Assembly (NCBI GenBank): GCA_029265615.1
Contig: JAJUIB010000001.1
Span: forward strand, 1-64,000
Reading direction: 5' to 3'
Origin: Spirochaetota bacterium
GTDB lineage: Bacteria > Spirochaetota > Spirochaetia > Treponematales > Rectinemataceae
DNA: 64,000 nt
The translations under genes and the position numbers were made by a program. Position 1 is the first letter of the stretch. Each line of letters starts with the position of its first letter. Below, one piece after another: positions 1-64,000 of this stretch. The notes beneath the pieces were generated by a model that saw only the letters and a program-made list of their open reading frames with translations, did no database searches and had not been told where the DNA came from.

Positions 1-526
1 CCGCGGGCAGGCGGATGTGCCGGAACACTGCCGCTCGGGGAACGCGGAAGAGCGAGGCCATTTCGAGTAGCTTAGGGTCAGCCGCGCGCGCGCCCTGTGC
101 GGCGCTCGTCGCCACTACCGGAAAGGCCATGAGAAAGGCTGCGAAAACAGGAAGCGCATCCGAGGGGAACCAAAAGGTCGCCACGAGGATGAGCGCGACG
201 ACCGGGGTCGCACGGATGACGACGAGGAGCGGCGCAAGGGCTGCGGCGACGTAGCCCGAAAGCCCCATGGCCAAGCCGAGGACGGCGCCTAAAGCAAGGG
301 AGAGCGCAAAGGCGGCAAGCCCGCGCACAAAGGTCGCGCCGAGCGCTTCAAGAAAGACACGTCGTGGCAGGAGACGCAGCGCCTCGGCAAGCACCCGCTC
401 GGGTGGAGGCAGAATGAGCTCCGTCCCCACGGCGAGTGCGCCGAGCTTCCAAAGGCCGATGAGGGCGAGCGCGGCGCCCATGCGAACGAGAAGGTGCGAC
501 TTAGAACGCGGCGTAGAACGCGGCAT
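1..526 (-). CDS. ABC transporter permease, SsuC/TauC-like (3' end cut by window edge)
   Basis: This is the inner-membrane channel subunit of an ABC importer. Reading leftwards from the ATG at 526 gives MPRSTPRSKSHLLVRMGAAL and then several hydrophobic segments. About 175 codons are visible before the window edge. The stretch around residues 130-165 (AAxGARAADPKLLEMASLF, then FRHIRLPA) is the EAA loop that docks on the ATPase in permeases of the nitrate/taurine/sulfonate class. The start lies 26 nt inside the 3' end of the upstream substrate-binding protein gene, so the two are translationally coupled. The ATPase gene and the last transmembrane helices presumably lie outside the window. The ligand cannot be told from the sequence. 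Confidence 0.85.
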   Translation of the reverse strand, partial: MPRSTPRSKSHLLVRMGAALALIGLWKLGALAVGTELILPPPERVLAEALRLLPRRVFLEALGATFVRGLAAFALSLALGAVLGLAMGLSGYVAAALAPLLVVIRATPVVALILVATFWFPSDALPVFAAFLMAFPVVATSAAQGARAADPKLLEMASLFRVPRAAVFRHIRLPA

Positions 527-1463
527 CGGGCAACTTTCCGCCGACAGAGGCCGGCGCAAGTTCGAGGAAGACCTTAAGGAGCGCTTCCACCGCCGACCGC
601 GCAGCGTATGCGGGGGTGTAGACATATGCGCTCCGGGGAATGGCCTTGGCGGCGATGGCGGCCTTGAGTCCGAGGTCGTGTTTTTCGACGAGCCGCGCGG
701 CGGTGTCCGGGTCAGCCTTGACCGCTTCAATGGAGCCTTTCGCGGCCGCGAGCACGGCGCGGACGATTTCGGGCCGTTCCGTCGCAAGCCGTGTGTTTAC
801 CACAAGGGCGGTCATGGGGTAGCTTGCTTGCCCGGTGGCTTTGGTCCACAGCGCGCCGAGGTCGAGCGGCGCACTAATCGCCGCATTGGCGCTGATGGCG
901 GCCGTTGCAAAGGGTTCGGGCAGGACGGCGAAGCCGATGCGCCCTGATGCGAGGGCGGCGGCCATTTCGGGATAGGGTAGCGAATAGTTGAGCCTTACGT
1001 CACGCTCAGGATCGAGATTCGCTTCCTTGAGCAGGCGCCGGAAAAGATAGTCGGGCGTCGCCCCCTGGCCGGCGACATACACCTCCCGGCCTTTGAGCTC
1101 GGCGAAGGATGAGATCGCGGAGCCCTGGGCGAGGAATGCGACCATGCCGTCGCCGATGACCGCAGCAAGCCGCACCGGAATGCCTGAGCCGGCGAGTTTT
1201 GCGGCCACGTTGATCGGGAGAACGGCGAAATCGCATTCCCCGGCGACGATTTTGGCGGTCATGGCCTCGACGTTGGGCACGGCGACGGCCTCGACGAGAG
1301 ATCCATCTGGAAGTGTGGGGGGAGTCTCGAAAAGCCGTATCAGCGCGATACCGCTTGGACCTTTGAGCGCGCCGACACGGATACGCGCGGGCTCAGCATG
1401 TACGGCTGTGGCCGCGCTTAAGGCGAGGGCGAAAAAACGAAGCACAAAACGCCTAGTGCGCAT
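501..1463 (-). CDS. ABC transporter substrate-binding protein, NMT1/SsuA-like
   Basis: Periplasmic (or membrane-tethered) binding protein of the adjacent importer, 320 aa. Residues 1-24 form an n-region rich in Arg, a hydrophobic core and an AVHA-type signal peptidase I site. The mature part has the two-lobe pattern of the NitT/TauT group (IRVGALKGPSGIALIRLF near the N-terminus; AxGECDFAVLPINVAAKL; a second lobe with GRIGFAVLPEPFATAA). I chose the ATG at 1463 because the coding strand has AGGAGGA ending 7 nt upstream. An in-frame ATG at 1499 would put that Shine-Dalgarno inside the gene. The gene overlaps the permease downstream. The ligand is unknown; sulfonates, nitrate, pyrimidine precursors and metal-binding variants all belong to this fold. 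Confidence 0.85.
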   Translation of the reverse strand: MRTRRFVLRFFALALSAATAVHAEPARIRVGALKGPSGIALIRLFETPPTLPDGSLVEAVAVPNVEAMTAKIVAGECDFAVLPINVAAKLAGSGIPVRLAAVIGDGMVAFLAQGSAISSFAELKGREVYVAGQGATPDYLFRRLLKEANLDPERDVRLNYSLPYPEMAAALASGRIGFAVLPEPFATAAISANAAISAPLDLGALWTKATGQASYPMTALVVNTRLATERPEIVRAVLAAAKGSIEAVKADPDTAARLVEKHDLGLKAAIAAKAIPRSAYVYTPAYAARSAVEALLKVFLELAPASVGGKLPDAAFYAAF

Positions 1464-1524
1464 ACACCAATCCTCCTTGCAATAGAATCTGGCTATCAAT
1501 CTATACTTTTCGCATGGCTTCGGC

Positions 1525-1530
1525 TATAGT
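1525..1530 (+). promoter_or_regulatory. Candidate -10 box for the mcsA/B-clpC operon
   Basis: TATAGT, preceded by TTCGGC, ends 9 nt before the ATG at 1540. No good -35 lies at 16-18 nt. An alternative pair is TTGCAA (1477-1482) with TATACT (1502-1507), spaced 19 nt. The gene has no Shine-Dalgarno, which fits the near-leaderless pattern seen elsewhere in the window. Confidence 0.35.
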
Positions 1531-1539
1531 CGGCGCACC

Positions 1540-3060
1540 ATGCTATGCGCCATCTGCGGCCAGCGCGAGGCCACGCTCTTTATCCGCCGGACGCGCGGGA
1601 ACTTGAGCGAGGATCTTTCGCTCTGCGAGGCTTGCGCCCGTAAGCGCGGCCTTTTTGCGGGCCCAGGCCGCCTTGAGCTTCGACTCGACGAGCTTATTGC
1701 GTCGCCGGAAGCGGAACCGCGGCGCGAGCCGGGTGGCTGCCCGCGCTGCGGCCTCGGGCTTGATGAACTGCTGCATGGACGGCTTGGCTGTGCGGACTGC
1801 GCGGCTACTTTCCGCACGGAACTCGGCCGCCTTCTCCGCCTCCGCGCGCATCCTCCCTTCTATCGTGACGACCCTGCCGACATTGAGGTCGTACGGCGGC
1901 TTGCCCCGCGCCCCGCCGCGAACGACGCGCGCGCTGATATGGGCAAAGCCGCTACGAGGCATACGACCGGGGCGGCGGAATCCGCGCCGCCTCAAGCGGG
2001 ATTCGGCGACTGCGCGCCCTTCGTCCTGTCTGATGCTGGTGGCTCTGATCGCGATGTGGTGCTCTGGTCTGCGGCGCGCGTGCCTCGCTGCCTTGCCGAT
2101 CTTCCCTTCCCTGGAAGGCGCGATTCGCCGCCTTCCAGGGAGCTTGTGACAGGCATTGTCGCCACGCTACCCCGGTGGCGAGTTTTTCCGCTTGCAGACT
2201 GTCCTGAGGCAGAGCGACGCGCGTTTGTCGAATCAGGATATCTCTCGCGCTCATTCGCGCTTGATCCCGAGGCAAGGGTCGCCTGTAGCGGAGAGGGTGC
2301 GTACTGCATCTTCGACGAGGATGCGCATTTTTCCGTCCGTATGCGCACTTCCGGTCTTGATCTTTCAGGCGCCGCAGGGCGCGCGCTTACAGCGGCGGGG
2401 GAGCTTGAGCGTGCATTTGCCGCAGAGGGCCACGCGCCGGCCTTTGATGGGGAATTTGGCTATCTTCTTCCAAAAATCGGCGATATGGGGACGGGACTGT
2501 GTCTGTCGGTGTGCATCCATGTGCCGGCGCTCGCCGTCGCGGGGCTTACCGAGCGTGCGTTCCGTTCCCTTCTTGCCGCCGGCTACGCGGTTTCCGGCTT
2601 CTACGGCGGCGAGGGCGGATCGGCTGGAGACCTCTACTGCATCGCGACCGAGCGCTCCTATGGCGTTTCCCGCGCGGAGCTTGACGCCGCATTTATGGAG
2701 GCGCTTACGCCACTCCTTGCCGCCGAGCGCATTTCCCGCGCGCGGCTTGCCGCCGAACGGCGCGATGACCTCCTCGACCTCGCCGGCCGTGCGCTTGGCA
2801 TACTCCGCTATTGCAGACGCCTCTCCGCAGTCGAGGCCGCCGCCCACCTCTCCGCCCTTCGTCTCGCCGTGCTTGCGGGGCTTGCCGAGGGCGTCGAAGA
2901 AGGCGCACTTGCGAAGCTCCTTGGCATGCTCGGTTCATCCTCGCTTTCGCTCGCCGCCAAGGCATCTGGCGAAAAAGATCCCGGCGGGGATGCGGTCGCC
3001 GAGGAAAGAGTGCGAGCGCGTCTGGTAGCCAGGGCTGTCGCAGGACTACAATTGAGGTAA
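1540..3060 (+). CDS. Fused McsA-type zinc protein / McsB-like guanidino-kinase (probable pseudokinase)
   Basis: 506 aa. Residues 1-95 match McsA: two zinc ribbons with C3, C6, C29, C32 and C67, C70, C84, C87. The usual C-terminal UvrB/C helix of McsA is not seen. From about residue 168 to the end the protein aligns along its length with McsB protein-arginine kinase: DVVLWSAARVPRCLADLPFP (McsB DIVLSSRIRLARN), FDEDAHFSVRM near 257 (NEEDHIRIQ), GYLLPKIGDMGTGLCLSV near 307 (GYLTSCPTNVGTGLRASV), HVPAL, FYGGEGGSAGD near 353 (IYGEGSEAVGN), and a matching C-terminal tail. Several catalytic or ATP-site residues differ, including the CPTN cysteine, the RAS arginine, the SEA glutamate and the SNQ motif. 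It lies 15 nt before clpC, where Firmicutes have separate ctsR, mcsA and mcsB. I infer a ClpC adaptor without kinase activity. No Shine-Dalgarno is visible. Confidence 0.8.
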   Translation: MLCAICGQREATLFIRRTRGNLSEDLSLCEACARKRGLFAGPGRLELRLDELIASPEAEPRREPGGCPRCGLGLDELLHGRLGCADCAATFRTELGRLLRLRAHPPFYRDDPADIEVVRRLAPRPAANDARADMGKAATRHTTGAAESAPPQAGFGDCAPFVLSDAGGSDRDVVLWSAARVPRCLADLPFPGRRDSPPSRELVTGIVATLPRWRVFPLADCPEAERRAFVESGYLSRSFALDPEARVACSGEGAYCIFDEDAHFSVRMRTSGLDLSGAAGRALTAAGELERAFAAEGHAPAFDGEFGYLLPKIGDMGTGLCLSVCIHVPALAVAGLTERAFRSLLAAGYAVSGFYGGEGGSAGDLYCIATERSYGVSRAELDAAFMEALTPLLAAERISRARLAAERRDDLLDLAGRALGILRYCRRLSAVEAAAHLSALRLAVLAGLAEGVEEGALAKLLGMLGSSSLSLAAKASGEKDPGGDAVAEERVRARLVARAVAGLQLR

Positions 3061-3075
3061 GGAGGAGCGCACACG

Positions 3076-5583
3076 ATGTTCAAGGGCCTCACGCACCGCG
3101 CGCAACGCATTCTCGCCACCCTCGCGCAGGAGGAGGCCAAGCGCGCGCGCTCCGAACAGCTACAGCCCGAACATGTGCTTCTCGCCATCCTCCGCGAGGG
3201 TGAGGGCCTCGGTTTCAAGATGCTCCGTGGGCTCAAAATTGACCCCCTTGAGCTACGCGACGAGCTTGAGCGCTCGCTTGAGCGGAAACGGGCGGGCTTC
3301 GTCCTTGGTGACCTGCCCCTCTCCCGCCGCGTGCGTAGCCTCCTCGAGCTCGCCGCCGAAGAGGCGAACATGGGGGGCTCGGAGTACATAGGCACCGAGC
3401 ATTTTGTAGTCGCCGCTGCACGCGAAGAGGGTGCGGCCTTCGAGCGCTACCTTGCTCGCCACGGAGTCTACTACGAACAGCTTCGCGCTTCTGCGCGTCT
3501 TCTCCGCGAGCCCGGTGGCGAGGGTGTGCCTCTCGCCGAAGGACGTACCGCGCCCGAGCGCTCTGCGTCCGGGCAGGCGCCCGCGCCACAGCGCCCGCCG
3601 CTTCCGCGTACCCCCCTCCTTGACGAGCACGCCCGGGATCTCACCGCCTTGGCCCGCGAGGGGAAGCTCGATCCCGTCATCGGCCGCGAACGCGAGATCG
3701 GCCGCGTCATTCGCATCTTGGCGAGGCGTACAAAAAACAATCCTGTCCTTGTGGGCGAACCAGGTGTCGGCAAGACAGCGATCGTTGAAGGCCTTGCGCT
3801 CCGCTTCGCACGCGGCGACGCCCCCCCCGGACTGTCCGAAAAGCGCATCCTGGCCCTCGATATCGCCTCGGTCGTCGCGGGCACAAAGTACCGGGGAGAG
3901 TTCGAAGAGCGGCTTAAACGCATCATGCGCGAGATCAGCCAGGCGGGCGATGTTGTGCTCTTCATCGATGAAATTCACACCGTGATTGGGGCAGGCGGCG
4001 CTGAGGGCTCTATTGACGCCTCAAACATGCTCAAGCCCGCGCTCTCCCGCGGCGAACTCCAGTGCATAGGCGCGACGACGCTCGACGAATATCGAAAGTA
4101 TTTCGAAAAGGACGCCGCTCTCGAGCGCCGTTTCCAGGCAGTTGTCGTCGAGGAGCCCGGCCCCGCCGAGACGCTCGCCATTCTCGAGGGCATCAAATCG
4201 CGTTATGAGGAGTACCACGGCGTCTCCTACTCGCGGGCCGCGATCGAGGCGGCGGTCGAGCTTTCTCGCCGCTATGTCGCTGACCGTTTCTTGCCCGACA
4301 AGGCGATCGATCTCCTCGACGAGGCGGGTGCGCTCAAAAAGGTGGAGAGTCCTGCTCGGCCGCCTGAGCTTTCGGAGATTGAGGAAGAGATCCGCCGCCT
4401 CACCGAGGAGAAGCTTGCCCTCGTATCCACGCAGAACTACGAGCGCGCCGCCATGGCGCGCGACCGCGTCCGCTCTCTTCGCGCCCGCCTTGAGGCGCTC
4501 AAGGCGGAGTGGGAGTCTGGCGGCCGCGGCGGGCCGTTTCCCGTGACCGAGGATGATCTTCGTGCGGTGCTCTCCGAGGCGACGGGCATTCCCGTCGGAC
4601 GCCTCCTTGAAAACGAGGCCGAGCGTCTTCTTTCGCTCGAGGCGGAGCTACACCGCCGCGTCATCGGTCAGGACGAGGCGATAGCGGCGGTCGCCTCCGC
4701 AGTGCGCCGCGCGCGTGCTGGCGTTTCGGATGGTCGACGGCCTCTCGGTTCTTTCATCTTTTTGGGACCCACGGGGGTTGGTAAGACCCTTGTCGCCAAG
4801 AGCCTTGCGGAGATACTGTTTGGCTCGCAGGACGCACTTATCCGCATCGATATGTCGGATTTTATGGAACGTCACAACGCTGCCCGCCTTGTGGGCGCTC
4901 CGCCGGGCTATGTCGGCTACGAGGAAGGCGGCATGCTTACGGAAAAGGTGCGCAGGCGGCCGTACAGCGTCGTCCTGTTCGATGAAATCGAAAAAGCCCA
5001 CCCCGAGGTGTTCAACATTCTGCTTCAGCTTCTCGAAGAGGGGGAGCTCCGTGACAATCTTGGGCACGCCGTCTCTTTTCGCAACGCTGTCGTGATTATG
5101 ACGAGCAACGCGGGGGCTCGCGAGATCGCCACAGGCGGGCTCGGCTTCCGCGCCGAGGATCGGCTCCTTTCCTATGCCGAGGTGAAGAGCTCAGCCCTTG
5201 CGGAGCTCAAGCGCCGCTTTAACCCCGAGTTTGTGAATCGGGTTGATGACATCGTCGTTTTCAAGCCGCTTGAGCGCGCGGAGGTTCGCGCCGTACTCGA
5301 ACTCCTCATCGCCGAGCTTGCGCACAGGGTGGCAGAACGCGGTATCGCGCTCGAGCTAAGCCCCGCAGCGAAGGAATGGCTCGCGGAGCGGGGCTACGAG
5401 CCGGCCTACGGCGCGCGGCCGATGCGTCGCCTGCTTCAGTCGGCGATCGAGGACCGCCTTGCGGAAGAGATACTCGCGGGACGGCTCGGCCCCGGTTCGG
5501 TGGCCCGCGTCGAATGCCGCGACGGCGAGCTCCGCGTTAGGCGGAGCGCAGAGCGCACGCGAGAGCCTGTAGCAAAACCCTAG
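3076..5583 (+). CDS. clpC: ClpC, AAA+ unfoldase of the ClpCP protease
   Basis: 835 aa, the usual ClpC size. An N-terminal double Clp-N repeat occupies about residues 1-145. AAA1 carries Walker A GEPGVGKT near 228 and Walker [10 protein letters not shown] near 293. The middle domain contains a UVR motif ([19 protein letters not shown], about 455-473), which marks ClpC rather than ClpA. AAA2 carries GPTGVGKT near 565 and the Clp signature. It unfolds proteins for ClpP in the cytoplasm and normally needs adaptors such as MecA or McsB binding the N and M domains; the upstream McsA/B-like protein is the natural candidate. The ATG at 3076 is preceded by AAGGAGGAG. The stop overlaps that of the convergent gene on the other strand. 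Confidence 0.97.
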
Positions 5584-6206
5584 GACTTTTCGCCGATCGC
5601 CGCGGCGAGGGCGTCCTTCGCCGCCTGGATGAGACGTGCATCCTTCATGCGTTGCCCTGTCTCGAGCGCGCGGCTGAAATCGGCGGCCGCCTCGTCCTTC
5701 TTCCCGAGCCTAAGGAGGATTTCACCGCGGCGGAGGAGATCCCAGCCCGCTTCCTTGCCTTCTCCCGCAGCGATCGCCTTGGCATAGGCCTTTACCGCCA
5801 TCTCTAAAGCGGCGAGTGGCCCTGCGTAGGCGAGGGCGAGTTCGCGGTATACCGCCGCGTCGTTGTCCTTTTCCACCTCAAGGTATTTGTCGAAGTACCT
5901 CCGCGCCTTTTCCGGGTATTCGAGTCCGAGGTAGGCGCGGCCGATGCCGAGGAGCACCGCGGGCGTGTTGGCGCGTATTTCGTTCGCCTCGAGATAGGCG
6001 TCGAGGGCTTTACCATACTGCCGTCCCTCGAGGAGCTTTCGTCCCTCGTTGCGCCGCGCAATATAGAGTTCTTGGAGTTGCCCCTCGGTGAGCTGGGGCG
6101 AACGCTTCACTTCGCCCTTGGGTTTGTCGACGCTCGCGCAGGAGGCGAGCGAACAGAGGATGGCGAGCGCGCAAGCGGCTCGGACGAGGTGCCTGCTCGG
6201 ATGCAT
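5580..6206 (-). CDS. TPR-repeat lipoprotein
   Basis: 208 aa. Signal peptide with lipobox LASC (Cys at about residue 23), so it should be anchored to a membrane by lipid. The mature part holds several tetratricopeptide units (for example KLLEGRQYGKALDAYLEANE, PAVLLGIGRAYLGLEYPEKA and RRGEILLRLGKKDEAAADFS), a protein-interaction scaffold. The ATG at 6206 follows GGGAGAACCGC. It is the last gene of the leftward secA-rqcH-TPR run, 32 nt after rqcH. Its TAG shares bases with the clpC stop. No specific partner can be named. Confidence 0.85.
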   Translation of the reverse strand: MHPSRHLVRAACALAILCSLASCASVDKPKGEVKRSPQLTEGQLQELYIARRNEGRKLLEGRQYGKALDAYLEANEIRANTPAVLLGIGRAYLGLEYPEKARRYFDKYLEVEKDNDAAVYRELALAYAGPLAALEMAVKAYAKAIAAGEGKEAGWDLLRRGEILLRLGKKDEAAADFSRALETGQRMKDARLIQAAKDALAAAIGEKS

Positions 6207-6238
6207 GCGGTTCTCCCGTAGGTGCGCGTCGTGGCGCG

Positions 6239-7819
6239 CTAGGTTTCTCCCTCGCTCGTCATGAGGGAACGGAGCGCCTTGAGCCGCGCCTCGTCGAGCT
6301 TAATGCTTAAGTTGCGTTCCTGTGTGGGAATGACGAGGCCCTTGGGGCCGTCTTTGGCCCGGCGCAGGTACTTCACCTGGGTGTAGTAGAGCTCGCCTCC
6401 GCCGTTTTGGCGCCCCTTTGAATAATAAATCGCAAGATTCCCGGCGTCGAGCATGAGATCGAGGGGGAAGCTTTTTCCGGCCCGCGCCTTTACGAACACA
6501 TAGGCGCCTGCGTAGTCACGGGCGTGGAGCCAGAGATCCTGCCCCCGCACGTGGCGCCTGAGTAGCTCGTCGTTTTCCTTCGCCGAGCGGCCGATGAGGA
6601 TGGTCCAGCCGTCACGGTCGAGCGACAAGCCCGGATAGCGCTTTTCGCGGATCTTCCGCGCCGTGCCGCCCTTTTCGAGGGCGCGCGCGATGAGGAGTGG
6701 CTCCTCGATCGACTCAAGGTGCACAAGCTCATCGCGTGCGGCTTCGAGCGCGGCCTTTGCCTCGCGGAGTTCCGCTTCGACCTCGGACAATCCCGAATTC
6801 GCTTTTTTAAAGCGCTCGTAGTAGGCTTTCGCGTTTTCCACGGCGCTTTTCGCAGGATCGACGGCGATGGATATTTCGCCTCCCCGGTAAAAATCCTCGC
6901 AGACGAGAAACCGTCCTTGAGGCGCGCGGTGCTGGTTCGCCATGATGATGTCGCCGAGTTCCTTGAGCCGCGGCGCTTCCCGGTACTCCGCGGCGCGCGA
7001 TGTAAGCTCGGCAATTCGTGCGCCGAGCGCACGCTCGCGCCGCGCATACCGCTCGCGAGCGGCCTCGATGAGCCGCTCGCGCGACAGCTCTCCACCGCGC
7101 GCCGCATAAAACGCTTCGACACGCTCATTGTAGCTTCCTCCATCCGCGGCGCGCGGTGCAGGGGGGAAGTCCCGGGGCTCGAAATGCCGCTCGGCGTCGG
7201 GTGAAGGTGGCCTCGCCGCGCGCGCGGCGGAAAGGTCGCTTTCGAGCTTGCATGGTGCGCCCGAAACCTCACCGCGCTTGGGCCTGCGCGCAAGCGCATC
7301 AACGATTACACTGTCGGCGTCCACGAGGATGACATTGCCCGCCCCGCTCCACAGGCGTGCATAGAGGCGGTAGTGCTCGAGGCTTTGTGGATCCGCTTCC
7401 GCCGCGCCGTGCGCCGCGCCGTGCGCCGCGCCGTGCGCGACGGCCCGTGCAAATTCGCCGATCGGCTTGTAGACAAGCTCATCAGCTGCGTGCTCGGGGG
7501 CGCGTGCCACCGTGAAATCAAGGCGGAGCACGCGCTCATCGTCGATCTGGCGGATTGACTCAAGCCGTGCACCCTTTAAGCGCGCCTTAAGGCACTCTTG
7601 AAAACGCAAAGGGCGCGCGGGCTTGGGCGGCCGCGCGGAGAGCGTGTGGATGCGGCAGGCGCCCTGGGCGATCGAGATGAGCAGTTCCGTTTCCTTGCCC
7701 GATTTGTAGAAGCCGAGGACGAGCGAGTCGTACGAGGGCTGTAGTATGCGCTGAAGCCAGGCTCCCGCAAGGTCGAGCTCGTCGAGGATGCGATCGATTT
7801 CGCGATGGTTGAGCGACAT
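6239..7819 (-). CDS. rqcH: NFACT-family protein, RqcH-type ribosome quality-control factor
   Basis: 526 aa. NFACT-N occupies about residues 1-250, a helical coiled-coil middle about 260-380, and NFACT-R about 395-500 (DGWTILIGRSAKENDELLRR, then GQDLWLHARDYAGAYV near 425). RqcH binds obstructed 50S-peptidyl-tRNA and adds alanine tails that mark nascent chains for ClpXP-type proteases. Two oddities stand out. The conserved Asp-Arg pair that reads tRNA in RqcH/Rqc2 appears as Glu-Arg (DDERVL, near residue 93). Residues about 128-139 are a tandem HGAA repeat. I start at the ATG at 7819 (AAGGAG 6 nt upstream); longer readings run into secA. It follows secA by 49 nt and is likely cotranscribed. Confidence 0.85.
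   Translation of the reverse strand: MSLNHREIDRILDELDLAGAWLQRILQPSYDSLVLGFYKSGKETELLISIAQGACRIHTLSARPPKPARPLRFQECLKARLKGARLESIRQIDDERVLRLDFTVARAPEHAADELVYKPIGEFARAVAHGAAHGAAHGAAEADPQSLEHYRLYARLWSGAGNVILVDADSVIVDALARRPKRGEVSGAPCKLESDLSAARAARPPSPDAERHFEPRDFPPAPRAADGGSYNERVEAFYAARGGELSRERLIEAARERYARRERALGARIAELTSRAAEYREAPRLKELGDIIMANQHRAPQGRFLVCEDFYRGGEISIAVDPAKSAVENAKAYYERFKKANSGLSEVEAELREAKAALEAARDELVHLESIEEPLLIARALEKGGTARKIREKRYPGLSLDRDGWTILIGRSAKENDELLRRHVRGQDLWLHARDYAGAYVFVKARAGKSFPLDLMLDAGNLAIYYSKGRQNGGGELYYTQVKYLRRAKDGPKGLVIPTQERNLSIKLDEARLKALRSLMTSEGET
7401..7436. repeat. 12-bp tandem repeat x3 inside the rqcH-like gene
   Basis: Three perfect copies of GCCGCGCCGTGC, encoding (HGAA)3 on the minus strand. 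It is in frame, so copy-number change would lengthen or shorten the protein by 4 aa steps. Confidence 0.95.
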
Positions 7820-7868
7820 TGCGGCTCCTTGCAGTGCGATCCGCATTCGGACGCAGATCGCACTGCGT

Positions 7869-10622
<2,754 letters not shown>

Positions 10623-10629
10623 GCCGCTT

Positions 10630-10659
10630 AATGTACCTTCATTGTTTCCGAGGGGTCAA
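10630..10659 (-). promoter_or_regulatory. secA promoter (predicted leaderless)
   Basis: On the minus strand: TTGACC (10659-10654), 18-nt spacer, TACATT (10635-10630), then 7 nt to the secA ATG. The expected transcription start falls at or within a base or two of the ATG. Confidence 0.6.
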
Positions 10660-10731
10660 GCTCTGCACTTTCCGCAAGATAACGCATGCGCCCTTTAAGG
10701 GGGGCGCGACCTTGCGTCGCGGGGCCTTTGG

Positions 10732-10760
10732 TTGACAATGGCGGGGCAGGGCGATACTAC
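10732..10760 (+). promoter_or_regulatory. Promoter of the 10.8-kb lipoprotein gene (predicted leaderless)
   Basis: TTGACA (10732-10737), 17-nt spacer, TACTAC (10755-10760), then 7 nt (TAGCGGT) to the ATG at 10768. There is no Shine-Dalgarno. The -35 box forbids the upstream in-frame TTG at 10732 as the start codon. Confidence 0.55.
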
Positions 10761-10767
10761 TAGCGGT

Positions 10768-12009
10768 ATGCCCGAGCACTTCATGGTTCGACGTGTTTTC
10801 GCCCCGTTTGCCGTTATCCTTTCCCTTTTACTCGCCGCTTGCGGTGGATCGCGGGGGGCGGTGGCAGTCGCCCGCGAACAGCTTTTTACCCTTGGCTACG
10901 GATCCGCCGAGGATCAGGTGGATCTTTTCCAACTCGAAAACGCCGCGGGACCGCTCAAGACGCGGATCGCCATGCGCGAAGGCATCTTTTATCTTGCGAA
11001 CGGCAACGGCGCGAAGGTGATGCGCCTTTCATCCTTCGGGGATGTGCTTTCGATGATCTATAACCCCGAACGCAACCCCGAGCCGCTTCTCTTGCGGCCT
11101 GCCAAGGGCGATGACACCTCAGGGAGGAGAGCTTACGCCCACCCCTTCCGCGCCGTGGGCGAGCTTGCGGTCGATTCGCGGCAAACACTCTATGTGGAAG
11201 ACCGGCTTCCGCCTGAGCGGCGTGTGTACGACGAGGCATCAAGCGGCATGCTCGACTATGTCGTTCTCCGTTTCGACAAGGAAGGTCGCTTTCTCGATTT
11301 TCTTGGCCAGGAGGGACCGGGAGGTACGCCCTTCCCGTACATTGTCGGCATCCATACGACGCCGGGAGATGACTGTGTTGTTGTCTCAATGACCCAGACC
11401 GCCTGGCTCGTGCATTGGTTCGATGCGCGTGGCCTTGTTCGCTACGCGCTCAAGTTGCGCCGCGATGCCCTGCCGCAGCCAGAGAAGGATGCTTCGTTCA
11501 TCGCCTCACTTGACCGGGTCGTGCCGGATTCCGATGGGAAGGCGCTCCTCCTCAAGGTCGATTACTACCGCGAGGCCGTCGATCCGCAGACAAAATCGCG
11601 TTCGGGGATCGACTATGCGGGATCCTGGGCTTACCGCATGGATCCCTCCTCAGGGGCCATACTTGCGCGCTGGGAGGTGCCTGCCGAGGAGAAGACAGTC
11701 AAGCAGGGGCCTGAGGGAGTAAGCGCCCGCTATGTGCGCGTGCCTGAGTTCCTCGGCGTGGCAGGCGGGCGGCTCTTTTTTATCACCGCTGACGACGACG
11801 GCACGAGCCGCCTCTCCATCCTCGACGAGGGGAATAGAGAGGTGAAGCGCTACAACATCGACATCGCGCCCGACGAGCTCTACTACAGCACGCTCTATCT
11901 TTCGCCCGACGGCATTCTCTGCGCGCTCCTTGGCACGAAGTATGAGGCGCGGGTTGTGTGGTGGCGCTTCGACAAGCTCTTCGGCGGCCGAACCGAGAAC
12001 AAGCGGTGA
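10768..12009 (+). CDS. Conserved lipoprotein, beta-propeller-like
   Basis: 413 aa. Signal peptide with lipobox LLAAC (Cys near residue 22). The body has repeated short beta-type blocks with Gly/Asp turns (IFYLANGNGAKVMRLSSFGD, LAVDSRQTLYVEDRL, LDYVVLRFDKEGRFLDFLGQ, GRLFFITADDDGTSRLSILD). These are reminiscent of a 6- to 8-bladed propeller of the kind common in spirochaetal lipoproteins. I do not recognise an enzyme motif. Start chosen at ATG 10768; 10783 is an alternative. The stop overlaps the GTG proposed for nnr, so the two are coupled. Function unknown; an envelope or periplasmic role is inferred from the lipobox. Confidence 0.75.
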   Translation: MPEHFMVRRVFAPFAVILSLLLAACGGSRGAVAVAREQLFTLGYGSAEDQVDLFQLENAAGPLKTRIAMREGIFYLANGNGAKVMRLSSFGDVLSMIYNPERNPEPLLLRPAKGDDTSGRRAYAHPFRAVGELAVDSRQTLYVEDRLPPERRVYDEASSGMLDYVVLRFDKEGRFLDFLGQEGPGGTPFPYIVGIHTTPGDDCVVVSMTQTAWLVHWFDARGLVRYALKLRRDALPQPEKDASFIASLDRVVPDSDGKALLLKVDYYREAVDPQTKSRSGIDYAGSWAYRMDPSSGAILARWEVPAEEKTVKQGPEGVSARYVRVPEFLGVAGGRLFFITADDDGTSRLSILDEGNREVKRYNIDIAPDELYYSTLYLSPDGILCALLGTKYEARVVWWRFDKLFGGRTENKR

Positions 12010-13616
12010 GAAGTCTCGTGAGCGCCGCCGAGGCCGCGCGACTCGACGCCGCGGTCGCCGAATCCTGGAAACTTCCGCCGCTCGTCCTCATGGAGAATGC
12101 CGCGCTACGCGCCTGGGCCGCGCTTGAATCCCGTGCCGGCCGTGCTGGCTTCGCGGGCGAAGCGCCCATCGTCGCGCTCGCAGGCGGCGGCAACAACGGC
12201 GGCGACGCGCTCGCACTCTTGCGACAGGCGCGATTTGCTGGCCGCGTCGCGCTCGCTGCCGTCGTCGCCGCTACGCGCATCGGCGATCTTACCGCACTCC
12301 AGCTCGCTTCGCTCCTTGCGGCCGGTGTGCCCGTTTGGTTCTGGAACTCCGAAGCTAAAGACGGTCTTGGCGACCAAGCTAGGGAGGCGCCAATAGACCG
12401 CGCGGCGATCAAGGCGCTTCTCACAAGCGCCGGTCTCATTGTCGACGGTCTTGCGGGCACCGGACTGCGAGGTGAACTTTCGGGGCCTCCTGCCGAACTT
12501 GCGGCTCTCGCCGCCGCCGCGGCTCGCCCCATCGCTGCGATCGATGTTCCCTCCGGCCTCTCCGATGCGGCGCGCAGGCACTTTCCCGTTCTTCCAGCGC
12601 GATGGACGCTCTCCATCGAGCCGCGCAAAACGGCGCTCTATCGCCCGGCTTTTCGCGAGGCTGTGGGCGACATCATCGCGGTTGAAGGCGTTTTTCCGCG
12701 TGATGTGTCGCTCCATCCCCAGGCTGTGCTCCTCGAGGCGGAGGATCTTTCCCGCTTCGCCCCGCGCCCTTCGCCGTCCGCACACAAGGCCGAGCGGGGG
12801 AGGGTGGCGCTTTTCGCAGGGAGCGAAGGAGCGTCCGGTGCCGCGATTATCGCCACAAGGGCCGCCTCCGCCGCGGGTGCCGGCCTTGTCTGCCTCTATG
12901 CGCCCGAGCCTCTCTACAGCCGGTTTGCCGCCGACGCATCCCCCCTCGGTGCAGCCCTCGTACGGGAAGAAGAGCGGTTTTTTTCAGGTTCACAACCTGC
13001 GTCGGCGCTCGCCGACACGGCGCTCGCCGATGCGGTGCTTGCCGGTCCGGGCTGGGGCTTTGAGTCGCGTGTCCAGCCTGCGCCTTCCGAGCATCGCGTG
13101 TCACTTCTTGCCCGGCTTCTGCCGATAGCGCCGCCGCTTGTGCTCGATGCGGGCGCCTTGCGCCTCCTTTCTCGTCTCGGCCCCGAGGCGGTTAAGACCG
13201 CTCGTGCGGGGCGGCCGCTTGTACTCACGCCACATCCTGGCGAATTTGCATCGCTCCTGGGTCGTTCCGCGGCGGAACTGCTCGCAGATCCAGAACCTTC
13301 TTTGTGCGAGGTATCGCGCGCGTATGGGGCGGTGCTGGTGCTTAAGGCTTCGGTGACCTGGATCGCCGATCCTGAGGGGCGGCTTGCCATCTATGATGGC
13401 CGCGAGCCTTCGCTTGCCACCGCGGGTTCTGGCGACGCGCTTGCAGGCGTCGTAACGGCCCTCCTTGCCGCGGGACTCCCGCCCTTTGAAGCCGCCTGCG
13501 CCGCGGTCATAGCTCACGGTTGCGCGGGTAAGGCGGCGCGCGCAGAGCTCGGCTGGTATGATGCTTTTGCCTTGCTTAAGGTGCTTGCACGGCTCTTTGA
13601 GGGGGCTACGCGATGA
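12006..13616 (+). CDS. nnr: Bifunctional NAD(P)H-hydrate epimerase / dehydratase
   Basis: About 536 aa, the normal two-domain size. The N-terminal NnrE epimerase carries AGGGNNGGDAL near residue 58, VDGLAGTGLRG near 145 and AIDVPSGLSD near 177. The C-terminal NnrD ribokinase-fold dehydratase carries LTPHPGEFASLLG near 406 and TAGSGDALAG near 472. The enzyme repairs hydrated NADH/NADPH. In NnrD proteins the last motif usually reads T-G-G-S/T-G-D; here a small residue replaces one Gly. The GTG at 12006 overlaps the previous stop (GTGA) and gives MRSLVSAAEAARLD, a typical family N-terminus; a GTG at 12018 is the alternative. The TGA overlaps the next gene's ATG. Confidence 0.92.
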   Translation: MRSLVSAAEAARLDAAVAESWKLPPLVLMENAALRAWAALESRAGRAGFAGEAPIVALAGGGNNGGDALALLRQARFAGRVALAAVVAATRIGDLTALQLASLLAAGVPVWFWNSEAKDGLGDQAREAPIDRAAIKALLTSAGLIVDGLAGTGLRGELSGPPAELAALAAAAARPIAAIDVPSGLSDAARRHFPVLPARWTLSIEPRKTALYRPAFREAVGDIIAVEGVFPRDVSLHPQAVLLEAEDLSRFAPRPSPSAHKAERGRVALFAGSEGASGAAIIATRAASAAGAGLVCLYAPEPLYSRFAADASPLGAALVREEERFFSGSQPASALADTALADAVLAGPGWGFESRVQPAPSEHRVSLLARLLPIAPPLVLDAGALRLLSRLGPEAVKTARAGRPLVLTPHPGEFASLLGRSAAELLADPEPSLCEVSRAYGAVLVLKASVTWIADPEGRLAIYDGREPSLATAGSGDALAGVVTALLAAGLPPFEAACAAVIAHGCAGKAARAELGWYDAFALLKVLARLFEGATR

Positions 13617-14155
13617 GTGCGGCAGGGCCTCATCAGGCTGGGCCCGGCCTGCGATACTCGCGAGCTCGCCGCCTTGAGCGCGCAAGCGAAGATGTGCGCT
13701 GGCTTGCGTCTCGCTATGGTGCCCGACCGCCCGGCTTGTTTAAAATGCTGTTTGCGACTCGTGCCTCGACGCTCCTCTTTTTCACCGTACTTGCCCTTGC
13801 GCTCGCATTTGCCTTTGTACCCCTCTTCGAACGCCCCGGGAGTTCGGGGACACTCTTGGGTGCCCGATTTGCGGTTGCCGCGTACTTTTCCGAAGGCCAC
13901 GTGTTCGTGACCCTCGTCCGCGAGGGCGGCGAGGAACTCGAAGCGGGCGAGCTTTTGGTTGTCGAGGCCGCCCTGCGCGATGCGGCGCGGAGGCCGGGGA
14001 ACGGAACCTGGCGGCAATTCGCTTTTCCTTTCGGTAGCGCAGCGGCGAATGACTATCGTTTGTCATTTGCCTCTGCGGGACCTAAGCCTGCTTCGCTTCG
14101 CGTGCGCGTGCGCCGTGGAGGCAAGGTGCTTGAACTCGAACTGCCCGTCGAGTAG
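13613..14155 (+). CDS. Hypothetical single-pass membrane protein
   Basis: 180 aa. Residues 1-45 are basic and hydrophilic. About residues 48-68 form one transmembrane helix (LLFFTVLALALAFAFVP). The remaining roughly 110 residues look like an extracytoplasmic beta-rich domain (DYRLSFAS, LRVRVRRGGKVLELEL). The ATG overlaps the nnr stop (ATGA). I do not recognise the family. The domain order would suit a signal-anchored periplasmic protein. Coding is supported by operon overlap and continuous third-position GC, not by homology. Confidence 0.65.
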   Translation: MSAAGPHQAGPGLRYSRARRLERASEDVRWLASRYGARPPGLFKMLFATRASTLLFFTVLALALAFAFVPLFERPGSSGTLLGARFAVAAYFSEGHVFVTLVREGGEELEAGELLVVEAALRDAARRPGNGTWRQFAFPFGSAAANDYRLSFASAGPKPASLRVRVRRGGKVLELELPVE

Positions 14156-14170
14156 TCGTCTTTGCACGCC

Positions 14171-14211
14171 TTGACCCCCGTAAGCCTTTGCCGATACTGT
14201 ACAAATGTACA
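14171..14211 (+). promoter_or_regulatory. Promoter with overlapping TGTACA-type inverted repeat
   Basis: TTGACC (14171-14176), 16-nt spacer, GATACT (14193-14198). Directly after lies TGTACA-AA-TGTACA (14198-14211), two self-palindromic hexamers. That covers the expected transcription start and would be a natural repressor site. The gene begins at 14255. Confidence 0.5.
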
Positions 14212-14254
14212 AAGCGAGTGTTTCGCAGTGTTTCGCTGAAGGCCGGAGCCGTTG

Positions 14255-14752
14255 ATGATTCAGTTCTACTTTCTATCTGTGTTTTTCAACCTCATAGGAG
14301 GCTATGCACTCGTCGCGGGTCGTGACGAGCGTAAGCGTGGCGCAATCGATGGTGTGCGCGAGACACTCCGCGATCCGACTGCGCGGCTCGTGGTCGGCAT
14401 TCTCACGACGGTGACGGGCGCCTTCAAGCTTCTCACCGTCGTTCGGGGCGACATTCCCGTAGTTGGTGATTTTCTGCCGGCTGTCGCCGGCCTTGCGGTG
14501 GGTGCGACCCTGCTCCTCGAGGTATACCGCTCGCCCGTGGGCGAAAAGCTCTTTGGCGAGCTTGAAGGCGATGCCGAAACGGCATCTCAGGCGGTGGATA
14601 CGGGTGATGGTTCTGCGGCGCGCGATGCTCCGCGCCGCGCCGCGAAAAGCCGCGTCGAGCGCTTTCTCCGCGACAACGACGCGGCGGTGGGTTTGGCGGG
14701 CATGATAGCCGGCCTCATCCACTTCCTATTCCCGACGGTGCTATTCCTGTGA
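14255..14752 (+). CDS. Conserved membrane protein, function unknown
   Basis: 165 aa. There are hydrophobic segments near residues 3-20 (FYFLSVFFNLIGGYALV), 44-62 (LVVGILTTVTGAFKLLTVV), 70-88 and at the C-terminus (VGLAGMIAGLIHFLFPTVLFL). A charged loop rich in Asp, Ala and Arg separates the last two. A small integral membrane protein is the safest description. The ATG at 14255 sits one codon after a TTG. It ends in a GTGA overlap with the NUDIX gene. Nothing in the sequence names a substrate. Confidence 0.65.
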   Translation: MIQFYFLSVFFNLIGGYALVAGRDERKRGAIDGVRETLRDPTARLVVGILTTVTGAFKLLTVVRGDIPVVGDFLPAVAGLAVGATLLLEVYRSPVGEKLFGELEGDAETASQAVDTGDGSAARDAPRRAAKSRVERFLRDNDAAVGLAGMIAGLIHFLFPTVLFL

Positions 14753-15144
14753 GCGCGCTCGCCGTTTCCGTTGCGGCAATCGTCCTCCACGAAGGACGGG
14801 TGCTCGTCGCTCGCCGCCTCTTTTCCGGGCCGCTTGGCGGCCTCTGGGAATTCCCCGGGGGCAAGGTTGAGGCAGGCGAAACAGAGGAGGCTGCACTTAT
14901 GCGGGAGTTTCTTGAGGAATTCGGCGTTACGGTGCGGCCTCTTCGCCGCCTCGGCCAGGTTTCCTTTTTGCACAAGGGGCACGACCGCGACCTCGTCGCC
15001 TGGCTTGCACAGCTACCCGAAGATGCGAAACTCGTGCTTCACGAGCACCTGAGCTGCGATTGGGTCGCGCTTGACCGGCTTGGCGATCTTGATCTTGCCG
15101 ATTCTGATCGAAAGCTCCTGCCGCTCATTGCTTCACTCCGGTAA
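14749..15144 (+). CDS. NUDIX hydrolase, MutT-like
   Basis: 131 aa, the size of MutT. The NUDIX box is intact (GGKVEAGETEEAALMREFLEEFG, about residues 37-59, with the catalytic REFLEE). The preceding LGGLWEFPGG and the N-terminal VAAIVLHEGRVLVARR strand are typical of 8-oxo-dGTP diphosphatases, which clean the nucleotide pool of oxidised dGTP. Exact substrate is an inference, since many MutT-like enzymes act on other nucleotides. The GTG start overlaps the upstream stop. The gene is convergent with the DUF4097 gene, with 8 nt between them. Confidence 0.85.
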   Translation: MSALAVSVAAIVLHEGRVLVARRLFSGPLGGLWEFPGGKVEAGETEEAALMREFLEEFGVTVRPLRRLGQVSFLHKGHDRDLVAWLAQLPEDAKLVLHEHLSCDWVALDRLGDLDLADSDRKLLPLIASLR

Positions 15145-15152
15145 GGGTGCGC

Positions 15153-16178
15153 CTAGCGCCTCGTGTAGCGCTGGTTTCCTGAACTCGTCTTTCCCGTTAC
15201 CACAATGCGGCCGCCGCCTGTCCGGAGCCGCCTCTCGGCCGTGGCGCCAAAGGCAGACAGTGTGCCGCTTGTCGATTCAAGGTCGAAGCTCAACTCTGAG
15301 GCGGCATTGAGAAGGCCGAGCGCGATCGAGCCCGAACTCGCGGTGAACCGCGAGGAGCCGCGCAAGCTGAGTTCCTCGGCCTCAATGCCACCCGAGCCCG
15401 ATTCGAGCTCGAGGACCATCGCTGAACGCGCGACCGTGATGGAACCAGAGCTTGTGGAAGCGGCAAGACGCCCCTCGCATCCGACGACGCTAAGGTTGCC
15501 CGAATTCGCGCGCGCCTCAGCATCGCCCTTTGCGTCGGTAAGTTCAATGTCGCCTGAGCTTGTGACGATGTTTTTCGTCCCCGTGGCGTGCGCAATTCCG
15601 ACGTTACCCGAGCTCGTGCGCGCGTCGATCGCGCCGCGGTGACGCTCGACCAAAAGGTCGCCAGAACTCGTTTGCGCCTCGAGTGTGCCCATGCAGTCAA
15701 GGACCGTGACCTCGCCGGACTCGGCGCCCGTCCTCATGCGGCCTGCCTCGTGGCCGGCGAGCCGGACGTCGCCCGAGCTTGCGACGAGCTCGACCTCAAG
15801 TCCCTTGGGAATCACGAGGAGGACGCGAGGCTCACGGCTGAACGCGAAGTTCACACTGTGCGGAGGGTAGTCGACCCGGAGTACGAGGCGCGTTCCGCGG
15901 AGGTCGGCAAGTAGCCGCCATTCGGCGGGAAAGTCACGAGGCTCGACGGATACGGCGTCGCTTGTTTTCGCCGGGCGCGCATCGATCGATGCAGGTCCCG
16001 ATTCGAGAACGAGCTCAGAAAGCCCGGCATAGGACGTGGCCCCCTGTACACGGTCGAGCGCATGGGCGGGAAGCGCGGAAAAAAGAAGATACAACGCGCC
16101 GATAACCGCAAGCGCGGTCGAGGCAATGGAGGCCCCTAAGCGCCGGGTGCCGAAGAATCGAGCAAGAGGATGATTCAT
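15153..16178 (-). CDS. DUF4097-type exported beta-helix protein
   Basis: 341 aa. An N-terminal hydrophobic stretch (about residues 15-40, ending LPAHA) is a signal peptide or anchor. From about residue 130 the protein repeats short beta strands ending in Ser-Ser-Gly (ASSGDVRL, AESGEVTV, TSSGDLLV, TSSGNVGI, TSSGDIEL, ANSGNLSV, TSSGSITV and so on). This is the ladder expected of a right-handed beta-helix of the DUF4097 family. The role of this family is not settled; several members lie beside envelope-stress or regulatory genes. The ATG at 16178 has AAGGAG 8 nt upstream. No partner gene is adjacent. Confidence 0.75.
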   Translation of the reverse strand: MNHPLARFFGTRRLGASIASTALAVIGALYLLFSALPAHALDRVQGATSYAGLSELVLESGPASIDARPAKTSDAVSVEPRDFPAEWRLLADLRGTRLVLRVDYPPHSVNFAFSREPRVLLVIPKGLEVELVASSGDVRLAGHEAGRMRTGAESGEVTVLDCMGTLEAQTSSGDLLVERHRGAIDARTSSGNVGIAHATGTKNIVTSSGDIELTDAKGDAEARANSGNLSVVGCEGRLAASTSSGSITVARSAMVLELESGSGGIEAEELSLRGSSRFTASSGSIALGLLNAASELSFDLESTSGTLSAFGATAERRLRTGGGRIVVTGKTSSGNQRYTRR

Positions 16179-16366
16179 TAGTTCTCCTTACGTCCGCGGG
16201 ACAAAGCTCGCGCGACATATTGTGAGGGCGCCCGATGGGCCGCCCTTAGAGATTTCCGCCCCGGAAAATGGGCGCGGAAGCCGGCCTAGCCGGATCCAAA
16301 CAGGTTGAAAATACCGCGTTTGCCGCCTCGAATCAAAAAAAACAGAGGCCGGTGCGTTTTTAGGCT

Positions 16367-16603
16367 TCAGTCCTCGTCCGCGGCATCGAAAAGCCCGAAC
16401 TCAGGCTTTTCCTCTTCTCCATCAGGTGCGTTGAGGAGGATTTCCACCCTTCCCTGGATGCGGTCGAGGTCGCGCTCAAGGCCCGTGGCGAGCTTCACTC
16501 CCTCCTCGAACACAGCGACTGCCTCTTCAAGCGGGAGTTCTGGATCCTTGATGCGTTCAGCTAGCGCCTCGAGCCGTTCAAGCCGTTCTTCGAATTTCTT
16601 CAT
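16367..16603 (-). CDS. xseB: Exodeoxyribonuclease VII small subunit
   Basis: 78 aa. MKKFEERLERLEALAERIKD followed by PELPLEEAVAVFEEGVKLA is the standard XseB pattern: two helices that clamp the large subunit. With XseA it forms the nuclease that degrades single-stranded DNA to oligonucleotides in the cytoplasm. The start overlaps the xseA stop (ATGA), as is usual. An A8 run on the plus strand (about 16335-16342) would give a U-tract after the gene, but I see no convincing stem before it. Confidence 0.93.
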   Translation of the reverse strand: MKKFEERLERLEALAERIKDPELPLEEAVAVFEEGVKLATGLERDLDRIQGRVEILLNAPDGEEEKPEFGLFDAADED

Positions 16604-17823
16604 TGCCGCACCTCTTTGACCTCCGCGGACGCCGTTCCGCGGGCGAACTGTATGTCGATCGCCGTGCCGGGAGTAAGTTTCCCCGCGTCTCGGATCGCGG
16701 GGCTTAAGCCTGATGCGTCCGTGTTTTTCAGGCGCACGATCGAAAAGCCGCGCGCAAGAACCGCCGCGGGGTTCGCCGCTTCGAGCGCGCCACGGGCAAG
16801 CGCAAGACGTTGCCTGAGTCCGGTAAGCCGCTCGCGCATCGCTTGGGCGCTCGCATCGCGCGCTTCGTCGAGTCGCCTTATGCGCGGATGGAGGAGGCGC
16901 ATGAGACGGCCCTCCACCGCCTGCGGCTCGAAACGTGAAAGGCTTAAGCGCGTCCGCTCGAGCCGTGAACGAATAGCCGTCGCTAGTTCTGCCTTTCGTT
17001 GTGCGATTTCCCGACTCAATGCGGCGCGGCTCTCCGACACGAGTTCGGCTGCCGCGCTCGGCGTAGGCGCGCGAAGGTCCGCCGCGAAGTCGCTCAAGGC
17101 CCAGTCAATCTCGTGCCCCACTGCGCTGATGACTGGTATGCGCGATGAAGCTATCGCGCGCACAACCCGTTCATCGGAAAAGGCAAGGAGGTCTTCGAGC
17201 GATCCCCCCCCGCGGCCCACGATGATCACATCGCCGAGGCCGTATCGGTTCGCTCGCTCGATCTGCGCGGCGATTTCTGCTGGCGCGGCCTCCCCCTGAA
17301 CGGCCGCGGGGAGAATGCGTACCACGAGGCCCGCATTGCGCCGCCTCGTCACGTTGATGATGTCGCGTACCGCGGCGCCCGTAGGCGACGTGACAACGCA
17401 GACGCGTTCGGGGAAGCGCGGCAGGGCCCGCTTACGTTCCTCATCGAAGAGCCCCTCGGCGGCCAGTCGCCGTTTTCTTGCCTCGAGCATCGCAAGGAGG
17501 TCGCCTTCGCCTGCGCGCTCGAGCCAGTCACAGAGAAGCTGGTACTGGCCGCGAGCGGCGTAGACGGTGATCGCGCCGCTTGCTCGGACAACCATGCCGT
17601 CCCGGGGCTCGAAGCCGAGTCCGCGAGTGCGGTAGCGGAACATTACCGCCTGGAGCATCGCATCGCGGTCCTTCAGGCTGAAGTAGAGGTGTCCTGAGCT
17701 TGCCGGGCGGCAGTTCGTGATTTCTCCCTCGACCGTTACGGCCGGGAAGCCTCCCTCAAGAAGTTCACGCACGAGCGCGGTGAGCTCGGAGACCGAATAA
17801 GGGCGGCGTGCGTCGTCACGCAT
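16600..17823 (-). CDS. xseA: Exodeoxyribonuclease VII large subunit
   Basis: 407 aa. An N-terminal OB-fold (YSVSELTALVRELLEGGFPA, VEGEITNCRPASSGHLYFSL) is followed by the catalytic Exonuc_VII_L domain with VVTSPTGAAVRDIINV, the glycine-rich VGRGGGSLEDLLAF near residue 203, and VISAVGHEID near 232. A coiled coil then leads to the C-terminal segment. Length is slightly below the common 440-450 aa. The ATG at 17823 follows AAGGTAG. It makes a two-gene unit with xseB. Confidence 0.95.
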   Translation of the reverse strand: MRDDARRPYSVSELTALVRELLEGGFPAVTVEGEITNCRPASSGHLYFSLKDRDAMLQAVMFRYRTRGLGFEPRDGMVVRASGAITVYAARGQYQLLCDWLERAGEGDLLAMLEARKRRLAAEGLFDEERKRALPRFPERVCVVTSPTGAAVRDIINVTRRRNAGLVVRILPAAVQGEAAPAEIAAQIERANRYGLGDVIIVGRGGGSLEDLLAFSDERVVRAIASSRIPVISAVGHEIDWALSDFAADLRAPTPSAAAELVSESRAALSREIAQRKAELATAIRSRLERTRLSLSRFEPQAVEGRLMRLLHPRIRRLDEARDASAQAMRERLTGLRQRLALARGALEAANPAAVLARGFSIVRLKNTDASGLSPAIRDAGKLTPGTAIDIQFARGTASAEVKEVRQ

Positions 17824-17891
17824 GAGGCTACCTTACCGCGCTGCGCTAAGGGGGCGCAACGGGGGGATCTCCGCGGCGTTCGAGATCTGCG

Positions 17892-19130
17892 TCATACGAG
17901 GAGGATCCAGGCAGTTCCGATCGCCGTCGTGATGAGCGTGATCGGGAGCCCCGCCTTGAGGTAGGCGCCGAATGAGAGCTCGATCCCCGACCGCTTTGCC
18001 CCCTCGGCTACGATGAGGTTGGCCACCGAGCCGAGGAGGGTGAGGTTGCCGGCGTAGGTGCTCGCGGCGGCGAGGATGAGCCAGGCCCGCTCCGCATCTG
18101 GAAACCAGGCTACGAGCGGTTTGAAGAGCATCACTGTCGGTACGTTAGAGACGAGGTTTGAGACGAGCGTCGTGAGTGCGGCAAAGCCGACAAAGGTGCC
18201 GCCCGCCGCCTTGCCGCCTGCGACGAGGGGCATGCTCCGCTCGACGAGGAGGCGGAAGGCCCCCGTTCCCTCGACGGTCTTCGTTATGATAAAGAGCCCC
18301 GAAAAGAAGACAAGGAGCGAGAAGTCGACTTCGGCGAAAACCCGCTCCGGATTCACGCGGCGCGTGACAAGGAGGAGGGATGCAGCGACAAGTGCGGCGA
18401 GCGCGGCCTGAACGCCCGCGAAGAGGAGGCCGAGCATGAGGGCAGAGGCGGCGAGGCTCTTGACGAGGAGTGGCCCGTAGGTCCGTACCCGTTCGGCCGG
18501 CGGCGTCGCAAGGCGGGCACCGCGGGCAAATTCCTCGGGGAATGCGAGCGTGACCATGCCGTATACGACAAAAAGGCCGATGAGCGAAGGAGGGCCCAAG
18601 AGGAGGAGGAACCGCGCAAACGGTATCCCGCTCCAAGCGCCCACGAGCATGTTCTGGGGGTTTCCTACGATGGTCGCCGCCGAGCCGACGTTTGCCGCAG
18701 TTGCAAGCGCGACGAGGTAGGGCTTGGGGTCACGGCGCGAGCGGAGGGCAAGTTCCGCGACGAGCGGCGTTAGCATGAGGCAGACCGTGTCATTGAGAAA
18801 GAGTGCGGCGAGCAATCCTGAGGAGAGGACGATGAGGGCGAGTAGCTGGCGTGGCCCCTTGGCCGCGGCGAGGATGCGTGCCCCTGCGGCTTCGAAGAAG
18901 CCCGAAAGCCGCAAATTCGCGACGAGAAGCATCATGGAAAGGAGGAGGCAAATCGTGCCAAGATCGATGGCGCGGAACGCCTCTTCAAGTCCGATGGCGC
19001 CCATTGCGACGAGGAGGGCCGCCGCCGCGAGCGCGATCGTTGCGCGGTTCATGCGGAGACGGGGCACGCGTCCTACGGCGATCGCGGCGAGCGAGCCCGC
19101 GAGACAGAGGTCGGTGAGTAATTCGCGCAT
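17892..19130 (-). CDS. ArsB/NhaD-superfamily ion transporter
   Basis: About 412 aa with some 11-12 hydrophobic segments. LFLNDTVCLMLTPLVAELAL, ALATAANVGSAATIVGNPQNM (near 150-170) and the C-terminal copy SNLVSNVPTVMLF...GNLTLLGSVANLIVAEGAKR are the paired signatures of the ion-transporter superfamily that includes ArsB, NhaD and SLC13-like carriers. Substrate is not defined: arsenite, sodium/proton exchange and dicarboxylate are all possible. There is no Shine-Dalgarno. The ATG (or the GTG directly before it at 19133) lies 6-9 nt after a TATGAT box, so the mRNA may be leaderless. The gene is divergent from the helicase gene. Confidence 0.8.
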   Translation of the reverse strand: MRELLTDLCLAGSLAAIAVGRVPRLRMNRATIALAAAALLVAMGAIGLEEAFRAIDLGTICLLLSMMLLVANLRLSGFFEAAGARILAAAKGPRQLLALIVLSSGLLAALFLNDTVCLMLTPLVAELALRSRRDPKPYLVALATAANVGSAATIVGNPQNMLVGAWSGIPFARFLLLLGPPSLIGLFVVYGMVTLAFPEEFARGARLATPPAERVRTYGPLLVKSLAASALMLGLLFAGVQAALAALVAASLLLVTRRVNPERVFAEVDFSLLVFFSGLFIITKTVEGTGAFRLLVERSMPLVAGGKAAGGTFVGFAALTTLVSNLVSNVPTVMLFKPLVAWFPDAERAWLILAAASTYAGNLTLLGSVANLIVAEGAKRSGIELSFGAYLKAGLPITLITTAIGTAWILLV

Positions 19131-19139
19131 CACGGCGCG

Positions 19140-19169
19140 ATCATAGCGAGTCCTGAGAGGGCGCGACAA
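19140..19169 (-). promoter_or_regulatory. Promoter of the ArsB/NhaD-like gene (predicted leaderless)
   Basis: Minus strand: TTGTCG (19169-19164), 18-nt spacer, TATGAT (19145-19140), then CGCGCC, GTG, ATG. The expected start of transcription coincides with the GTG/ATG pair. Confidence 0.5.
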
Positions 19170-19250
19170 CGGGGTGAAGGTGCTGTGCACCGCAGAAAGA
19201 CTCGGCGCATCCGCTGGCACAAGTCTCGGGAAAACGCTAGACTCGAGGGC

Positions 19251-21902
19251 ATGAATCCCCACGAGCTCCCCGTCTACCAGCAGAAGGAGCGCATTCTCGA
19301 GGTGCTCAAGGACCATCAGGTCATCGTCGTCGAAAGCCCGACGGGCTCGGGCAAGACGACGCAGTTACCGATCATTCTCCACGAGGCTGGCTACGCGCGC
19401 TACGGCCTTGTCGGCGTCACCCAACCACGGCGCATCGCGGCCCTCTCCGTCTCGGACTTCATCGCTCGCCAGCTTGGCACGAGCGTTCCCGGCCTTGTCG
19501 GCTATAAGATGCGGTTCGAAGACCGCACAAACGACGCGACTCGCATCAAGATCATGACTGACGGCATCCTCCTCCAGGAGATGAAACTCGATCCCGCCCT
19601 TTCAAAATACGCGGTCATTATGGTCGACGAGGCGCATGAGCGTAGCCTCAACATCGACTTCATCCTCGGGCTCTTGAAGCGCGTCGTCGAGGCTCGGCCC
19701 GAGTTCAAGGTGATTGTCTCTTCGGCGACGATCAACGCGGAGGTTTTTTCCGAATACTTCGGCGAGTGTCCCATCGTCAAGATCGAGACGCCCATGTTTC
19801 CGGTTACCGTTGTCTACGACGCTCCCTCGGAGGCCGCTCAAGCGGAGACTTCCGAGGGATCTGGCGGGCGGTTCGCCGCCGAGGACGCCCTCCAGGCTAA
19901 GATTGAAGAAATTGTCGTGCGCGTCGTGCGCGAAGGGCGCGAGGGAGACATTCTCATCTTCCTTCCCGGCGAGAAGGCAATCAAGGAATGCATGAAGCGC
20001 CTCGCGTACTCCGCAGTCGGCGGCAAGCTCCATCTTATCCCGCTCTACGCGCGGCTTGGCAAAGATGAGCAGGAGCGCGTCTTCGACTCTGCGCCCCGCG
20101 GCAAGGTCAAGGTCGTCGTCTCGACGAACATCGCGGAAACCTCGGTGACGATCGACGGCATCACCACGGTGATCGACTCGGGGCTTGCGAAGCTCAATTA
20201 CTACAACCCGCGGAGCTTCACCTCAAGCCTCATCGAGACGCCGATCTCTAAGGCTTCGTGCAACCAGCGCAAGGGCCGGGCCGGTCGGACGCAGCCGGGG
20301 GTTTGTTATCGCCTCTACCCGCGGAGCGACTTCGAGGGCCGCCCGCTTTTTACCACGGAGGAGATATACCGCACCGACCTCACTGAGGTCGTGCTCCGCA
20401 TGGCCGAACTCGGCATAACCGACTTCGAGCGCTTCGAGTTCATCTCGCAGCCGCCCAAGTCCGGCCTTCTCGGCGCGGAGGAGGCGCTTGCCCTGCTCGA
20501 CGCCCTCACGCCCGAGCGCGAGCTCACGCATGTCGGCCAGATGATGTGCGCCTTCCCCCTCCTGCCGCGCCACAGCAGAATCATTGTCGAGTCGGTGCTC
20601 CGCTATCCCGAGGTCGTCGAAGAGGCGATTATCGCTGCAAGCTTCCTCTCGACCACAAGCCCCTATGTGCTCCCTCCCGGCGAGGAGATGGAGGCTCGCC
20701 GCGCTCACCATGCATTCCGTGACGCGATGGGCGATTTTGTTTCATATCTCAAGCTTTTCCGCGCTTTTACTGCGGCGCGCGACAAGGCGCGGTTCTGCGA
20801 GCGGAGTTATCTTGACGAGAGGACGATGCACGAGATCGTCCGCATCAAGGAGCAGCTCGAGCTTATCGTTTCGGGACTTGGCGTGCCGATCGCGTCGGGG
20901 GGGGCGCTTGAGGACTACCTTTGCGCGGTGAGCCGCGGGCTTATCCAGTTTGTCTGCGCACGCCAGGACCGTGGACTTTTCCGCAGCCTTACTGCTGAGA
21001 AGATACAGATTCATCCGGGTTCCGTCATGTACAAGGAGAATCCGACCTTCATCGTCGCAGGCGAGGTGGTGCGGACGACGCGCATGTACGCGATGTCGGT
21101 TTCCCCCCTCGAGCGCTCGTGGCTACCACGCATCTCCCCGCGTCTTGAGGGGCTTCTTCGAGGCCATGTCGCCGCCGTGGGCCGCAGTTCCGCAGTTTTA
21201 CGCGGCCGCGATGGCCGCGATGGCCGCGAGAGAGCGCAGGCGGGCGGACACATCGAGCGCGGCGAGTCGGATCGCCGCGCGGCGAAGCGTGGTCGCGTTT
21301 TGGAAGACAGTGTCGCGGAACCCGCATCCCAGCGGCCGGTGCGCGATTTCACGAACAAGATCAAGATCGGATCCGAGATTTTTGATCTTTCCGTCGACAA
21401 GAAGAAGAAAAAGGTTGTCGCCCTTGTGTGGGAGAAGCTTGCCCGGGTGCGCGAGGAACTCGATCGCGAGAGTTTTTCGCTCTACACGGGGCTCAAAGGC
21501 GTCGTTCTCGTCGGCCACAGGCGGCTCATGGATGGCGAAAAACTCGAAGTCATCCTCAAGGTTGCGCCTTGGCTCGATCCTGTGCGCGACCTTGAGCGTG
21601 AATGGCCGCGCAAGCGCAACTTCGACGCAGCCGAGGGGCTTCACGAGCTTGTCGCCGCTCTCGACCACGTGATGCAGGTCGCGCGGGCCAAGGATCAATC
21701 GAACGAACTCGGATTTGTTGCTCTTTACACCGACGCCGAGGGGGCCTACTGGTTCCGCTGTTCGCGGGGCTTCCACACCGCGCTCAACGAAAGCATCGCC
21801 TCGCTCGAGAGCCTTGCCGAAGCGGTCGCTGAGAAGGCGAGCGCCGCCGAGACGGAAAAGGTCAATGCGCTCTACCGCAAGCTAACGGGCTTTTTCGAAT
21901 GA
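19251..21902 (+). CDS. hrpA: DEAH-box RNA helicase, HrpA-like
   Basis: About 883 aa. Walker A SPTGSGKTTQL near residue 29, DEAH (MVDEAHERS) near 125, SSATIN near 154, and the helicase C block (STNIAETSVTIDGITTVIDS, QRKGRAGRTQPG) are all intact. Winged-helix/HA2 and OB-fold parts follow. The C-terminal third departs from classical HrpA: a low-complexity basic linker at about 650-700, with a (GRD)3-like repeat, leads to a domain I do not recognise (KIKIGSEIFDLSVDKKKKKV onward). The ATG at 19251 is preceded by GAGGG; an in-frame start at 19185 lacks support. Role: RNA or RNP remodelling. The family link is firm; the symbol is approximate. Confidence 0.85.
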   Translation: MNPHELPVYQQKERILEVLKDHQVIVVESPTGSGKTTQLPIILHEAGYARYGLVGVTQPRRIAALSVSDFIARQLGTSVPGLVGYKMRFEDRTNDATRIKIMTDGILLQEMKLDPALSKYAVIMVDEAHERSLNIDFILGLLKRVVEARPEFKVIVSSATINAEVFSEYFGECPIVKIETPMFPVTVVYDAPSEAAQAETSEGSGGRFAAEDALQAKIEEIVVRVVREGREGDILIFLPGEKAIKECMKRLAYSAVGGKLHLIPLYARLGKDEQERVFDSAPRGKVKVVVSTNIAETSVTIDGITTVIDSGLAKLNYYNPRSFTSSLIETPISKASCNQRKGRAGRTQPGVCYRLYPRSDFEGRPLFTTEEIYRTDLTEVVLRMAELGITDFERFEFISQPPKSGLLGAEEALALLDALTPERELTHVGQMMCAFPLLPRHSRIIVESVLRYPEVVEEAIIAASFLSTTSPYVLPPGEEMEARRAHHAFRDAMGDFVSYLKLFRAFTAARDKARFCERSYLDERTMHEIVRIKEQLELIVSGLGVPIASGGALEDYLCAVSRGLIQFVCARQDRGLFRSLTAEKIQIHPGSVMYKENPTFIVAGEVVRTTRMYAMSVSPLERSWLPRISPRLEGLLRGHVAAVGRSSAVLRGRDGRDGRERAQAGGHIERGESDRRAAKRGRVLEDSVAEPASQRPVRDFTNKIKIGSEIFDLSVDKKKKKVVALVWEKLARVREELDRESFSLYTGLKGVVLVGHRRLMDGEKLEVILKVAPWLDPVRDLEREWPRKRNFDAAEGLHELVAALDHVMQVARAKDQSNELGFVALYTDAEGAYWFRCSRGFHTALNESIASLESLAEAVAEKASAAETEKVNALYRKLTGFFE
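21204..21230. repeat. 9-bp tandem repeat x3 in the helicase linker
   Basis: Copies of GGCCGCGAT (the last ends in G), encoding Gly-Arg-Asp, Gly-Arg-Asp, Gly-Arg-Glu. The reading frame is kept on both sides. Confidence 0.85.
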
Positions 21903-21958
21903 GCGTCACAAGCTCAAAGTGGCGCTCTCTCCCCGCAAAAAACGGCGAAACAGTGCCG

Positions 21959-21989
21959 CTTGCTCCATCCCCCACCGCTTCGCTATAAT
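21959..21989 (+). promoter_or_regulatory. lysS promoter
   Basis: TATAAT at 21984-21989, preceded by CTTCGC. A TTGCTC at 21959-21964 gives a 19-nt spacer. The ATG is 33 nt after the -10 box with a GAGGG Shine-Dalgarno. Confidence 0.55.
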
Positions 21990-22021
21990 CGCCCAAAGCT
22001 CGATATGCTAGAGGGATATAC

Positions 22022-23569
22022 ATGGCCGATGACAGGACGATGAAGGAAGAGCGCGCTGCGCTCGCCGAGGGGCAGCCCGAAGAGACCGCTGAGCGCTCGC
22101 TTTCCGAGCAGGCACGGGTGCGCCGTGAAAAACTTGCAAAGCTCAAGGCCGCCGGTAAAAATCCCTTTGCCGTCGTCAAATACGACCAAACGCACCACTC
22201 CCTTGAGATAAAAGAGAACTTCGAGCGCTTCGAGGGCTCGGAGGTGTCCGTCGCCGGTCGCATCATGTCTTTTCGCGACATTGGCAAGGCGGCGTTTATC
22301 GATCTGCAGGATCGCGACGGTCGTATCCAGGTGTACACGAATGCCGACCACCTTGGCGCCGAGCGGTACGCCGAGGTAAAGACCTGGGACATTGGCGACA
22401 TCATCGGTGTGCGGGGAAAGGTTTTTAAAACCCGCCGGGGCGAGATCTCGGTCGAGGCTTCGTCTATGACCCTGCTCACCAAGGCCCTTGAGCCCCTCCC
22501 CGAAAAATACCATGGCCTTAAGGACACCGAGCAGCGGTATCGTCGCCGCTATCTCGACCTCGTCATGAATCGCGAGGTGATGGACACCTTCAGAAAGCGC
22601 ACAAAGATCATCTCTTCGATCCGTGAATACCTCGACACCCGGGGGTTCATCGAGGTCGAGACGCCTATTCTCTCCACCATCGCTTCGGGGGCCGCTGCAC
22701 GGCCCTTTGTCACGAAGTCGAACGCGCTCAATCTTCAGCTCTATCTTAGGATCGCCACCGAGCTTTACTTGAAGCGCTGCATCGTCGGCGGCATGGAGCG
22801 CGTATACGACATGGGAAAGAACTTCCGGAACGAGGGCATCGACATCCGCCACAATCCGGAATTCACGATGATCGAGCTCTACCAGGCCTATGCGGATTAC
22901 AACGACATGATGGAGCTCTGCGAAAACCTTATCTCCTACGCCGCGGTCAAGGCGACGGGCTCGACCAAGGTGAACTACCAGGGCACCGAGATTGACTTCA
23001 AGGCGCCCTGGCGCCGGCTTACGATGATCGATGCCGTGAAGACCTACGGCGGACCCGACTTTACCCTCGTTGCGGACGACGCGGAGGCACAACGTCTTGC
23101 GAAGGAGCTTGGTCTCGAGGCTGAGCTTAAGAAAAAACTCAAAGACTGCACAAAGGGCGACATCCTTAACGCCGCATTCGAGAAGTTCGCGGAAGAGCAC
23201 CTCATCCAGCCGACCTTCATTCTCGACTATCCAACGGAGATCTCGCCGCTCACCAAGGAAAAGCCGGACGATCCCACGATGACCGAGCGCTTCGAGGCCT
23301 TTGTCTACGGGCGTGAGATCGCGAATGCGTACTCGGAGCTCAACGACCCCATTGTCCAGCTCGAGCGTTTCCAGCAGCAGGCGAAGGAGCGTGAACTCGG
23401 CGATGACGAGGCCTACGCCCTCGATGAGGATTTTGTTGCGAGCCTCGAGGTCGGCATGCCGCCGACGGGAGGCATGGGGATCGGCATCGACCGCATCGTG
23501 ATGTTCCTCACCAACGCCTATTCGATACGCGATGTCATTCTCTTTCCGACGATGAAACCGAACGAATAG
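22022..23569 (+). CDS. lysS: Lysyl-tRNA synthetase, class II
   Basis: 515 aa. An N-terminal OB anticodon-binding domain ([20 protein letters not shown]) precedes the class II core: motif 1 [20 protein letters not shown], motif 2 [20 protein letters not shown], and motif 3 [14 protein letters not shown] near the C-terminus. It charges tRNA-Lys in the cytoplasm. Length and motifs are ordinary. The ATG at 22022 follows GAGGGATATAC. It appears to be a single-gene unit with its own promoter and a strong terminator. Confidence 0.98.
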
Positions 23570-23594
23570 GGTTCAAAGCCTTTTCCCCGTTTGC

Positions 23595-23624
23595 CGCCCC
23601 GCGTGCTCGCGGGGCGTTTTTTTT
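23595..23624 (+). terminator. Rho-independent terminator after lysS
   Basis: Perfect 9-bp stem CGCCCCGCG / CGCGGGGCG with a TGCT loop, followed by eight T (23617-23624). Confidence 0.95.
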
Positions 23625-23666
23625 ACGCGCGTCCGTCCTGGTAAAGGGCCTTAGGTCCCACTATGC

Positions 23667-23692
23667 TTAAGTTCCGCGAGGGGGCAAGATAA
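23667..23692 (+). promoter_or_regulatory. Possible sigma-28 (FliA-type) promoter of the chemoreceptor gene
   Basis: TTAAGTTC (23667-23674), then 10 nt, then CAAGATAA (23685-23692). Compare the flagellar sigma-28 consensus TAAAGTTT-N11-GCCGATAA. The GATAA core is intact but the GCC is not. Chemoreceptor genes are frequent sigma-28 targets, which is why I weigh it. Confidence 0.35.
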
Positions 23693-23794
23693 CAACATAT
23701 CCCTGCGTTGTTTGTTAGCCGTGCGCGCACTGCGGTTCGCCCCCGTTCGCCACACAAGACCGCCTTAGGCCGCACGCGCGTAAGGGAGGAGGAT

Positions 23795-25789
23795 ATGTTC
23801 AAGCTCAAACGGGTGCGCTCAAAACTGATTCTGCCCGTCCTTGTGGCGATGCTTCTCGGCATCGCGGCGACCGTGTACCTCATCGTTGCGCAGTCGGTTG
23901 CGATGGCGACGAATTTGGCGGAGCTCCTTGCCGAGGAGGCCGCGGCGCGTCATGCCGCGGTGATCAAGGCGGAGCTTGAACGCGCGATGAACGCCGCGCG
24001 CAGTCTTTCCCAGGTGCTCGAGGGGCTTGCGCTTTCAAATGCCGCTCCACCGCGTAGCCTTGCAACGGCGCTCATAAAGCCGCTCGTCGACCGCAACCCG
24101 GGGTTTGGCGGCGCCTGGGCGGTGTACGAACCCGGCGCCTATGACGGCGCCGACGCCCGCGCCCGCGGAGTTTCCGGTTCGGCCCCCGACGGCCGCTTTG
24201 CGCCGTATTGGAACCGTTTTGGCGGAAACGTCGCGCTCGAGGCGGCGGTCGATTACGACAATCCCGGCGATACGGGGCTCTATTACCGCGCGCCTTTTGC
24301 ATCGGGGCGCGATTATGTGACCGAGCCCACCACCTACGAAATAGCCGGCAAGCCCACAACGGTCGTTTCCCTCTGCGCGCCCATCCGTCGCGGCGCCGCG
24401 GTCATCGGCGTTGCGGGCGTGGACATCGCCCTCAACGGCTACCAGGACATCGTGCAAGCGGTTAAGCCCTTCGAGACGGGCTATGGCTTTCTCCTTTCCT
24501 CAAAGGGTGCGATCATCGCCCATCCGAACGCCGAGCTCCTTGGAAAGAGCGTCGGCGACTATACGCCTGCAAACAGGGATAGCCTCCTTGCGGCAATAGG
24601 CAGGGGCGAACGCTACATCGAGCGGCGCAAGAATCTCGCGACGCACGATGAGTCGATATACGTGTACTATCCCATCCGCATTGGCGACTCACCCGATCCC
24701 TGGAGTTTCGCCGTGGCGGTGCCGCTTACCCGCATTCTTGCAGGCACGCGCCGGATAACCCTCCTCGCCGCGGGGGTGGCTAGCGCGATGATGCTCGTCG
24801 TGACTCTCGTCCTCGCGCTCGCCGCGGGTTCGATCGCCAAGGCTCTGGGCACCGCGGTGGCGCATTCGCGCAAGATCGCCGCGGGCGACCTCACAACCGA
24901 AGTGCCGCCGAGCTTCCTTGCGCGCGCGGACGAGCTCGGAGAGCTTGCCCGCGCCTTTGCCGCGATGACCGAGGGGCTCGCTCAGACAGTCGGCGCGATC
25001 CAGCAGGTCGCTTCAAGCGTCGCCGCGGGGAGCGCGCAGATTTCCTCGACCGCGCAGTCGATGAGCCAGGGGGCGACTGAGCAGGCAGCGAGCACCGAAG
25101 AAGTGTCGAGCGCTGTCGAGGAGATGGCGGCGACCATCCGCCAGAACACCGATAACGCAAGCGCGAACGAGGCGATCGCCGCGAAAGCAGCGCGAAACGC
25201 CGAACACGGAGGCGCCGCCGTCAACGAGGCCATGGCTGCGATGCGAGAAATTTCCGCGAAAATCGGCATCATCGAGGAGATCGCTCGGCAAACGAACCTA
25301 CTCGCCCTCAACGCCGCCATTGAGGCCGCGCGCGCGGGCGAGGCGGGTAAGGGCTTTGCGGTTGTCGCAAGCGAGGTGCGCAAGCTCGCCGAGCGCTCGC
25401 AAAAAGCCGCAGGGGAAATCACTATCCTCGCCAAGGAGACGGCCGAAAAGTCCCAGACCGCAAGTTCGCTCATCAACGAGATGGTGCCTGACATAAAGCG
25501 CACCTCGGAACTCACTATGGAGATAGCCTCCGCATCCCGGGAGCAGAGCGTCGGCGCGGGCGAGATAGGCAAGGCCATAACCCAGCTCGACAGTGTTATT
25601 CAGATGAATGCGAGCGTGAGCGAGGAAATGGCGGGCATGGCTGAAGAGCTTTCGGCCCAGGCGGAGCAGCTTGCGAAGGCGATTGCCTTCTTTAAGCTGC
25701 GAAACGAGGCGCGGTCCGTAGCGGGTCTGCCCGCCCTTACGCAAGGCTCAGGCGGAGAAGAAGTCTTGCCAAAGGGCGGTGAAGGGTAA
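23795..25789 (+). CDS. Methyl-accepting chemotaxis protein with periplasmic dCache domain
   Basis: 664 aa. TM1 at about residues 10-32, a periplasmic dCache-type sensor at about 40-310 ([47 protein letters not shown]), TM2 at about 321-348, HAMP at about 349-405 and the cytoplasmic signalling domain with its conserved tip ([33 protein letters not shown]) near residues 500-535. It senses small ligands and controls CheA through CheW. There is no C-terminal CheR-binding pentapeptide. The ATG at 23795 has GGGAGGAGG 4 nt upstream, which rules out upstream in-frame starts. The ligand is unknown. Confidence 0.95.
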
Positions 25790-25804
25790 AGGCGCAAGGC
25801 GGCC

Positions 25805-27544
25805 TCAGCCGATGAGAAGCGACTCGACCTGCGCGTTGTAAAGGCCATAGTAGGCGCCTTTTCGGGCAAGAAGGCTTTCGTGGTCGCCTTCTTCGGCGAT
25901 GCCCTCTTCGGTGAGCACGATGATTCGCTTCGCGTGGCGGATTGTCGCAAGCCGGTGCGCGATGATGAAGGTAGTGCGGCCTTGCGACAGCGCCTCGATT
26001 GATGCGCGGATCACCTCTTCGCTCCGTGCGTCGAGCGAGCTCGTCGCCTCGTCGAGGATGAGTATGGGCGGATTCTTTAGGAACATGCGTGCGATGGCGA
26101 TGCGCTGTTTCTGTCCGCCTGAGAGCTTCACGCCACGCTCGCCGACCACGGTGTTGTAGCCCTCGGGGAGGGAGCGTATGAACTCATCCGCTGCGGCGGC
26201 CTTTGCGGCGGCGACGATGTCCCGTTCCGCTGCGTCGAGTCGGCCATAGGCGATATTCTCTCGCACGCTACCTGCAAAGAGGAAGGTGTCCTGCTGCACG
26301 ACGCCGACAGCCCGCCTCAGCGACTCGAGCGTAAGCGTTCGCACATCATGCCCGTCGACGAGAACCGCCCCTTCCTCGATCTCGTAAAACCGTGGAATCA
26401 GACTGCAAAGCGTGGTTTTGCCCGCCCCCGAGGGGCCGACTATGGCGACGGTTTCGCCCGCGGCGACCTTGAGGTTCACCTCGTGGAGCACGCGTTCCTG
26501 CCCCTCGGCGTATCGGAAGCCGACATTGCGAAACTCGATCTCGCCGCGCACCTTGTTCGCGGCGCCGAGAACGATGGCGTTCGGACTGTCGGCGACTTCG
26601 GGTTTGCGGTCCATGATCTCGAAAAAGCGCCTGAGCCCCGCCTCGCCGTCCTGATACATCTCGAAAACGCGCATGAGCACTTGGATGGGCTGGAGAAACT
26701 GCGCGACAAAAAGCGCGAAGGCGACATAGGAGCCGAGGCTGACGATGCCTGAAAGCGCAAATGCGCCGCCTGCGGCGAGAACGACGACAAGGGCAAGATT
26801 TCCGAGGAGACCGAGCCCGGCGTAGAAGAAGCCGAGTCGACGAACCGTTTCGACTCGCGTCGAGCGAAAGCTGCGGTTCCCTTCGGCGAAGCGGTCGATC
26901 TCATAGGCTTCGTTGGTGAAAGATTTCACCACGCGAATCCCGGATATCGACTCCTCGACCCGCTCGTTGATCACCGCCTGCTTTTCCCGCGATTTTTTGA
27001 ATGAATCGAGAAGCTTGCCGCGGTACCGCACCGCGTAAAAGGTCATGAAGGGTAGGAGTGCGCAGGCGACGAGCGCGAGCCGCCACTCGATGGCGCACAT
27101 CACGGCAAAGGCACCGAAAATGCGGACGAGCGCGACGAGGAGGTCCTCGGGGGCGTGGTGCGATATCTCGGCGATCTCGAAAAGGTCGGACACAATGCGC
27201 GACATGATCTGGCCCGTCTTCGTGTCGTCGAAGAACTTGTGGTCGAGGCGCTGGAGGTGGTCAAAGAGGTCCCGGCGCATGTCGTGCTGGATGTTGACGC
27301 CGAGCACATGACCTTGGTAGCCGACTACAAGCTCGGCGAGTGCGCGGAGCGCGAAAAGGAGGACGAGCAGTCCTGCCGTAAGCCATAGGCCCTGCCAGTC
27401 GTGCGCGGGCACCACCACGTCGATGACATGGCGTGTCGCCGTCGGGAACACAAGGTCGGCGGCCGCGAGGAAGAGCGTTGCGGCGAGGTCGAGCGCAAGG
27501 AGCCCTTTGTAGGGTTCGTAGTAGCGGAGGAAGCGTTTCAGCAT
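25805..27544 (-). CDS. ABC exporter, fused TM and ATPase (MsbA/LmrA type)
   Basis: 579 aa half-transporter working as a homodimer. About residues 1-310 form six transmembrane helices with long cytoplasmic loops. The ATPase follows, with Walker A GPSGAGKTT near 375, signature LSGGQKQRIAIARM near 483 and Walker B PILILDEATSSLD near 503. Substrates of this group are lipids, drugs or peptides and cannot be read from the sequence. It lies 9 nt after a TetR-type repressor gene on the same strand, so it is very likely the exporter that repressor controls, as in drug-responsive operons. Confidence 0.93.
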   Translation of the reverse strand: MLKRFLRYYEPYKGLLALDLAATLFLAAADLVFPTATRHVIDVVVPAHDWQGLWLTAGLLVLLFALRALAELVVGYQGHVLGVNIQHDMRRDLFDHLQRLDHKFFDDTKTGQIMSRIVSDLFEIAEISHHAPEDLLVALVRIFGAFAVMCAIEWRLALVACALLPFMTFYAVRYRGKLLDSFKKSREKQAVINERVEESISGIRVVKSFTNEAYEIDRFAEGNRSFRSTRVETVRRLGFFYAGLGLLGNLALVVVLAAGGAFALSGIVSLGSYVAFALFVAQFLQPIQVLMRVFEMYQDGEAGLRRFFEIMDRKPEVADSPNAIVLGAANKVRGEIEFRNVGFRYAEGQERVLHEVNLKVAAGETVAIVGPSGAGKTTLCSLIPRFYEIEEGAVLVDGHDVRTLTLESLRRAVGVVQQDTFLFAGSVRENIAYGRLDAAERDIVAAAKAAAADEFIRSLPEGYNTVVGERGVKLSGGQKQRIAIARMFLKNPPILILDEATSSLDARSEEVIRASIEALSQGRTTFIIAHRLATIRHAKRIIVLTEEGIAEEGDHESLLARKGAYYGLYNAQVESLLIG

Positions 27545-27553
27545 GGAGGCATC

Positions 27554-28192
27554 CTAGCCGCAAGCAGCGGTTCCGGGCAAGGTCCGCGCCGACTTTTGCT
27601 CAACGCCGTCGAGGATGAAGTTCGTCTCCGCGAGCACCTCCTCGCAGAGGCGGTCGAGGCTCGCGGGCGTACCGTAGCGGATGTAAAAGTGGAGCTTCGC
27701 GTGAAACACATAGGTGAGGATGTCGGCGAGCATGCGCGCCGCATCACCATCTTTGTTTTCGCGCAGGGTGGGTAAATGCTCAAGCTCGGAAAGCAGAAGG
27801 GCGTAGGCGGGATGGGCGAAGGGGTGCCCATCCCGCCTTTGGAAGTAGCTGTAGTCGATATCGGTCGAGAGGAAGACCGAATACACGTGAGGATTCGCGG
27901 CGTTTTCCTCAATCATGAGCCGCGCAAACGAGAGTATCCGTTCGCGAGGACGGTCGCCGCAAAGCCGTTCTCGGACCCGCTGGGCGCACTCTGCCGCCAT
28001 TTCCTCGAGGCACAGGCAGACAAGCTCGTTGAAGTTTTCAAAATAGTTGTAAATGGATGCATAGGAATAGGCCGCCCGATCGCCGATTTTTTTCGTGGTG
28101 AGCGCCGAGACCCCTTCCGCACGGATGATTTCCTTTGCCGCGTCGAGAAAATAGCGACGCGTCCGCTCTTTTTTGATCTCCTTGCGGTCCAT
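27554..28192 (-). CDS. TetR-family transcriptional repressor
   Basis: 212 aa. An N-terminal helix-turn-helix (KKERTRRYFLDAAKEIIRAE, then LTTKKIGDRAAYSYASIYNYFENF, about residues 5-55) is typical TetR. The larger C-terminal part would bind an effector. The ATG at 28192 has GGAG 5 nt upstream; an ATG at 28207 would lie inside the operator. Immediately upstream is a perfect palindrome over the transcription start, so it probably represses itself and the ABC exporter downstream. No inducer can be named. Confidence 0.9.
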   Translation of the reverse strand: MDRKEIKKERTRRYFLDAAKEIIRAEGVSALTTKKIGDRAAYSYASIYNYFENFNELVCLCLEEMAAECAQRVRERLCGDRPRERILSFARLMIEENAANPHVYSVFLSTDIDYSYFQRRDGHPFAHPAYALLLSELEHLPTLRENKDGDAARMLADILTYVFHAKLHFYIRYGTPASLDRLCEEVLAETNFILDGVEQKSARTLPGTAACG

Positions 28193-28206
28193 GAAGACTC
28201 CATGCA

Positions 28207-28219
28207 TTCAAATTTTGAA
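28207..28219. promoter_or_regulatory. Probable TetR operator
   Basis: TTCAAA-T-TTTGAA, a perfect 13-bp palindrome starting 15 nt upstream of the TetR ATG and two bases after the -10 box. It covers the expected transcription start. Confidence 0.6.
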
Positions 28220-28221
28220 CG

Positions 28222-28250
28222 ATAGTAAGTGGCTGGCGATTGTTTTTCAA
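28222..28250 (-). promoter_or_regulatory. Promoter of the TetR-ABC exporter operon
   Basis: Minus strand: TTGAAA (28250-28245), 17-nt spacer, TACTAT (28227-28222). Close to the sigma-70 consensus. Confidence 0.65.
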
Positions 28251-28273
28251 GCGCGGAAAAGATGCTTTTTTTC

Positions 28274-28335
28274 TTGACGAAGCGCTATTTGTGCTACAAA
28301 ATCTGAATGTCATTAAATAAATAGTATGTCGTTAA
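28274..28335 (+). promoter_or_regulatory. Promoter with downstream direct repeats, GT-B/MFS operon
   Basis: TTGACG (28274-28279), 17 nt, CAAAAT (28297-28302). Then come two direct repeats, ATGTCATTAA (28307-28316) and ATGTCGTTAA (28326-28335), whose starts are 19 bp apart, roughly two helical turns. They lie at about +1 to +28, a position suited to a repressor. The gene starts at 28409. Confidence 0.45.
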
Positions 28336-28408
28336 TAGCCTTGGCGACTGTGCGCACGAATGGCGAGGTGTATCGCGGCGATTTTAGCATGGCACGCGTG
28401 GGGGAGCG

Positions 28409-29890
28409 ATGGCTGACAAGACGAGGACAGTGTTCGGAAATCCGATATCCGAAGGGGTATGCAGGCAGGCGGAACGGGCGAAAGCGGGGTATATCCGTGA
28501 ATTCGGAAGGGATCCCGAAGGCGGCTACACCCTGGGCGTGCGCGATAATGCCGTCCTTTCCCGCCTTGGTGCGCGCGAGCTCACCGTCCGCGCGAGGTCA
28601 GAGGGCGAGGGCGGGACAGCGATGCCCTTTGACCTGGCTGCCGATGCGCGCGCCCTCGTTGTGGGTACCATCCGCATGGGCTTCGGCCATTACCGCATCT
28701 CGCTGGCGATCGCGAGTGCGGCGCGCGCTCGTGGGCTCACTCCCTACTGGTTCGACCTCCACGCCTTCTCCGACACGCCTGGCGGCAAGATAATCGCCAA
28801 ACTGAACCGCCTGTATTCGATGGGATCGCGCTGGTCGCAACGCTACCCGCTCTTTAACAAACTCTATTGGGAACCGCTTAATTCCGAGGGGTTCCGGAGA
28901 CTTTCCTACAACGCAAAGGATCAGAAGGTGGCCGAGCTTATGGCCGCTCCCTGCACGATGCTTCCGCGCGATGTACCCTATGTGGCGACTCACGCCTGGC
29001 CGGCCCAGGCGGCGATCCATGCGGGTATGACGCAGGTGGTCAACGTCATTCCTGACAACTGGCCCATGGCGCTCCACCTTGCGGAAGGCGCTGTCCACTG
29101 TGTGCAGAGTCCCTCCGCCTGGCAGGGCTATAAAATGCTCCGCGGCATGCAAGGCGACGAGATTCTCAAGCCCATGCCGCGGGGGAGCCTGTGCTATGTC
29201 GGGCACTACATCGACCACGAGCTCGTCGCCAATCTGGAAGCCGATACGATGGCCAGACTCGCCCGCGTCAGGGGCGAGGCCCCGCTCCGGGTGCTCCTCA
29301 CGCTAGGCGGGGCGGGCGCACAGCGCGAGCTTTTTGCCGCGATCATCAAGAGGCTTGCGCCTCTGGCCGAGCGGGGACAGCTTGCGCTCTTCGTCAACCT
29401 GGGCGATCACCGTTCGGCGCTTGAGGCGCTCACGCGGGAGGTGCCGGAACTTTCCCGTGCGACGCTCCACGATAGCGACTGGGCGGGCACCGAGGCCTTC
29501 GCCTGCGCGGCGCTCTCCTCCGAGGTGGCAGGCGTCCACCTTTTCTATGACCCTGACATTTTTTCCGCCGTCTACACGACGAATCTGCTCATGCGTGCAA
29601 GCGATCTCATGATTACGAAGCCGAGCGAGCTTGCCTATTACCCCGTTCCCAAGCTCCATATCCGGCGCGTTGGCGGCCACGAAGCCTGGGGCGCTATACG
29701 TTCGGCCGAAATCGGCGATGGCTCGATCGAATGCGCGACCCTGCCTGAGACGCTCGCCATGCTTACGCTCCTCATCGAGGATCGCGAGGGGCTCGTGCTT
29801 ATGAACGAGAGCATTCTGCGGGCCGCCCGCGCCGACCTGTATTCCGGCGCGTACAAGGCGGTCGATATCGCCCTGGCGCGCCGCCAGTGA
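28409..29890 (+). CDS. GT-B-fold glycosyltransferase-like protein (MGDG synthase/MurG-related)
   Basis: 493 aa. After about 85 residues comes a Rossmann-type start with TIRMGFGHYRISLAIASAAR, resembling the GxGH loop of MGDG synthases and MurG. The C-terminal half has LLTLGGAGAQRELFAAII and SDLMITKPSELAYYPVPKLH, the nucleotide-sugar-binding side of GT28-like enzymes, where usually D-x-x-I-x-K-P/S-G is found. No signal peptide is visible. The family is inferred from these loops only; donor and acceptor are unknown. A Shine-Dalgarno (GGGGGAGCG) precedes the ATG. It is followed after 27 nt by an MFS carrier of the sugar-cation type, which suggests a carbohydrate or glycolipid theme. Confidence 0.6.
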   Translation: MADKTRTVFGNPISEGVCRQAERAKAGYIREFGRDPEGGYTLGVRDNAVLSRLGARELTVRARSEGEGGTAMPFDLAADARALVVGTIRMGFGHYRISLAIASAARARGLTPYWFDLHAFSDTPGGKIIAKLNRLYSMGSRWSQRYPLFNKLYWEPLNSEGFRRLSYNAKDQKVAELMAAPCTMLPRDVPYVATHAWPAQAAIHAGMTQVVNVIPDNWPMALHLAEGAVHCVQSPSAWQGYKMLRGMQGDEILKPMPRGSLCYVGHYIDHELVANLEADTMARLARVRGEAPLRVLLTLGGAGAQRELFAAIIKRLAPLAERGQLALFVNLGDHRSALEALTREVPELSRATLHDSDWAGTEAFACAALSSEVAGVHLFYDPDIFSAVYTTNLLMRASDLMITKPSELAYYPVPKLHIRRVGGHEAWGAIRSAEIGDGSIECATLPETLAMLTLLIEDREGLVLMNESILRAARADLYSGAYKAVDIALARRQ

Positions 29891-29917
29891 CGCGCGCATC
29901 AAGCGAAGGAGAACGAG

Positions 29918-31366
29918 ATGAAGAACCCCGTACCTGTCCCGCACGGGACCGTCAAGACTCTTCCGGCAAAGTTACCCGGATGGAAGCTCGTCATTTTCGC
30001 GCTCGGTCAGCTCGGCTGGTCGCTCGCGTCCTGGAGCGTTTCGAACGCGCTTACGTTTTTCTTCCTGCCGCCTGAAAAAGCGACGACTGGTCAGTCGCTT
30101 TTTCCCGCCTTCATTTACCAGGGGGCCGTCTTCGGAGCTCTCACCATCATCGGCCTCATCAATGCAGGCGGGCGGCTCTGGGATGCGGTCACCGATCCCT
30201 GGATTGCCAACCTTTCCGACCGTTCCCGCTCAAAGCTTGGTAGGAGGCGGATATTCCTTCTCATCTCTGCCGTGCCGACAGCGCTTTTCGCACTCCTTGT
30301 GTTTGTGCCGATAGCCGATGGCGCCACACAGCTTGGGCGGACAAGCAACGCGATTTGGCTCGCGGTGACCATGACGCTCTACTACCTCTTTATTACGATG
30401 TACTGCACCCCCTACAATGCGCTCATCTCTGAACTTGGCCACAGTCCCGATGAGCGGCTCTCTATTTCGACTGCTATTTCGGTCACCTGGGCGCTGGGTT
30501 TCGCCATCGGCAATCAGACCTACGCCATCTATCCCGCTCTCGGAAAGGCGTTCGCCCTTCCGCCCGAACGCGCCTTCCAGTACACGCTCGGCGTGTTTGA
30601 AATCGTTGCGGCCCTCCTCATGCTCCTTCCCGCGCTGTTTATCGATGAGCGGAAATACGCGGAAACACACGCATCGGATGAAGGGGTGCTCGCCGCGGTT
30701 GTTTCGACCTTCAAAAACAGGGATTTTCGGAGTTTTGTGCTGTCCGATCTCCCGTACTGGGTGGCACTCAATTTCATTCAGATGGGCATCGCCTATTACA
30801 TGATCACGCTTCTCGGGCTCGACGAGTCGACACCTTCATTCCTCATGCTCGTGATGTTCGTCCTCTCCTTCCTCTTTTACGCGCCGGTGAATCTTTCCGC
30901 GCGCAAGTTCGGTAAGAAACCGGTGCTCGTCTTCGCGTTTGCCGCATTCGCGTTTGACTTCCTCCTCGTGTTTTTTCTCGGGAAGCTGCCCCTGCCCGCG
31001 ATGGCCCAGGCCTGGATCGTGGTGGTTATAGCCGCCCTCCCCATGGCGATCTTCGGCATCCTGCCGAACGTCATCGTGGCCGACGTCGCGGAAAGTCACG
31101 GCATCGAGACGGGGCAGTATAAGGCGGGCATATTCTTCGGTGCCCGCACTTTTATGATGAAGATGGGCATCGCGCTTGCAAACCTGCTCTTCCCCTCGCT
31201 ACTTCTCCTTGGTAAAAGCGCGGAAAATCCCTTGGGCATCCGTGCCTCGGCGCTCTGCGCGCTCGGCTTCTGCGTACTTGGCCTTGCGCTCTTCCTCCGC
31301 TATGACGAAAAGCGCGTTCTTGCAGTGCTTGCAACCAAAGAGGGAGGCAATACACCGCGCCCCTAG
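29918..31366 (+). CDS. MFS carrier, GPH sugar:cation symporter type
   Basis: 482 aa, 12 predicted transmembrane segments. GGRLWDAVTDPWIANLSDRS (about residues 84-103) is the MelB/GPH signature, where Asp residues coordinate the coupling cation. TMYCTPYNALISEL and the second-half motif VADVAESHGIETGQYKAGIFF agree. It would import a sugar or glycoside with H+ or Na+. The ATG follows AAGGAGAACGAG. Operon partner: the GT-B-like protein upstream. The gene has ordinary base composition for the window. Confidence 0.85.
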   Translation: MKNPVPVPHGTVKTLPAKLPGWKLVIFALGQLGWSLASWSVSNALTFFFLPPEKATTGQSLFPAFIYQGAVFGALTIIGLINAGGRLWDAVTDPWIANLSDRSRSKLGRRRIFLLISAVPTALFALLVFVPIADGATQLGRTSNAIWLAVTMTLYYLFITMYCTPYNALISELGHSPDERLSISTAISVTWALGFAIGNQTYAIYPALGKAFALPPERAFQYTLGVFEIVAALLMLLPALFIDERKYAETHASDEGVLAAVVSTFKNRDFRSFVLSDLPYWVALNFIQMGIAYYMITLLGLDESTPSFLMLVMFVLSFLFYAPVNLSARKFGKKPVLVFAFAAFAFDFLLVFFLGKLPLPAMAQAWIVVVIAALPMAIFGILPNVIVADVAESHGIETGQYKAGIFFGARTFMMKMGIALANLLFPSLLLLGKSAENPLGIRASALCALGFCVLGLALFLRYDEKRVLAVLATKEGGNTPRP

Positions 31367-31527
31367 AAGCAGTATGGCGGGGCGCCGGCCATGCTGGCGC
31401 CGCCGCGCCCTGATCGTGCGACATGGATGTCGGTAAAAAAGCATCAAATTTCGCCAGGCGAGAATTGACGGATGGGCGGAATTCGGTCACAATGGCGAAT
31501 AAGCGCAAGCGGTGAGGTGTAATTCTG

Positions 31528-31557
31528 TTGACTAAAAATGACATTGGTGTCGATAAA
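31528..31557 (+). promoter_or_regulatory. Promoter of the hypB-Fe-S flavoprotein-hypA operon with internal palindrome
   Basis: TTGACT (31528-31533), 18 nt, GATAAA (31552-31557). The spacer holds TGACA-TTGG-TGTC-G (31539-31552), an inverted repeat. The reverse strand of 31537-31544 is ATGTCATT, the same 8-mer found in the direct repeats upstream of the GT-B gene. Confidence 0.45.
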
Positions 31558-31611
31558 GCTCGCGCTCAGGCGGTGTAGGGCTACCGCAAAAGCCATCGTG
31601 CGGGGGGAGGG

Positions 31612-32283
31612 GTGAATACGTTCCGGGTTTTGGAGATCAAGAAGAGCGTTTACGAGGGGAATGACGCGCGCGCGGCGGCGCTCAGAGCCGAACTCAAGCG
31701 CCGGGGACTGTTCCTCCTCAATCTCATGTCGTCACCGGGGGCGGGAAAGACGACGACCTTGCTTCGCACCATAGACGCACTCGGGGCGGAGTTGCGGATG
31801 GGCGTACTCGAAGCCGACCTTGATTCCGACGTCGATGCGCGCGCCATTGCGCCGCGCGGCGTCAAGGTCATTCAACTTCACTCAGGCGGCATGTGCCACC
31901 TCGACGCTGACATGACGCGGCAGGGCCTTGAAGGACTGGGCACCGAGGGGCTCGATCTTGTCGTGCTCGAAAACATCGGCAACCTCATTTGCACGGCGGA
32001 TTTCGACACGGGTGCCTCCCGGAATGCGATGATCCTGTCGGTTCCGGAGGGCGATGACAAGCCGCTTAAGTATCCGCATATGTTCTCGGTGGTCGACGCT
32101 GTCCTCGTCAACAAGATCGACGCCATGGACTTTTTCGACTTCGACCTTGAGAAATTCACAAAGCGGGTGAGAGAACTCAATCCGCGCGCGCGGATCATGC
32201 CGATCTCCGCCAAGACGGGCGAGGGGATTGCGGCTTGGGCGGAGTGGCTACGCGCCGAAGTGCGCGGCTGGAAAGAAGCATAA
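31612..32283 (+). CDS. hypB: HypB, nickel-insertion GTPase
   Basis: 223 aa. G1 loop SSPGAGKTTTL near residue 39, the metal-site motif HSGGMCHLDADM near 91 (Cys-His pair at the dimer interface), VLENIGNL, VNKID (G4) near 177 and SAKTGEG (G5). HypB hydrolyses GTP while passing nickel to a target enzyme, with HypA. The N-terminal His-rich stretch and CxxCGC motif of some HypB proteins are absent, so it probably does not store nickel. The start is a GTG with GGGGGGAGGG upstream. It is the first gene of a three-gene run with the Fe-S flavoprotein and hypA. Confidence 0.93.
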   Translation: MNTFRVLEIKKSVYEGNDARAAALRAELKRRGLFLLNLMSSPGAGKTTTLLRTIDALGAELRMGVLEADLDSDVDARAIAPRGVKVIQLHSGGMCHLDADMTRQGLEGLGTEGLDLVVLENIGNLICTADFDTGASRNAMILSVPEGDDKPLKYPHMFSVVDAVLVNKIDAMDFFDFDLEKFTKRVRELNPRARIMPISAKTGEGIAAWAEWLRAEVRGWKEA

Positions 32284-32318
32284 GCGACGGTTCAACCACG
32301 GATACCGAGGAGACGGAT

Positions 32319-35009
32319 ATGGTCAAGGAGAAGGTGCTTGATTATGCGAACAAGATTTCGCGCACCAAACGCGGCGCAAAGGACGAAATAAAGCCCGAGT
32401 ATCCCGAATACCGGATACTTGAGCCCGTCGTCACCGAAGAGATGGCCGAGGTCGGACTCTGCCTTGAGCTCCGCGTGCCGCAGAGCGCGGCCGAGGTCGC
32501 GGCCAAGTGCGGGAAGAGTGTCGAAGAGACCGAAAAACTCCTCTGGGAGCTTGCGATGGCGGGCGCCGCCTTCGTGAACAAGATCGACGGTGTTGATAAG
32601 TATTGGCACGAGATTTGGGTCCCTGGCCACATGGAAATGATGGTCAACAACAAGGAGAATGTCCGAAAATACCCCGTTATCGCGGAGTGCTTCGACCTCT
32701 ATGGCAAGCGCCGCGGCCCCATGGGTGCCGGAAAGTTCCCCGTCGGCCTTGGACCCATGCGCGTAATCCCTATAGAAAAGGCCATCCAGGGAGAAACGCG
32801 GCGCGCTTCCTACGAAGAGGTCTCGAAATACCTCAACGACAACACGGTCTTCTCCGTTTCCGACTGCTCCTGCCGAACCTCGCGGGCGGCGCTCGGTGAA
32901 GGTTGCGGGCACCTCAAAGAAGACATGTGCATCCAGATGGGGCATGCGGCCGAGTACTACATCCGCACGGGCCGCGGCCGCGCAATCACCCGCGAGGAAG
33001 CCTTCGAGATCATCCGCCGCGCCGAAGAGAACGGCCTCATGCATTCGATCCCCAATCTCGATGGCGAAGGCAAGACCCACGCGATCTGCAATTGCTGCGG
33101 CTGCGGTTGCTTCGCCATGCGCCTTGCGAACGCATGGACCAATCCCGACATCGTGCGCTCGAACTATGTCTCGAAGGTCGATGCGGAAAAGTGTGTCGCC
33201 TGCGGTGAATGCGTCGAAAACTGTCCGACGAACGCCCTCAAACTCGGCAAAAAGCTCTGCGCCGAGGCACCGCTAAAGATCATTCGCCGCGAGCTCCCCT
33301 ACGACACCGAGTGGGGACCCGACAAGTGGAACTATGAGTATCGCACGAACCGCCGCGTCGTGCTCGACTCAGGCTCGAGTCCCTGCAAGGCTGAGTGCCC
33401 GGCACACATCGGCATCCAGGGCTATATCAAGCTTGCGAGCCAAGGCAAGTACCGCGAAGCCCTCGAGCTTATCAAGAAGGAGAACCCTTTCCCTGCCGTC
33501 TGTGGCCGTATCTGCCCGCGGAAGTGCGAGTCCGCCTGTACGCGCGGCGATCTTGACGATCCCGTGGCGATCGACGAGATCAAGAAGTTCATCGCAGAGC
33601 AGGATCTTGATGCGAAGTACCGCTATGTGCCCCGCAAGCGGCACGAGTATGGCAAAAAGATAGCCGTGGTCGGCGCCGGACCCTCCGGCCTGTCTTGTGC
33701 CTTCTTCCTCGCGCAAGACGGCTACAAGGTCACCGTGTTTGAGCGCGAGAAGACGCTCGGCGGCATGCTCGCCCTCGGCATTCCCGCGTTCCGCCTTGAG
33801 AAGGACGTTGTCGCCGCGGAGATCGATGTCCTCCGCGAGCTCGGTGTCGAGTTCAAGACGGGCGTCGAGGTTGGTAAGGATGTTTCGCTTGCCGAGCTTA
33901 GGCGGCAGGGCTTCGAGGCTTTCTATCTCGCGATCGGCGCCCGTGCCGGCCGAAAGCTCGGCCTTGAGGGAGAGTCGGCTGAAGGGGTGATGACTGGTGT
34001 CGACTTCCTCCGCCGCGTCAATCTTGGCGAGGTGGTCAGGTTGCCGGCCAGGGTTGTCGTGATTGGCGGCGGCAATGTTGCGATCGATGTCGCTCGGACG
34101 GCGAAGCGTGTTGGCGGTGATGCGGTCACGATGCTTTGCCTTGAAAGCAGGCCCGAGATGCCGGCCCTTCCCGAAGAGATCGATGAGGCGCTTGCCGAGG
34201 GTATCGTAATCGACAACTCCTGGGGACCCAAGCGCATCATCGTGGAAGACGGCCGTGTCACCGGGGTCGAGTTCAAGAAGTGTGTGTCGGCGTTTGACGC
34301 CGAAAAGCGCTTTAACCCCCGCTATGACGAGACGGTGACGAAGGTTGTCGAAGCCGATTGCGTTCTCCTTTCGGTCGGTCAGACAATCGAGTGGGGCGGA
34401 CTCCTTGCGGATAGCAAGGTCGAGCTCAATCGCAACGGAACGGTCAAGGCCGACCCCTTCACCCTGCAGACAGCCGAACCCGACGTGTTCGCAGGCGGAG
34501 ATGCGCTCACGGGGCCGAAATTTGCGATCGATGCTATCGCGCTCGGAAAAGAGGCGGCTATCTCGATCCACCGTTTCGTCCAGCCTGGGCAGAGCCTTGT
34601 CCTCGGCCGAATCAAGCGCGACTACCGCGCCTTTGACAAGAGCGGTCTTGACTTGGGCGGCTATGATCGAATGCCCCGCCAGTCTGCGGGACACGCCGCG
34701 TCGGGCGGCGACGCCTTCCGCGATCCACGAGGAACCTTCACCGAGGAGCAGGTTAAAAAGGAGACCGAGCGCTGCCTCTCCTGCGGCGCGACCGTGGTTG
34801 ACGAATTCATGTGCCTCGGCTGCGGCGCTTGTACGCTCAAATGCAAGTTCGACGCCATCAGCTTGGTCCGTAAGTATGACAAAGCTGGCAAGGACCTTCC
34901 CGAGGTCAAGCCCGAGGTTGTGAAATACGTGCTCAAGCGGACGGTGCGGATCGCTCTCAAGAAGCCTGTCAAGGCGCTTCGCGCCGCGTTCTCTCGCGCT
35001 TCCAACTAA
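32319..35009 (+). CDS. Large Fe-S flavoprotein: CSCR/ferredoxin module fused to GltD-like NAD(P)H oxidoreductase
   Basis: 896 aa, cytoplasmic. Residues 1-175 contain a winged-helix-like segment. About 180-265 hold a cysteine-rich domain (SDCSCRTS, CGHLKEDMC, CNCCGCGC). A ferredoxin motif CVACGECVENCPTNA lies near 293. The GltD-type N-domain Fe-S region (PCKAECPAH, CGRICPRKCESAC) spans about 354-408. FAD loop VVGAGPSGLSCAF is near 450, the NAD(P)-binding VVIGGGNVAIDVART near 580 and FAD-closing DVFAGGDALTGP near 722. The C-terminus has CLSCGA and CLGCGACTLKC. Such proteins move electrons between NAD(P)H and ferredoxin-like partners. The real partner is unknown, but its place between hypB and hypA suggests a nickel enzyme. 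The ATG at 32319 has GAGGAG upstream. Confidence 0.85.
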   Translation: MVKEKVLDYANKISRTKRGAKDEIKPEYPEYRILEPVVTEEMAEVGLCLELRVPQSAAEVAAKCGKSVEETEKLLWELAMAGAAFVNKIDGVDKYWHEIWVPGHMEMMVNNKENVRKYPVIAECFDLYGKRRGPMGAGKFPVGLGPMRVIPIEKAIQGETRRASYEEVSKYLNDNTVFSVSDCSCRTSRAALGEGCGHLKEDMCIQMGHAAEYYIRTGRGRAITREEAFEIIRRAEENGLMHSIPNLDGEGKTHAICNCCGCGCFAMRLANAWTNPDIVRSNYVSKVDAEKCVACGECVENCPTNALKLGKKLCAEAPLKIIRRELPYDTEWGPDKWNYEYRTNRRVVLDSGSSPCKAECPAHIGIQGYIKLASQGKYREALELIKKENPFPAVCGRICPRKCESACTRGDLDDPVAIDEIKKFIAEQDLDAKYRYVPRKRHEYGKKIAVVGAGPSGLSCAFFLAQDGYKVTVFEREKTLGGMLALGIPAFRLEKDVVAAEIDVLRELGVEFKTGVEVGKDVSLAELRRQGFEAFYLAIGARAGRKLGLEGESAEGVMTGVDFLRRVNLGEVVRLPARVVVIGGGNVAIDVARTAKRVGGDAVTMLCLESRPEMPALPEEIDEALAEGIVIDNSWGPKRIIVEDGRVTGVEFKKCVSAFDAEKRFNPRYDETVTKVVEADCVLLSVGQTIEWGGLLADSKVELNRNGTVKADPFTLQTAEPDVFAGGDALTGPKFAIDAIALGKEAAISIHRFVQPGQSLVLGRIKRDYRAFDKSGLDLGGYDRMPRQSAGHAASGGDAFRDPRGTFTEEQVKKETERCLSCGATVVDEFMCLGCGACTLKCKFDAISLVRKYDKAGKDLPEVKPEVVKYVLKRTVRIALKKPVKALRAAFSRASN

Positions 35010-35097
35010 AGGGCTAAGGGGGCGGGGCGCAATCTAGCGCCTTGCCCCGCGGCGCCTGATGGTGCCGTATCGAAGCGGGCGCTTGTGAGGTGCGACG

Positions 35098-35439
35098 GTG
35101 CATGAGTTAGGCGTTGTCATTGAAGTCGTCAAGACGGTTGAGGAATTTGTGCGCGCGAACGGCCTTTCCACGGTCGATACGATAGTCCTCCAGATCGGCG
35201 AACTTTCGTCGATGATCCCCAAGTACATCGAGGATTGCTTTCCCGTGGCGGTCTCTGAGACCATGCTGGAGGCGACCAAGCTCCGCATCGAAGTGCTTCC
35301 GGGCAACGCGCGCTGTACCTCCTGCGGCAAGGTCTATGGCGTTCTTGCAAACGAAGGGCGTTGTCCCGCCTGTGGCGCGCGGGGCGGTGAGCTACTTTCG
35401 GGTAAGGAATTTCTTATAAAGGAAATCGTCGCCTGCTGA
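35098..35439 (+). CDS. hypA: HypA, nickel metallochaperone
   Basis: 113 aa. Starting at the GTG gives Met-His-Glu, the MHE nickel-binding N-terminus required in HypA. The zinc site is intact (CTSCGK near 74 and CPAC near 91). HypA receives nickel and delivers it, with HypB, to [NiFe]-hydrogenase precursors. No hydrogenase structural gene or other hyp gene is in the window. It lies 88 nt after the Fe-S flavoprotein gene; that gap contains a GC-rich inverted repeat (about 35021-35050) without a T-run. Followed by a terminator. Confidence 0.95.
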   Translation: MHELGVVIEVVKTVEEFVRANGLSTVDTIVLQIGELSSMIPKYIEDCFPVAVSETMLEATKLRIEVLPGNARCTSCGKVYGVLANEGRCPACGARGGELLSGKEFLIKEIVAC

Positions 35440-35479
35440 GACTGCCGTCGCTTTCCGTTACGCAGTGAGCGCTTAAGGA

Positions 35480-35513
35480 AACAGCCGTGGCATCCGCCGC
35501 GGCTGTTTTATTT
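35480..35513 (+). terminator. Rho-independent terminator after hypA
   Basis: 11-bp stem AACAGCCGTGG / CCGCGGCTGTT (one G-T pair), 6-nt loop, then TTTTATTT. It overlaps the last bases of the convergent MFS gene. Confidence 0.85.
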
Positions 35514-36743
35514 GTGTGCGCTACGAATGAAAAAAAGCCGGTAGAGTAACGTCGAGAGAAAATAGAGCGCCGCGGTGAGCATGAACGAGATCTTAAAGCC
35601 GCCTGCATAGATGAGCTCTCCTGAGATGCGGGCTGCGACGGTCCAACTGCCGGTCCATGCGAGCATCTTAAGCGCATTGATGAGGCTCTGGCGTTCTTGC
35701 GGCACGAGTTCGAGCGCAAAGTTGTCCTGGATGGGCGTAGACATATTCATGAGCATCTGACGCGCGAGGTATGCGGCTAGGGCGAGCGGGAAGGCTCGGA
35801 CCCAGGCAAGCACGAGGATGAGCGGCACCGAGAGTATCTGGGTCCAAAAAACCGCTCGCGGCTTTCCGAGGCGCGCTGCGATGCCAGGGCCCGCCGCCAT
35901 GCCGAGAAAGGTGGCGATCTGCCCGGCAGCAACTGCCGCGCCGATCGCCGTGTCGCCAAGACCGAAGACGTTTTTGAAGTAGAGGTTGAGGTAGGGGATC
36001 GTAAGCCCCGCGCCAAGTCCGACCAAAAATCCCGGAAGAATGAGCTTGAACCAGAGGAGTGCGTCGATGCCTGCGAATATGCCGCCTCTTTCGCGGCGCG
36101 CTTCGCGTCCAGCACGCGAAGGTGGCAGCCCCGTGATGCCGGCAAAGGGGACCGCGGAGACGAGGATAAAAACGGCGCCTACAAGGATGGCGACCCTGTA
36201 GGCCAGAATCTCGGGAAGACCGAGGGCGAAAAGGCCGTCTTTCAGTGCGCCGCCGAGTAGCGAGCCGACGAGTCCCGTGCCCATGCCGAGCGCTCCGTTC
36301 AGGCTGAAGAGGTGCATGCGCTCGCGTTCCCCCGAGTTGCGCATGAAAAAGGGGCCTGCGATGACCTGGAAAACGGTGGTAATCGCGCCTGCGAAGAACA
36401 CTGCGGCGGCAATCATGCCATGCGCCTCCGCGATCGCCTGGGCGGCGTAGGCAAGCGCGGTCATTACCGCCGCCGTGGGAAGCAGCTTCTGCGGATTAAG
36501 CCGGGCGGCAAGGAGCGAGACGGGAAGGGCGACAAGCGTCGAGCCCAGCGCCTTGGTGGCGAGCATCGCGCCGATAGCTGCTTCCGTGTACGAAAGGCGT
36601 TTGAGGTAGAGGCTGAAGAGAAGACTGATCTGGTTTTGGCCGACGCCAATGAGAAACGACCCGGCGAGAAAGCGCCGGGCGTTGGGGCTGAAGTGGCGAA
36701 AGGCCTCCGCGTATTCCCGATAGAGACGTTGCAGGCTATTCAC
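35508..36743 (-). CDS. MFS transporter
   Basis: About 411 aa with 12 hydrophobic segments. FLIGVGQNQISLLFSLYLKR opens the first helix pair. The loop between helices 6 and 7 is basic (PPSRAGREARRERGG). PIQDNFALELVPQERQSLIN resembles the second-half loop of drug or metabolite exporters of this superfamily. Substrate unknown. The GTG at 36743 is the likely start because the in-frame TTG at 36752 touches the -10 box. There is no Shine-Dalgarno, and the promoter lies 10 nt upstream. Confidence 0.8.
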   Translation of the reverse strand: MNSLQRLYREYAEAFRHFSPNARRFLAGSFLIGVGQNQISLLFSLYLKRLSYTEAAIGAMLATKALGSTLVALPVSLLAARLNPQKLLPTAAVMTALAYAAQAIAEAHGMIAAAVFFAGAITTVFQVIAGPFFMRNSGERERMHLFSLNGALGMGTGLVGSLLGGALKDGLFALGLPEILAYRVAILVGAVFILVSAVPFAGITGLPPSRAGREARRERGGIFAGIDALLWFKLILPGFLVGLGAGLTIPYLNLYFKNVFGLGDTAIGAAVAAGQIATFLGMAAGPGIAARLGKPRAVFWTQILSVPLILVLAWVRAFPLALAAYLARQMLMNMSTPIQDNFALELVPQERQSLINALKMLAWTGSWTVAARISGELIYAGGFKISFMLTAALYFLSTLLYRLFFIRSAHK

Positions 36744-36753
36744 GGCGCGCAAG

Positions 36754-36781
36754 CTTATGCCGCGGCACAGAGCAAGGTCAA
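36754..36781 (-). promoter_or_regulatory. Promoter of the MFS gene (near leaderless)
   Basis: Minus strand: TTGACC (36781-36776), 16-nt spacer, CATAAG (36759-36754), then 10 nt to the GTG start. The implied 5' leader is only a few bases. Confidence 0.45.
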
Positions 36782-36836
36782 CGGTCTTTGCGGGAGCACC
36801 GTAGGCCAGATCCGCAGTGCATGAAAAAAGAGAACG

Positions 36837-37547
36837 TCATGTGCGTTCAAACCAGAGTTCGAAGGAACTCCGCCCCGCATTACTTGCTCGGGACTCGAAC
36901 TTTGTCTCCGGCCGCCAGGTCTGGCGGGGAGCATAAGCCTCGTAGCGGTTCCGGAGTCCCGCTGTACGTGCGAGAAGTTCAAGGGTCGCATCTGCGTAGT
37001 CCTCGATGTCTGTGACAAAATAGAGGTAGCCGCCCGGCTTAAGCCGTGAAGTCAGAAGTTCAACGATACCTGGTCGCATGAGCCTCCGCTTGTGGTGGCG
37101 TTTTTTAGGCCAGGGGTCGGGGTAAAAAATGTGAAAGCCGGAAAGGGATGCGGGCGCTACGACGCGTTCCAAGGCCTCGACCGCGTCGTGGTGGAGGATG
37201 CGGATGTTGGACAGGCCATGCTCCTCGATTGCGGCAAGGAGCTTGCCGACACCCGGCGTATGCACCTCGATGCCAAGGTAGTTGTAGTCTGGCCGTTCGC
37301 GGGCGATGCGCCAGGTTGCAAGGCCCATGCCGAAGCCGATTTCACAAATTACCGGTCGCTCGTTCCCGAAGATCTCAGGAAAATCGAGCGGCCGCTCGGG
37401 ATTAAAGGGGATGCAAAAGCGGGGGCCCAGTTCGTCTACCGCGCGCTTCTGTCCTTCGGTCATGCGCCCGGTGCGGAGCACATACGTTCTGATGCCACGA
37501 TCGGGGCTTTCGCTCCCTCCTGCCTTCACCGCAGAATTGTCTTCCAT
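36837..37547 (-). CDS. trmB: tRNA (guanine-N7-)-methyltransferase
   Basis: 236 aa. The SAM-binding loop reads ICEIGFGMGLATWRIARE (about 66-83), followed by YLGIEVHTPGVGKLL and the family hallmark FYPDPWPKKRHHKRRL (about 140-155), then TDIEDYA. The enzyme forms m7G46 in tRNA variable loops. The ATG at 37547 lies 22 nt inside the end of the upstream lipoprotein gene, so translation is coupled. It is the last gene of the leftward hisS-lipoprotein-trmB run. Confidence 0.95.
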   Translation of the reverse strand: MEDNSAVKAGGSESPDRGIRTYVLRTGRMTEGQKRAVDELGPRFCIPFNPERPLDFPEIFGNERPVICEIGFGMGLATWRIARERPDYNYLGIEVHTPGVGKLLAAIEEHGLSNIRILHHDAVEALERVVAPASLSGFHIFYPDPWPKKRHHKRRLMRPGIVELLTSRLKPGGYLYFVTDIEDYADATLELLARTAGLRNRYEAYAPRQTWRPETKFESRASNAGRSSFELWFERT

Positions 37548-38281
37548 GAAAACGCTCCAAGGCGCCGTGCGGCGTCATAGCCGTACACGGCGATGCTTGC
37601 GGCTTTCGCCGCGTCGGTTCTGCCCAATGCCGCTTCGAGTTCAATACGCCCCGGTCGAACCTGCGCCGCCCGTAGGAGGACGCCTGCGCCGTCGTAGGCG
37701 AGTAGCAGGGTTTCAGGCCACTCCGAGGCGATGACAAAGGCGCTACCCCTAGCCCCCCGATCCGGTTCCAGGGAGGGGAGGGGTAGCGGCGCTTTGATGT
37801 CCGGAATCGAAAAATTCCGCTCTGCCTTGCGTCCTGCAAGGTCGGAGACTATGACGCGGTACTCGCCGCGCGGAAGGATGCTCCGGTCTGCCATGGCGAG
37901 ATCGGCCGCCCCGAGCCAGTCGGCGCCGTTTTCGAGCCGTCTATTCCAATGTGTATCGTCGAGCCGCCAGGAAAGCCCCTCATCTTCGGCGAGGACTTCC
38001 ATTGATTCAACGTCCTCGATGCCGTCCTCATCACGGATATTGGCGAACACCGCAAGACTCTCGTAGAACGCAAGGCTCGATGCTCCCTCGACAGTGTCTT
38101 TTCCGTCACTGTCGGCGCGCGAAGCGGCTTTTTCTAAAGGGCGGAGTTCGAGCCGCCACTCGATGGCGCCAAGCTCGGGTGGTGCGCCGCCGCAGGAGCC
38201 CAGAAACAGGGCAAGGAGGGGGAAAATCCACCGCGCCGCCGCGCGTTTAAGCTCATGCCCCCCTCCGGCGTTTTGCTTCAC
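37526..38281 (-). CDS. Lipoprotein of unknown function
   Basis: 251 aa. Basic n-region, hydrophobic core WIFPLLALFLGSC with lipobox LGSC (Cys about residue 30). The mature part is acidic, mixed alpha/beta, with blocks LAFYESLAVFANIRDEDGIE and YRVIVSDLAGRKAERNFSIP that look like Ig-like or beta-sandwich strands. No enzymatic motif. The GTG overlaps the hisS stop (GTGA); the nearby ATG preceded by GGAGGG is in another frame. It is cotranscribed with hisS and trmB, though its role is surely in the envelope. Confidence 0.7.
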   Translation of the reverse strand: MKQNAGGGHELKRAAARWIFPLLALFLGSCGGAPPELGAIEWRLELRPLEKAASRADSDGKDTVEGASSLAFYESLAVFANIRDEDGIEDVESMEVLAEDEGLSWRLDDTHWNRRLENGADWLGAADLAMADRSILPRGEYRVIVSDLAGRKAERNFSIPDIKAPLPLPSLEPDRGARGSAFVIASEWPETLLLAYDGAGVLLRAAQVRPGRIELEAALGRTDAAKAASIAVYGYDAARRLGAFSWKTILR

Positions 38282-39606
38282 CGCTCAAGCCGTCCCTTGA
38301 TGAGCGTGACTGCCTCGTCAAGGCTGTGCATTTCGAAGGTTTCGCGATTTCGCAAATCCTTCACGACAAAAACGCCTTTTGCCGCCTCGGCGCCGCCGAG
38401 AACGAGCGCGAGAGGTATGCCCTTTTTTTCCGCATAGACGAACTGTTGGGCGAGCTTGCGCCTTTCGGGGAAAACCTCGCAGCACAATCCCGCGCGGCGG
38501 AAGGTCGCCGCCGCAGCCTCGTAGCGCGGGCCAAAGCCCTCCTCCAGGTCGAGGATGAGAATGTCGGTGTAGCCTGCGCGCCGCCGCGAGAGGCCCATCG
38601 CCTCGAGCGCGGCGAGAAGGCGGTCAAGGCCAATTGCCGCGCCCACGCCGGGCATCCGTCGCGTTGTGTAGAGGCTCGCAAGCTCGTCGTAGCGTCCGCC
38701 ACCACAGACCGATCCGATTTCGGGCATCGCGTCAAGCCGTGTTTCAAAAACGACGCCGGTGTAGTAGTCGAGGCCCCGCGTGATGGAGGGGTCGAGGACG
38801 AGTTTGCCTCGCGGCGGCGTGGGCGCGGTCGAAAACGCGGCGTTCACAGCGTCGAAAATTGCGCGAAGCCGCATTGCGTCGGGATTCAGTCCGCCCGCAA
38901 GCCGCTCGAGGCGCGAAAGCCCCTCCTCGAAGGCCGGACAGGGTTCGATGTACTCGAGCACCTTTGCCGCGCCTTCTTCGCCGATTTCTGCGGCAAGGAG
39001 TTTCCGAACCTCCGCCTCGCCGATCTTGTCGAGTTTGTCGACGGCGCGGAGCACTGCGGGCGATTTGTCGACAGCCCCGATCGCCGCGAGGAAGCGGTTG
39101 AAAAGGCCGCGGTGGTTGATCCGCACCGTAAAGTCGCCGATGTCGAGGGCGGTGAGTGCATCGTGGATGAGGAGAACGATGTCGGCATCCGCAGCATCCG
39201 AATCCGTGCCGACGATGTCGAAATCGCACTGCATGAACTCGCGGTACCGGCCTCGCTGGGTGTTTTCCCCGCGCCAGACCTTCGCCATGTGGTAGCGGCG
39301 GAAGGGAAGGTAGAGTTCGTCGACATGCTCCGCCATGAAGCGGGCGAAGGGAACGGTGAGGTCGAAGCGCATAGCGACGTCGCGGCCTCCATGATCAGCG
39401 AAGCGGTAGACCTGTTTGTCCGTTTCGCCGCCCCCCTTGCCGAGGAGTATTTCGGCGTATTCGAGCACGGGCGTGTCGATAGGCACAAAGCCAAACGAGC
39501 GGAAGACACGCTCGAGAATCTCGATGAGCGCCTTTCGCTCGATTTCGGCCTCGGGCAGATAGTCGCGGAAACCTTTGAGAACCCGCGGTTCGATGATGTC
39601 GGGCAT
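38278..39606 (-). CDS. hisS: Histidyl-tRNA synthetase
   Basis: 442 aa. Class II motifs: PRVLKGFRDYLPEAEI at the N-terminus, motif 1 near FGFVPIDTPVLEY, motif 2 MAKVWRGENTQRGRYREFMQ (about 105-125), the histidine-binding LDPSITRGLDYYTG near 260 and motif 3 GVGAAIGLDRLLAAL. The C-terminal anticodon domain starts near 340. It charges tRNA-His. The ATG at 39606 has GGAGGG upstream; a longer in-frame reading to 39642 is unlikely. Own promoter at 39641-39670. Confidence 0.97.
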   Translation of the reverse strand: MPDIIEPRVLKGFRDYLPEAEIERKALIEILERVFRSFGFVPIDTPVLEYAEILLGKGGGETDKQVYRFADHGGRDVAMRFDLTVPFARFMAEHVDELYLPFRRYHMAKVWRGENTQRGRYREFMQCDFDIVGTDSDAADADIVLLIHDALTALDIGDFTVRINHRGLFNRFLAAIGAVDKSPAVLRAVDKLDKIGEAEVRKLLAAEIGEEGAAKVLEYIEPCPAFEEGLSRLERLAGGLNPDAMRLRAIFDAVNAAFSTAPTPPRGKLVLDPSITRGLDYYTGVVFETRLDAMPEIGSVCGGGRYDELASLYTTRRMPGVGAAIGLDRLLAALEAMGLSRRRAGYTDILILDLEEGFGPRYEAAAATFRRAGLCCEVFPERRKLAQQFVYAEKKGIPLALVLGGAEAAKGVFVVKDLRNRETFEMHSLDEAVTLIKGRLER

Positions 39607-39640
39607 GATCCCTCCGGATGGCGCAGAGCGCCGGGCTTCC

Positions 39641-39670
39641 ATTATGCGGCCTTACGCCCCGGAGAATCAA
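39641..39670 (-). promoter_or_regulatory. hisS promoter
   Basis: Minus strand: TTGATT (39670-39665), 18-nt spacer, CATAAT (39646-39641). Expected leader about 28 nt, containing the GGAGGG ribosome site. Confidence 0.6.
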
Positions 39671-39682
39671 CGGGCTTTTGAC

Positions 39683-39742
39683 GCCTGCGGGGCCCGGCGC
39701 CTGCGGGGCCCGGCGCCTGCGGGGCCCGGCGCCTGCGGGGCC
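39683..39742. repeat. 16-bp GC-rich tandem repeat between divergent hisS and coaX promoters
   Basis: Unit GCCTGCGGGGCCCGGC: three full copies (39683-39730) and a 12-bp partial (39731-39742); a degenerate copy follows within the coaX promoter. It fills the space between the two divergent promoters. Confidence 0.95.
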
Positions 39743-39771
39743 TTGACGCCCGCGGGGTCCGCCGTCATAGT
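39743..39771 (+). promoter_or_regulatory. coaX promoter (predicted leaderless)
   Basis: TTGACG (39743-39748), exactly 17 nt, CATAGT (39766-39771), then TTGCGC and the ATG at 39778. The expected transcription start is the A of the ATG. Confidence 0.65.
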
Positions 39772-39777
39772 TTGCGC

Positions 39778-40539
39778 ATGCTCCTCGTCATCGATGTCGG
39801 CAACACAAACATCGTGGGCGGCGTGTACCGGGATGGCCGCCTCGTCCATACGCTTCGCATCCACACGGTGCCCAAAAAGACCGAAGACGAATACTCCTCG
39901 ATTTTCAAGGCCATACTGCTCGACCGGGGCACGTCCTCAGGAGACATTGACCGGGTCGTGCTGTCCTCCGTCGTGCCCGTCCTCACCGATGCGATGATCG
40001 CGATGTGCCGACACCTTTTTGATGTCGAGCCCTTTGTGCTTGGTCCCGCCATCTATCCCAAGTTGCCGCTCCGTGTGACGAGCCCCCACGAGATCGGCAC
40101 CGATCTTGTGGCGGACGCCCTCGCCGCCTACGAAAAGACAGGCGGTGCGGCCATCGTCGTCGATTTCGGTACGGCCCTCACCTTTACCTGCGTTTCGGGC
40201 GATGGCACCATCCGCGGCGTGTCGATACTGCCCGGCCTCGGAACGGCGGTTAATGCCCTTTCCCGCGACACCGCGCAGCTTCCTTTCGTTCAGCTCGCGG
40301 CGCCGCCGTCGGTGATCGGTACGAACACGGTGATGTCGATTCAGGCGGGAGTGGTGCACGGCTATGCAGGGCTCGTGATGCACCTCGTTGCGCGGATGAA
40401 GGAGGAAATGGGCGAACGCGTCCGTGTTATCGCGACGGGAGGGCTTTGTCGTGTGGTCGCCGGTCTCGTCGATTGCTTTGACGCCGTCGATCCCGATCTC
40501 ACCCTCGACGGGCTTGCCCTTGTCGCGAACTACTGCTAG
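39778..40539 (+). CDS. coaX: Type III pantothenate kinase
   Basis: 253 aa, normal for CoaX. Phosphate-1 loop LLVIDVGNTNIVGGVY at the N-terminus (the D-x-G-N-T motif), the pantothenate-site region LRVTSPHEIGTDLVADALAA near 100-120 (G-x-D) and IVVDFGTALTFTCVSGDG near 128-145. It makes 4'-phosphopantothenate, the first step of coenzyme A synthesis. There is no Shine-Dalgarno and the promoter abuts the start codon. The stop overlaps the stop of the convergent gene. Confidence 0.95.
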   Translation: MLLVIDVGNTNIVGGVYRDGRLVHTLRIHTVPKKTEDEYSSIFKAILLDRGTSSGDIDRVVLSSVVPVLTDAMIAMCRHLFDVEPFVLGPAIYPKLPLRVTSPHEIGTDLVADALAAYEKTGGAAIVVDFGTALTFTCVSGDGTIRGVSILPGLGTAVNALSRDTAQLPFVQLAAPPSVIGTNTVMSIQAGVVHGYAGLVMHLVARMKEEMGERVRVIATGGLCRVVAGLVDCFDAVDPDLTLDGLALVANYC

Positions 40540-40976
40540 CTCTTGAGGAGTTCCGAAAGCTCGTCCTCTGAAACGACATCAGCCCCGCTGTTTCCCTCGC
40601 CCGCGCTTGCAAGGAGCGCTTCGAGTTCGGTGACAAGCGTGCGTTGACTCTCAAGAACCGCTTCAAGCTGGGGGTGGTAGGCGGCATAATCCTCGGCGCG
40701 GGGACAGTCTCCGGCGAGGAGTCGCCGAACGACGCGGCCGAAAGAAACCGCAGTGCGCTCAAGGAGCTTCATGTACTCGACCCGGTCGATGAGGTGCTCG
40801 TTGTGCGATAGGAGCGTGTGAAAGTTCTTGATGCTTGTGTCGATGAAGAAAAAGTCCCCCGCAAGGCGTTCCCTAAAGAACTCCGCATCCGCTTCAACGG
40901 CAAGCGCCGCCTCCAGGGCCTTGACGAGGGTCGAGATCACGAAAAGGTCATCTTGATAGTGCGTTTTCTGCGGCAT
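40536..40976 (-). CDS. Hypothetical cytoplasmic helical protein
   Basis: 146 aa, no signal peptide or membrane segment. It is predicted largely helical (LVKALEAALAVEADAEFFRE, DRVEYMKLLERTAVSFGRVV, QLEAVLESQRTLVTELEALL) with an acidic tail. The ATG at 40976 has GAGGAG upstream, good evidence that the gene is real. I do not recognise the family. Divergent from the rpsF operon, convergent with coaX. Confidence 0.6.
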   Translation of the reverse strand: MPQKTHYQDDLFVISTLVKALEAALAVEADAEFFRERLAGDFFFIDTSIKNFHTLLSHNEHLIDRVEYMKLLERTAVSFGRVVRRLLAGDCPRAEDYAAYHPQLEAVLESQRTLVTELEALLASAGEGNSGADVVSEDELSELLKS

Positions 40977-41069
40977 GGCGCTCCTCAGAACTTATGATCG
41001 GCGCGACCGGCGCAAGGCATGAATCCAGCGCCCTTTTCCGGCCTGCTCCGTGGCGAGTTTTTAAGCTGA

Positions 41070-41099
41070 TTGATTCTCTCTCCCCTTCCATAGTATAAC
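41070..41099 (+). promoter_or_regulatory. rpsF operon promoter
   Basis: TTGATT (41070-41075), 18 nt, TATAAC (41094-41099). The implied 5' leader is about 100 nt. Confidence 0.6.
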
Positions 41100-41105
41100 G
41101 TGCGG

Positions 41106-41209
41106 ATGAGTCGTCCGTTCGGTTCGAACGGATGGTCCCAGCCGCTTCCCCACGATAAGGGAGCGGACGATTCGCCCTTAGGGCGAACGAATGTCCAATG
41201 GGAGGAACC
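41106..41209 (+). promoter_or_regulatory. Structured 5' leader of rpsF (possible S6:S18 autoregulatory site)
   Basis: Two clear hairpins: CCGTTCG-GTT-CGAACGG (41115-41131) and TTCGCCC-TTA-GGGCGAA (41171-41187). The second is embedded in an outer GGAC/GTCC helix with internal loops. Leaders of rpsF operons in many bacteria bind the S6:S18 complex. I infer this from position; the exact binding motif was not verified. Confidence 0.4.
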
Positions 41210-41491
41210 ATGAGAGAGTACGAACTCATCGCCGTCTTTCCCTCGGAGGAAGAGCTCTTCCGCCAGGGTAAAGAGGCGGTCGCCGCGGAACTCGCCAAGC
41301 AGGGCGCCCGCGACGTCAAGGAAGAGGACATGGGCGATCGGCAGCTCGCCTATGAGATCAAGAAACGCCAGCGCGGCCACTACGTCCTCTTCAAGATGAA
41401 CCTCGATCCGCAGAAGGTCGTTCCCGCGGAGCGCGCCTTCAAGCTCAACCAGAACGTCCTCAAGTACCTCTTCGTCAGGGCGGAAGCCTAA
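41210..41491 (+). CDS. rpsF: Ribosomal protein bS6
   Basis: 93 aa. MREYELIAVFPSEEELFRQG, then DVKEEDMGDRQLAYEIKKRQ and GHYVLFKMNL are the S6 beta-alpha-beta pattern. It binds the 30S platform together with S18, encoded two genes downstream. The ATG at 41210 follows GGGAGGAACC; an upstream GTG/ATG frame extension of four codons is unsupported. Confidence 0.97.
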   Translation: MREYELIAVFPSEEELFRQGKEAVAAELAKQGARDVKEEDMGDRQLAYEIKKRQRGHYVLFKMNLDPQKVVPAERAFKLNQNVLKYLFVRAEA

Positions 41492-41509
41492 GGTCGGGGG
41501 AGTCGGCAC

Positions 41510-42028
41510 ATGGGAGACCTTTCCGTAGCCGTCCTCGTGGGAAGGCTGACGCGGGATGCCGAACTCAAGTACACGGCATCCGGCCAGGCAGTCTGTCATT
41601 TCTCCGTCGCGACGAGTTTGCGCGTGAAAAAGGGCGACCAGTGGGTTGACGAATCCAGCTACTGGGATGTCGATCTCTGGGGCAAACGAGCCGAGTCCAT
41701 CAATCAGTATCTCACGAAAGGGAAGCTCGTCGCGGTCCAGGGCGATATGCGCCAGGACAAGTGGGAGCAGGACGGACAGAGCCGGATGAAGGTCAAGATC
41801 ACGGCCAACGACGTCCAACTCATTGGCGGCGGCCAGGGCGGTGGTTCTGGTAGCGCCTATGACCGCGGCGGCTCGGGCTATGCCCCTGCAAATCAGGGGG
41901 GCTATGGCGCCCCACAGGGACGTGGCAGCTACGGTGCCGGAGCCTCCGGCGCGGCCGTGACGCGGCCGGGCGGCACAGGTGGTCCCGCGCCACAGTCCGA
42001 TGATTTTGCCGACGACATCCCCTTCTAG
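41510..42028 (+). CDS. ssb: Single-stranded DNA-binding protein
   Basis: 172 aa. The OB-fold occupies about residues 1-110 (VLVGRLTRDAELKYTASGQA, WVDESSYWDVDLWGKRAESI, GKLVAVQGDMRQDKWEQDGQ). A Gly/Tyr/Ala-rich linker leads to the acidic tail DDFADDIPF, the docking tip for replication and repair partners. The gene's place between rpsF and rpsR is the classic arrangement. Confidence 0.97.
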   Translation: MGDLSVAVLVGRLTRDAELKYTASGQAVCHFSVATSLRVKKGDQWVDESSYWDVDLWGKRAESINQYLTKGKLVAVQGDMRQDKWEQDGQSRMKVKITANDVQLIGGGQGGGSGSAYDRGGSGYAPANQGGYGAPQGRGSYGAGASGAAVTRPGGTGGPAPQSDDFADDIPF

Positions 42029-42049
42029 AACTTACGTAAGGAGAACACC

Positions 42050-42370
42050 ATGTCCGATATGAGAGAGCAGCAGGAAGCGCGGCCCGTTCGCCAGGAGGGC
42101 GAGGCCGCCGAACCCCGGCGCGATGAAGAGCGCGGCTCTTCAGGCCCGCGGCGCGGCAAAGGCTTCTTCAAAAAGAAGGTGTGCAAGTTCTGCGCGCAGA
42201 AACTTGTCATCAACTATAAGGACGCCGACACGCTCCGCCGCTTTGTCACCGATCGGGGTAAGATCCTGCCCCGCCGCATCACCGGCTCTTGCGCGAAGCA
42301 TCAGCGCGAGCTCGCCGTGGCGATCAAGCGGAGCCGCGCGCTTGCCATGCTCCCCTACGTGCTCAAGTAA
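42050..42370 (+). CDS. rpsR: Ribosomal protein bS18, with N-terminal extension
   Basis: 106 aa. The S18 core starts near residue 36: [20 protein letters not shown], then [20 protein letters not shown] and [19 protein letters not shown]. Cysteines in CKFC and SCAKH suggest the zinc-binding form. The first 35 residues are a charged, Glu/Arg-rich extension not needed for the fold. The ATG follows AAGGAGAACACC. Same operon as rpsF and ssb. Confidence 0.97.
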
Positions 42371-42419
42371 GCGCACGACGCCATAGACTGAATATAGAGC
42401 GCGATACATCGAGTGTCCG

Positions 42420-43436
42420 ATGAGTGATGAAGCCCGATCCGCACGGAGAGTTCCGAGCATTCTCGCCGCAAGCCTGACAGCGGGGCTTGTTTCGGCCTTG
42501 CTCTATCTTTCTGTGCTGCTCAGCTTCGTGTTCCTATTGCCCGTCCAGTTCGCCTATGAACGTCGTGGTCGGAGTTGCGGCATGATCGCAGCTGGATGTG
42601 CGCTTTTCGCGGTGACGGCAGGGCAGCTTGCGCGAGTGGCTGGCCTCGGCGGTTCCGACGCCCTCGCGGCGCTTGTGCCCGGAGACTACCTGTCGCTCGT
42701 TCTCCCGCCCTTCATCCTCCTCGGCGGCCTTGTGTTTGTAAACGCTCCGATTATGTCGGGCCTCCATGAGGTATACCGTAGCCTGCTCGCGGTTGCACTC
42801 TGCTCGCTAGTTGCGCTGCCCGGCATCATCGCCTTAGGAGCTGATGCGGCATTTTCGCAGCATCTTGAGGCGAGCATCGGCGAAGCCTTAAAGCCCCTTG
42901 TCGCCCAAATGGGGGAGGGGTATGAGGCTTCGGCAGTCAAAGCGGCACTCGACCCGGCCGCGCTTGTCGCGCAGGCCAAGACGGTTGCGCTTTCCGGCTT
43001 TGCCGCGATGCTCTATGCCCTCATTGGGCTCAACCGCTGGCTCGGAACCCGCCTTGCTGCTCTCGGGCGGCCTGTAGTGTCTGTTCCGCGTCTTGCGGAG
43101 TATCGCCTTCCTTTCACCCTGGTCTGGCCATTTTTGGCCGCGTGGGCCGGGGTGCTCGCGGCGCGCTATTTCTCGGCGCCTCTGCCCCTTGCGGCACTTG
43201 CCTGGAATAGCGCCCTCGTCCTTTCCCTGAGCTATGCGGTTCAGGGCATCGGGATTGCGTCGCACCTGATGAACCGTTGGAATTTGCCGAGATCGCTCAG
43301 GATAGCGTTGACGGCCTTCATGGTCCTCATGTTCGCCACGCCGCCCTTCGGGGTGGTTCTGGCCGCTGTCTTCCCCCTTCTCGGCGTCACCGAGGTATGG
43401 ATACCGTACCGAAATCCCAAAGGAGTCGGAGCATGA
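42420..43436 (+). CDS. YybS/DUF2232-like multi-pass membrane protein
   Basis: 338 aa with about eight hydrophobic segments. A DUF2232-type polytopic protein commonly sits between rpsR and rplI (YybS in Bacillus, there beside the GdpP phosphodiesterase). Position, size and topology match; sequence match was judged by eye only. The ending (IALTAFMVLMFATPPFGVVL, VFPLLGVTEVWIPYR) is typical of the family. No GdpP gene accompanies it. The stop overlaps the rplI ATG (ATGA). A ribosome-binding site before the ATG at 42420 is not obvious. Function unknown. Confidence 0.75.
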   Translation: MSDEARSARRVPSILAASLTAGLVSALLYLSVLLSFVFLLPVQFAYERRGRSCGMIAAGCALFAVTAGQLARVAGLGGSDALAALVPGDYLSLVLPPFILLGGLVFVNAPIMSGLHEVYRSLLAVALCSLVALPGIIALGADAAFSQHLEASIGEALKPLVAQMGEGYEASAVKAALDPAALVAQAKTVALSGFAAMLYALIGLNRWLGTRLAALGRPVVSVPRLAEYRLPFTLVWPFLAAWAGVLAARYFSAPLPLAALAWNSALVLSLSYAVQGIGIASHLMNRWNLPRSLRIALTAFMVLMFATPPFGVVLAAVFPLLGVTEVWIPYRNPKGVGA

Positions 43437-44038
43437 GAGTCATCCTCAATCAGGACGTTCCGAATCTCGGCGAGCTTGGAGACGTCAAGGACGTCGCCCC
43501 CGGCTACGCCCGTAATTTCCTTTTCCCCCGGAACTTTGCTTTTGCCTTCAACAAAAAGACCCAGGCCCTCTTCGAGAAGCGTCAGGCCGAGATCGAGGCC
43601 ATGAAGGCGGCAAAGCGCCAGTCTTCGGCGAGTCTTAAGGAAAAGCTTGAGGCCGAGGAGCTTGTGGTTGCGGTGCCCGCGGGCAAGAACGGCAAGCTCT
43701 ATGGTGCCGTCACTAACGCCACCGTCTACGATGAGCTTCTTAAGAAGGGTATCGAGATTGACCGCAAGAAGATCGAGGTGCCCGGCCGTTCGATCAAGAG
43801 CGTCGGTAGCTATAAGGTCCTCATTCACCTCTACGAAAAGGAGGAGGCTACTCTCCGCCTCCTTGTCCAGGGCGTCGAGGTCAAGGCCGAGGAGAAGACC
43901 GGCGAAGAGGTGCAGAAACCCCGCCGTGAGCGTCGCGAGCGCCGCCACTCGGAGGAGGATGATTCCCCCGAGGCGCAGCTTCGCGCCTTCCTTGCGTCCC
44001 AGGGGCTCGAGCCCGAGGACGAGCCTGCCCAGGAGTGA
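43433..44038 (+). CDS. rplI: Ribosomal protein bL9
   Basis: 201 aa. The N-terminal rRNA-binding domain MRVILNQDVPNLGELGDVKD, VAPGYARNFLFPRNFAFAF is followed by the long connecting helix (about 45-75) and the C-terminal domain (GKNGKLYGAVTNATVYDELL). It is about 50 residues longer than typical L9 owing to a charged, low-complexity tail rich in Glu and Arg. The ATG at 43433 follows AAAGGAG and overlaps the yybS stop. Confidence 0.97.
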   Translation: MRVILNQDVPNLGELGDVKDVAPGYARNFLFPRNFAFAFNKKTQALFEKRQAEIEAMKAAKRQSSASLKEKLEAEELVVAVPAGKNGKLYGAVTNATVYDELLKKGIEIDRKKIEVPGRSIKSVGSYKVLIHLYEKEEATLRLLVQGVEVKAEEKTGEEVQKPRRERRERRHSEEDDSPEAQLRAFLASQGLEPEDEPAQE

Positions 44039-44054
44039 CGAGCTTTAAGGCTTG

Positions 44055-45395
44055 ATGATCCCCGCGGAGCTTAAGGACAAGGTGCCGCCCCACAACGAGG
44101 AAGCCGAACAGGCTGTCCTTGGGGCGGTTTTGCTCGACCCGGAAGCGGTGCCGGCGGTACTCAAGTACCTCCGGCCCGAGGACTTCTACGTCAATGCAAA
44201 TAAAGAAGTCTTCGCGGGGATTATCTCGCTTTATGAAAAGGGGCAAAAGGCCGACCTTATCACGCTCACCGATGAGCTCAAAAACCTCGGTACTCTTGAC
44301 CGCTCCGGCGGCCCAGCCTACATCGCGGGTCTCACCTCGGTTACACCCTCTTCCGCAAACGTCGAGTACTACGCGCGCATTGTCCAGGAAACCTCTGTCC
44401 GGCGAAACCTCATCAAGATGTCGGCGGAGATCAGCGCAAAATCCCGCGACGAGTCGGTGGAAACCGGCTTGGTTCTCGATGAGGCCCAGGCGCGCATTTT
44501 CGACATCACGCAGAATCGCCAGTCGGTGACGTACAAAAGCGTCAAGGACCTTCTCCCCGATACCATCAAGACCATCGAAAAGCTTTTCAAAAACAAAAAC
44601 GCGTTTACCGGCGTGCCCTCCGGACTCGCCGATCTTGACTCGATGACCTCGGGCTTTCAGGATTCAGAGTTCATCGTGATCGGCGCCCGGCCTTCCATTG
44701 GAAAGACCGCACTTGCGCTTTCGATGGCCGCGCATGTCGCCATCCGCGAGCGCATTCCTTGCGCCTTCTTTTCGCTCGAGATGGCCGATTCCGCGATCAT
44801 GCAGCGTCTCATCTCAAGCGAGGCGCGCATCGCCTCGAATAAAATTCGCACCGGACTCATCAAGCCCTCGGATTTCAATGCGCTCATGGAGGCCGCCGGT
44901 CACATTTACGAGGCACCGCTGTACATTATCGACATGCCGAACATGAAGCTCCTTGATCTCCGCACCATGGCGCGGCGCCTTCGCGCCGAAAAGGGGGTGA
45001 AGATCGTGTTCATCGACTACCTCACTCTCATCACCCACGAGAACGCCGATCTTCCCCGCTGGGAGCAGATATCGAGCATCTCCCGATCGCTCAAGGCGCT
45101 GGCCCGCGAACTCAAAATACCCGTCGTTGCACTTTCTCAGCTCAAGCGCGAGTCGGAGGGCAAACAGCCCTCACTCGCCGACCTCCGCGAGTCTGGCTCC
45201 ATCGAGCAGGATGCCGATGTTATCCTTTTCCTCCATCGCGATCGAGAAATCGACAAAAAGCAGAACGAGCAGTCTCCCGTGATCGAGACCGAGCTCATTG
45301 TTGCAAAGCAACGCAACGGTCCCGTCGGCAAGACGACGATTGCCTTCCTTCCTTCGTACACGCGCTTCGAATCCCTCGACAAGCGGCTTTCCTAG
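44055..45395 (+). CDS. dnaB: Replicative DNA helicase DnaB
   Basis: 446 aa. The N-terminal DnaB domain (PPHNEEAEQAVLGAVLLDPE, about 11-30) is linked to a RecA-type ATPase: Walker A GARPSIGKTALAL near 215, Walker B VKIVFIDYLTLI near 315, LSQLKRESEGKQPSLADLRE near 358. It forms the hexamer that unwinds DNA at the fork. No intein. The ATG at 44055 is preferred over the TTG directly before it. Last large gene of the rpsF operon. Confidence 0.97.
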   Translation: MIPAELKDKVPPHNEEAEQAVLGAVLLDPEAVPAVLKYLRPEDFYVNANKEVFAGIISLYEKGQKADLITLTDELKNLGTLDRSGGPAYIAGLTSVTPSSANVEYYARIVQETSVRRNLIKMSAEISAKSRDESVETGLVLDEAQARIFDITQNRQSVTYKSVKDLLPDTIKTIEKLFKNKNAFTGVPSGLADLDSMTSGFQDSEFIVIGARPSIGKTALALSMAAHVAIRERIPCAFFSLEMADSAIMQRLISSEARIASNKIRTGLIKPSDFNALMEAAGHIYEAPLYIIDMPNMKLLDLRTMARRLRAEKGVKIVFIDYLTLITHENADLPRWEQISSISRSLKALARELKIPVVALSQLKRESEGKQPSLADLRESGSIEQDADVILFLHRDREIDKKQNEQSPVIETELIVAKQRNGPVGKTTIAFLPSYTRFESLDKRLS

Positions 45396-45435
45396 AAGTA
45401 CACTGAGAGTACCAGGGTTCGGGGAGGATAAGCAG

Positions 45436-45732
45436 ATGGGCTTCAGGGACGAGTACGACTTCAGCATACTCCAGAACGAAGCGGAACGAATGGTTATCGA
45501 AGAGCTTGAACGGCGCCTTGCCGAGCTCGCCGACCCTTCGATTTGCGTCTGCCAGGACTGCGTCCTCGACATGGCCGCCTGTGCCCTCAACGCCGTGCGG
45601 CCGATCTACCGTGTTTCGCTGCTTGGCACGATGTACGCTCACGCGCTCGACGGAAGCGCCTACGGCGAAGAGGTGCGCAAGGCCGTCGACCAGGCCATCG
45701 CAAAAATTCACGCAAAGCCCTCGCACGATTAG
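45436..45732 (+). CDS. ComFB-like small protein
   Basis: 98 aa. FRDEYDFSILQNEAERMVIE ELERRL is followed by the cysteine pattern ICVCQDCVLDMAACALN (about 34-50) and NAVRPIYRVS. This matches late-competence ComFB proteins, which carry a zinc-type Cys cluster; some cyanobacterial members bind cyclic dinucleotides. The ATG at 45436 has GGGGAGG upstream. It follows dnaB by 40 nt and may be cotranscribed. A cyclic-dinucleotide link here is speculation. Confidence 0.75.
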   Translation: MGFRDEYDFSILQNEAERMVIEELERRLAELADPSICVCQDCVLDMAACALNAVRPIYRVSLLGTMYAHALDGSAYGEEVRKAVDQAIAKIHAKPSHD

Positions 45733-45841
45733 CGCTCAAGTCGAGAACTTGGGCACCGCCTTAGGTTTCCAGAGATCGCCTGAATTGCTTTCTGTTGCCA
45801 GAGCGGCTTAGATTGCCCCAGGGCGCCAGAGTGCCGTGGCG

Positions 45842-46456
45842 CTATGCATCAGGTCCGGCTTCGAGCGAGCGGAGCGATTTGTAGGGCCCTTCGAACATCT
45901 GGGTAAAGGGCTCGGATTGGAGCGTCCGCCGTTTGTCCGCGAGCGTGCGTTCGTAGTAGTCCCGTCCGACCGGTATCACCGCAAGTTCGCCCTCTTTGAG
46001 CCCCGTGACGTGGAAAAGGAGCTTCTTCTCCTTCGCGCCCGCATAGGTGACAAAGACATCCTCGTTCTCCCCCGCCTCTTCCTCCGCTTTGGCGGCAAGA
46101 TAGTACTTCACAATTTCCACAGCGACGGGATCAAGGTCGTCGGCATAGATCTTCGCGCGCTCATAGAGCTCAGGGTACCCGATGAGCACCTCGCCTCCTG
46201 CGGGGACGGCGATTTTGCCAAGGTAGAAGGCGAAACGGTCGATTTCGGGCAAAATCGAAATGTCGGCCTTGCGCTTAAGCGACCTAAGCCGGACAGGAAG
46301 TTCCGGTTTGAGCATCGCGCCGCAGCGGGGGCAGGTCACGCTGAAAAACGTGCCCGCGAGAATTTCTTCGATGCGGCCGGGTTCGGCGTCGAGGTCAATC
46401 TCGTTCGGAAGATCGGCATCGAAAACCTGTTCGCACCTGCAGGTGACCTTGCGCAC
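45842..46456 (-). CDS. CpXC-domain protein
   Basis: 204 aa, cytoplasmic. The N-terminal domain has the two paired-cysteine knuckles CRC (residues 6-8) and CPRC (near 41) that define CpXC proteins, with acidic FDADLPNEIDLDA between. The rest is mixed alpha/beta with YPELYERAKIYADDLDPVAV. The molecular role of this family is not established. The GTG at 46456 has AAGGAGGA 6 nt upstream. It is the last gene of the leftward rpsB-to-rseP stretch, 18 nt after rseP. Confidence 0.8.
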   Translation of the reverse strand: MRKVTCRCEQVFDADLPNEIDLDAEPGRIEEILAGTFFSVTCPRCGAMLKPELPVRLRSLKRKADISILPEIDRFAFYLGKIAVPAGGEVLIGYPELYERAKIYADDLDPVAVEIVKYYLAAKAEEEAGENEDVFVTYAGAKEKKLLFHVTGLKEGELAVIPVGRDYYERTLADKRRTLQSEPFTQMFEGPYKSLRSLEAGPDA

Positions 46457-46474
46457 GTTATTCCTCCTTGTGGA

Positions 46475-47842
46475 CTATTTGCCGGCGAAGAAGAAAAGGT
46501 CGCTCAGCGTCGCAAGAACGAAGAGCGCGAAGACGAATGCCATGCCGATGAATTGGAAACGGTAGATGGTTCGCGTTTTGAGCGGCCGGGATCGCAGGCC
46601 TTCGATGAAAAACATGAGGATCATGCCGCCGTCGAGGGCGGGAATGGGAAGGAGGTTCATGAGGAAGAGACCAATGGAGAGAAAGGAGAGGAAGTTGAAG
46701 GCAATGACGATGCCATTCGCTCCGCCTGCGGCAATACCTTCGGTCGCCGTTGTGCCCACCATCCAGGTGATGCGCGCAGGACCCGAGATCGCCTTGAGAA
46801 GATCGACGCCTCGGAAGAGGGTGACAAGCCCTTTTACGGACAGGGCAAAGGTATTCCAGGTTTCGGACAGGCCGTCCACGATGGCGGCGCCGAAGCCTTC
46901 GCTCCGCACCGTGTGCGGCTGGGTGGCAAAGGATATGCCCAGGTTGGAGCCGCGCTCAGCGTAGGAAAGAACAATCCGCGCTTCGAAGCGTTCGCCGCCG
47001 CGCTCAACACCAAGGACAAGCCGTTCGGGACGGTTGGCAAGGTGAGAGAGGAGTTCGATCGCATGCCGTGCGGGCTTCCCTGCCGCCGTGACAATGCGGT
47101 CGCCGGGCTGGATACCCGCGATGTCCGCCGCACTTCCCGGCGCAACCTGCTCGACCACTGGGTCAATCCACGAATACAGCCCAAGCCGTCCTGCGCCCGT
47201 CGCTTTGTCGAGAGCCGGTCGCGCCTCGAGGATGAGGCGCTGTCCTTCGCGCTCCACCTCAATGCGGACGAGCTTGTCTGCGGCGACCGCGATGGCTTCC
47301 TGGAGGTCGGCGTAGTCGCGGATCTTCCGATCGTCGATTGCAAGAACGCGGTCGCCGCTTTTGAGGCCCGCGCGGTCGGCTGGGAGATTCGTCGGCGCGG
47401 GCTTTCCGTCAAGGCTGAACTCGCTTGCAAGGACGATCCTGTTCGAGGAAGTCGGAATCGTATAGCCCACCGTCGCAACGGCAATGGCGACAAGCGCCGC
47501 GAAAACAACGTTCGCAAGTGGCCCCGAGAGCGCGATGACGATGCGTCGCCAGGGCGAGGCTCCATAAAAGCTGCCCGGCTCGCGCGGAATGGTTTCGAGC
47601 TTGTGCTCAAGGGCCGTGCGGAAAGACTCTTCGCCCTTCATGCGGCAGTAACCGCCCATGGGAAAGGCGGATATGCGCCATTCGGTGCTCCCGCGTTTCC
47701 AAGCGACAAGGCGCGGCCCCCAGCCAATCGAAAATGCCTCGACCTCGACGCCGAGGGCGCGCGCGGCGAAAAAGTGCCCAAGCTCATGGACGAGGACGAC
47801 CAAGCCCAGGCCAAGGAGGCCTAAAATCACCGAAAGAATCAT
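46475..47842 (-). CDS. rseP: Site-2 membrane metalloprotease RseP
   Basis: 455 aa. The zinc motif HELGH is at residues 19-23 in the first transmembrane helix, two PDZ domains lie at about 150-290 (PADRAGLKSGDRVLAIDDRK, GSAADIAGIQPGDRIVTA), and the second catalytic motif NLLPIPALDGG is near 397. It cleaves transmembrane anti-sigma factors and remnant signal peptides within the membrane. The ATG at 47842 overlaps the dxr stop; a TTG codon precedes it. Context dxr-rseP is standard. Confidence 0.96.
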   Translation of the reverse strand: MILSVILGLLGLGLVVLVHELGHFFAARALGVEVEAFSIGWGPRLVAWKRGSTEWRISAFPMGGYCRMKGEESFRTALEHKLETIPREPGSFYGASPWRRIVIALSGPLANVVFAALVAIAVATVGYTIPTSSNRIVLASEFSLDGKPAPTNLPADRAGLKSGDRVLAIDDRKIRDYADLQEAIAVAADKLVRIEVEREGQRLILEARPALDKATGAGRLGLYSWIDPVVEQVAPGSAADIAGIQPGDRIVTAAGKPARHAIELLSHLANRPERLVLGVERGGERFEARIVLSYAERGSNLGISFATQPHTVRSEGFGAAIVDGLSETWNTFALSVKGLVTLFRGVDLLKAISGPARITWMVGTTATEGIAAGGANGIVIAFNFLSFLSIGLFLMNLLPIPALDGGMILMFFIEGLRSRPLKTRTIYRFQFIGMAFVFALFVLATLSDLFFFAGK

Positions 47843-48993
47843 CAAAGCTCCTTGACTGCGGATGCCGCGCGGCGGCGGGCCTCATGGTCGGCCGCGCGCA
47901 CCTCCGTAAGCGTTGCAAGATGGCGGGGCCACGGCGCGCGGAGCGTCGCTTCCACGACGCGGGCGATGCCGAGAAAGCCGAGCTCGCCGCGCTCAAATGC
48001 GGCGACCGCCACTTCGTCGGCGGCGTTGTAGGCGACGGTTGCTCCCTCGCCGTGGGCGAGCGCCTCATATGCAAGGCCGAGGAGGGGATAGCGCGCGGGA
48101 TCAACCGCACGGAATTCGAGGCTGCGACCTGCTAGTTCAAGGCGGCCGAAGGGCGAGGCGAGGCTCTCAGGCCAGGAAAGCGCGTTGAGGATGGGAATTC
48201 GCATGTCCGCCTCGGAGATGTTGGCATAGAGCGAGGCGTCACGCGCACGGACAAGGGCGTGGACGAGGCTCTGAGGATGGATAAGTACCTTGACGCGGTC
48301 GGGCGTAAAGCCGAATAGCCGTGCAGCCTCTATCACCTCAAGGCCTTTGTTGGCCATGGTTGCGGAGTCAATGGATATTTTTCGGCCCATCTGCCAGTTG
48401 GGATGGGCTGCCGCCTCATCGGGGCGCACCGAGGCAAGATCGGCAAGGGGGCGGTCGCGAAATGCGCCGCCTGAGGCTGTTATGCAGAGCTCCTCGATTT
48501 CGTCGACTCCAATCCGCCTGACAAGTTGAAAAAGCGCGGCGTGTTCCGAATCAATGGGGATGATTGCGCGTCCGTGCTTCTCCGCCGCAGTCTTAAGGAG
48601 CCCAAATGCCATGACCACGCTTTCCTTATTCGCAAGCGCAAGGTCCTTCCCCGATTCAAGGGCGGCGAGCGAGGGAACAAGCCCCGCCGCGCCCGCGGCG
48701 CCATTCACGACAAGATCGGCTTCTGTATCGCGGATCAGCGTATCGAGACCCGCTTCTCCTCGATAGACGATCGCGTCTGATGCCGCCTCTGCAGCATCCG
48801 GCTCTGTGTGTGGGTCGGCGAGGCACAGCCGTGCTTCGGGCCAGGCGCGTGCCGCGTCAAGAAGCGCACGCGCATTCCGCCCCGCCGCGAGGGCAACGAC
48901 TTCAAAGCGTCCGGGAAACGATGCGACGGCTTCGAGCGTTTGACGCCCGATCGATCCCGTGGCGCCTACAAGGATAAGGCGTTTTTTATTCAC
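47842..48993 (-). CDS. dxr: 1-deoxy-D-xylulose 5-phosphate reductoisomerase
   Basis: 383 aa. NADPH loop LVGATGSIGRQTLEAV at the N-terminus, LANKESVVMAF near 120, metal-binding PIDSEHAALFQL near 145, ITASGGAFRD near 170 and HPNWQMGRKISIDSATMANK near 197-216. It makes MEP, the committed step of non-mevalonate isoprenoid synthesis, supplying the prenyl units used by UppS two genes upstream. The start is a GTG; AGGTGA stands upstream. Confidence 0.97.
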   Translation of the reverse strand: MNKKRLILVGATGSIGRQTLEAVASFPGRFEVVALAAGRNARALLDAARAWPEARLCLADPHTEPDAAEAASDAIVYRGEAGLDTLIRDTEADLVVNGAAGAAGLVPSLAALESGKDLALANKESVVMAFGLLKTAAEKHGRAIIPIDSEHAALFQLVRRIGVDEIEELCITASGGAFRDRPLADLASVRPDEAAAHPNWQMGRKISIDSATMANKGLEVIEAARLFGFTPDRVKVLIHPQSLVHALVRARDASLYANISEADMRIPILNALSWPESLASPFGRLELAGRSLEFRAVDPARYPLLGLAYEALAHGEGATVAYNAADEVAVAAFERGELGFLGIARVVEATLRAPWPRHLATLTEVRAADHEARRRAASAVKEL

Positions 48994-48996
48994 AGT

Positions 48997-49857
48997 TCAC
49001 CTAAAAAGCCCAAAGGCGACGATACCGGCGAAAAAGAGCGGCGCCGCGTAGAGGAGCGAGTCGAAAGAGTCGAGCATGCCACCCCGTCCCGGGACGCGCG
49101 CGCCTGAATCCTTCGCGCCGGCGCTGCGTTTGAGCGCGCTTTCAAAAAGGTCGCCGACGATCGCAGCCGCCGCGACGAGGAGAGAAAGTAGCGCGATTCC
49201 CGCGCGCGGAAGGCCGCATGCGCCGGGAAAGACCGCATCGGCCAGAATGCCGCCAGAAAGCGCGCCGATGAAGGCACCGGCGAATCCCGCAAGGCTCTTG
49301 TTGGGCGATGCAGCGACAAGGCCCCGGCGCTTTCCGAGCGTCATACCCATGAGCCATGCGATCGAATCGCTTCCGAACACCATGAGTGCAAAGGAGAGAA
49401 TCGCCTCGCTTGCGCGAGGAGGGCTTGTGACGATGAGCACGGTAAAGCCGGAAAGCATGCCGGGGTAGATGAGCGCAAAGCCCTCGGCCGCCGCACGGGA
49501 AAGGGCATCGGGTAGCTTCTCCTGCGCGCTGAAGGCGATGGGGGCGAAAACAACAAGGGATAGAAGCGCGGTCGAAAGAATGCCTATGCCCGCAGCCTCG
49601 AGAGGGCTTCCTCCGATAAAGGCGCCTGCATAGAACGAGAGTGTGACAAGCGCGGAGCGCAGGCCGCACAGCGCAGGACTGACCCTGACGCCCCGCTTTT
49701 CGAACAGCCGTCCGAGTTCGACGCCGGAGCCCGCGGCAAAGGCCGTAAGGAGGGCGACGGTCGCTGCGTGGCGAGCTGCGGGGAGAAGCCAGACGATTGC
49801 GACAATCGCAGGAAGGCCTAAGAAAAAGAGAAGCAGGCGCTGGACAAGATTGCTCAT
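48997..49857 (-). CDS. cdsA: Phosphatidate cytidylyltransferase
   Basis: 286 aa, about eight transmembrane segments. It makes CDP-diacylglycerol for phospholipids. Conserved cytoplasmic end: GDLFESALKRSAGAKDSGARVP followed by GRGGMLDSFDS (about 237-268). Family members read PGHGG-(I/V)-(L/M)-D-R-x-D there; here His is Arg and the Arg is Ser, while both Asp residues remain. MVFGSDSIAWLMGMTLGKRR matches the middle motif. The ATG at 49857 overlaps the uppS stop; longer in-frame readings run through uppS. Confidence 0.92.
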   Translation of the reverse strand: MSNLVQRLLLFFLGLPAIVAIVWLLPAARHAATVALLTAFAAGSGVELGRLFEKRGVRVSPALCGLRSALVTLSFYAGAFIGGSPLEAAGIGILSTALLSLVVFAPIAFSAQEKLPDALSRAAAEGFALIYPGMLSGFTVLIVTSPPRASEAILSFALMVFGSDSIAWLMGMTLGKRRGLVAASPNKSLAGFAGAFIGALSGGILADAVFPGACGLPRAGIALLSLLVAAAAIVGDLFESALKRSAGAKDSGARVPGRGGMLDSFDSLLYAAPLFFAGIVAFGLFR

Positions 49858-50552
49858 GCGGTTCCGCCAAAGCGCCGCTCGCGGTGGCAGTATTCCTCCA
49901 CGGCTGCGGCAAGGTCCTCCGGCCGGAAGTCGGGCCAGAGTGTCTTTACGAACACAAGTTCGGCGTAGGCCGATTCCCAAAGCAGAAAGTTCGACAGGCG
50001 CATTTCTCCGCCCGGCCGTAAAACGAGGTCGGGGTCGGGGATTTCCGGGTGATCGAGATTCGCCGTGATGCCTTTCTCGGTCAGAGCTTCCCCCCGCGCC
50101 GCAAGCCGACGTGCCGCGCGAACAATCTCGTCTCGTCCGCCATAGTTGATCGCGAGAATGACCGTCAAGCGCTCGAAGCTCTTTGTGTCCGCCTCGACGC
50201 GGCGGATTTCGGCAAGGACGTCGGGCGGTAGACCATCAGGATTGCCTGAGTGGACAACTCGGATGCCATTGGCGCGATAAAAATCCAGCTCCGCCGCAAG
50301 ATGCTTCTTGATGAGGCCCATGAGGAAACCGACTTCTTCGGCTGTGCGCTTCCAGTTTTCGGTGGAAAAGGTATAGAGCGTAAGATAACGTATTCCGATA
50401 TCCTCGGCGGCTTTGACGATGCGCTTTGCGGCCTCAAGTCCTTGACGATGGCCTTCGGTGCGGGGTAGCCCCCGCACCGTGGCCCAACGGCCATTGCCGT
50501 CCATAAAAATCGCGACATGCTGAGGGACGGGACGCGACGCGGGTGCGGGCAT
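49854..50552 (-). CDS. uppS: Undecaprenyl diphosphate synthase
   Basis: 232 aa. Catalytic MDGNGRWAT near 17-25, GHRQGLEAAKRIV, YTFSTENWKR near 60 and LRPGGEMRLSNFLLW near 180. The last motif normally reads RTSGE-x-R-(L/I)-SNF; the catalytic Arg, Glu and Arg are kept. It builds the C55 lipid carrier for peptidoglycan from IPP. Coupled to cdsA by ATGA; frr lies 14 nt upstream. Confidence 0.96.
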   Translation of the reverse strand: MPAPASRPVPQHVAIFMDGNGRWATVRGLPRTEGHRQGLEAAKRIVKAAEDIGIRYLTLYTFSTENWKRTAEEVGFLMGLIKKHLAAELDFYRANGIRVVHSGNPDGLPPDVLAEIRRVEADTKSFERLTVILAINYGGRDEIVRAARRLAARGEALTEKGITANLDHPEIPDPDLVLRPGGEMRLSNFLLWESAYAELVFVKTLWPDFRPEDLAAAVEEYCHRERRFGGTA

Positions 50553-50566
50553 GGAAGGACTCCTTC

Positions 50567-51121
50567 CTATATTTCCATGATTTCTTTTTCTTTTTCTTCC
50601 ACGGCCTTGCCAATCTGCGCAATGTAGGAGTCGGTCAGCTTCTGAAGCTCGTCCTCCTCCTTTTTGATGGTGTCTTCGGCAACGCCGCCCGCCGCAAGCT
50701 GCTTTTTCAGCTCTTCAAGGCCGTCGCGGCGGATGTTGCGGATCTGGACACGAGACTGCTCGGCCATGTTTTTTGCCTGTTTGGCAAGCTCTTTGCGGCG
50801 CTCCTGAGTGAGCGGCGGGACGGCGATCCGGATGACCTTGCCGTCGTTTGACGGGTTGAGCGAAAGCTCCGATTTCTGAATGGCCTTTTCGATTTCGCCG
50901 ATGAGACTACGGTCCCAGGGCTGAATGACGATCAACCGCGCCTCGGGCACTGAGACGGTTGCAACCTGGGCGAGGGGGGTTTTCTGACCGTAATAGTCCA
51001 CCCGGATCTTGTCGAGCAGGGCGGGAGAGGCCCGTCCCGTCCGTACGCCATTGAACTCGTTTTTGAGCGCTTCAAGGGCCTTTTTCATTTTTTCTTCGCA
51101 GGCGGTTTTGACGGAATCCAT
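50567..51121 (-). CDS. frr: Ribosome recycling factor
   Basis: 184 aa, the standard length. KMKKALEALKNEFNGVRTGR and ASPALLDKIRVDYYGQKTPL, then LIVIQPWDRSLIGEIEKAIQ, LNPSNDGKVIRIAVPPLTQE are all canonical. It splits post-termination ribosomes with EF-G. The ATG at 51121 follows AAAGGGGACAGT. The usual pyrH between tsf and frr is missing. Confidence 0.98.
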   Translation of the reverse strand: MDSVKTACEEKMKKALEALKNEFNGVRTGRASPALLDKIRVDYYGQKTPLAQVATVSVPEARLIVIQPWDRSLIGEIEKAIQKSELSLNPSNDGKVIRIAVPPLTQERRKELAKQAKNMAEQSRVQIRNIRRDGLEELKKQLAAGGVAEDTIKKEEDELQKLTDSYIAQIGKAVEEKEKEIMEI

Positions 51122-51143
51122 ACTGTCCCCTTTATGCGTTGAA

Positions 51144-51210
51144 GGCCCGGCCAAGGGCCGGGCCGTGATAGCCACGCGCAGAACCGATGCTGCATCCGTC
51201 CCGCGCGTGG
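51144..51210 (-). other. Two strong hairpins in the tsf-frr gap
   Basis: GGCCCGGCC-AAG-GGCCGGGCC (51144-51164), a perfect 9-bp stem, and CCACGCGC...GCGCGTGG (51172-51179 with 51203-51210), a perfect 8-bp stem. Neither is followed by a U-run in the direction of transcription. They may attenuate or process the message. Confidence 0.5.
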
Positions 51211-51268
51211 AATGTCGAAGCCGGGAGATTCGCCCCTGTGTTCAGGGCGCCATCTTCCAGCCCCGGAG

Positions 51269-52120
51269 TCAGGCCTCGCCCACCTTCACGCGGAGGAAGT
51301 CGACGAGCTCGAGTTTGCAGCCCGCTTCCTTGGCGACATTCGCCATAAACTGGGCGACGGGCGTCTTTTCTTCCTTCACGAAACCCTGTTCAAGGAGGCA
51401 GATTTCCGAGAAGAGCTTCTTGAGCTTGCCCTGCAGGATGCCCTGGATGACCTTTTCCGGCTTGCCCTTCATTTTCTCGTCACCCTCGACCTGGGCCTTG
51501 AATATCTCCTCCTGCTCCTTAATCCAAGCGGCGGAAGGCTTCGAGCTATCGAGGAACATCGGGTTGAAGGCCGCGATGTGGAGCGCGACATCGTGCACGA
51601 ATGCAGCGACCTTCTCGTTCTTGAATGCCTCGGACTTGTCGGCGCGGAATTTAACGATGACGCCAAGGCTGCCCTCGCCGTGGATATAGGAATGGAGGAA
51701 CTCGTCCTGAGCCGCCGTGATGAGCTTCACGCGCTTAAGGGTGATGTTCTCCTTAATGACCGAAGCGACGTCCTTCACCATGCCTTCGAATTCGGGCGTA
51801 ACTTCCCCGATGTTCTTGTCGAGGGCAAGGCCGACGAGCTTTTCGCCAAAGGCAATAAAATCGGCATTACGTGCGACAAAATCGGTTTCGCAGGCGATCT
51901 CGACGAGGGCGACCTTGCCTGCCCCTTCTTTGACAAATACGCGCCCCTCATTAGTGGCGCGGCCGGCGCGCTTCTCGACGCCTGCCATGCCCCACTCGCG
52001 AAGGAGTTTCTCGGCGCCGGCGAAATCACCATTCGCCTCGGTGAGCGCCTTTTTGCAGTCCATCATGCCGGCGCCGGTTTTCTCGCGGAGCGCCTTGATA
52101 TCACTCGCCTTGATGTCCAT
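51269..52120 (-). CDS. tsf: Elongation factor Ts
   Basis: 283 aa. The N-terminal UBA-like module DIKALREKTGAGMMDCKKAL, TEANGDFAGAEKLLREWG precedes the dimerisation core with VALVEIACETDFVARNADFI near 72-91 (TDFVA interacts with EF-Tu). It recycles EF-Tu GDP. The ATG at 52120 follows GGAGGACAAGAC. The gene is 18 nt after rpsB. Confidence 0.98.
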   Translation of the reverse strand: MDIKASDIKALREKTGAGMMDCKKALTEANGDFAGAEKLLREWGMAGVEKRAGRATNEGRVFVKEGAGKVALVEIACETDFVARNADFIAFGEKLVGLALDKNIGEVTPEFEGMVKDVASVIKENITLKRVKLITAAQDEFLHSYIHGEGSLGVIVKFRADKSEAFKNEKVAAFVHDVALHIAAFNPMFLDSSKPSAAWIKEQEEIFKAQVEGDEKMKGKPEKVIQGILQGKLKKLFSEICLLEQGFVKEEKTPVAQFMANVAKEAGCKLELVDFLRVKVGEA

Positions 52121-52138
52121 GTCTTGTCCTCCGCACGC

Positions 52139-53017
52139 TTACTTCGTTTCGTAGAGCCGGTCTTCGTCGACGGGGAGGGGCGGCTCTTCAGCGTTTTCCT
52201 CCACCTCAGGCTTGGTGTCGCCCTGGTAGGTAGCCGGATCAATCTCGACCTCGGCTTCCTCTTGGGCAGGGGCGGCATCGGTCTTGACCTCGTCGGTCTC
52301 GTCTGCGGCGAGATTTTCAATGATCTTGAGACCCTCGGCGGCGCCGGCTTCGACAACGGCGTTGGCGATGATCTGGGTGAAGAGGCTGATCGAGCGGATG
52401 GCGTCGTCGTTGCCCGGAATGGGGTAGGTGATGCCCTCGGGATTGCAGTTTGTGTCGACAACGGCAACGATGGGGATGCCGAGGCGCTGGGCCTCAGCCA
52501 CGGCGATAGCCTCCTTGCGGGTATCGATCACAAAGATGATGCCAGGCAGGTCCTTCATCTCCTTGATGCCGCCGAGGTTCTTTTCGAGCTTCGCCTTCTC
52601 CTTCTGGAGGCTGGCGATCTCTTTTTTTGTGAGGCTTTCGAAGGTGCCGTCGACCTCCATCTTCTCGATCTTCTTGAGGCGGAGGATGGACTTTTTGATC
52701 GTGGCGAAATTGGTGAGCATGCCGCCAAGCCAGCGGTTGTTCACATAGAACTGTTCACAGCGCTCGGCTTCTTTCTGGATGGCCGCCTGTGCCTGCTTTT
52801 TGGTGCCGACAAACAACACGGCCTTGCCGGAGCTGACCGTCTTTTGAACGGCGTCATAGGCCTCTTTGATAGCCTGAATTGTCTTCTGGAGATCAATGAT
52901 GTGGATCCCGTTGCGCTCAGCGAAGATGTACTTCTTCATGCGCGGATCCCAGCGCTTGACCTGGTGTCCGAAGTGGACGCCGGACTCAAGCAGGTTCTTC
53001 ATGGTAACGACAGCCAT
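52139..53017 (-). CDS. rpsB: Ribosomal protein uS2
   Basis: 292 aa. Canonical core [79 protein letters not shown] and [12 protein letters not shown]. About 55 extra acidic residues (Glu/Pro/Ala-rich) extend the C-terminus. The ATG at 53017 follows GGGAGGAATCTC. Confidence 0.98.
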
Positions 53018-53231
53018 GAGATTCCTCCCGCGGCCGGTCCATATAACGGCCGGCCCCCGTCACTGTATCTCGCTCCACAATCTATGGCGTGGAACGGAAA
53101 ATCTCCGTCCAGGTGCGAAGCCGACGGCTGCCGCTCACCTGCGCGGATGCGCAAGCCGCCCGTACAGGGCATTGCGCGTTACTCGGTACGACGGTCCCGG
53201 GCCTAAGGCCTAAGGCCTAAGGGCCTGCGGA
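53018..53231 (-). other. rpsB 5' region, possible leader
   Basis: 214 nt without a gene. A GGCCGG...CCGGCC hairpin (53032-53055) stands just before the Shine-Dalgarno, and smaller stems lie upstream. I could not pick a convincing promoter. rpsB leaders often bind S2; that is inference here. Confidence 0.3.
53200..53220. repeat. 7-bp tandem repeat x3
   Basis: Three perfect copies of GGCCTAA, followed by GGGCCT, just after the maf stop codon. Confidence 0.9.
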
Positions 53232-53843
53232 CTAGGGTCCGAGGTCGAAACCGACCTTTTTGAGAATGACATAAAGTTCGCGGAGTGGCAAGCCCACGAT
53301 GCCCGACCACGATCCTTCGATCGCCTCGATAAACAGCGCGGCGCGGCCTTGTATGCGGTAGGCGCCCGCCACGCCCCGCCATTCCTCCGAGGCAAGGTAC
53401 TCTTCGATTTCTCCCGCATCCATGGACGCGAAGCGCACGTGCGAGTCTGAGCGTATGCATTCCATGCGGTCAGTTCTGCAATCGAAGAGCGCAAGCCCCG
53501 TGTAGACGCAGTGGTCGCGGCCAGAGAGGGCGCGGATCATCGCGCGCGCCTCGGTGATGTCGCGCGGTTTTCCAAGAACGACTTCCGCGTCCCTCGCCTG
53601 TGTCGGGGAGGGGATACACACCAAGGTGTCGGCAGCGAGTATCCAGCGGAAGCCCGCAGCTTCAGGCCGCAGGGAAGCCGTATGTGCCTTGTCGGCGGCA
53701 AGGGCTAGAACGCGCTCGCGAGGGGGGAGGGCGTCGCGGAGGCTTTCATCGACCTCGGGCGCGAGAGTCGAAAAGGCAAGCCCCATGCTGTCAAGGAGAT
53801 CACGGCGGCGCGGTGAGGAAGATGCAAGGAGGAGGCGATCCAT
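53232..53843 (-). CDS. maf: Maf-family nucleotide pyrophosphatase
   Basis: 203 aa. LLLASSSPRRRDLLDSMGLA at the N-terminus (S-S-P-R-R phosphate loop), ALAADKAH near 50, ILAADTLV near 70 (catalytic Asp), LGKPRDITEARAMIRALSGR and the C-terminal YRIQGRAALFIEAIEGSWSG IVGLPL. Maf proteins hydrolyse dTTP/UTP or modified NTPs; the subgroup is not clear. The ATG at 53843 has an AGAGGA about 9 nt upstream, and a TTGACC at 53874-53879 could serve a nearly leaderless promoter. A terminator after tRNA-Arg separates it from the upstream genes. Confidence 0.93.
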   Translation of the reverse strand: MDRLLLASSSPRRRDLLDSMGLAFSTLAPEVDESLRDALPPRERVLALAADKAHTASLRPEAAGFRWILAADTLVCIPSPTQARDAEVVLGKPRDITEARAMIRALSGRDHCVYTGLALFDCRTDRMECIRSDSHVRFASMDAGEIEEYLASEEWRGVAGAYRIQGRAALFIEAIEGSWSGIVGLPLRELYVILKKVGFDLGP

Positions 53844-53902
53844 AGGCGCATCCTCTCGCACCGCGACAGCCGAGGTCAAGCGCCGCACGAGGCATGTCCC
53901 TT

Positions 53903-53938
53903 AAAAAAGCGCAGCCGCCTTGAAGAAGGCGGCTACGC
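53903..53938 (-). terminator. Terminator after tRNA-Arg
   Basis: Minus strand: 11-bp stem GCGTAGCCGCC / GGCGGCTGCGC (one G-U pair), 8-nt loop, then TTTTTT. Confidence 0.9.
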
Positions 53939-53943
53939 ATCCT

Positions 53944-54017
53944 TGAGGGATACACGATTCGAACGTGCGACCCCCAGCTCCGGAGGCTGGTGCTCTATCC
54001 AGCTGAGCTAATCCCTC
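53944..54017 (-). tRNA. tRNA-Arg (CCG)
   Basis: 74 nt. Acceptor stem GAGGGAT/ATCCCTC, D-arm GCTC...GAGC, anticodon stem CCAGC/GCTGG with loop CTCCGGA, giving anticodon CCG (reads CGG), T-arm CACG-TTCGAAT-CGTG, discriminator A. No encoded CCA. Own promoter and terminator. Confidence 0.96.
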
Positions 54018-54028
54018 GCGTAGGGGGG

Positions 54029-54058
54029 AGAGTAGCCCAGGTGCCGCGCCTCTGTCAA
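54029..54058 (-). promoter_or_regulatory. tRNA-Arg promoter
   Basis: Minus strand: TTGACA (54058-54053), 18-nt spacer, TACTCT (54034-54029). The -35 box overlaps the stop codon of the upstream MCP-like gene. Confidence 0.65.
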
Positions 54059-55317
54059 GCTCGCTTGACTTCCGTGTTCGCCCTGCGGAGGGCTTCAACC
54101 TTTTGGATCGCTTCCTTTTCATCGCGGGTTTTTGAAGCGGCAAGGAGTCGGGACCGAAGCGCCTCGAAACGCGCTCGCCTCGCCGACTCCCCTTCGAGCC
54201 GGCGTGCCTGCGGCAGTGCGGATTCCACCGCGGGGAGCAAGGCGGCAATCTCGGTAATCATCGCCTCTGCGCCTTCGATGATCTGTCGCGTTATGTCCTG
54301 GAACTGGAGCGATTCGAGGACGCCTTCCATGTCGCGGTCGGTTTCTTCGGCGAGTTCCGATATTTCTCGGGCGAAGCGCTCAGTCGCCTCGGCGGTTTCG
54401 ATCAGGGCCTCGACGGAGGCTTCTGCGGCATTCATGCCTTTTTCCGCCTCGGCGACGAGGCGGTCCGATTCTTCGGCCATGCCGCTTACAAGAAGCGCGC
54501 TTTCTTCGCCGAGCCGCGTAAGGAGTTCGGTGACGCGCCGTGAAAACTCCTCGGTGCGGTCGTTGAGCGCGCGGAGCTCACTTGCGATGATTTTAAAACC
54601 CCGGCCCTTGTCGCCAAAGTGCGCGGCTTCGACGGCGAGGTTGAAGGCAATGAGGCGTGAGCGCTCGGTAATTTCTTCGATGCCGCGGATGAGGTCAATT
54701 CCTGCGGATATTTCATCGCGGATGCCGCGGAGCGACTTTGCTCCCTTGCGGTTCCGCTCCGCGATGCCCGCGACGGCCAGGCGTTCTGCCTGGATCGCCT
54801 TGCGCGTACCTTCGGCGCGGCGGAGCGTGGTGGCCTCGCCGTCCTGGGCGCCGAAAAAATCGCGGGCGCTCCGGGCGACTTTTGCCGCCTTAGCCGCAGT
54901 TTCATGCACCGCCTCGAAGCGTTCGATGATCGAAAACGCCGCGGATTCGGTGGCCCGAGGTACGGCGTCGAGCACCGCGAGTGCGAAGCGCGCAAGCCCT
55001 TCTGCATCGACAAGCGCCTCGCCCCCTGCGCGGAATTGCGCTGCTACGCGTGATTCCGTACGTACCGCACCGGCGGCTTCCTTGAGAAGCTCGGCGTCGC
55101 CCGAGGCCGATGCAGCGAGCAGGGTCTGGAACGCGGCGAGCGCGGGTTTAGTGTCCGCGCCGCGCGCTGCCTCGCCAATGGCGCTCATCGCTGCCTCGCA
55201 GGCAGCCCGAATCGCTTCGCGGAGCGCCGCGATCTCAGAGGCCTCCGAGGCGGTCGCAGCCAAAGGAGCGGCCCCTCGCGGCGCGGCGCCGCGCCTTGTG
55301 AAACGTGGTAAACGCAT
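54055..55317 (-). CDS. Soluble MCP-like signalling protein with CheZ-like motif
   Basis: 420 aa, no transmembrane segment. About residues 20-200 are helical and Ala/Glu-rich. A chemoreceptor-type hairpin tip lies near 219-249 (RLIAFNLAVEAAHFGDKGRG FKIIASELRAL), recognisable but divergent from the usual [13 protein letters not shown] block. Near 334-343 it has LQFQDITRQII, resembling the CheZ catalytic helix (DFQDLTGQ), where Asp and Gln dephosphorylate CheY-P. No sensor domain and no CheR tether. It may be a cytoplasmic receptor-like adaptor or a CheY-P phosphatase. The ATG at 55317 lacks a Shine-Dalgarno; a weak TTGCAG/TAGCCT pair lies upstream. Confidence 0.75.
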   Translation of the reverse strand: MRLPRFTRRGAAPRGAAPLAATASEASEIAALREAIRAACEAAMSAIGEAARGADTKPALAAFQTLLAASASGDAELLKEAAGAVRTESRVAAQFRAGGEALVDAEGLARFALAVLDAVPRATESAAFSIIERFEAVHETAAKAAKVARSARDFFGAQDGEATTLRRAEGTRKAIQAERLAVAGIAERNRKGAKSLRGIRDEISAGIDLIRGIEEITERSRLIAFNLAVEAAHFGDKGRGFKIIASELRALNDRTEEFSRRVTELLTRLGEESALLVSGMAEESDRLVAEAEKGMNAAEASVEALIETAEATERFAREISELAEETDRDMEGVLESLQFQDITRQIIEGAEAMITEIAALLPAVESALPQARRLEGESARRARFEALRSRLLAASKTRDEKEAIQKVEALRRANTEVKRA

Positions 55318-55375
55318 CGCACTAAGGCTAATAGAGGATTACGCTGCCTGCAATAGGTCTTGACAGCGCCTGTCC

Positions 55376-56062
55376 ATGCCGTCCATGCTGAACCCCGCCA
55401 TGGATGCACTGCTCGCGATCGGATCGGAAGCGCCCCCCCGCGAGCGCATGGCCGCGCGCCTTTCTGGCTTCGGACTTGTGTGCGCCGCCGATTCCGGCCT
55501 CGACCTGCTTGCCCGCTGGGATGTTGCCCCCGATCTCATCGTTGGTGATATGGATTCCATTGCAGACCCCGGGCTCCTTGACCGTTATCCGCGTGCCGAG
55601 CTGTGCCGTTTTTCCCGCGATAAAGACGAAACCGATGCGGAAATCGGCCTTCGCATGCTTGCGGCGCGAGGCGCGGGGCGCATTGTCATCGTTGGCGGCG
55701 GCGGCGGACGGCTCGATCACATCCTCGCCATCCGCGCGCTCTTCGAACGGTCTGTACGACCGGCGGAGTGGCATACGGCAGCCGAATCGGTCTATTACGT
55801 CGCGTCTGGCGAGCGGCTTTCCCTTGCTGCGAAGGCGGGAAGCCCCCTGTCTATTTTCCCCCTTGCAGAAGGGGCGAGCGGCATGAAAAGCGGAGGACTT
55901 GCCTGGCCGCTTGCCGGCCTTTCCTGGGGGCCTGGCGACTTCGGACTTTCAAACGAGGCGCTCGGCGACGAGCTTTTTATCGAAGCGGGAAAGGGCGCCC
56001 TCCTCGTTGTGCTCAGCCACGATAGGATCGCAAAGCCCGTCCGCGCGGTTCAAGCACGATAA
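55376..56062 (+). CDS. thiN: Thiamine pyrophosphokinase
   Basis: About 228 aa. LVCAADSGLDLLARWDVAPD, LIVGDMDSI near 60, SRDKDETDAEIGL near 80 and GGGGGRLDHILAIRAL near 108 are the TPK catalytic pieces. It makes thiamine diphosphate from thiamine and ATP. Three in-frame ATGs are possible (55376, 55385, 55400). The family N-terminus (MDALLAIGSEAPP) fits the last best, and none has a Shine-Dalgarno. It overlaps the convergent HIT gene by 13 bp. Confidence 0.9.
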   Translation: MPSMLNPAMDALLAIGSEAPPRERMAARLSGFGLVCAADSGLDLLARWDVAPDLIVGDMDSIADPGLLDRYPRAELCRFSRDKDETDAEIGLRMLAARGAGRIVIVGGGGGRLDHILAIRALFERSVRPAEWHTAAESVYYVASGERLSLAAKAGSPLSIFPLAEGASGMKSGGLAWPLAGLSWGPGDFGLSNEALGDELFIEAGKGALLVVLSHDRIAKPVRAVQAR

Positions 56063-56526
56063 GCCGCCTTAAATCGCGCAAGCGTTGTGCGCGGGTCTTC
56101 GACGAGGACGCGCGCCCCGGCTATGAGCTCGGCAATGCCGATCTCGCGTGGGTAGCGGGGTATGATGTGAAGGTGGAGGTGCTCGATGCTCGCTCCCGCC
56201 ACGAGACCCATGTTGTAGCCGATGTTGTAGCCACCGGGATTATGGGTGGCGTCGAGCGTCGCAAGGCAGCGATCCACTACCTCGTCGAGTTCTCGTCGTT
56301 CGGGTTTGCCGAGTTCGCGAAGATCGATCACGTGCCGCTTGGGGAACACGATGAGGTGGCCGGGGTTGTAGGGGTAGAGATTGACCGAGACGACAAAGGA
56401 CTCCGTCTCCGCCGCCACAAGGCGTTCGACGTCATCATCACCGTCGCGGATCTTGCAAAGGATGCAGCCTTCCGGGCGTTTGCCCTTGAGGTAGGCGATC
56501 TTGTCGAAGTTGAAAAAATACTCCAT
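56050..56526 (-). CDS. HIT-family nucleotide hydrolase/transferase
   Basis: 158 aa. The HIT triad motif HLHLHIIPR is near 118-126, preceded by GYNIGYNMGLVAGASIE, and LYPYNPGHLIVFPKRHV lies near 50-66. CILC near 21 and an upstream acidic segment fit the AP4A-phosphorylase/FHIT-like branch, which acts on dinucleoside polyphosphates. The exact substrate is inferred. The ATG at 56526 follows AAAGGAAAGG. Confidence 0.92.
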   Translation of the reverse strand: MEYFFNFDKIAYLKGKRPEGCILCKIRDGDDDVERLVAAETESFVVSVNLYPYNPGHLIVFPKRHVIDLRELGKPERRELDEVVDRCLATLDATHNPGGYNIGYNMGLVAGASIEHLHLHIIPRYPREIGIAELIAGARVLVEDPRTTLARFKAAYRA

Positions 56527-56622
56527 CCTTTCCTTTCAAGGCGATGTGCACCCGTCGTATCAAGGTCGGATGCAACGCACCGCATAGGCTGATCCTAAAC
56601 CGGAATCGTGAAAGAAGCCAGT

Positions 56623-56979
56623 ATGCATCGAACGGAGACAGGGGCCGACACTGCGGACTTTGCGGGCGACAGGGTGCTTGCCGCCCTGTCCGCCATGCTG
56701 CTTCTTCTATCGCTTGTTGCGGCCTATTTTTGGGTTGCGGGGAGCTTCCGGCGCTTTCTTGACGAAACGCAACGCCTTCTCCTTGGGATTTTGCGCTGGT
56801 CCTCGCTCGGCCTTGTGCTGGTGACGCTCGTCCGCGGCGCCTTCGGCCTTTGCATGCTACCCATCCTCCGGGTGCGGCCTCGTGCACTCAGGATACTCGG
56901 GTGGCTCTTCACGACGCTATTCGCCTCGGTCTTGTTCTCATTGTCCGAATCGCTCCTTATTCTCGTCGGGGGGCTGTGA
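56623..56979 (+). CDS. Hypothetical membrane protein
   Basis: 118 aa. Three hydrophobic stretches: about 18-38 (VLAALSAMLLLLSLVAAYFW), 55-78 (LLLGILRWSSLGLVLVTLVR) and 93-118 (ILGWLFTTLFASVLFSLSES). The loop after the second is basic. No known motif. A GTG at 56608 is an alternative start. It is followed 20 nt later by slyX on the same strand. Confidence 0.6.
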   Translation: MHRTETGADTADFAGDRVLAALSAMLLLLSLVAAYFWVAGSFRRFLDETQRLLLGILRWSSLGLVLVTLVRGAFGLCMLPILRVRPRALRILGWLFTTLFASVLFSLSESLLILVGGL

Positions 56980-56999
56980 GCGCTTTGCAAGGAGAGCAC

Positions 57000-57215
57000 A
57001 TGAACGACACGACATCGAGCCGCCTCGAGGCGCTCGAAATGAAGACGGCCTATCTTGAGGCGACGACGGCGGAGCTTTCTTCCGCACTCTACGAACATGA
57101 GCGGCGACTTGCGGCTCTTGAAGCCCTTGTTCGCGAAATGGCGGTCAAGGTCAAGGAACTTGCTCGTGCGGGGCTCGAACCCCTTCCTCAGGATGAGCGC
57201 CCGCCTCACTACTGA
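57000..57215 (+). CDS. slyX: SlyX-like coiled-coil protein
   Basis: 71 aa. Heptad-rich helix RLEALEMKTAYLEATTAELS, SALYEHERRLAALEALVREM, then the SlyX hallmark ending DERPPHY. Function of SlyX is unknown in general. The ATG at 57000 follows AAGGAGAGCAC. Confidence 0.88.
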   Translation: MNDTTSSRLEALEMKTAYLEATTAELSSALYEHERRLAALEALVREMAVKVKELARAGLEPLPQDERPPHY

Positions 57216-57224
57216 TTTGCCTTG

Positions 57225-57395
57225 CTAGGCGTAGGTGTCGATGTTCCCGCCAGAACCTGGGGGCGGCTCAGGCGGCGCCTCCTCAGGTGGCGGCGGCGGG
57301 GCTTCTTCGGTCGCCGGCTCTTCTGGCGGCGGGGGAGCGACCGGCAGGGGCGAAACGAGGGGCTCGATGCCGACCGCACCATAGACGCTATCCAT
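57225..57395 (-). CDS. Small proline-rich protein
   Basis: 56 aa. MDSVYGAVGIEPLVSPLPVA is followed by Pro/Glu/Ala-rich repeats (PPPPEEPATEEAPPPPPEEA) and ends GSGGNIDTYA. The ATG at 57395 has AAGGAGG 6 nt upstream, a strong initiation site. No signal peptide. The Gly-Gly-Asn-Ile-Asp tail recalls the end of YjfB-type putative motility proteins, a weak likeness. Probably a short disordered protein. Confidence 0.6.
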   Translation of the reverse strand: MDSVYGAVGIEPLVSPLPVAPPPPEEPATEEAPPPPPEEAPPEPPPGSGGNIDTYA

Positions 57396-57470
57396 ATGTG
57401 CCTCCTTAAGCACATTCTGCTAATGACCTCGCTGTACCTCCTTAATAAAGTGTAGCACCTGTGGCGGATA

Positions 57471-57501
57471 GAAAAAAGGGCCGCACATGCGGCCCTTTCG
57501 A
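57471..57501 (-). terminator. Terminator after the HEAT-repeat gene
   Basis: Near-perfect inverted repeat AAAGGGCCGCA-TG-TGCGGCCCTTT followed on the minus strand by a run of six T (counting the stem end). The other strand has a shorter T-run, so it may work both ways. Confidence 0.85.
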
Positions 57502-57533
57502 TGGTTTGCAGTATGTATGCCCTTTTGGAATAA

Positions 57534-58280
57534 TTACTTACCTGTTCCTGTCGAGTACTTTCTCAATTTGTTGAGCAGTTCGTTTGCCTTGGTGCGCACG
57601 GGCGTTATGTAATTGCCGGTTGCGATTTTCATAATGGCGCGTATGGCCGCAGGATCCTTGATGCCGCCGTTTTTGTCGGCGATGCGCTCAAGGGCGACGA
57701 GGCTCTCAAACGCAAGGCTATTGTCCGGCATGAGAATGTCGAAGCGGTTGACAATATAGGATATCGCCTGGGTCACATCGTCAGCATCATTCATGCCGAT
57801 TTTGCCAAGCGAACGTATGGCCGCCGAAAGCACCATAGGTTCTGCATCGCCGAGCGTCACTTTTAGGAGGGCGTTTTTCGTCTCAACGGAGGGGAATTCG
57901 CCAAGATACTCGCATGCTTTTGCTCGAATGTCGGGGTAGTCGTTGAGGGGGCGCCCGAGCCCCGCGGAGCGCACCTGCACCATCGAGGACTCAAGTGCGA
58001 GATATTCGAGAGATTTGCGAATCTCTTCATTTTTTCTGCCGGCATCAACCGCCTGCTTGATGTACTGGAGCGCCACGAGCTTCATGTCCTTGGACTCGGA
58101 CTGTGATTGCTCCTTGATGATCATCGTTTCGAGGGATTCCTGTAGGTAGGCTTCCTCGACGGTCTTTTCTCCGGTTTTAGCCGCAGGCTGACTTGTTTGC
58201 GCCCCCACGTCCGTGGCGAGGCCGAGGCAGAACAAGGCGGCGGCTCCAAGGGCGAGGGTCGCGCGGGCGAAGGAACGCAT
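57534..58280 (-). CDS. Exported HEAT-repeat-like protein
   Basis: 248 aa. A signal peptide (about residues 1-28, LALGAAALFCLGLATDVGAQ) precedes a helical body of paired repeats (DMKLVALQYIKQAVDAGRKN, IRAKACEYLGEFPSVETKNA, MVLSAAIRSLGKIGMNDADD, FESLVALERIADKNGGIKDP), HEAT/armadillo-like. It is likely periplasmic and a scaffold. Two adjacent ATGs: 58283 overlaps the upstream stop (TAATG), and 58280 has better spacing from GGGAGG. Same operon as the lipoprotein upstream; terminator follows. Confidence 0.75.
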   Translation of the reverse strand: MRSFARATLALGAAALFCLGLATDVGAQTSQPAAKTGEKTVEEAYLQESLETMIIKEQSQSESKDMKLVALQYIKQAVDAGRKNEEIRKSLEYLALESSMVQVRSAGLGRPLNDYPDIRAKACEYLGEFPSVETKNALLKVTLGDAEPMVLSAAIRSLGKIGMNDADDVTQAISYIVNRFDILMPDNSLAFESLVALERIADKNGGIKDPAAIRAIMKIATGNYITPVRTKANELLNKLRKYSTGTGK

Positions 58281-58282
58281 CA

Positions 58283-58912
58283 TTACCTCCCGATTCCTAT
58301 CTTCCAGGTATTGCCGTGTTTTTCGAGCCAATAAAGGATGTTCCGCTCGCCCTTTGGGCTCACGGAGATGGCCTTAATGAGCCCCTCTTCGACATACTCG
58401 ATGTCGTCAAGCCGGTCGTTTTGTCGCGAAGGGTAAACGACATAGGTGAAATAGTCTTTCAGCGTAAGAAGCTTGATGCCGGCGCGCTTTAATACAGGAT
58501 ATTCTGATTTCTCGGCGAGCACCTTGGGGTTGCTGAAATAGGCGATATAGTCATCCGTAAGATACCCGAGCCAGGCCTCGTAATCTTTACGCTGGATGAT
58601 GCGGTTGAGATTCTCGATGAGGGTTCGCACATCGGCGACGGTAGCGGCTTTCCGCTCCTCGGGAACCGCGGCAGGATTGAAGGCCTCTGGTGGTCGCGCA
58701 GGTGGTTCGACGGCCTCTGACGGCTCGACGACCTGAGGTGGAGGCGGGGTTTCGACAGCTTGAGGGGGCGGTGCCGCCTCGTTCGCGGGGACTACAGGAG
58801 GAGGCGGCACGCTCGGCGAGCCTGCACAGGCCGCGAAGAGGCCGCTTGCAAGGGCACACACAAGAACCGCCTTGAGGTAAGGCGTGGCGCGGGACGTACT
58901 CCGGCGGATCAT
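58283..58912 (-). CDS. Lipoprotein with SnoaL/NTF2-like domain
   Basis: 209 aa. Signal peptide with lipobox FAAC (Cys near residue 29), a Pro/Glu/Ala/Val-rich linker to about 85, then a compact domain (RTLIENLNRIIQRKDYEAWL, GYLTDDYIAYFSNPKVLAEK, YWLEKHGNTWKIGI) with the helix and curved-sheet order of NTF2-like proteins. No catalytic residues can be named. The ATG at 58912 has no Shine-Dalgarno and a near-consensus promoter ends 6 nt before it, so it is probably leaderless. Confidence 0.75.
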   Translation of the reverse strand: MIRRSTSRATPYLKAVLVCALASGLFAACAGSPSVPPPPVVPANEAAPPPQAVETPPPPQVVEPSEAVEPPARPPEAFNPAAVPEERKAATVADVRTLIENLNRIIQRKDYEAWLGYLTDDYIAYFSNPKVLAEKSEYPVLKRAGIKLLTLKDYFTYVVYPSRQNDRLDDIEYVEEGLIKAISVSPKGERNILYWLEKHGNTWKIGIGR

Positions 58913-58918
58913 GGCACT

Positions 58919-58947
58919 ATCATATAACCGAAGGCAGCGAATGTCAA
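58919..58947 (-). promoter_or_regulatory. Promoter of the SnoaL-like lipoprotein operon (leaderless)
   Basis: Minus strand: TTGACA (58947-58942), exactly 17 nt, TATGAT (58924-58919), AGTGCC, ATG. The best sigma-70 match in the window and the clearest leaderless case. Confidence 0.75.
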
Positions 58948-58977
58948 AAGCGCATGAAGCGCTTCGCGCGATTTTTA

Positions 58978-59007
58978 TTGAAGGAGGGGGGCGGATAGTG
59001 TATCATC
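58978..59007 (+). promoter_or_regulatory. Promoter of the galactokinase-like gene
   Basis: TTGAAG (58978-58983), 18 nt, TATCAT (59002-59007). Leader of about 80 nt; GATGAGG precedes the ATG at 59092. Confidence 0.5.
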
Positions 59008-59091
59008 CTAGCGATAACTGAACGCGGTAGAATATCCGCCCGGGCGGCGCTGGGGGCGCCATCCGGCAGCGGCGGCCGGGATGAGGTACTC

Positions 59092-60234
59092 ATGAAGGAC
59101 ATCGTTGCGCTCCACCGAGCCGAATACGAGGGGCCGCCCGAGGTCGTCGCGGCGGCACCGGCGGTCGTCAAGCTGCTTGGCGAGCAGGTCGAAGCGGCCG
59201 ACTCGCTCGTTCTTGCGGCGGCGCTATCCTTCGAGCTCCGTGTCGCGGTGTCCACGCGTCGCGATGCTTCGCTCCGCTTTTTTGCGGCGGACTTGGGTGA
59301 GCGGAAACGCACGAGCATCGGCAACCTCAAATACAAGCGCGAGGATCGCTGGGCGAACTATACAAAGGCGATGCTCGATCTCCTCTTTCGCGAAGGCGTT
59401 CCGGCGCGGGGACTCAATTTTACCATTGCAGGCGACATCCCCGTCGGGGTCGGTCTTGCATCCTCGAATGCGCTTATCCTCGCCTCCGCACTCGCACTCA
59501 AGACGCTGTATGGTCTTGAAAAGCGCGCCGAAGAACTTGTTGAATCCGCGCGAGAGGCCGAACGCGAGTTCATCGGCCGGGCTGAAAGCCTCTATGATTC
59601 CCTCACTGCCGCTCTCGCGACCTCAGGTTCCGTTTCGATCATCGATCTGCGTTCGGGGCGACGCCGGGCGCTACCCTTTGTCGATGGGAACTATGTGGTG
59701 GTGATCACGGACTCCAAGGTGCCCCGCCTCTCCGTGGAAGCGGAACTCAAGCAACGCGAAGAGGATTGTAAGCGTTGCCTCGCCGCCCTCGGTCGCGGCA
59801 CCAAAAAGGCTTTGCGTGATTTCCGGCCCGATGAGGTCGAAGACCTTATGGGCTCCCTCCCCGAAAGCGTCCGGCGCCGTGGCCTCCATGTCGTTGAAGA
59901 ATATCGCCGTGTCCTTGAGGCGGAAGATGCGCTTGCCCGCGGCGACGCTGCGGCCTTCGGAAGGGTTGTCAATAAGTCGCACCAGTCTCTTCGTAACCTC
60001 TACGAAGTCTCTTGCCCCGAGGTGGATTGGCTACAAAAGCGTGCGCTCGAGATCGAAGGGGTGCTCTGTTCGCGGCTTACCGGCAGGGGCTTCGGCGGTT
60101 GTACGGCGAGCATCATGGAGCGTCACGCCGTTTCCGAGTACAAAAAGCGGCTTGAGGATTACGAGCGTATTTTCGGCTTTCGGGCGGTCGTCCACGAGGC
60201 TGAGCTTGCAGGCGGCTTCCGGGTGATCGATTGA
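59092..60234 (+). CDS. GHMP kinase, galactokinase family, altered sugar site
   Basis: 380 aa, galactokinase size. The ATP loop GDIPVGVGLASSNALIL near 117 and the third GHMP motif RLTGRGFGGCTASI near 328 are intact. RAESLYDSL near 167 keeps the catalytic Asp of G-x-M-D-Q but not the Gln. The galactokinase signature GRVNLIGEHTDYN is replaced by AVVKLLGEQVEAAD (about 23-36): the sugar-binding Arg, His and Asp are gone while Gly-Glu stays. It is therefore a sugar kinase of uncertain substrate. No other Leloir genes are near. It is followed by surE from a separate promoter. Confidence 0.8.
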   Translation: MKDIVALHRAEYEGPPEVVAAAPAVVKLLGEQVEAADSLVLAAALSFELRVAVSTRRDASLRFFAADLGERKRTSIGNLKYKREDRWANYTKAMLDLLFREGVPARGLNFTIAGDIPVGVGLASSNALILASALALKTLYGLEKRAEELVESAREAEREFIGRAESLYDSLTAALATSGSVSIIDLRSGRRRALPFVDGNYVVVITDSKVPRLSVEAELKQREEDCKRCLAALGRGTKKALRDFRPDEVEDLMGSLPESVRRRGLHVVEEYRRVLEAEDALARGDAAAFGRVVNKSHQSLRNLYEVSCPEVDWLQKRALEIEGVLCSRLTGRGFGGCTASIMERHAVSEYKKRLEDYERIFGFRAVVHEAELAGGFRVID

Positions 60235-60260
60235 AGTCCGCGGAGCCTTTTCGCTACACT
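60231..60260 (+). promoter_or_regulatory. surE promoter
   Basis: TTGAAG (60231-60236, overlapping the upstream TGA stop), 18 nt, TACACT (60255-60260), preceded by TTTTCGC. Confidence 0.5.
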
Positions 60261-60289
60261 CCGTCCCCTGGGAGCGGGAGGGGCGGCGC

Positions 60290-61024
60290 ATGAGGATATT
60301 GGTCAGCAACGACGACGGGTTTCGTGCCGAAGGGCTTGCGGCGCTGGTCGCCGAACTATCGAAGGAACATGAAGTCTGGGTCTTTGCGCCCGATCAAGAA
60401 CGCTCAGGCGTTTCCCATGCGATGAGCCTTCGCGGACCGGGAAAGGTGCGGCGGCATGGCGATCGCCTCTATTCCTGTTCGGGGACGCCCGCCGACTGTG
60501 TTATTCTTGCTGGCCTCGGCGCCATACCGTTTTCGCCCGAGGTTGTTGTTTCAGGCATTAACCGAGGCCCCAATCTTGGTACCGACATCATCTATTCTGG
60601 GACCTGCGCCGCGGCCCGTCAGGCTGCCCTGGCCGGCCTACCGGGCATCGCCGTTTCCTGTGCCTCGTTTGAGGAGCCGCTTCGCTACGGTGCGGCGGCC
60701 GCTTTCGTCGCCCGCGAACTGTCCCGCCTTACGACATCCTGCGCGCCCGGCGTTTTTATCAATGTCAATGCGCCGAGCTCGGACGATCCTGGTCTTGAGG
60801 GGCGCTGGGCCACCCCGTGCCGGAGAAGCTATAACGATCGCCTTGCCGCTTTCGCGGCTCCCGACGGGCACACGTACTGTTTTTTGACTGACGGCCGTGT
60901 GGAGACGAGCGAGGAGGAGTTCTCCGACCACGCAATCGTCGCTCGCGGATATGTCGCTGTGACGCCTGTTCTCGTGCATCCGCAGGTGCCCGCCGACCTC
61001 GTTCCCGGCGCGGCCTTCAGATAG
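60290..61024 (+). CDS. surE: SurE, 5'/3'-nucleotidase
   Basis: 244 aa. Metal-site N-terminus MRILVSNDDGFRAEGLAAL (ND-D), APDQERSGVSHAMSL near 38, CSGTPADCVILAG near 62, VVSGINRGPNLGTDIIYSGT near 87-106 and GLPGIAVS. It dephosphorylates nucleoside monophosphates. The ATG at 60290 follows GGGAGGGGCGG. First gene of a unit with two TPR proteins. Confidence 0.96.
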   Translation: MRILVSNDDGFRAEGLAALVAELSKEHEVWVFAPDQERSGVSHAMSLRGPGKVRRHGDRLYSCSGTPADCVILAGLGAIPFSPEVVVSGINRGPNLGTDIIYSGTCAAARQAALAGLPGIAVSCASFEEPLRYGAAAAFVARELSRLTTSCAPGVFINVNAPSSDDPGLEGRWATPCRRSYNDRLAAFAAPDGHTYCFLTDGRVETSEEEFSDHAIVARGYVAVTPVLVHPQVPADLVPGAAFR

Positions 61025-61036
61025 GGGGCCCGAGGC

Positions 61037-61717
61037 GTGGATGCATTGTTGAAGGAGGCTGCGCGGAGATACGCGGCGCGCGATTACGAGGGGGCGATGG
61101 CCGTTCTTGACGAGGTGGATGCAACCGACGAAAACCACCTCGACCTTGCCTATTTCCTTGGTCTGTGCCACGCACGCCGCGCGGAGTGGGACGAGGCCTT
61201 GCTCTATCTTGAGGAGGTTGTGACCTCCTCCGATGACCTCATGCGTGTCTACCAGTGTCGCCTTGCCCTTGCCTTTGTGTACTCCTCGACCGGGCGTCTT
61301 AAACTCGCCGAATATGAGCTCGGGCGGCTCATCAAGGCGGGATTCCGCTCGCCTCAGGTTCTTGCTGGCCTTGCCTATGCGGCATTCGGCCAGGGGCGCC
61401 TTGAGGATGCACGCAAGCTCTACGCCGAAGCGCTCGAAAGCGATCCTGAAAATGCCACCGCGCTCAATGGCTTGGGGTATGTGCTCGCCTGCCTGGGCGA
61501 GGAGGGCGCGAGGGCGCTCACCTGTTGCCGCAAAGCGGTAGACAAGGCGCCGCGCAATGCCGCCTACCTCGACTCCTTGGGCTGGGCGTACAAGAGCCTT
61601 GGGCTACTTGCCGAGGCGCGCGAATACGTCGCGCAGGCGCTCGCCCTTGCGCCCACATCGGAGGAGATACGCGAGCATGCTCGGGCGCTCGCGCTTGATA
61701 CTTCGGAGGAGCCATGA
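61037..61717 (+). CDS. TPR-repeat protein
   Basis: 226 aa, no signal peptide. Five or six tetratricopeptide units (ARRYAARDYEGAMAVLDEVD, YFLGLCHARRAEWDEALLYL, AYAAFGQGRLEDARKLYAEA, NGLGYVLACLGEEGARALTC, DSLGWAYKSLGLLAEAREYV). A cytoplasmic scaffold or assembly helper. The GTG start has only a weak ribosome site. The stop overlaps the next ATG (ATGA), so it is likely a functional pair with the NHL protein. Confidence 0.85.
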   Translation: MDALLKEAARRYAARDYEGAMAVLDEVDATDENHLDLAYFLGLCHARRAEWDEALLYLEEVVTSSDDLMRVYQCRLALAFVYSSTGRLKLAEYELGRLIKAGFRSPQVLAGLAYAAFGQGRLEDARKLYAEALESDPENATALNGLGYVLACLGEEGARALTCCRKAVDKAPRNAAYLDSLGWAYKSLGLLAEAREYVAQALALAPTSEEIREHARALALDTSEEP

Positions 61718-63846
61718 TGAACCGCACGATCGCCCTTCACCGCGATCTTATCCTCAAGGTTGTGCTTTCCCTTGCGCTCTTTGTCGCCCTGCCTCCGTTC
61801 GTAAACGCTCAATTTTCAAGCCGCCTTGCCTCTTCCGGAGCCGCCGAACAGCTTAGACTCGGCGTGCAGGCCTACCATCGCGGCCGCTATGCCGAAGCGT
61901 TACTCCTTTTTGAAAAGGCGCTTGCCTACGCCCCCGCCGAGCCGCTTTCGCGTTTCTGGCTTGGTCGCGCCTATTATAAATCCGGCTATTCTGCGACCGC
62001 GCTCCGCGCCTGGGAGCCGCTCGTCTCGTTGCCTGGAGCCCCACCCGAACTCGCAAGTCGTGTTGAGTCGATCCGCGCCGTCCGCGGCCTGGGGCCGGGG
62101 TATGCCGAGCCACGATATGTCGAGGTGGTCCGCTTCGAAGGGAAAACGGGAAGGGAGACGAGGTTTCTCCGCCCCGCGGCCCTTCTTCCCACGCGGGATG
62201 GCGGCGTTCTTGTCGCCGCACATGGAAGCAATGAAATCGTCAAACTCGATCCGAATGGCGTTGTGGTCGAGCGCAATAGTGGCGGTCTTGCAGGCTTTGA
62301 CCGCCCCTTCGGCCTTGCCGAGCTTCCCGATGGCACGCTTTTTGTTGCCGAGTTCAACGGTGATCGCGTAAGGCGAATTGGTGGTTCCGGCGGACTCACC
62401 TTCGGTAGCAAGGGGAGGGGAGACGGACAGCTTCTCGGGCCGCAATACGCCGCCTGTGATGATGCCGGCTATCTCTATGTGAGCGATTACGGCAATGCGC
62501 GTGTCGTAAAATTCGATCCCGACGGTACCTTTATCCTCGCATTCGGCGGCAAGACTCAAGGGTTTCCCGGTCTTGCAAGTCCCACAGGGATCGCTGTGGC
62601 TGACGGCCTCGTCTATGTGGCGGATTCCTACAGGCGGGCCATTTATCGCTTTGACTCAAGTGGCAACTATCTTGGCGTCCTTGCCGAAGGGGAACTCCGC
62701 TTTCCCGAGGGGCTTTCGCGCTGGGAGGGACGGCGCGCCCTGCTTGTCGCCGATACTGATCGCGTGCTCCTCCTCGATCTTGAGAACGAGGCGCTCACTG
62801 AACTCTATCGGTCCCCCGACCGCAAGGCGCGCATCGTCGGCGCAAGCGCCGATCGGAATGGTAATCTCCTCATCTGCGACTTCGACGCCTCAACCGTTTC
62901 CGTACTCTCCGAGCTACCGGGCATTGCCGCGGGCTACGATGTGGAGATCGAGCGTATCGATGCAGGCGCGTTTCCGCGCGTGGTCGTCGACCTGTCCGTG
63001 CGCGACCGGTCGGGCCGCCCCGTCGTGGGGCTCAAACAGGGTAACTTTCATCTTTCAGAGCGGGTGCGCCGCTCGACGCAAATCGACGAGGGTGGCAAGG
63101 TCGTTGTGCGCACCGAAGAATTCCTTGTGCCTGTCTCCGATCTTTCCCTCAGCGGGACGGGGACGAGCACCCGTGGATTTCGGGCGATTATTCTCGCCGA
63201 ACGATCGGCGGATATGCTTGCAAGCCGCGAACCGGCTCGCGGATTTGTTAGTGAACTTGCGCGGGCGCTCGCCGCAAGCGGCATTGAGCCCTACGAGCTT
63301 GGTCTTGTGAGCGCGGGTGCAATTCCCGCAGTGGAGTTACCGCTCAAGGAGGGGGCTCCCGACCTTGCCGCCTATCTTCGCGCTCTGACGACCGGTTCGC
63401 AGTCTGGCGGTCGTTTTGATCTAGGGCTTAAGCTTGCCGCGACAAGTCTCCTACCTGCGCAGGTGCGCGACGCGGTGATCTATGTCGGCGGCGGACGCAT
63501 CGACGAGGCTTCGTTTCAGGGAACGACCCTCTCCGAGCTTGCACGACTTCTTGAAGTGAATGGCATACGGTTCTATGCGGTGCTATTGGGAACCGACGCG
63601 CCTTCTTCAGTGATTTCTTATCTGGTCGAGCGGACGGGAGGCTCGGTCTATGCCGTCTCGCGCCCCCGCGGCCTTGGTGACTTTGTTGCGGAACTCGGTA
63701 GCGCGCCGAGTGGACGCTACCGTCTTGGCTTTGTATCTAAAGCTGACCCCGAATTCGGACAGGCCTATCTCTCGGTGGCGGCAGAAGCCTACCTATATAA
63801 GAAGAGCGGCCGCGATGAACTTGGATACTATGCACCGCTTCGGTAA
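61714..63846 (+). CDS. Exported TPR-NHL-VWA-like protein
   Basis: 710 aa. A signal peptide (about 1-32, LALFVALPPFVNAQ) precedes two or three TPR units (about 40-125), a six-bladed NHL propeller (about 145-405; PFGLAELPDGTLFVAEFNGD, DDAGYLYVSDYGNARVVKFD, SPTGIAVADGLVYVADSYRR) and a C-terminal domain (about 415-690) resembling a von Willebrand factor A fold (FRAIILAERSADML, ARALAASGIEPYELGLVSAG). The metal-binding D-x-S-x-S of VWA is replaced by ERSAD. Likely a periplasmic or surface interaction protein. The ATG follows GGAGGAGCC and overlaps the TPR stop. Confidence 0.85.
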   Translation: MMNRTIALHRDLILKVVLSLALFVALPPFVNAQFSSRLASSGAAEQLRLGVQAYHRGRYAEALLLFEKALAYAPAEPLSRFWLGRAYYKSGYSATALRAWEPLVSLPGAPPELASRVESIRAVRGLGPGYAEPRYVEVVRFEGKTGRETRFLRPAALLPTRDGGVLVAAHGSNEIVKLDPNGVVVERNSGGLAGFDRPFGLAELPDGTLFVAEFNGDRVRRIGGSGGLTFGSKGRGDGQLLGPQYAACDDAGYLYVSDYGNARVVKFDPDGTFILAFGGKTQGFPGLASPTGIAVADGLVYVADSYRRAIYRFDSSGNYLGVLAEGELRFPEGLSRWEGRRALLVADTDRVLLLDLENEALTELYRSPDRKARIVGASADRNGNLLICDFDASTVSVLSELPGIAAGYDVEIERIDAGAFPRVVVDLSVRDRSGRPVVGLKQGNFHLSERVRRSTQIDEGGKVVVRTEEFLVPVSDLSLSGTGTSTRGFRAIILAERSADMLASREPARGFVSELARALAASGIEPYELGLVSAGAIPAVELPLKEGAPDLAAYLRALTTGSQSGGRFDLGLKLAATSLLPAQVRDAVIYVGGGRIDEASFQGTTLSELARLLEVNGIRFYAVLLGTDAPSSVISYLVERTGGSVYAVSRPRGLGDFVAELGSAPSGRYRLGFVSKADPEFGQAYLSVAAEAYLYKKSGRDELGYYAPLR

Positions 63847-63872
63847 AGTCCCGGAGAAACGCGAAAAATGTC

Positions 63873-63902
63873 TTGACCAACTCAGGCATATTTCGCTATA
63901 GT
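63873..63902 (+). promoter_or_regulatory. tRNA-Thr promoter
   Basis: TTGACC (63873-63878), 18 nt, TATAGT (63897-63902), preceded by TTTCGC. The tRNA begins 17 nt downstream. Confidence 0.7.
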
Positions 63903-63918
63903 GCCTCCTGTCAGGAAC

Positions 63919-63991
63919 GCCGCTGTAGCTCAGTCGGTAGAGCGCGTGACTTGTAATCTCGAGGTCCCCGGTTCGATTCCGGGCGGCGGCT
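63919..63991 (+). tRNA. tRNA-Thr (TGT)
   Basis: 73 nt. Acceptor GCCGCTG/CGGCGGC (one T-G pair), D-arm GCTC...GAGC, anticodon loop CTTGTAA with anticodon TGT, T-arm CCCGG-TTCGATT-CCGGG, discriminator T, no CCA. The anticodon stem CGTGA/TCTCG has a T-T mismatch at its middle pair. Confidence 0.95.
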
Positions 63992-64000
63992 CGAGCCGAT

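Follow-up and report, generated by a model that had tools for sequence, protein, structure and literature searches.

The window analyzed here, a stretch of 64,000 nucleotides from a Spirochaetota bacterium, carries a single cassette made up of hypB, a flavoprotein gene whose product we call FP, and hypA, laid out as follows.

31612..32283, + strand: hypB, encoding a GTPase nickel metallochaperone of 223 amino acids, with a GTG start (TIGR00073 228 bits, PF02492 65 bits)
32319..35009, + strand: FP, an IsrA-like NAD(P)H/FAD Fe-S oxidoreductase of 896 amino acids (PF14691, PF07992, Fer4)
32319..33167, + strand: N-terminal domain of FP, a winged helix followed by a Cys-rich site; the domain end is approximate
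35098..35439, + strand: hypA, encoding a nickel metallochaperone of 113 amino acids, with a GTG start (PF01155 101 bits)
35478..35509, + strand: terminator-like hairpin 3' of hypA, a consensus match only

The gap between hypB and FP is 35 bases and that between FP and hypA is 88 bases. Terminator-like patterns number 6 in the region, versus 4.9 expected in shuffles. The initial annotation had proposed this cassette with the correct coordinates, except that the start of FP is to be set at the ATG at 32319, and both profile matches and conserved linkage in other genomes confirm it.

In profile searches, the host HypB scores 228 bits against TIGR00073 (cut-off 121), and its metal-site residues C95-H96 and C127 are present. 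HypA scores 101 bits against PF01155 (cut-off 28.9), falls short of the TIGR00100 hydrogenase cut-off (76 vs 88 bits), and retains H2-E3 and two CxxC motifs. The host genome (G000, 99.88% complete) encodes a single HypA, a single FP and a single clear HypB; a second HypB match is weaker (31% identity over 164 residues, E 2e-4).

FP is 51-80% identical to 69 FPs of other loci. It contains a dihydropyrimidine dehydrogenase domain II (PF14691, E 9e-24), a FAD/NAD(P) domain (PF07992, E 5e-32) and Fer4, and it scores under the curated cut-offs of the GltD/GltA models listed (TIGR01316, for instance, gives 293 vs 472 bits). The "about five" Fe-S motifs originally counted correspond to four canonical 4Fe-4S sites, for which the assignment of PMC10134865 was followed, and to a Cys-rich site within the N-terminal domain. 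The 4Fe-4S sites flanking the GltD core (C294/297/300/304 and C821/824/834/837/840/844) are invariant in 87 FPs; these numbers are read from 32313, which starts two residues before Met, and subtracting 2 gives the count from Met. Counted from Met, the Cys-rich site comprises Cys183, 185, 196, 204, 257, 259, 260, 262 and 264, and its two CxC motifs, C183xC185 and C257xC259, are likewise invariant in the 87 FPs.

The first 296 residues of FP, read from 32313, have no Pfam match at E 10, while slices from two relatives give Fer4 and weak winged-helix matches. A structural model of the N-terminal domain has no Foldseek match in the PDB at E <=0.001; the VIA rows for this model cover mainly the winged helix (residues ~5-111) and hardly touch the Cys-rich part. 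Among the best 60 of 129 matches in a PDB profile search with this domain, only the Fer4 part is matched. Matches of FP to solved GltD- and Nfn-type chains begin at about residue 349-350 or later, which bears out the earlier remark that such a Cys-rich N-terminal domain is uncommon in GltD-type proteins.

Set against published descriptions, the FP sequence looks like the clade 9 relatives of IsrA, which has been described as a putative isoprene reductase from Acetobacterium wieringae (Kronen et al. 2023, PMC10134865). The isrA gene is induced by isoprene, hypCDEF are absent, and IsrA is proposed to reduce isoprene. The isr operon has five genes, including a second hypA and a 4Fe-4S ferredoxin, and IsrA carries a 26-residue insertion at 756-782. 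The cysteine site of its N-terminal domain is proposed as a nickel site, and the proposed cluster V includes two CxC motifs, C180xC182 and C254xC256. Among 988 IsrA homologues, hypA is found at 73% and hypB at 56%, and clade 9 relatives have hypA, hypB and DUF5692 as neighbors. The cassette is already known in kind, namely as these hypA- and hypB-neighbored clade 9 relatives (PMC10134865). An oleate hydratase gene is reported to adjoin a homologue in A. woodii (PMC10134865); oleate hydratase is absent from the 25 commonest Pfam families listed for 128 and 127 proteins neighboring FP. CbiM nickel/cobalt transporters account for 7 of the 255 neighbor proteins scanned.

The reading that we favor, with confidence somewhat better than even, is that the three genes specify a single enzyme plus a dedicated pair of nickel loaders: FP would be an IsrA-like (clade 9) C=C reductase supplied with nickel by HypA and HypB. 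A nickel-client proposal for the IsrA-type flavoprotein has already been published (PMC10134865). FP itself is probably the client of HypA and HypB and is best read as a C=C reductase that is driven by NAD(P)H and probably depends on nickel. Family resemblance, gene linkage, the lack of a match for the other clients tested, the separation of HypB by client, and the conserved cysteines are computed results; we infer the nickel, the electron route and the reaction. In the proposed mechanism, NAD(P)H would reduce the FAD of the GltD/Nfn-like half, and electrons would travel via the four 4Fe-4S clusters and arrive at a metal site formed by the conserved N-terminal-domain cysteines. This site would reduce a C=C bond, probably of a conjugated diene or another unactivated alkene, and FP would thereby act as an electron sink. 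The GTPase HypB, together with HypA, would bring nickel to the N-terminal site; the pair could also handle a metal other than nickel. Since the two helpers probably insert nickel into FP, nickel may serve a non-hydrogenase enzyme as a cofactor.

The linkage of FP with hypA and hypB exceeds chance. Among 80 named loci, which were chosen by FP sequence as best-scoring and are mostly close in kind, tblastn detects hypA as well as hypB close to FP in 67, and the gene-neighborhood comparison that had been suggested finds the order hypB-FP-hypA in 63, from several phyla. The remaining loci have hypB without detectable hypA (4), hypA without hypB (2) or neither (7), and several of them lie near contig ends. 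Among 194 relatives of the host, HypA is over its cut-off in 33 of 34 FP genomes (G054 being counted from a C-terminal fragment adjoining HypA) and in 11 of the 160 others (Fisher p 1e-26, with kinship disregarded). In G129, the sole FP genome without HypA over cut-off, the N-domain match is split in two. Besides the 33 genomes with FP, the 44 HypA genomes comprise 5 with a PF00374 protein, a group-4-type hydrogenase-like large subunit, and 6 with a ferredoxin that has its N-terminal domain in common with FP. This ferredoxin is mostly encoded next to HypA and HypB: the three lie on one contig in 5 of the 6, and the sixth genome, G040, carries the ferredoxin on a separate contig.

HypB sequences separate by client (FP, NiFe-type or ferredoxin). 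In the HypB tree, the nine NiFe-type-linked rows split off at 100/99 and the six ferredoxin-linked rows at 99/94, while the 23 FP-linked rows, the host HypB among them, hold together weakly (79/13). This grouping bears on the alternative that FP contains Fe-S clusters and flavin only, with HypA and HypB inherited or handling zinc or cobalt and merely co-traveling. In its favor, seven genomes without HypA over cut-off encode ferredoxins that carry the cysteines of the FP N-terminal domain together with an additional one, so that HypA and HypB are not required for a Cys site of this kind; the loci among the 80 that lack hypA, hypB or both also speak for this alternative. It is opposed by the cassette order conserved across phyla, by the co-occurrence of FP and HypA with one exception that is apparently decaying, and by the grouping of HypB by client, and we regard it as unlikely.

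Profile searches of the host genome find no match for the NiFe-hydrogenase large subunit (PF00374), HypD, urease alpha (PF00449) or LarC. The description of the cassette as lacking a hydrogenase holds for the genome as far as these profiles reach, and a full hyp operon and hydrogenase with its own hypA and hypB, named at the outset as the finding that would make these genes simple duplicates, did not turn up in these searches. The sole PF03063 (Prismane) match is not a CODH but a hydroxylamine reductase (690 bits vs cut-off 361; 31 bits against the CODH model, cut-off 478). A LarA-like protein is weak (Lar_N E 2e-11) and without LarC, and was not counted as a client.

We extended these searches to a panel of 38 genomes, 32 with FP and 6 of the ferredoxin type without FP, in which PF03063 matches outside the host were judged by frame length only. 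CooS is about 630 amino acids long, so a frame shorter than 600 cannot hold it. On this basis, 13 of the 32 FP-bearing genomes have no tested client (G000, G031, G034, G051, G054, G061, G073, G082, G105, G114, G125, G128 and G132); weak, uncounted Lar_N matches occur in six of them (G000, G051, G054, G114, G128 and G132). The genomes dropped have PF00374 (G003, G008), urease (G137, G159), weak urease-alpha matches (G117, G191), LarC (ten genomes), a strong LarA (G002) or Prismane frames of at least 600 amino acids (G001, G129).

The PF00374 matches in the relatives span no more than the opening 69-70 positions of the 508-position model. Of the nine proteins that exceed the cut-off, the five inspected (from G004, G008, G014, G017 and G030) are all of complex-I-49-kDa/group-4 type, with PF00346 stronger than PF00374 and NuoD models below cut-off. 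All five retain a CxxC close to the N-terminus and another at the C-terminus, the sites of nickel binding in NiFe hydrogenases. HypD is absent by profile search from G003 and G008, two of the nine PF00374 genomes, so the PF00374 proteins may not be ordinary NiFe hydrogenases. The match in G089, which is counted as ferredoxin type, is below cut-off.

These surveys weigh on a second alternative, that HypA and HypB load another nickel protein outside the profile searches, to which FP feeds electrons. The searches covered part of the nickel enzymes, namely NiFe large subunits, urease, Prismane-family proteins and LarA, and the host does encode the LarA-like protein. However, the profiles for the NiFe large subunit, HypD, urease and LarC have no match in the host, its Prismane protein is a hydroxylamine reductase, and any other client would have to be outside the tested set in all 13 client-free genomes; we give this alternative little credence. 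Of the two readings offered by the initial annotation, recruitment of HypA and HypB to another nickel system is the better fit; as regards a distant nickel enzyme fed through the flavoprotein, none of the clients searched for turned up, and it is FP that travels with HypA and HypB. It is more improbable still that FP acts as an electron-bifurcating transhydrogenase of the Nfn/Stn kind or as a similar partner that reduces no organic substrate itself: the closest solved structures of its GltD half are indeed NfnA of NfnABC (Z 43.9, 476 residues, rmsd 2.1) and StnABC (Z 42.6), but the likeness is limited to FP residues ~352-850, the adjoining genes scanned encode transporters, a TetR regulator and a DUF protein and no partner subunits, and the related IsrA is isoprene-induced and proposed as an isoprene reductase (PMC10134865).

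Returning to FP as a nickel-dependent reductase, we compared its N-terminal cysteines with those of the ferredoxins. Of the ten Cys positions compared, nine are occupied by cysteine in 86 of 87 FPs and seven in the remaining one; all seven HypA-linked ferredoxins have nine, and 21 of 22 unlinked ferredoxins have ten, the exception (L162) coming from a HypA genome. The HypA-linked set includes L151 (G040; HypB on another contig) and L147a, which has a very long branch. Because ten-cysteine ferredoxins occur in HypA genomes too and the HypA-linked groups represent few independent lineages, the missing cysteine is a lead only.

Some clostridial FP loci also encode a homologue of the PDB 2b9w group, listed as "putative aminooxidase", which we take to be PAI, the isomerase of P. 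acnes that acts on polyunsaturated fatty acids. This homologue (cluster 9) is present in 9 of the 80 named loci and lies <=3 genes from FP in 8, and its presence nearby suggests conjugated fatty acids as substrates in those lineages. Its profile (A5), scored on nine first-look candidates per genome (9 of 19 in G000), matches 5 of the 194 relatives at E 1e-15. Four of these, G032, G040, G048 and G083, are of the ferredoxin type, which counts six genomes in all; three of the four belong to a single genus, and in G083 the match is a fragment at a contig end. The fifth, G059, lacks both FP and HypA. Among these candidates there is no match in the FP-bearing relatives or the host. We therefore rejected the isomerase as a general FP partner in these Spirochaetes (0 FP genomes matched among the 194 relatives), and the diene reading rests on IsrA and the other lineages. 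In the open-licence literature, no title besides PMC10134865 among the matches listed connects HypA or HypB to biohydrogenation or conjugated linoleic acid.

As a single, tentative proposal, FP and the stand-alone N-domain ferredoxins might represent two branches of a previously unrecognized class of nickel enzymes that hydrogenate conjugated C=C bonds, with a separate HypB lineage for either branch; loss of one of the ten cysteines in the HypA-linked branches might open a nickel coordination site, and, where a PAI-type isomerase is encoded alongside, anaerobic PUFA biohydrogenation might proceed by isomerization to a conjugated diene followed by its reduction.

If FP is a nickel enzyme, a widespread anaerobic reductase joins the few enzymes that use this metal, and HypA and HypB are no longer evidence of a hydrogenase or urease. 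In genomes such as the host's, where no other client turned up among those searched, the effects of nickel or of hypA/hypB deletion should act through FP, and the isomerase neighbors, if they belong to the same pathway as FP, provide a concrete candidate substrate in other lineages. The host-genome client survey, the census of HypA clients in 194 relatives, the separation of HypB by client and the isomerase neighbors are added here to what PMC10134865 reported.

Among known systems, PAI is represented by homologues that lie upstream of hypB at some clostridial FP loci and neighbor HypA in ferredoxin-type Spirochaetes, in contrast to the host genome, where none was found among the 9 of 19 first-look candidates scored. 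The host shares the HypA and HypB families and their metal motifs with NiFe-hydrogenase maturation by HypA/HypB and HypCDEF; unlike that system, it has no HypD or large-subunit match, and its HypB stands apart from the HypB of the relatives' group-4-type large subunits. NfnA, StnA and GltD resemble FP over residues ~352-850, with Fe-S clusters and the FAD and NAD(P) fold, whereas FP has an N-terminal Cys-rich domain beyond the reach of their matches. The isr operon, as described in PMC10134865, differs in having five genes, whereas the host cassette has three, with one hypA and no separate ferredoxin. By the same description, FP resembles IsrA and its clade 9 relatives in having adjoining hypA and hypB genes with no NiFe hydrogenase, a length of ~900 amino acids, the same domain order with an N-terminal region lacking a known domain, the two CxC motifs, the flanking 4Fe-4S sites, and a dihydropyrimidine dehydrogenase domain II together with the FAD/NAD(P) domain.

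The cassette in the window consists of hypB, a gene for a large Fe-S/FAD oxidoreductase (FP) and hypA, and lies among the following features:

28505-31366, DUF6937-DUF6938 gene, then a gene for a GPH-type symporter, immediately 5' of the cassette
31612-32283, forward strand, hypB (passed TIGR00073)
32319-35009, forward strand, FP, 896 aa from the ATG by translation
35098-35439, forward strand, hypA (passed PF01155)
35478-35509, forward strand, terminator-like hairpin of consensus-type pattern, 3' of hypA

On inspection of their sequences, HypA and HypB have the metal motifs that PMC10134865 names. FP consists, in order, of an N-terminal region with no match in a Pfam search, a Fer4 site, a dihydropyrimidine-dehydrogenase domain II, an FAD/NAD(P) domain and, at the C-terminus, a further Fe-S site. 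Neither the two upstream genes nor the MFS gene that lies downstream on the opposite strand belongs to the 25 commonest families among neighbor proteins of FP loci.

Among the best 80 of at least 564 confirmed FP relatives, tblastn detected hypB as well as hypA close to FP in 67 loci, 63 of which have the order hypB-FP-hypA; hypB alone was found in 4, hypA alone in 2, and neither in 7, and several loci lacking a detection lie close to contig ends. The cassette is real and well conserved, and it is already described in kind. A survey of 255 proteins no more than two genes from cassettes yielded DUF5692 as the commonest non-Hyp neighbor (34), followed by GntR-type (16), flavin amine-oxidase-like (9) and CbiM (7) proteins. 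A same-genus relative (G001:C462; loci L013 and L042) carries two tandem FP genes with hypB between them.

Across 194 related genomes, a clear match to the FP N-terminal domain (E < 1e-50) is present in 33; the 85 genomes with a match at E 0.001 take in distant ferredoxins. We counted G054, in which a C-terminal FP fragment adjoins HypA, as the 34th FP genome. HypA exceeds the cut-off in 44 genomes: 33 of them are among the 34 FP genomes, and 11 are among the 160 that lack FP. The sole FP genome without HypA over the cut-off is G129, where the N-domain match is split into two pieces in separate frames (G129:C1:2227931-2228918) and the locus looks like a decaying cassette.

The host genome, G000 (2.70 Mb, 47 contigs, 99.88% complete), encodes one HypA, one clear HypB (plus a weak second match, E 2e-4) and one FP, and profile searches of the genome gave no match for the NiFe large subunit, HypD, urease alpha or LarC. 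Its Prismane protein is a hydroxylamine reductase, and a LarA-like protein (L185:636-1955, on G000:C1) matches Lar_N weakly at E 2e-11, with no LarC match. The panel searches yielded no tested client for 13 of 32 FP-bearing genomes, and none of the 38 panel genomes gave a HypD match. An FP host without any other tested nickel client is an observation added by this analysis.

Five of the eleven genomes with HypA and no FP carry a PF00374 protein (G004, G005, G010, G014, G030). The PF00374 matches are partial (positions 1-70 of 508), and all five proteins examined, of nine over the cut-off, are of the complex-I-49-kDa/group-4 type with both CxxC pairs retained. This makes 'group-4-type large-subunit-like protein' a better label for the group than 'NiFe hydrogenase', and the odds of the readings stay unchanged. 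Hydrogenase-like large subunits of this type, with both CxxC pairs and followed by hypA and hypB, are located as follows:

L152:7550-8686
L154:10223-11362
L155:9875-11032
L159:9891-11000 (G008)
L160:2639-3778

Since G003 and G008 have a PF00374 protein and gave no HypD in the panel search, HypA and HypB there may serve a nickel site without HypD-made ligands, or the proteins may not be ordinary hydrogenases.

The other six genomes (G032, G040, G048, G083, G089, G154) carry a stand-alone ferredoxin of ~390-460 aa with the FP N-terminal domain, near HypA/HypB at these loci:

L142:7408-11517
L143:1256-7080
L144:7557-11138
L145:1-2997
L146:7913-10129
L150/L151, HypB and ferredoxin of G040, on different contigs

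HypA, HypB and ferredoxin share one contig in five of the six genomes. Four of these five have them side by side, and ~1.7 kb separates HypB from the ferredoxin in G089. In the FP genome G002, HypA adjoins a diverged ferredoxin (L147). This second HypA/HypB-linked protein type is a further addition of the analysis. Only its N-terminal part is held in common with FP, suggesting that the client part of FP is its N-terminal domain.

A maximum-likelihood tree of 38 HypB sequences (23 FP-linked, 6 ferredoxin-linked, 9 group-4-linked) places the rows in three sets matching client type, with support of 100/99 for the group-4-linked, 99/94 for the ferredoxin-linked and a weak 79/13 for the FP-linked set, in a tree where long branches meet and the group-4-linked rows all come from relatives of one order. 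This grouping of HypB by putative client is also added here.

Within the N-terminal domain, Cys 183, 185, 196, 204, 257, 259 and 264 (numbered from Met) are invariant in an alignment of 87 FPs, and Cys 260 and 262 are kept in 86 of 87. The ferredoxins, too, have the first seven of these without exception. One further Cys is present in 21 of 22 ferredoxins unlinked to HypA; the Cys missing from FP and that missing from HypA-linked ferredoxins occupy different positions. Because ferredoxins of seven genomes without HypA over the cut-off retain the site (G011 among them has a sub-cut-off match), Cys conservation alone is no argument for nickel. In a divergent FP clade (L060, L035-L041), CNCN[VI]NVC replaces CNCCGC[SG]C (seen in L060, L035, L036 and L038), and HypB still adjoins FP. 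The predicted full-length model (mean pLDDT 88, pTM 0.87) places bifurcating NfnABC/StnABC nearest to the GltD half; the N-domain model (mean pLDDT 81) contains a winged helix at ~21-108, where its structural matches mainly fall.

An FAD protein of ~420 aa lies upstream of hypB in eight clostridial FP loci, and one of ~430 aa adjoins HypA in G032, G040 and G048. Among the ferredoxin loci, L142, L144 and L150 have an FAD protein resembling a fatty-acid isomerase, and L145 has a fragment of one. For one of each compared, the best structural match is PDB 2b9w (E 1e-61 and 7e-54; runners-up far weaker at 1e-7 and 3e-6), which we take to be the Propionibacterium acnes polyunsaturated fatty acid isomerase. 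PMC13365329 describes the P. acnes isomerase as forming trans-10, cis-12 CLA, which is a conjugated diene, from linoleic acid. With a conjugated diene as the putative substrate of IsrA, the putative isoprene reductase of Acetobacterium wieringae, this suggests a possible isomerise-then-reduce pathway in lineages with the isomerase neighbor. At E 1e-15, no isomerase was found in the searched FP-bearing relatives or in G000 (9 of 19 first-look candidates scored in G000), which disfavors it as a general FP partner; the isomerase link does not supply the substrate of the window's FP.

In Kronen et al. 2023 (PMC10134865), IsrA is an isoprene-induced acetogen protein of 901 aa, the absence of hypCDEF and of a NiFe hydrogenase is remarked upon for its system, and a six-cysteine site in its N-terminal domain is the proposed nickel site. 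Kronen et al. found no link to HypA/HypB in the group of ferredoxins represented in their operon. As far as IsrA is described there, FP resembles it in make-up and domain order, and two CxC motifs correspond (C183xC185 and C257xC259). The isoprene-reducing operon has two genes more than the FP cassette, so we do not place FP in that operon; its domain order and CxC motifs argue for filing it with proteins of the IsrA kind.
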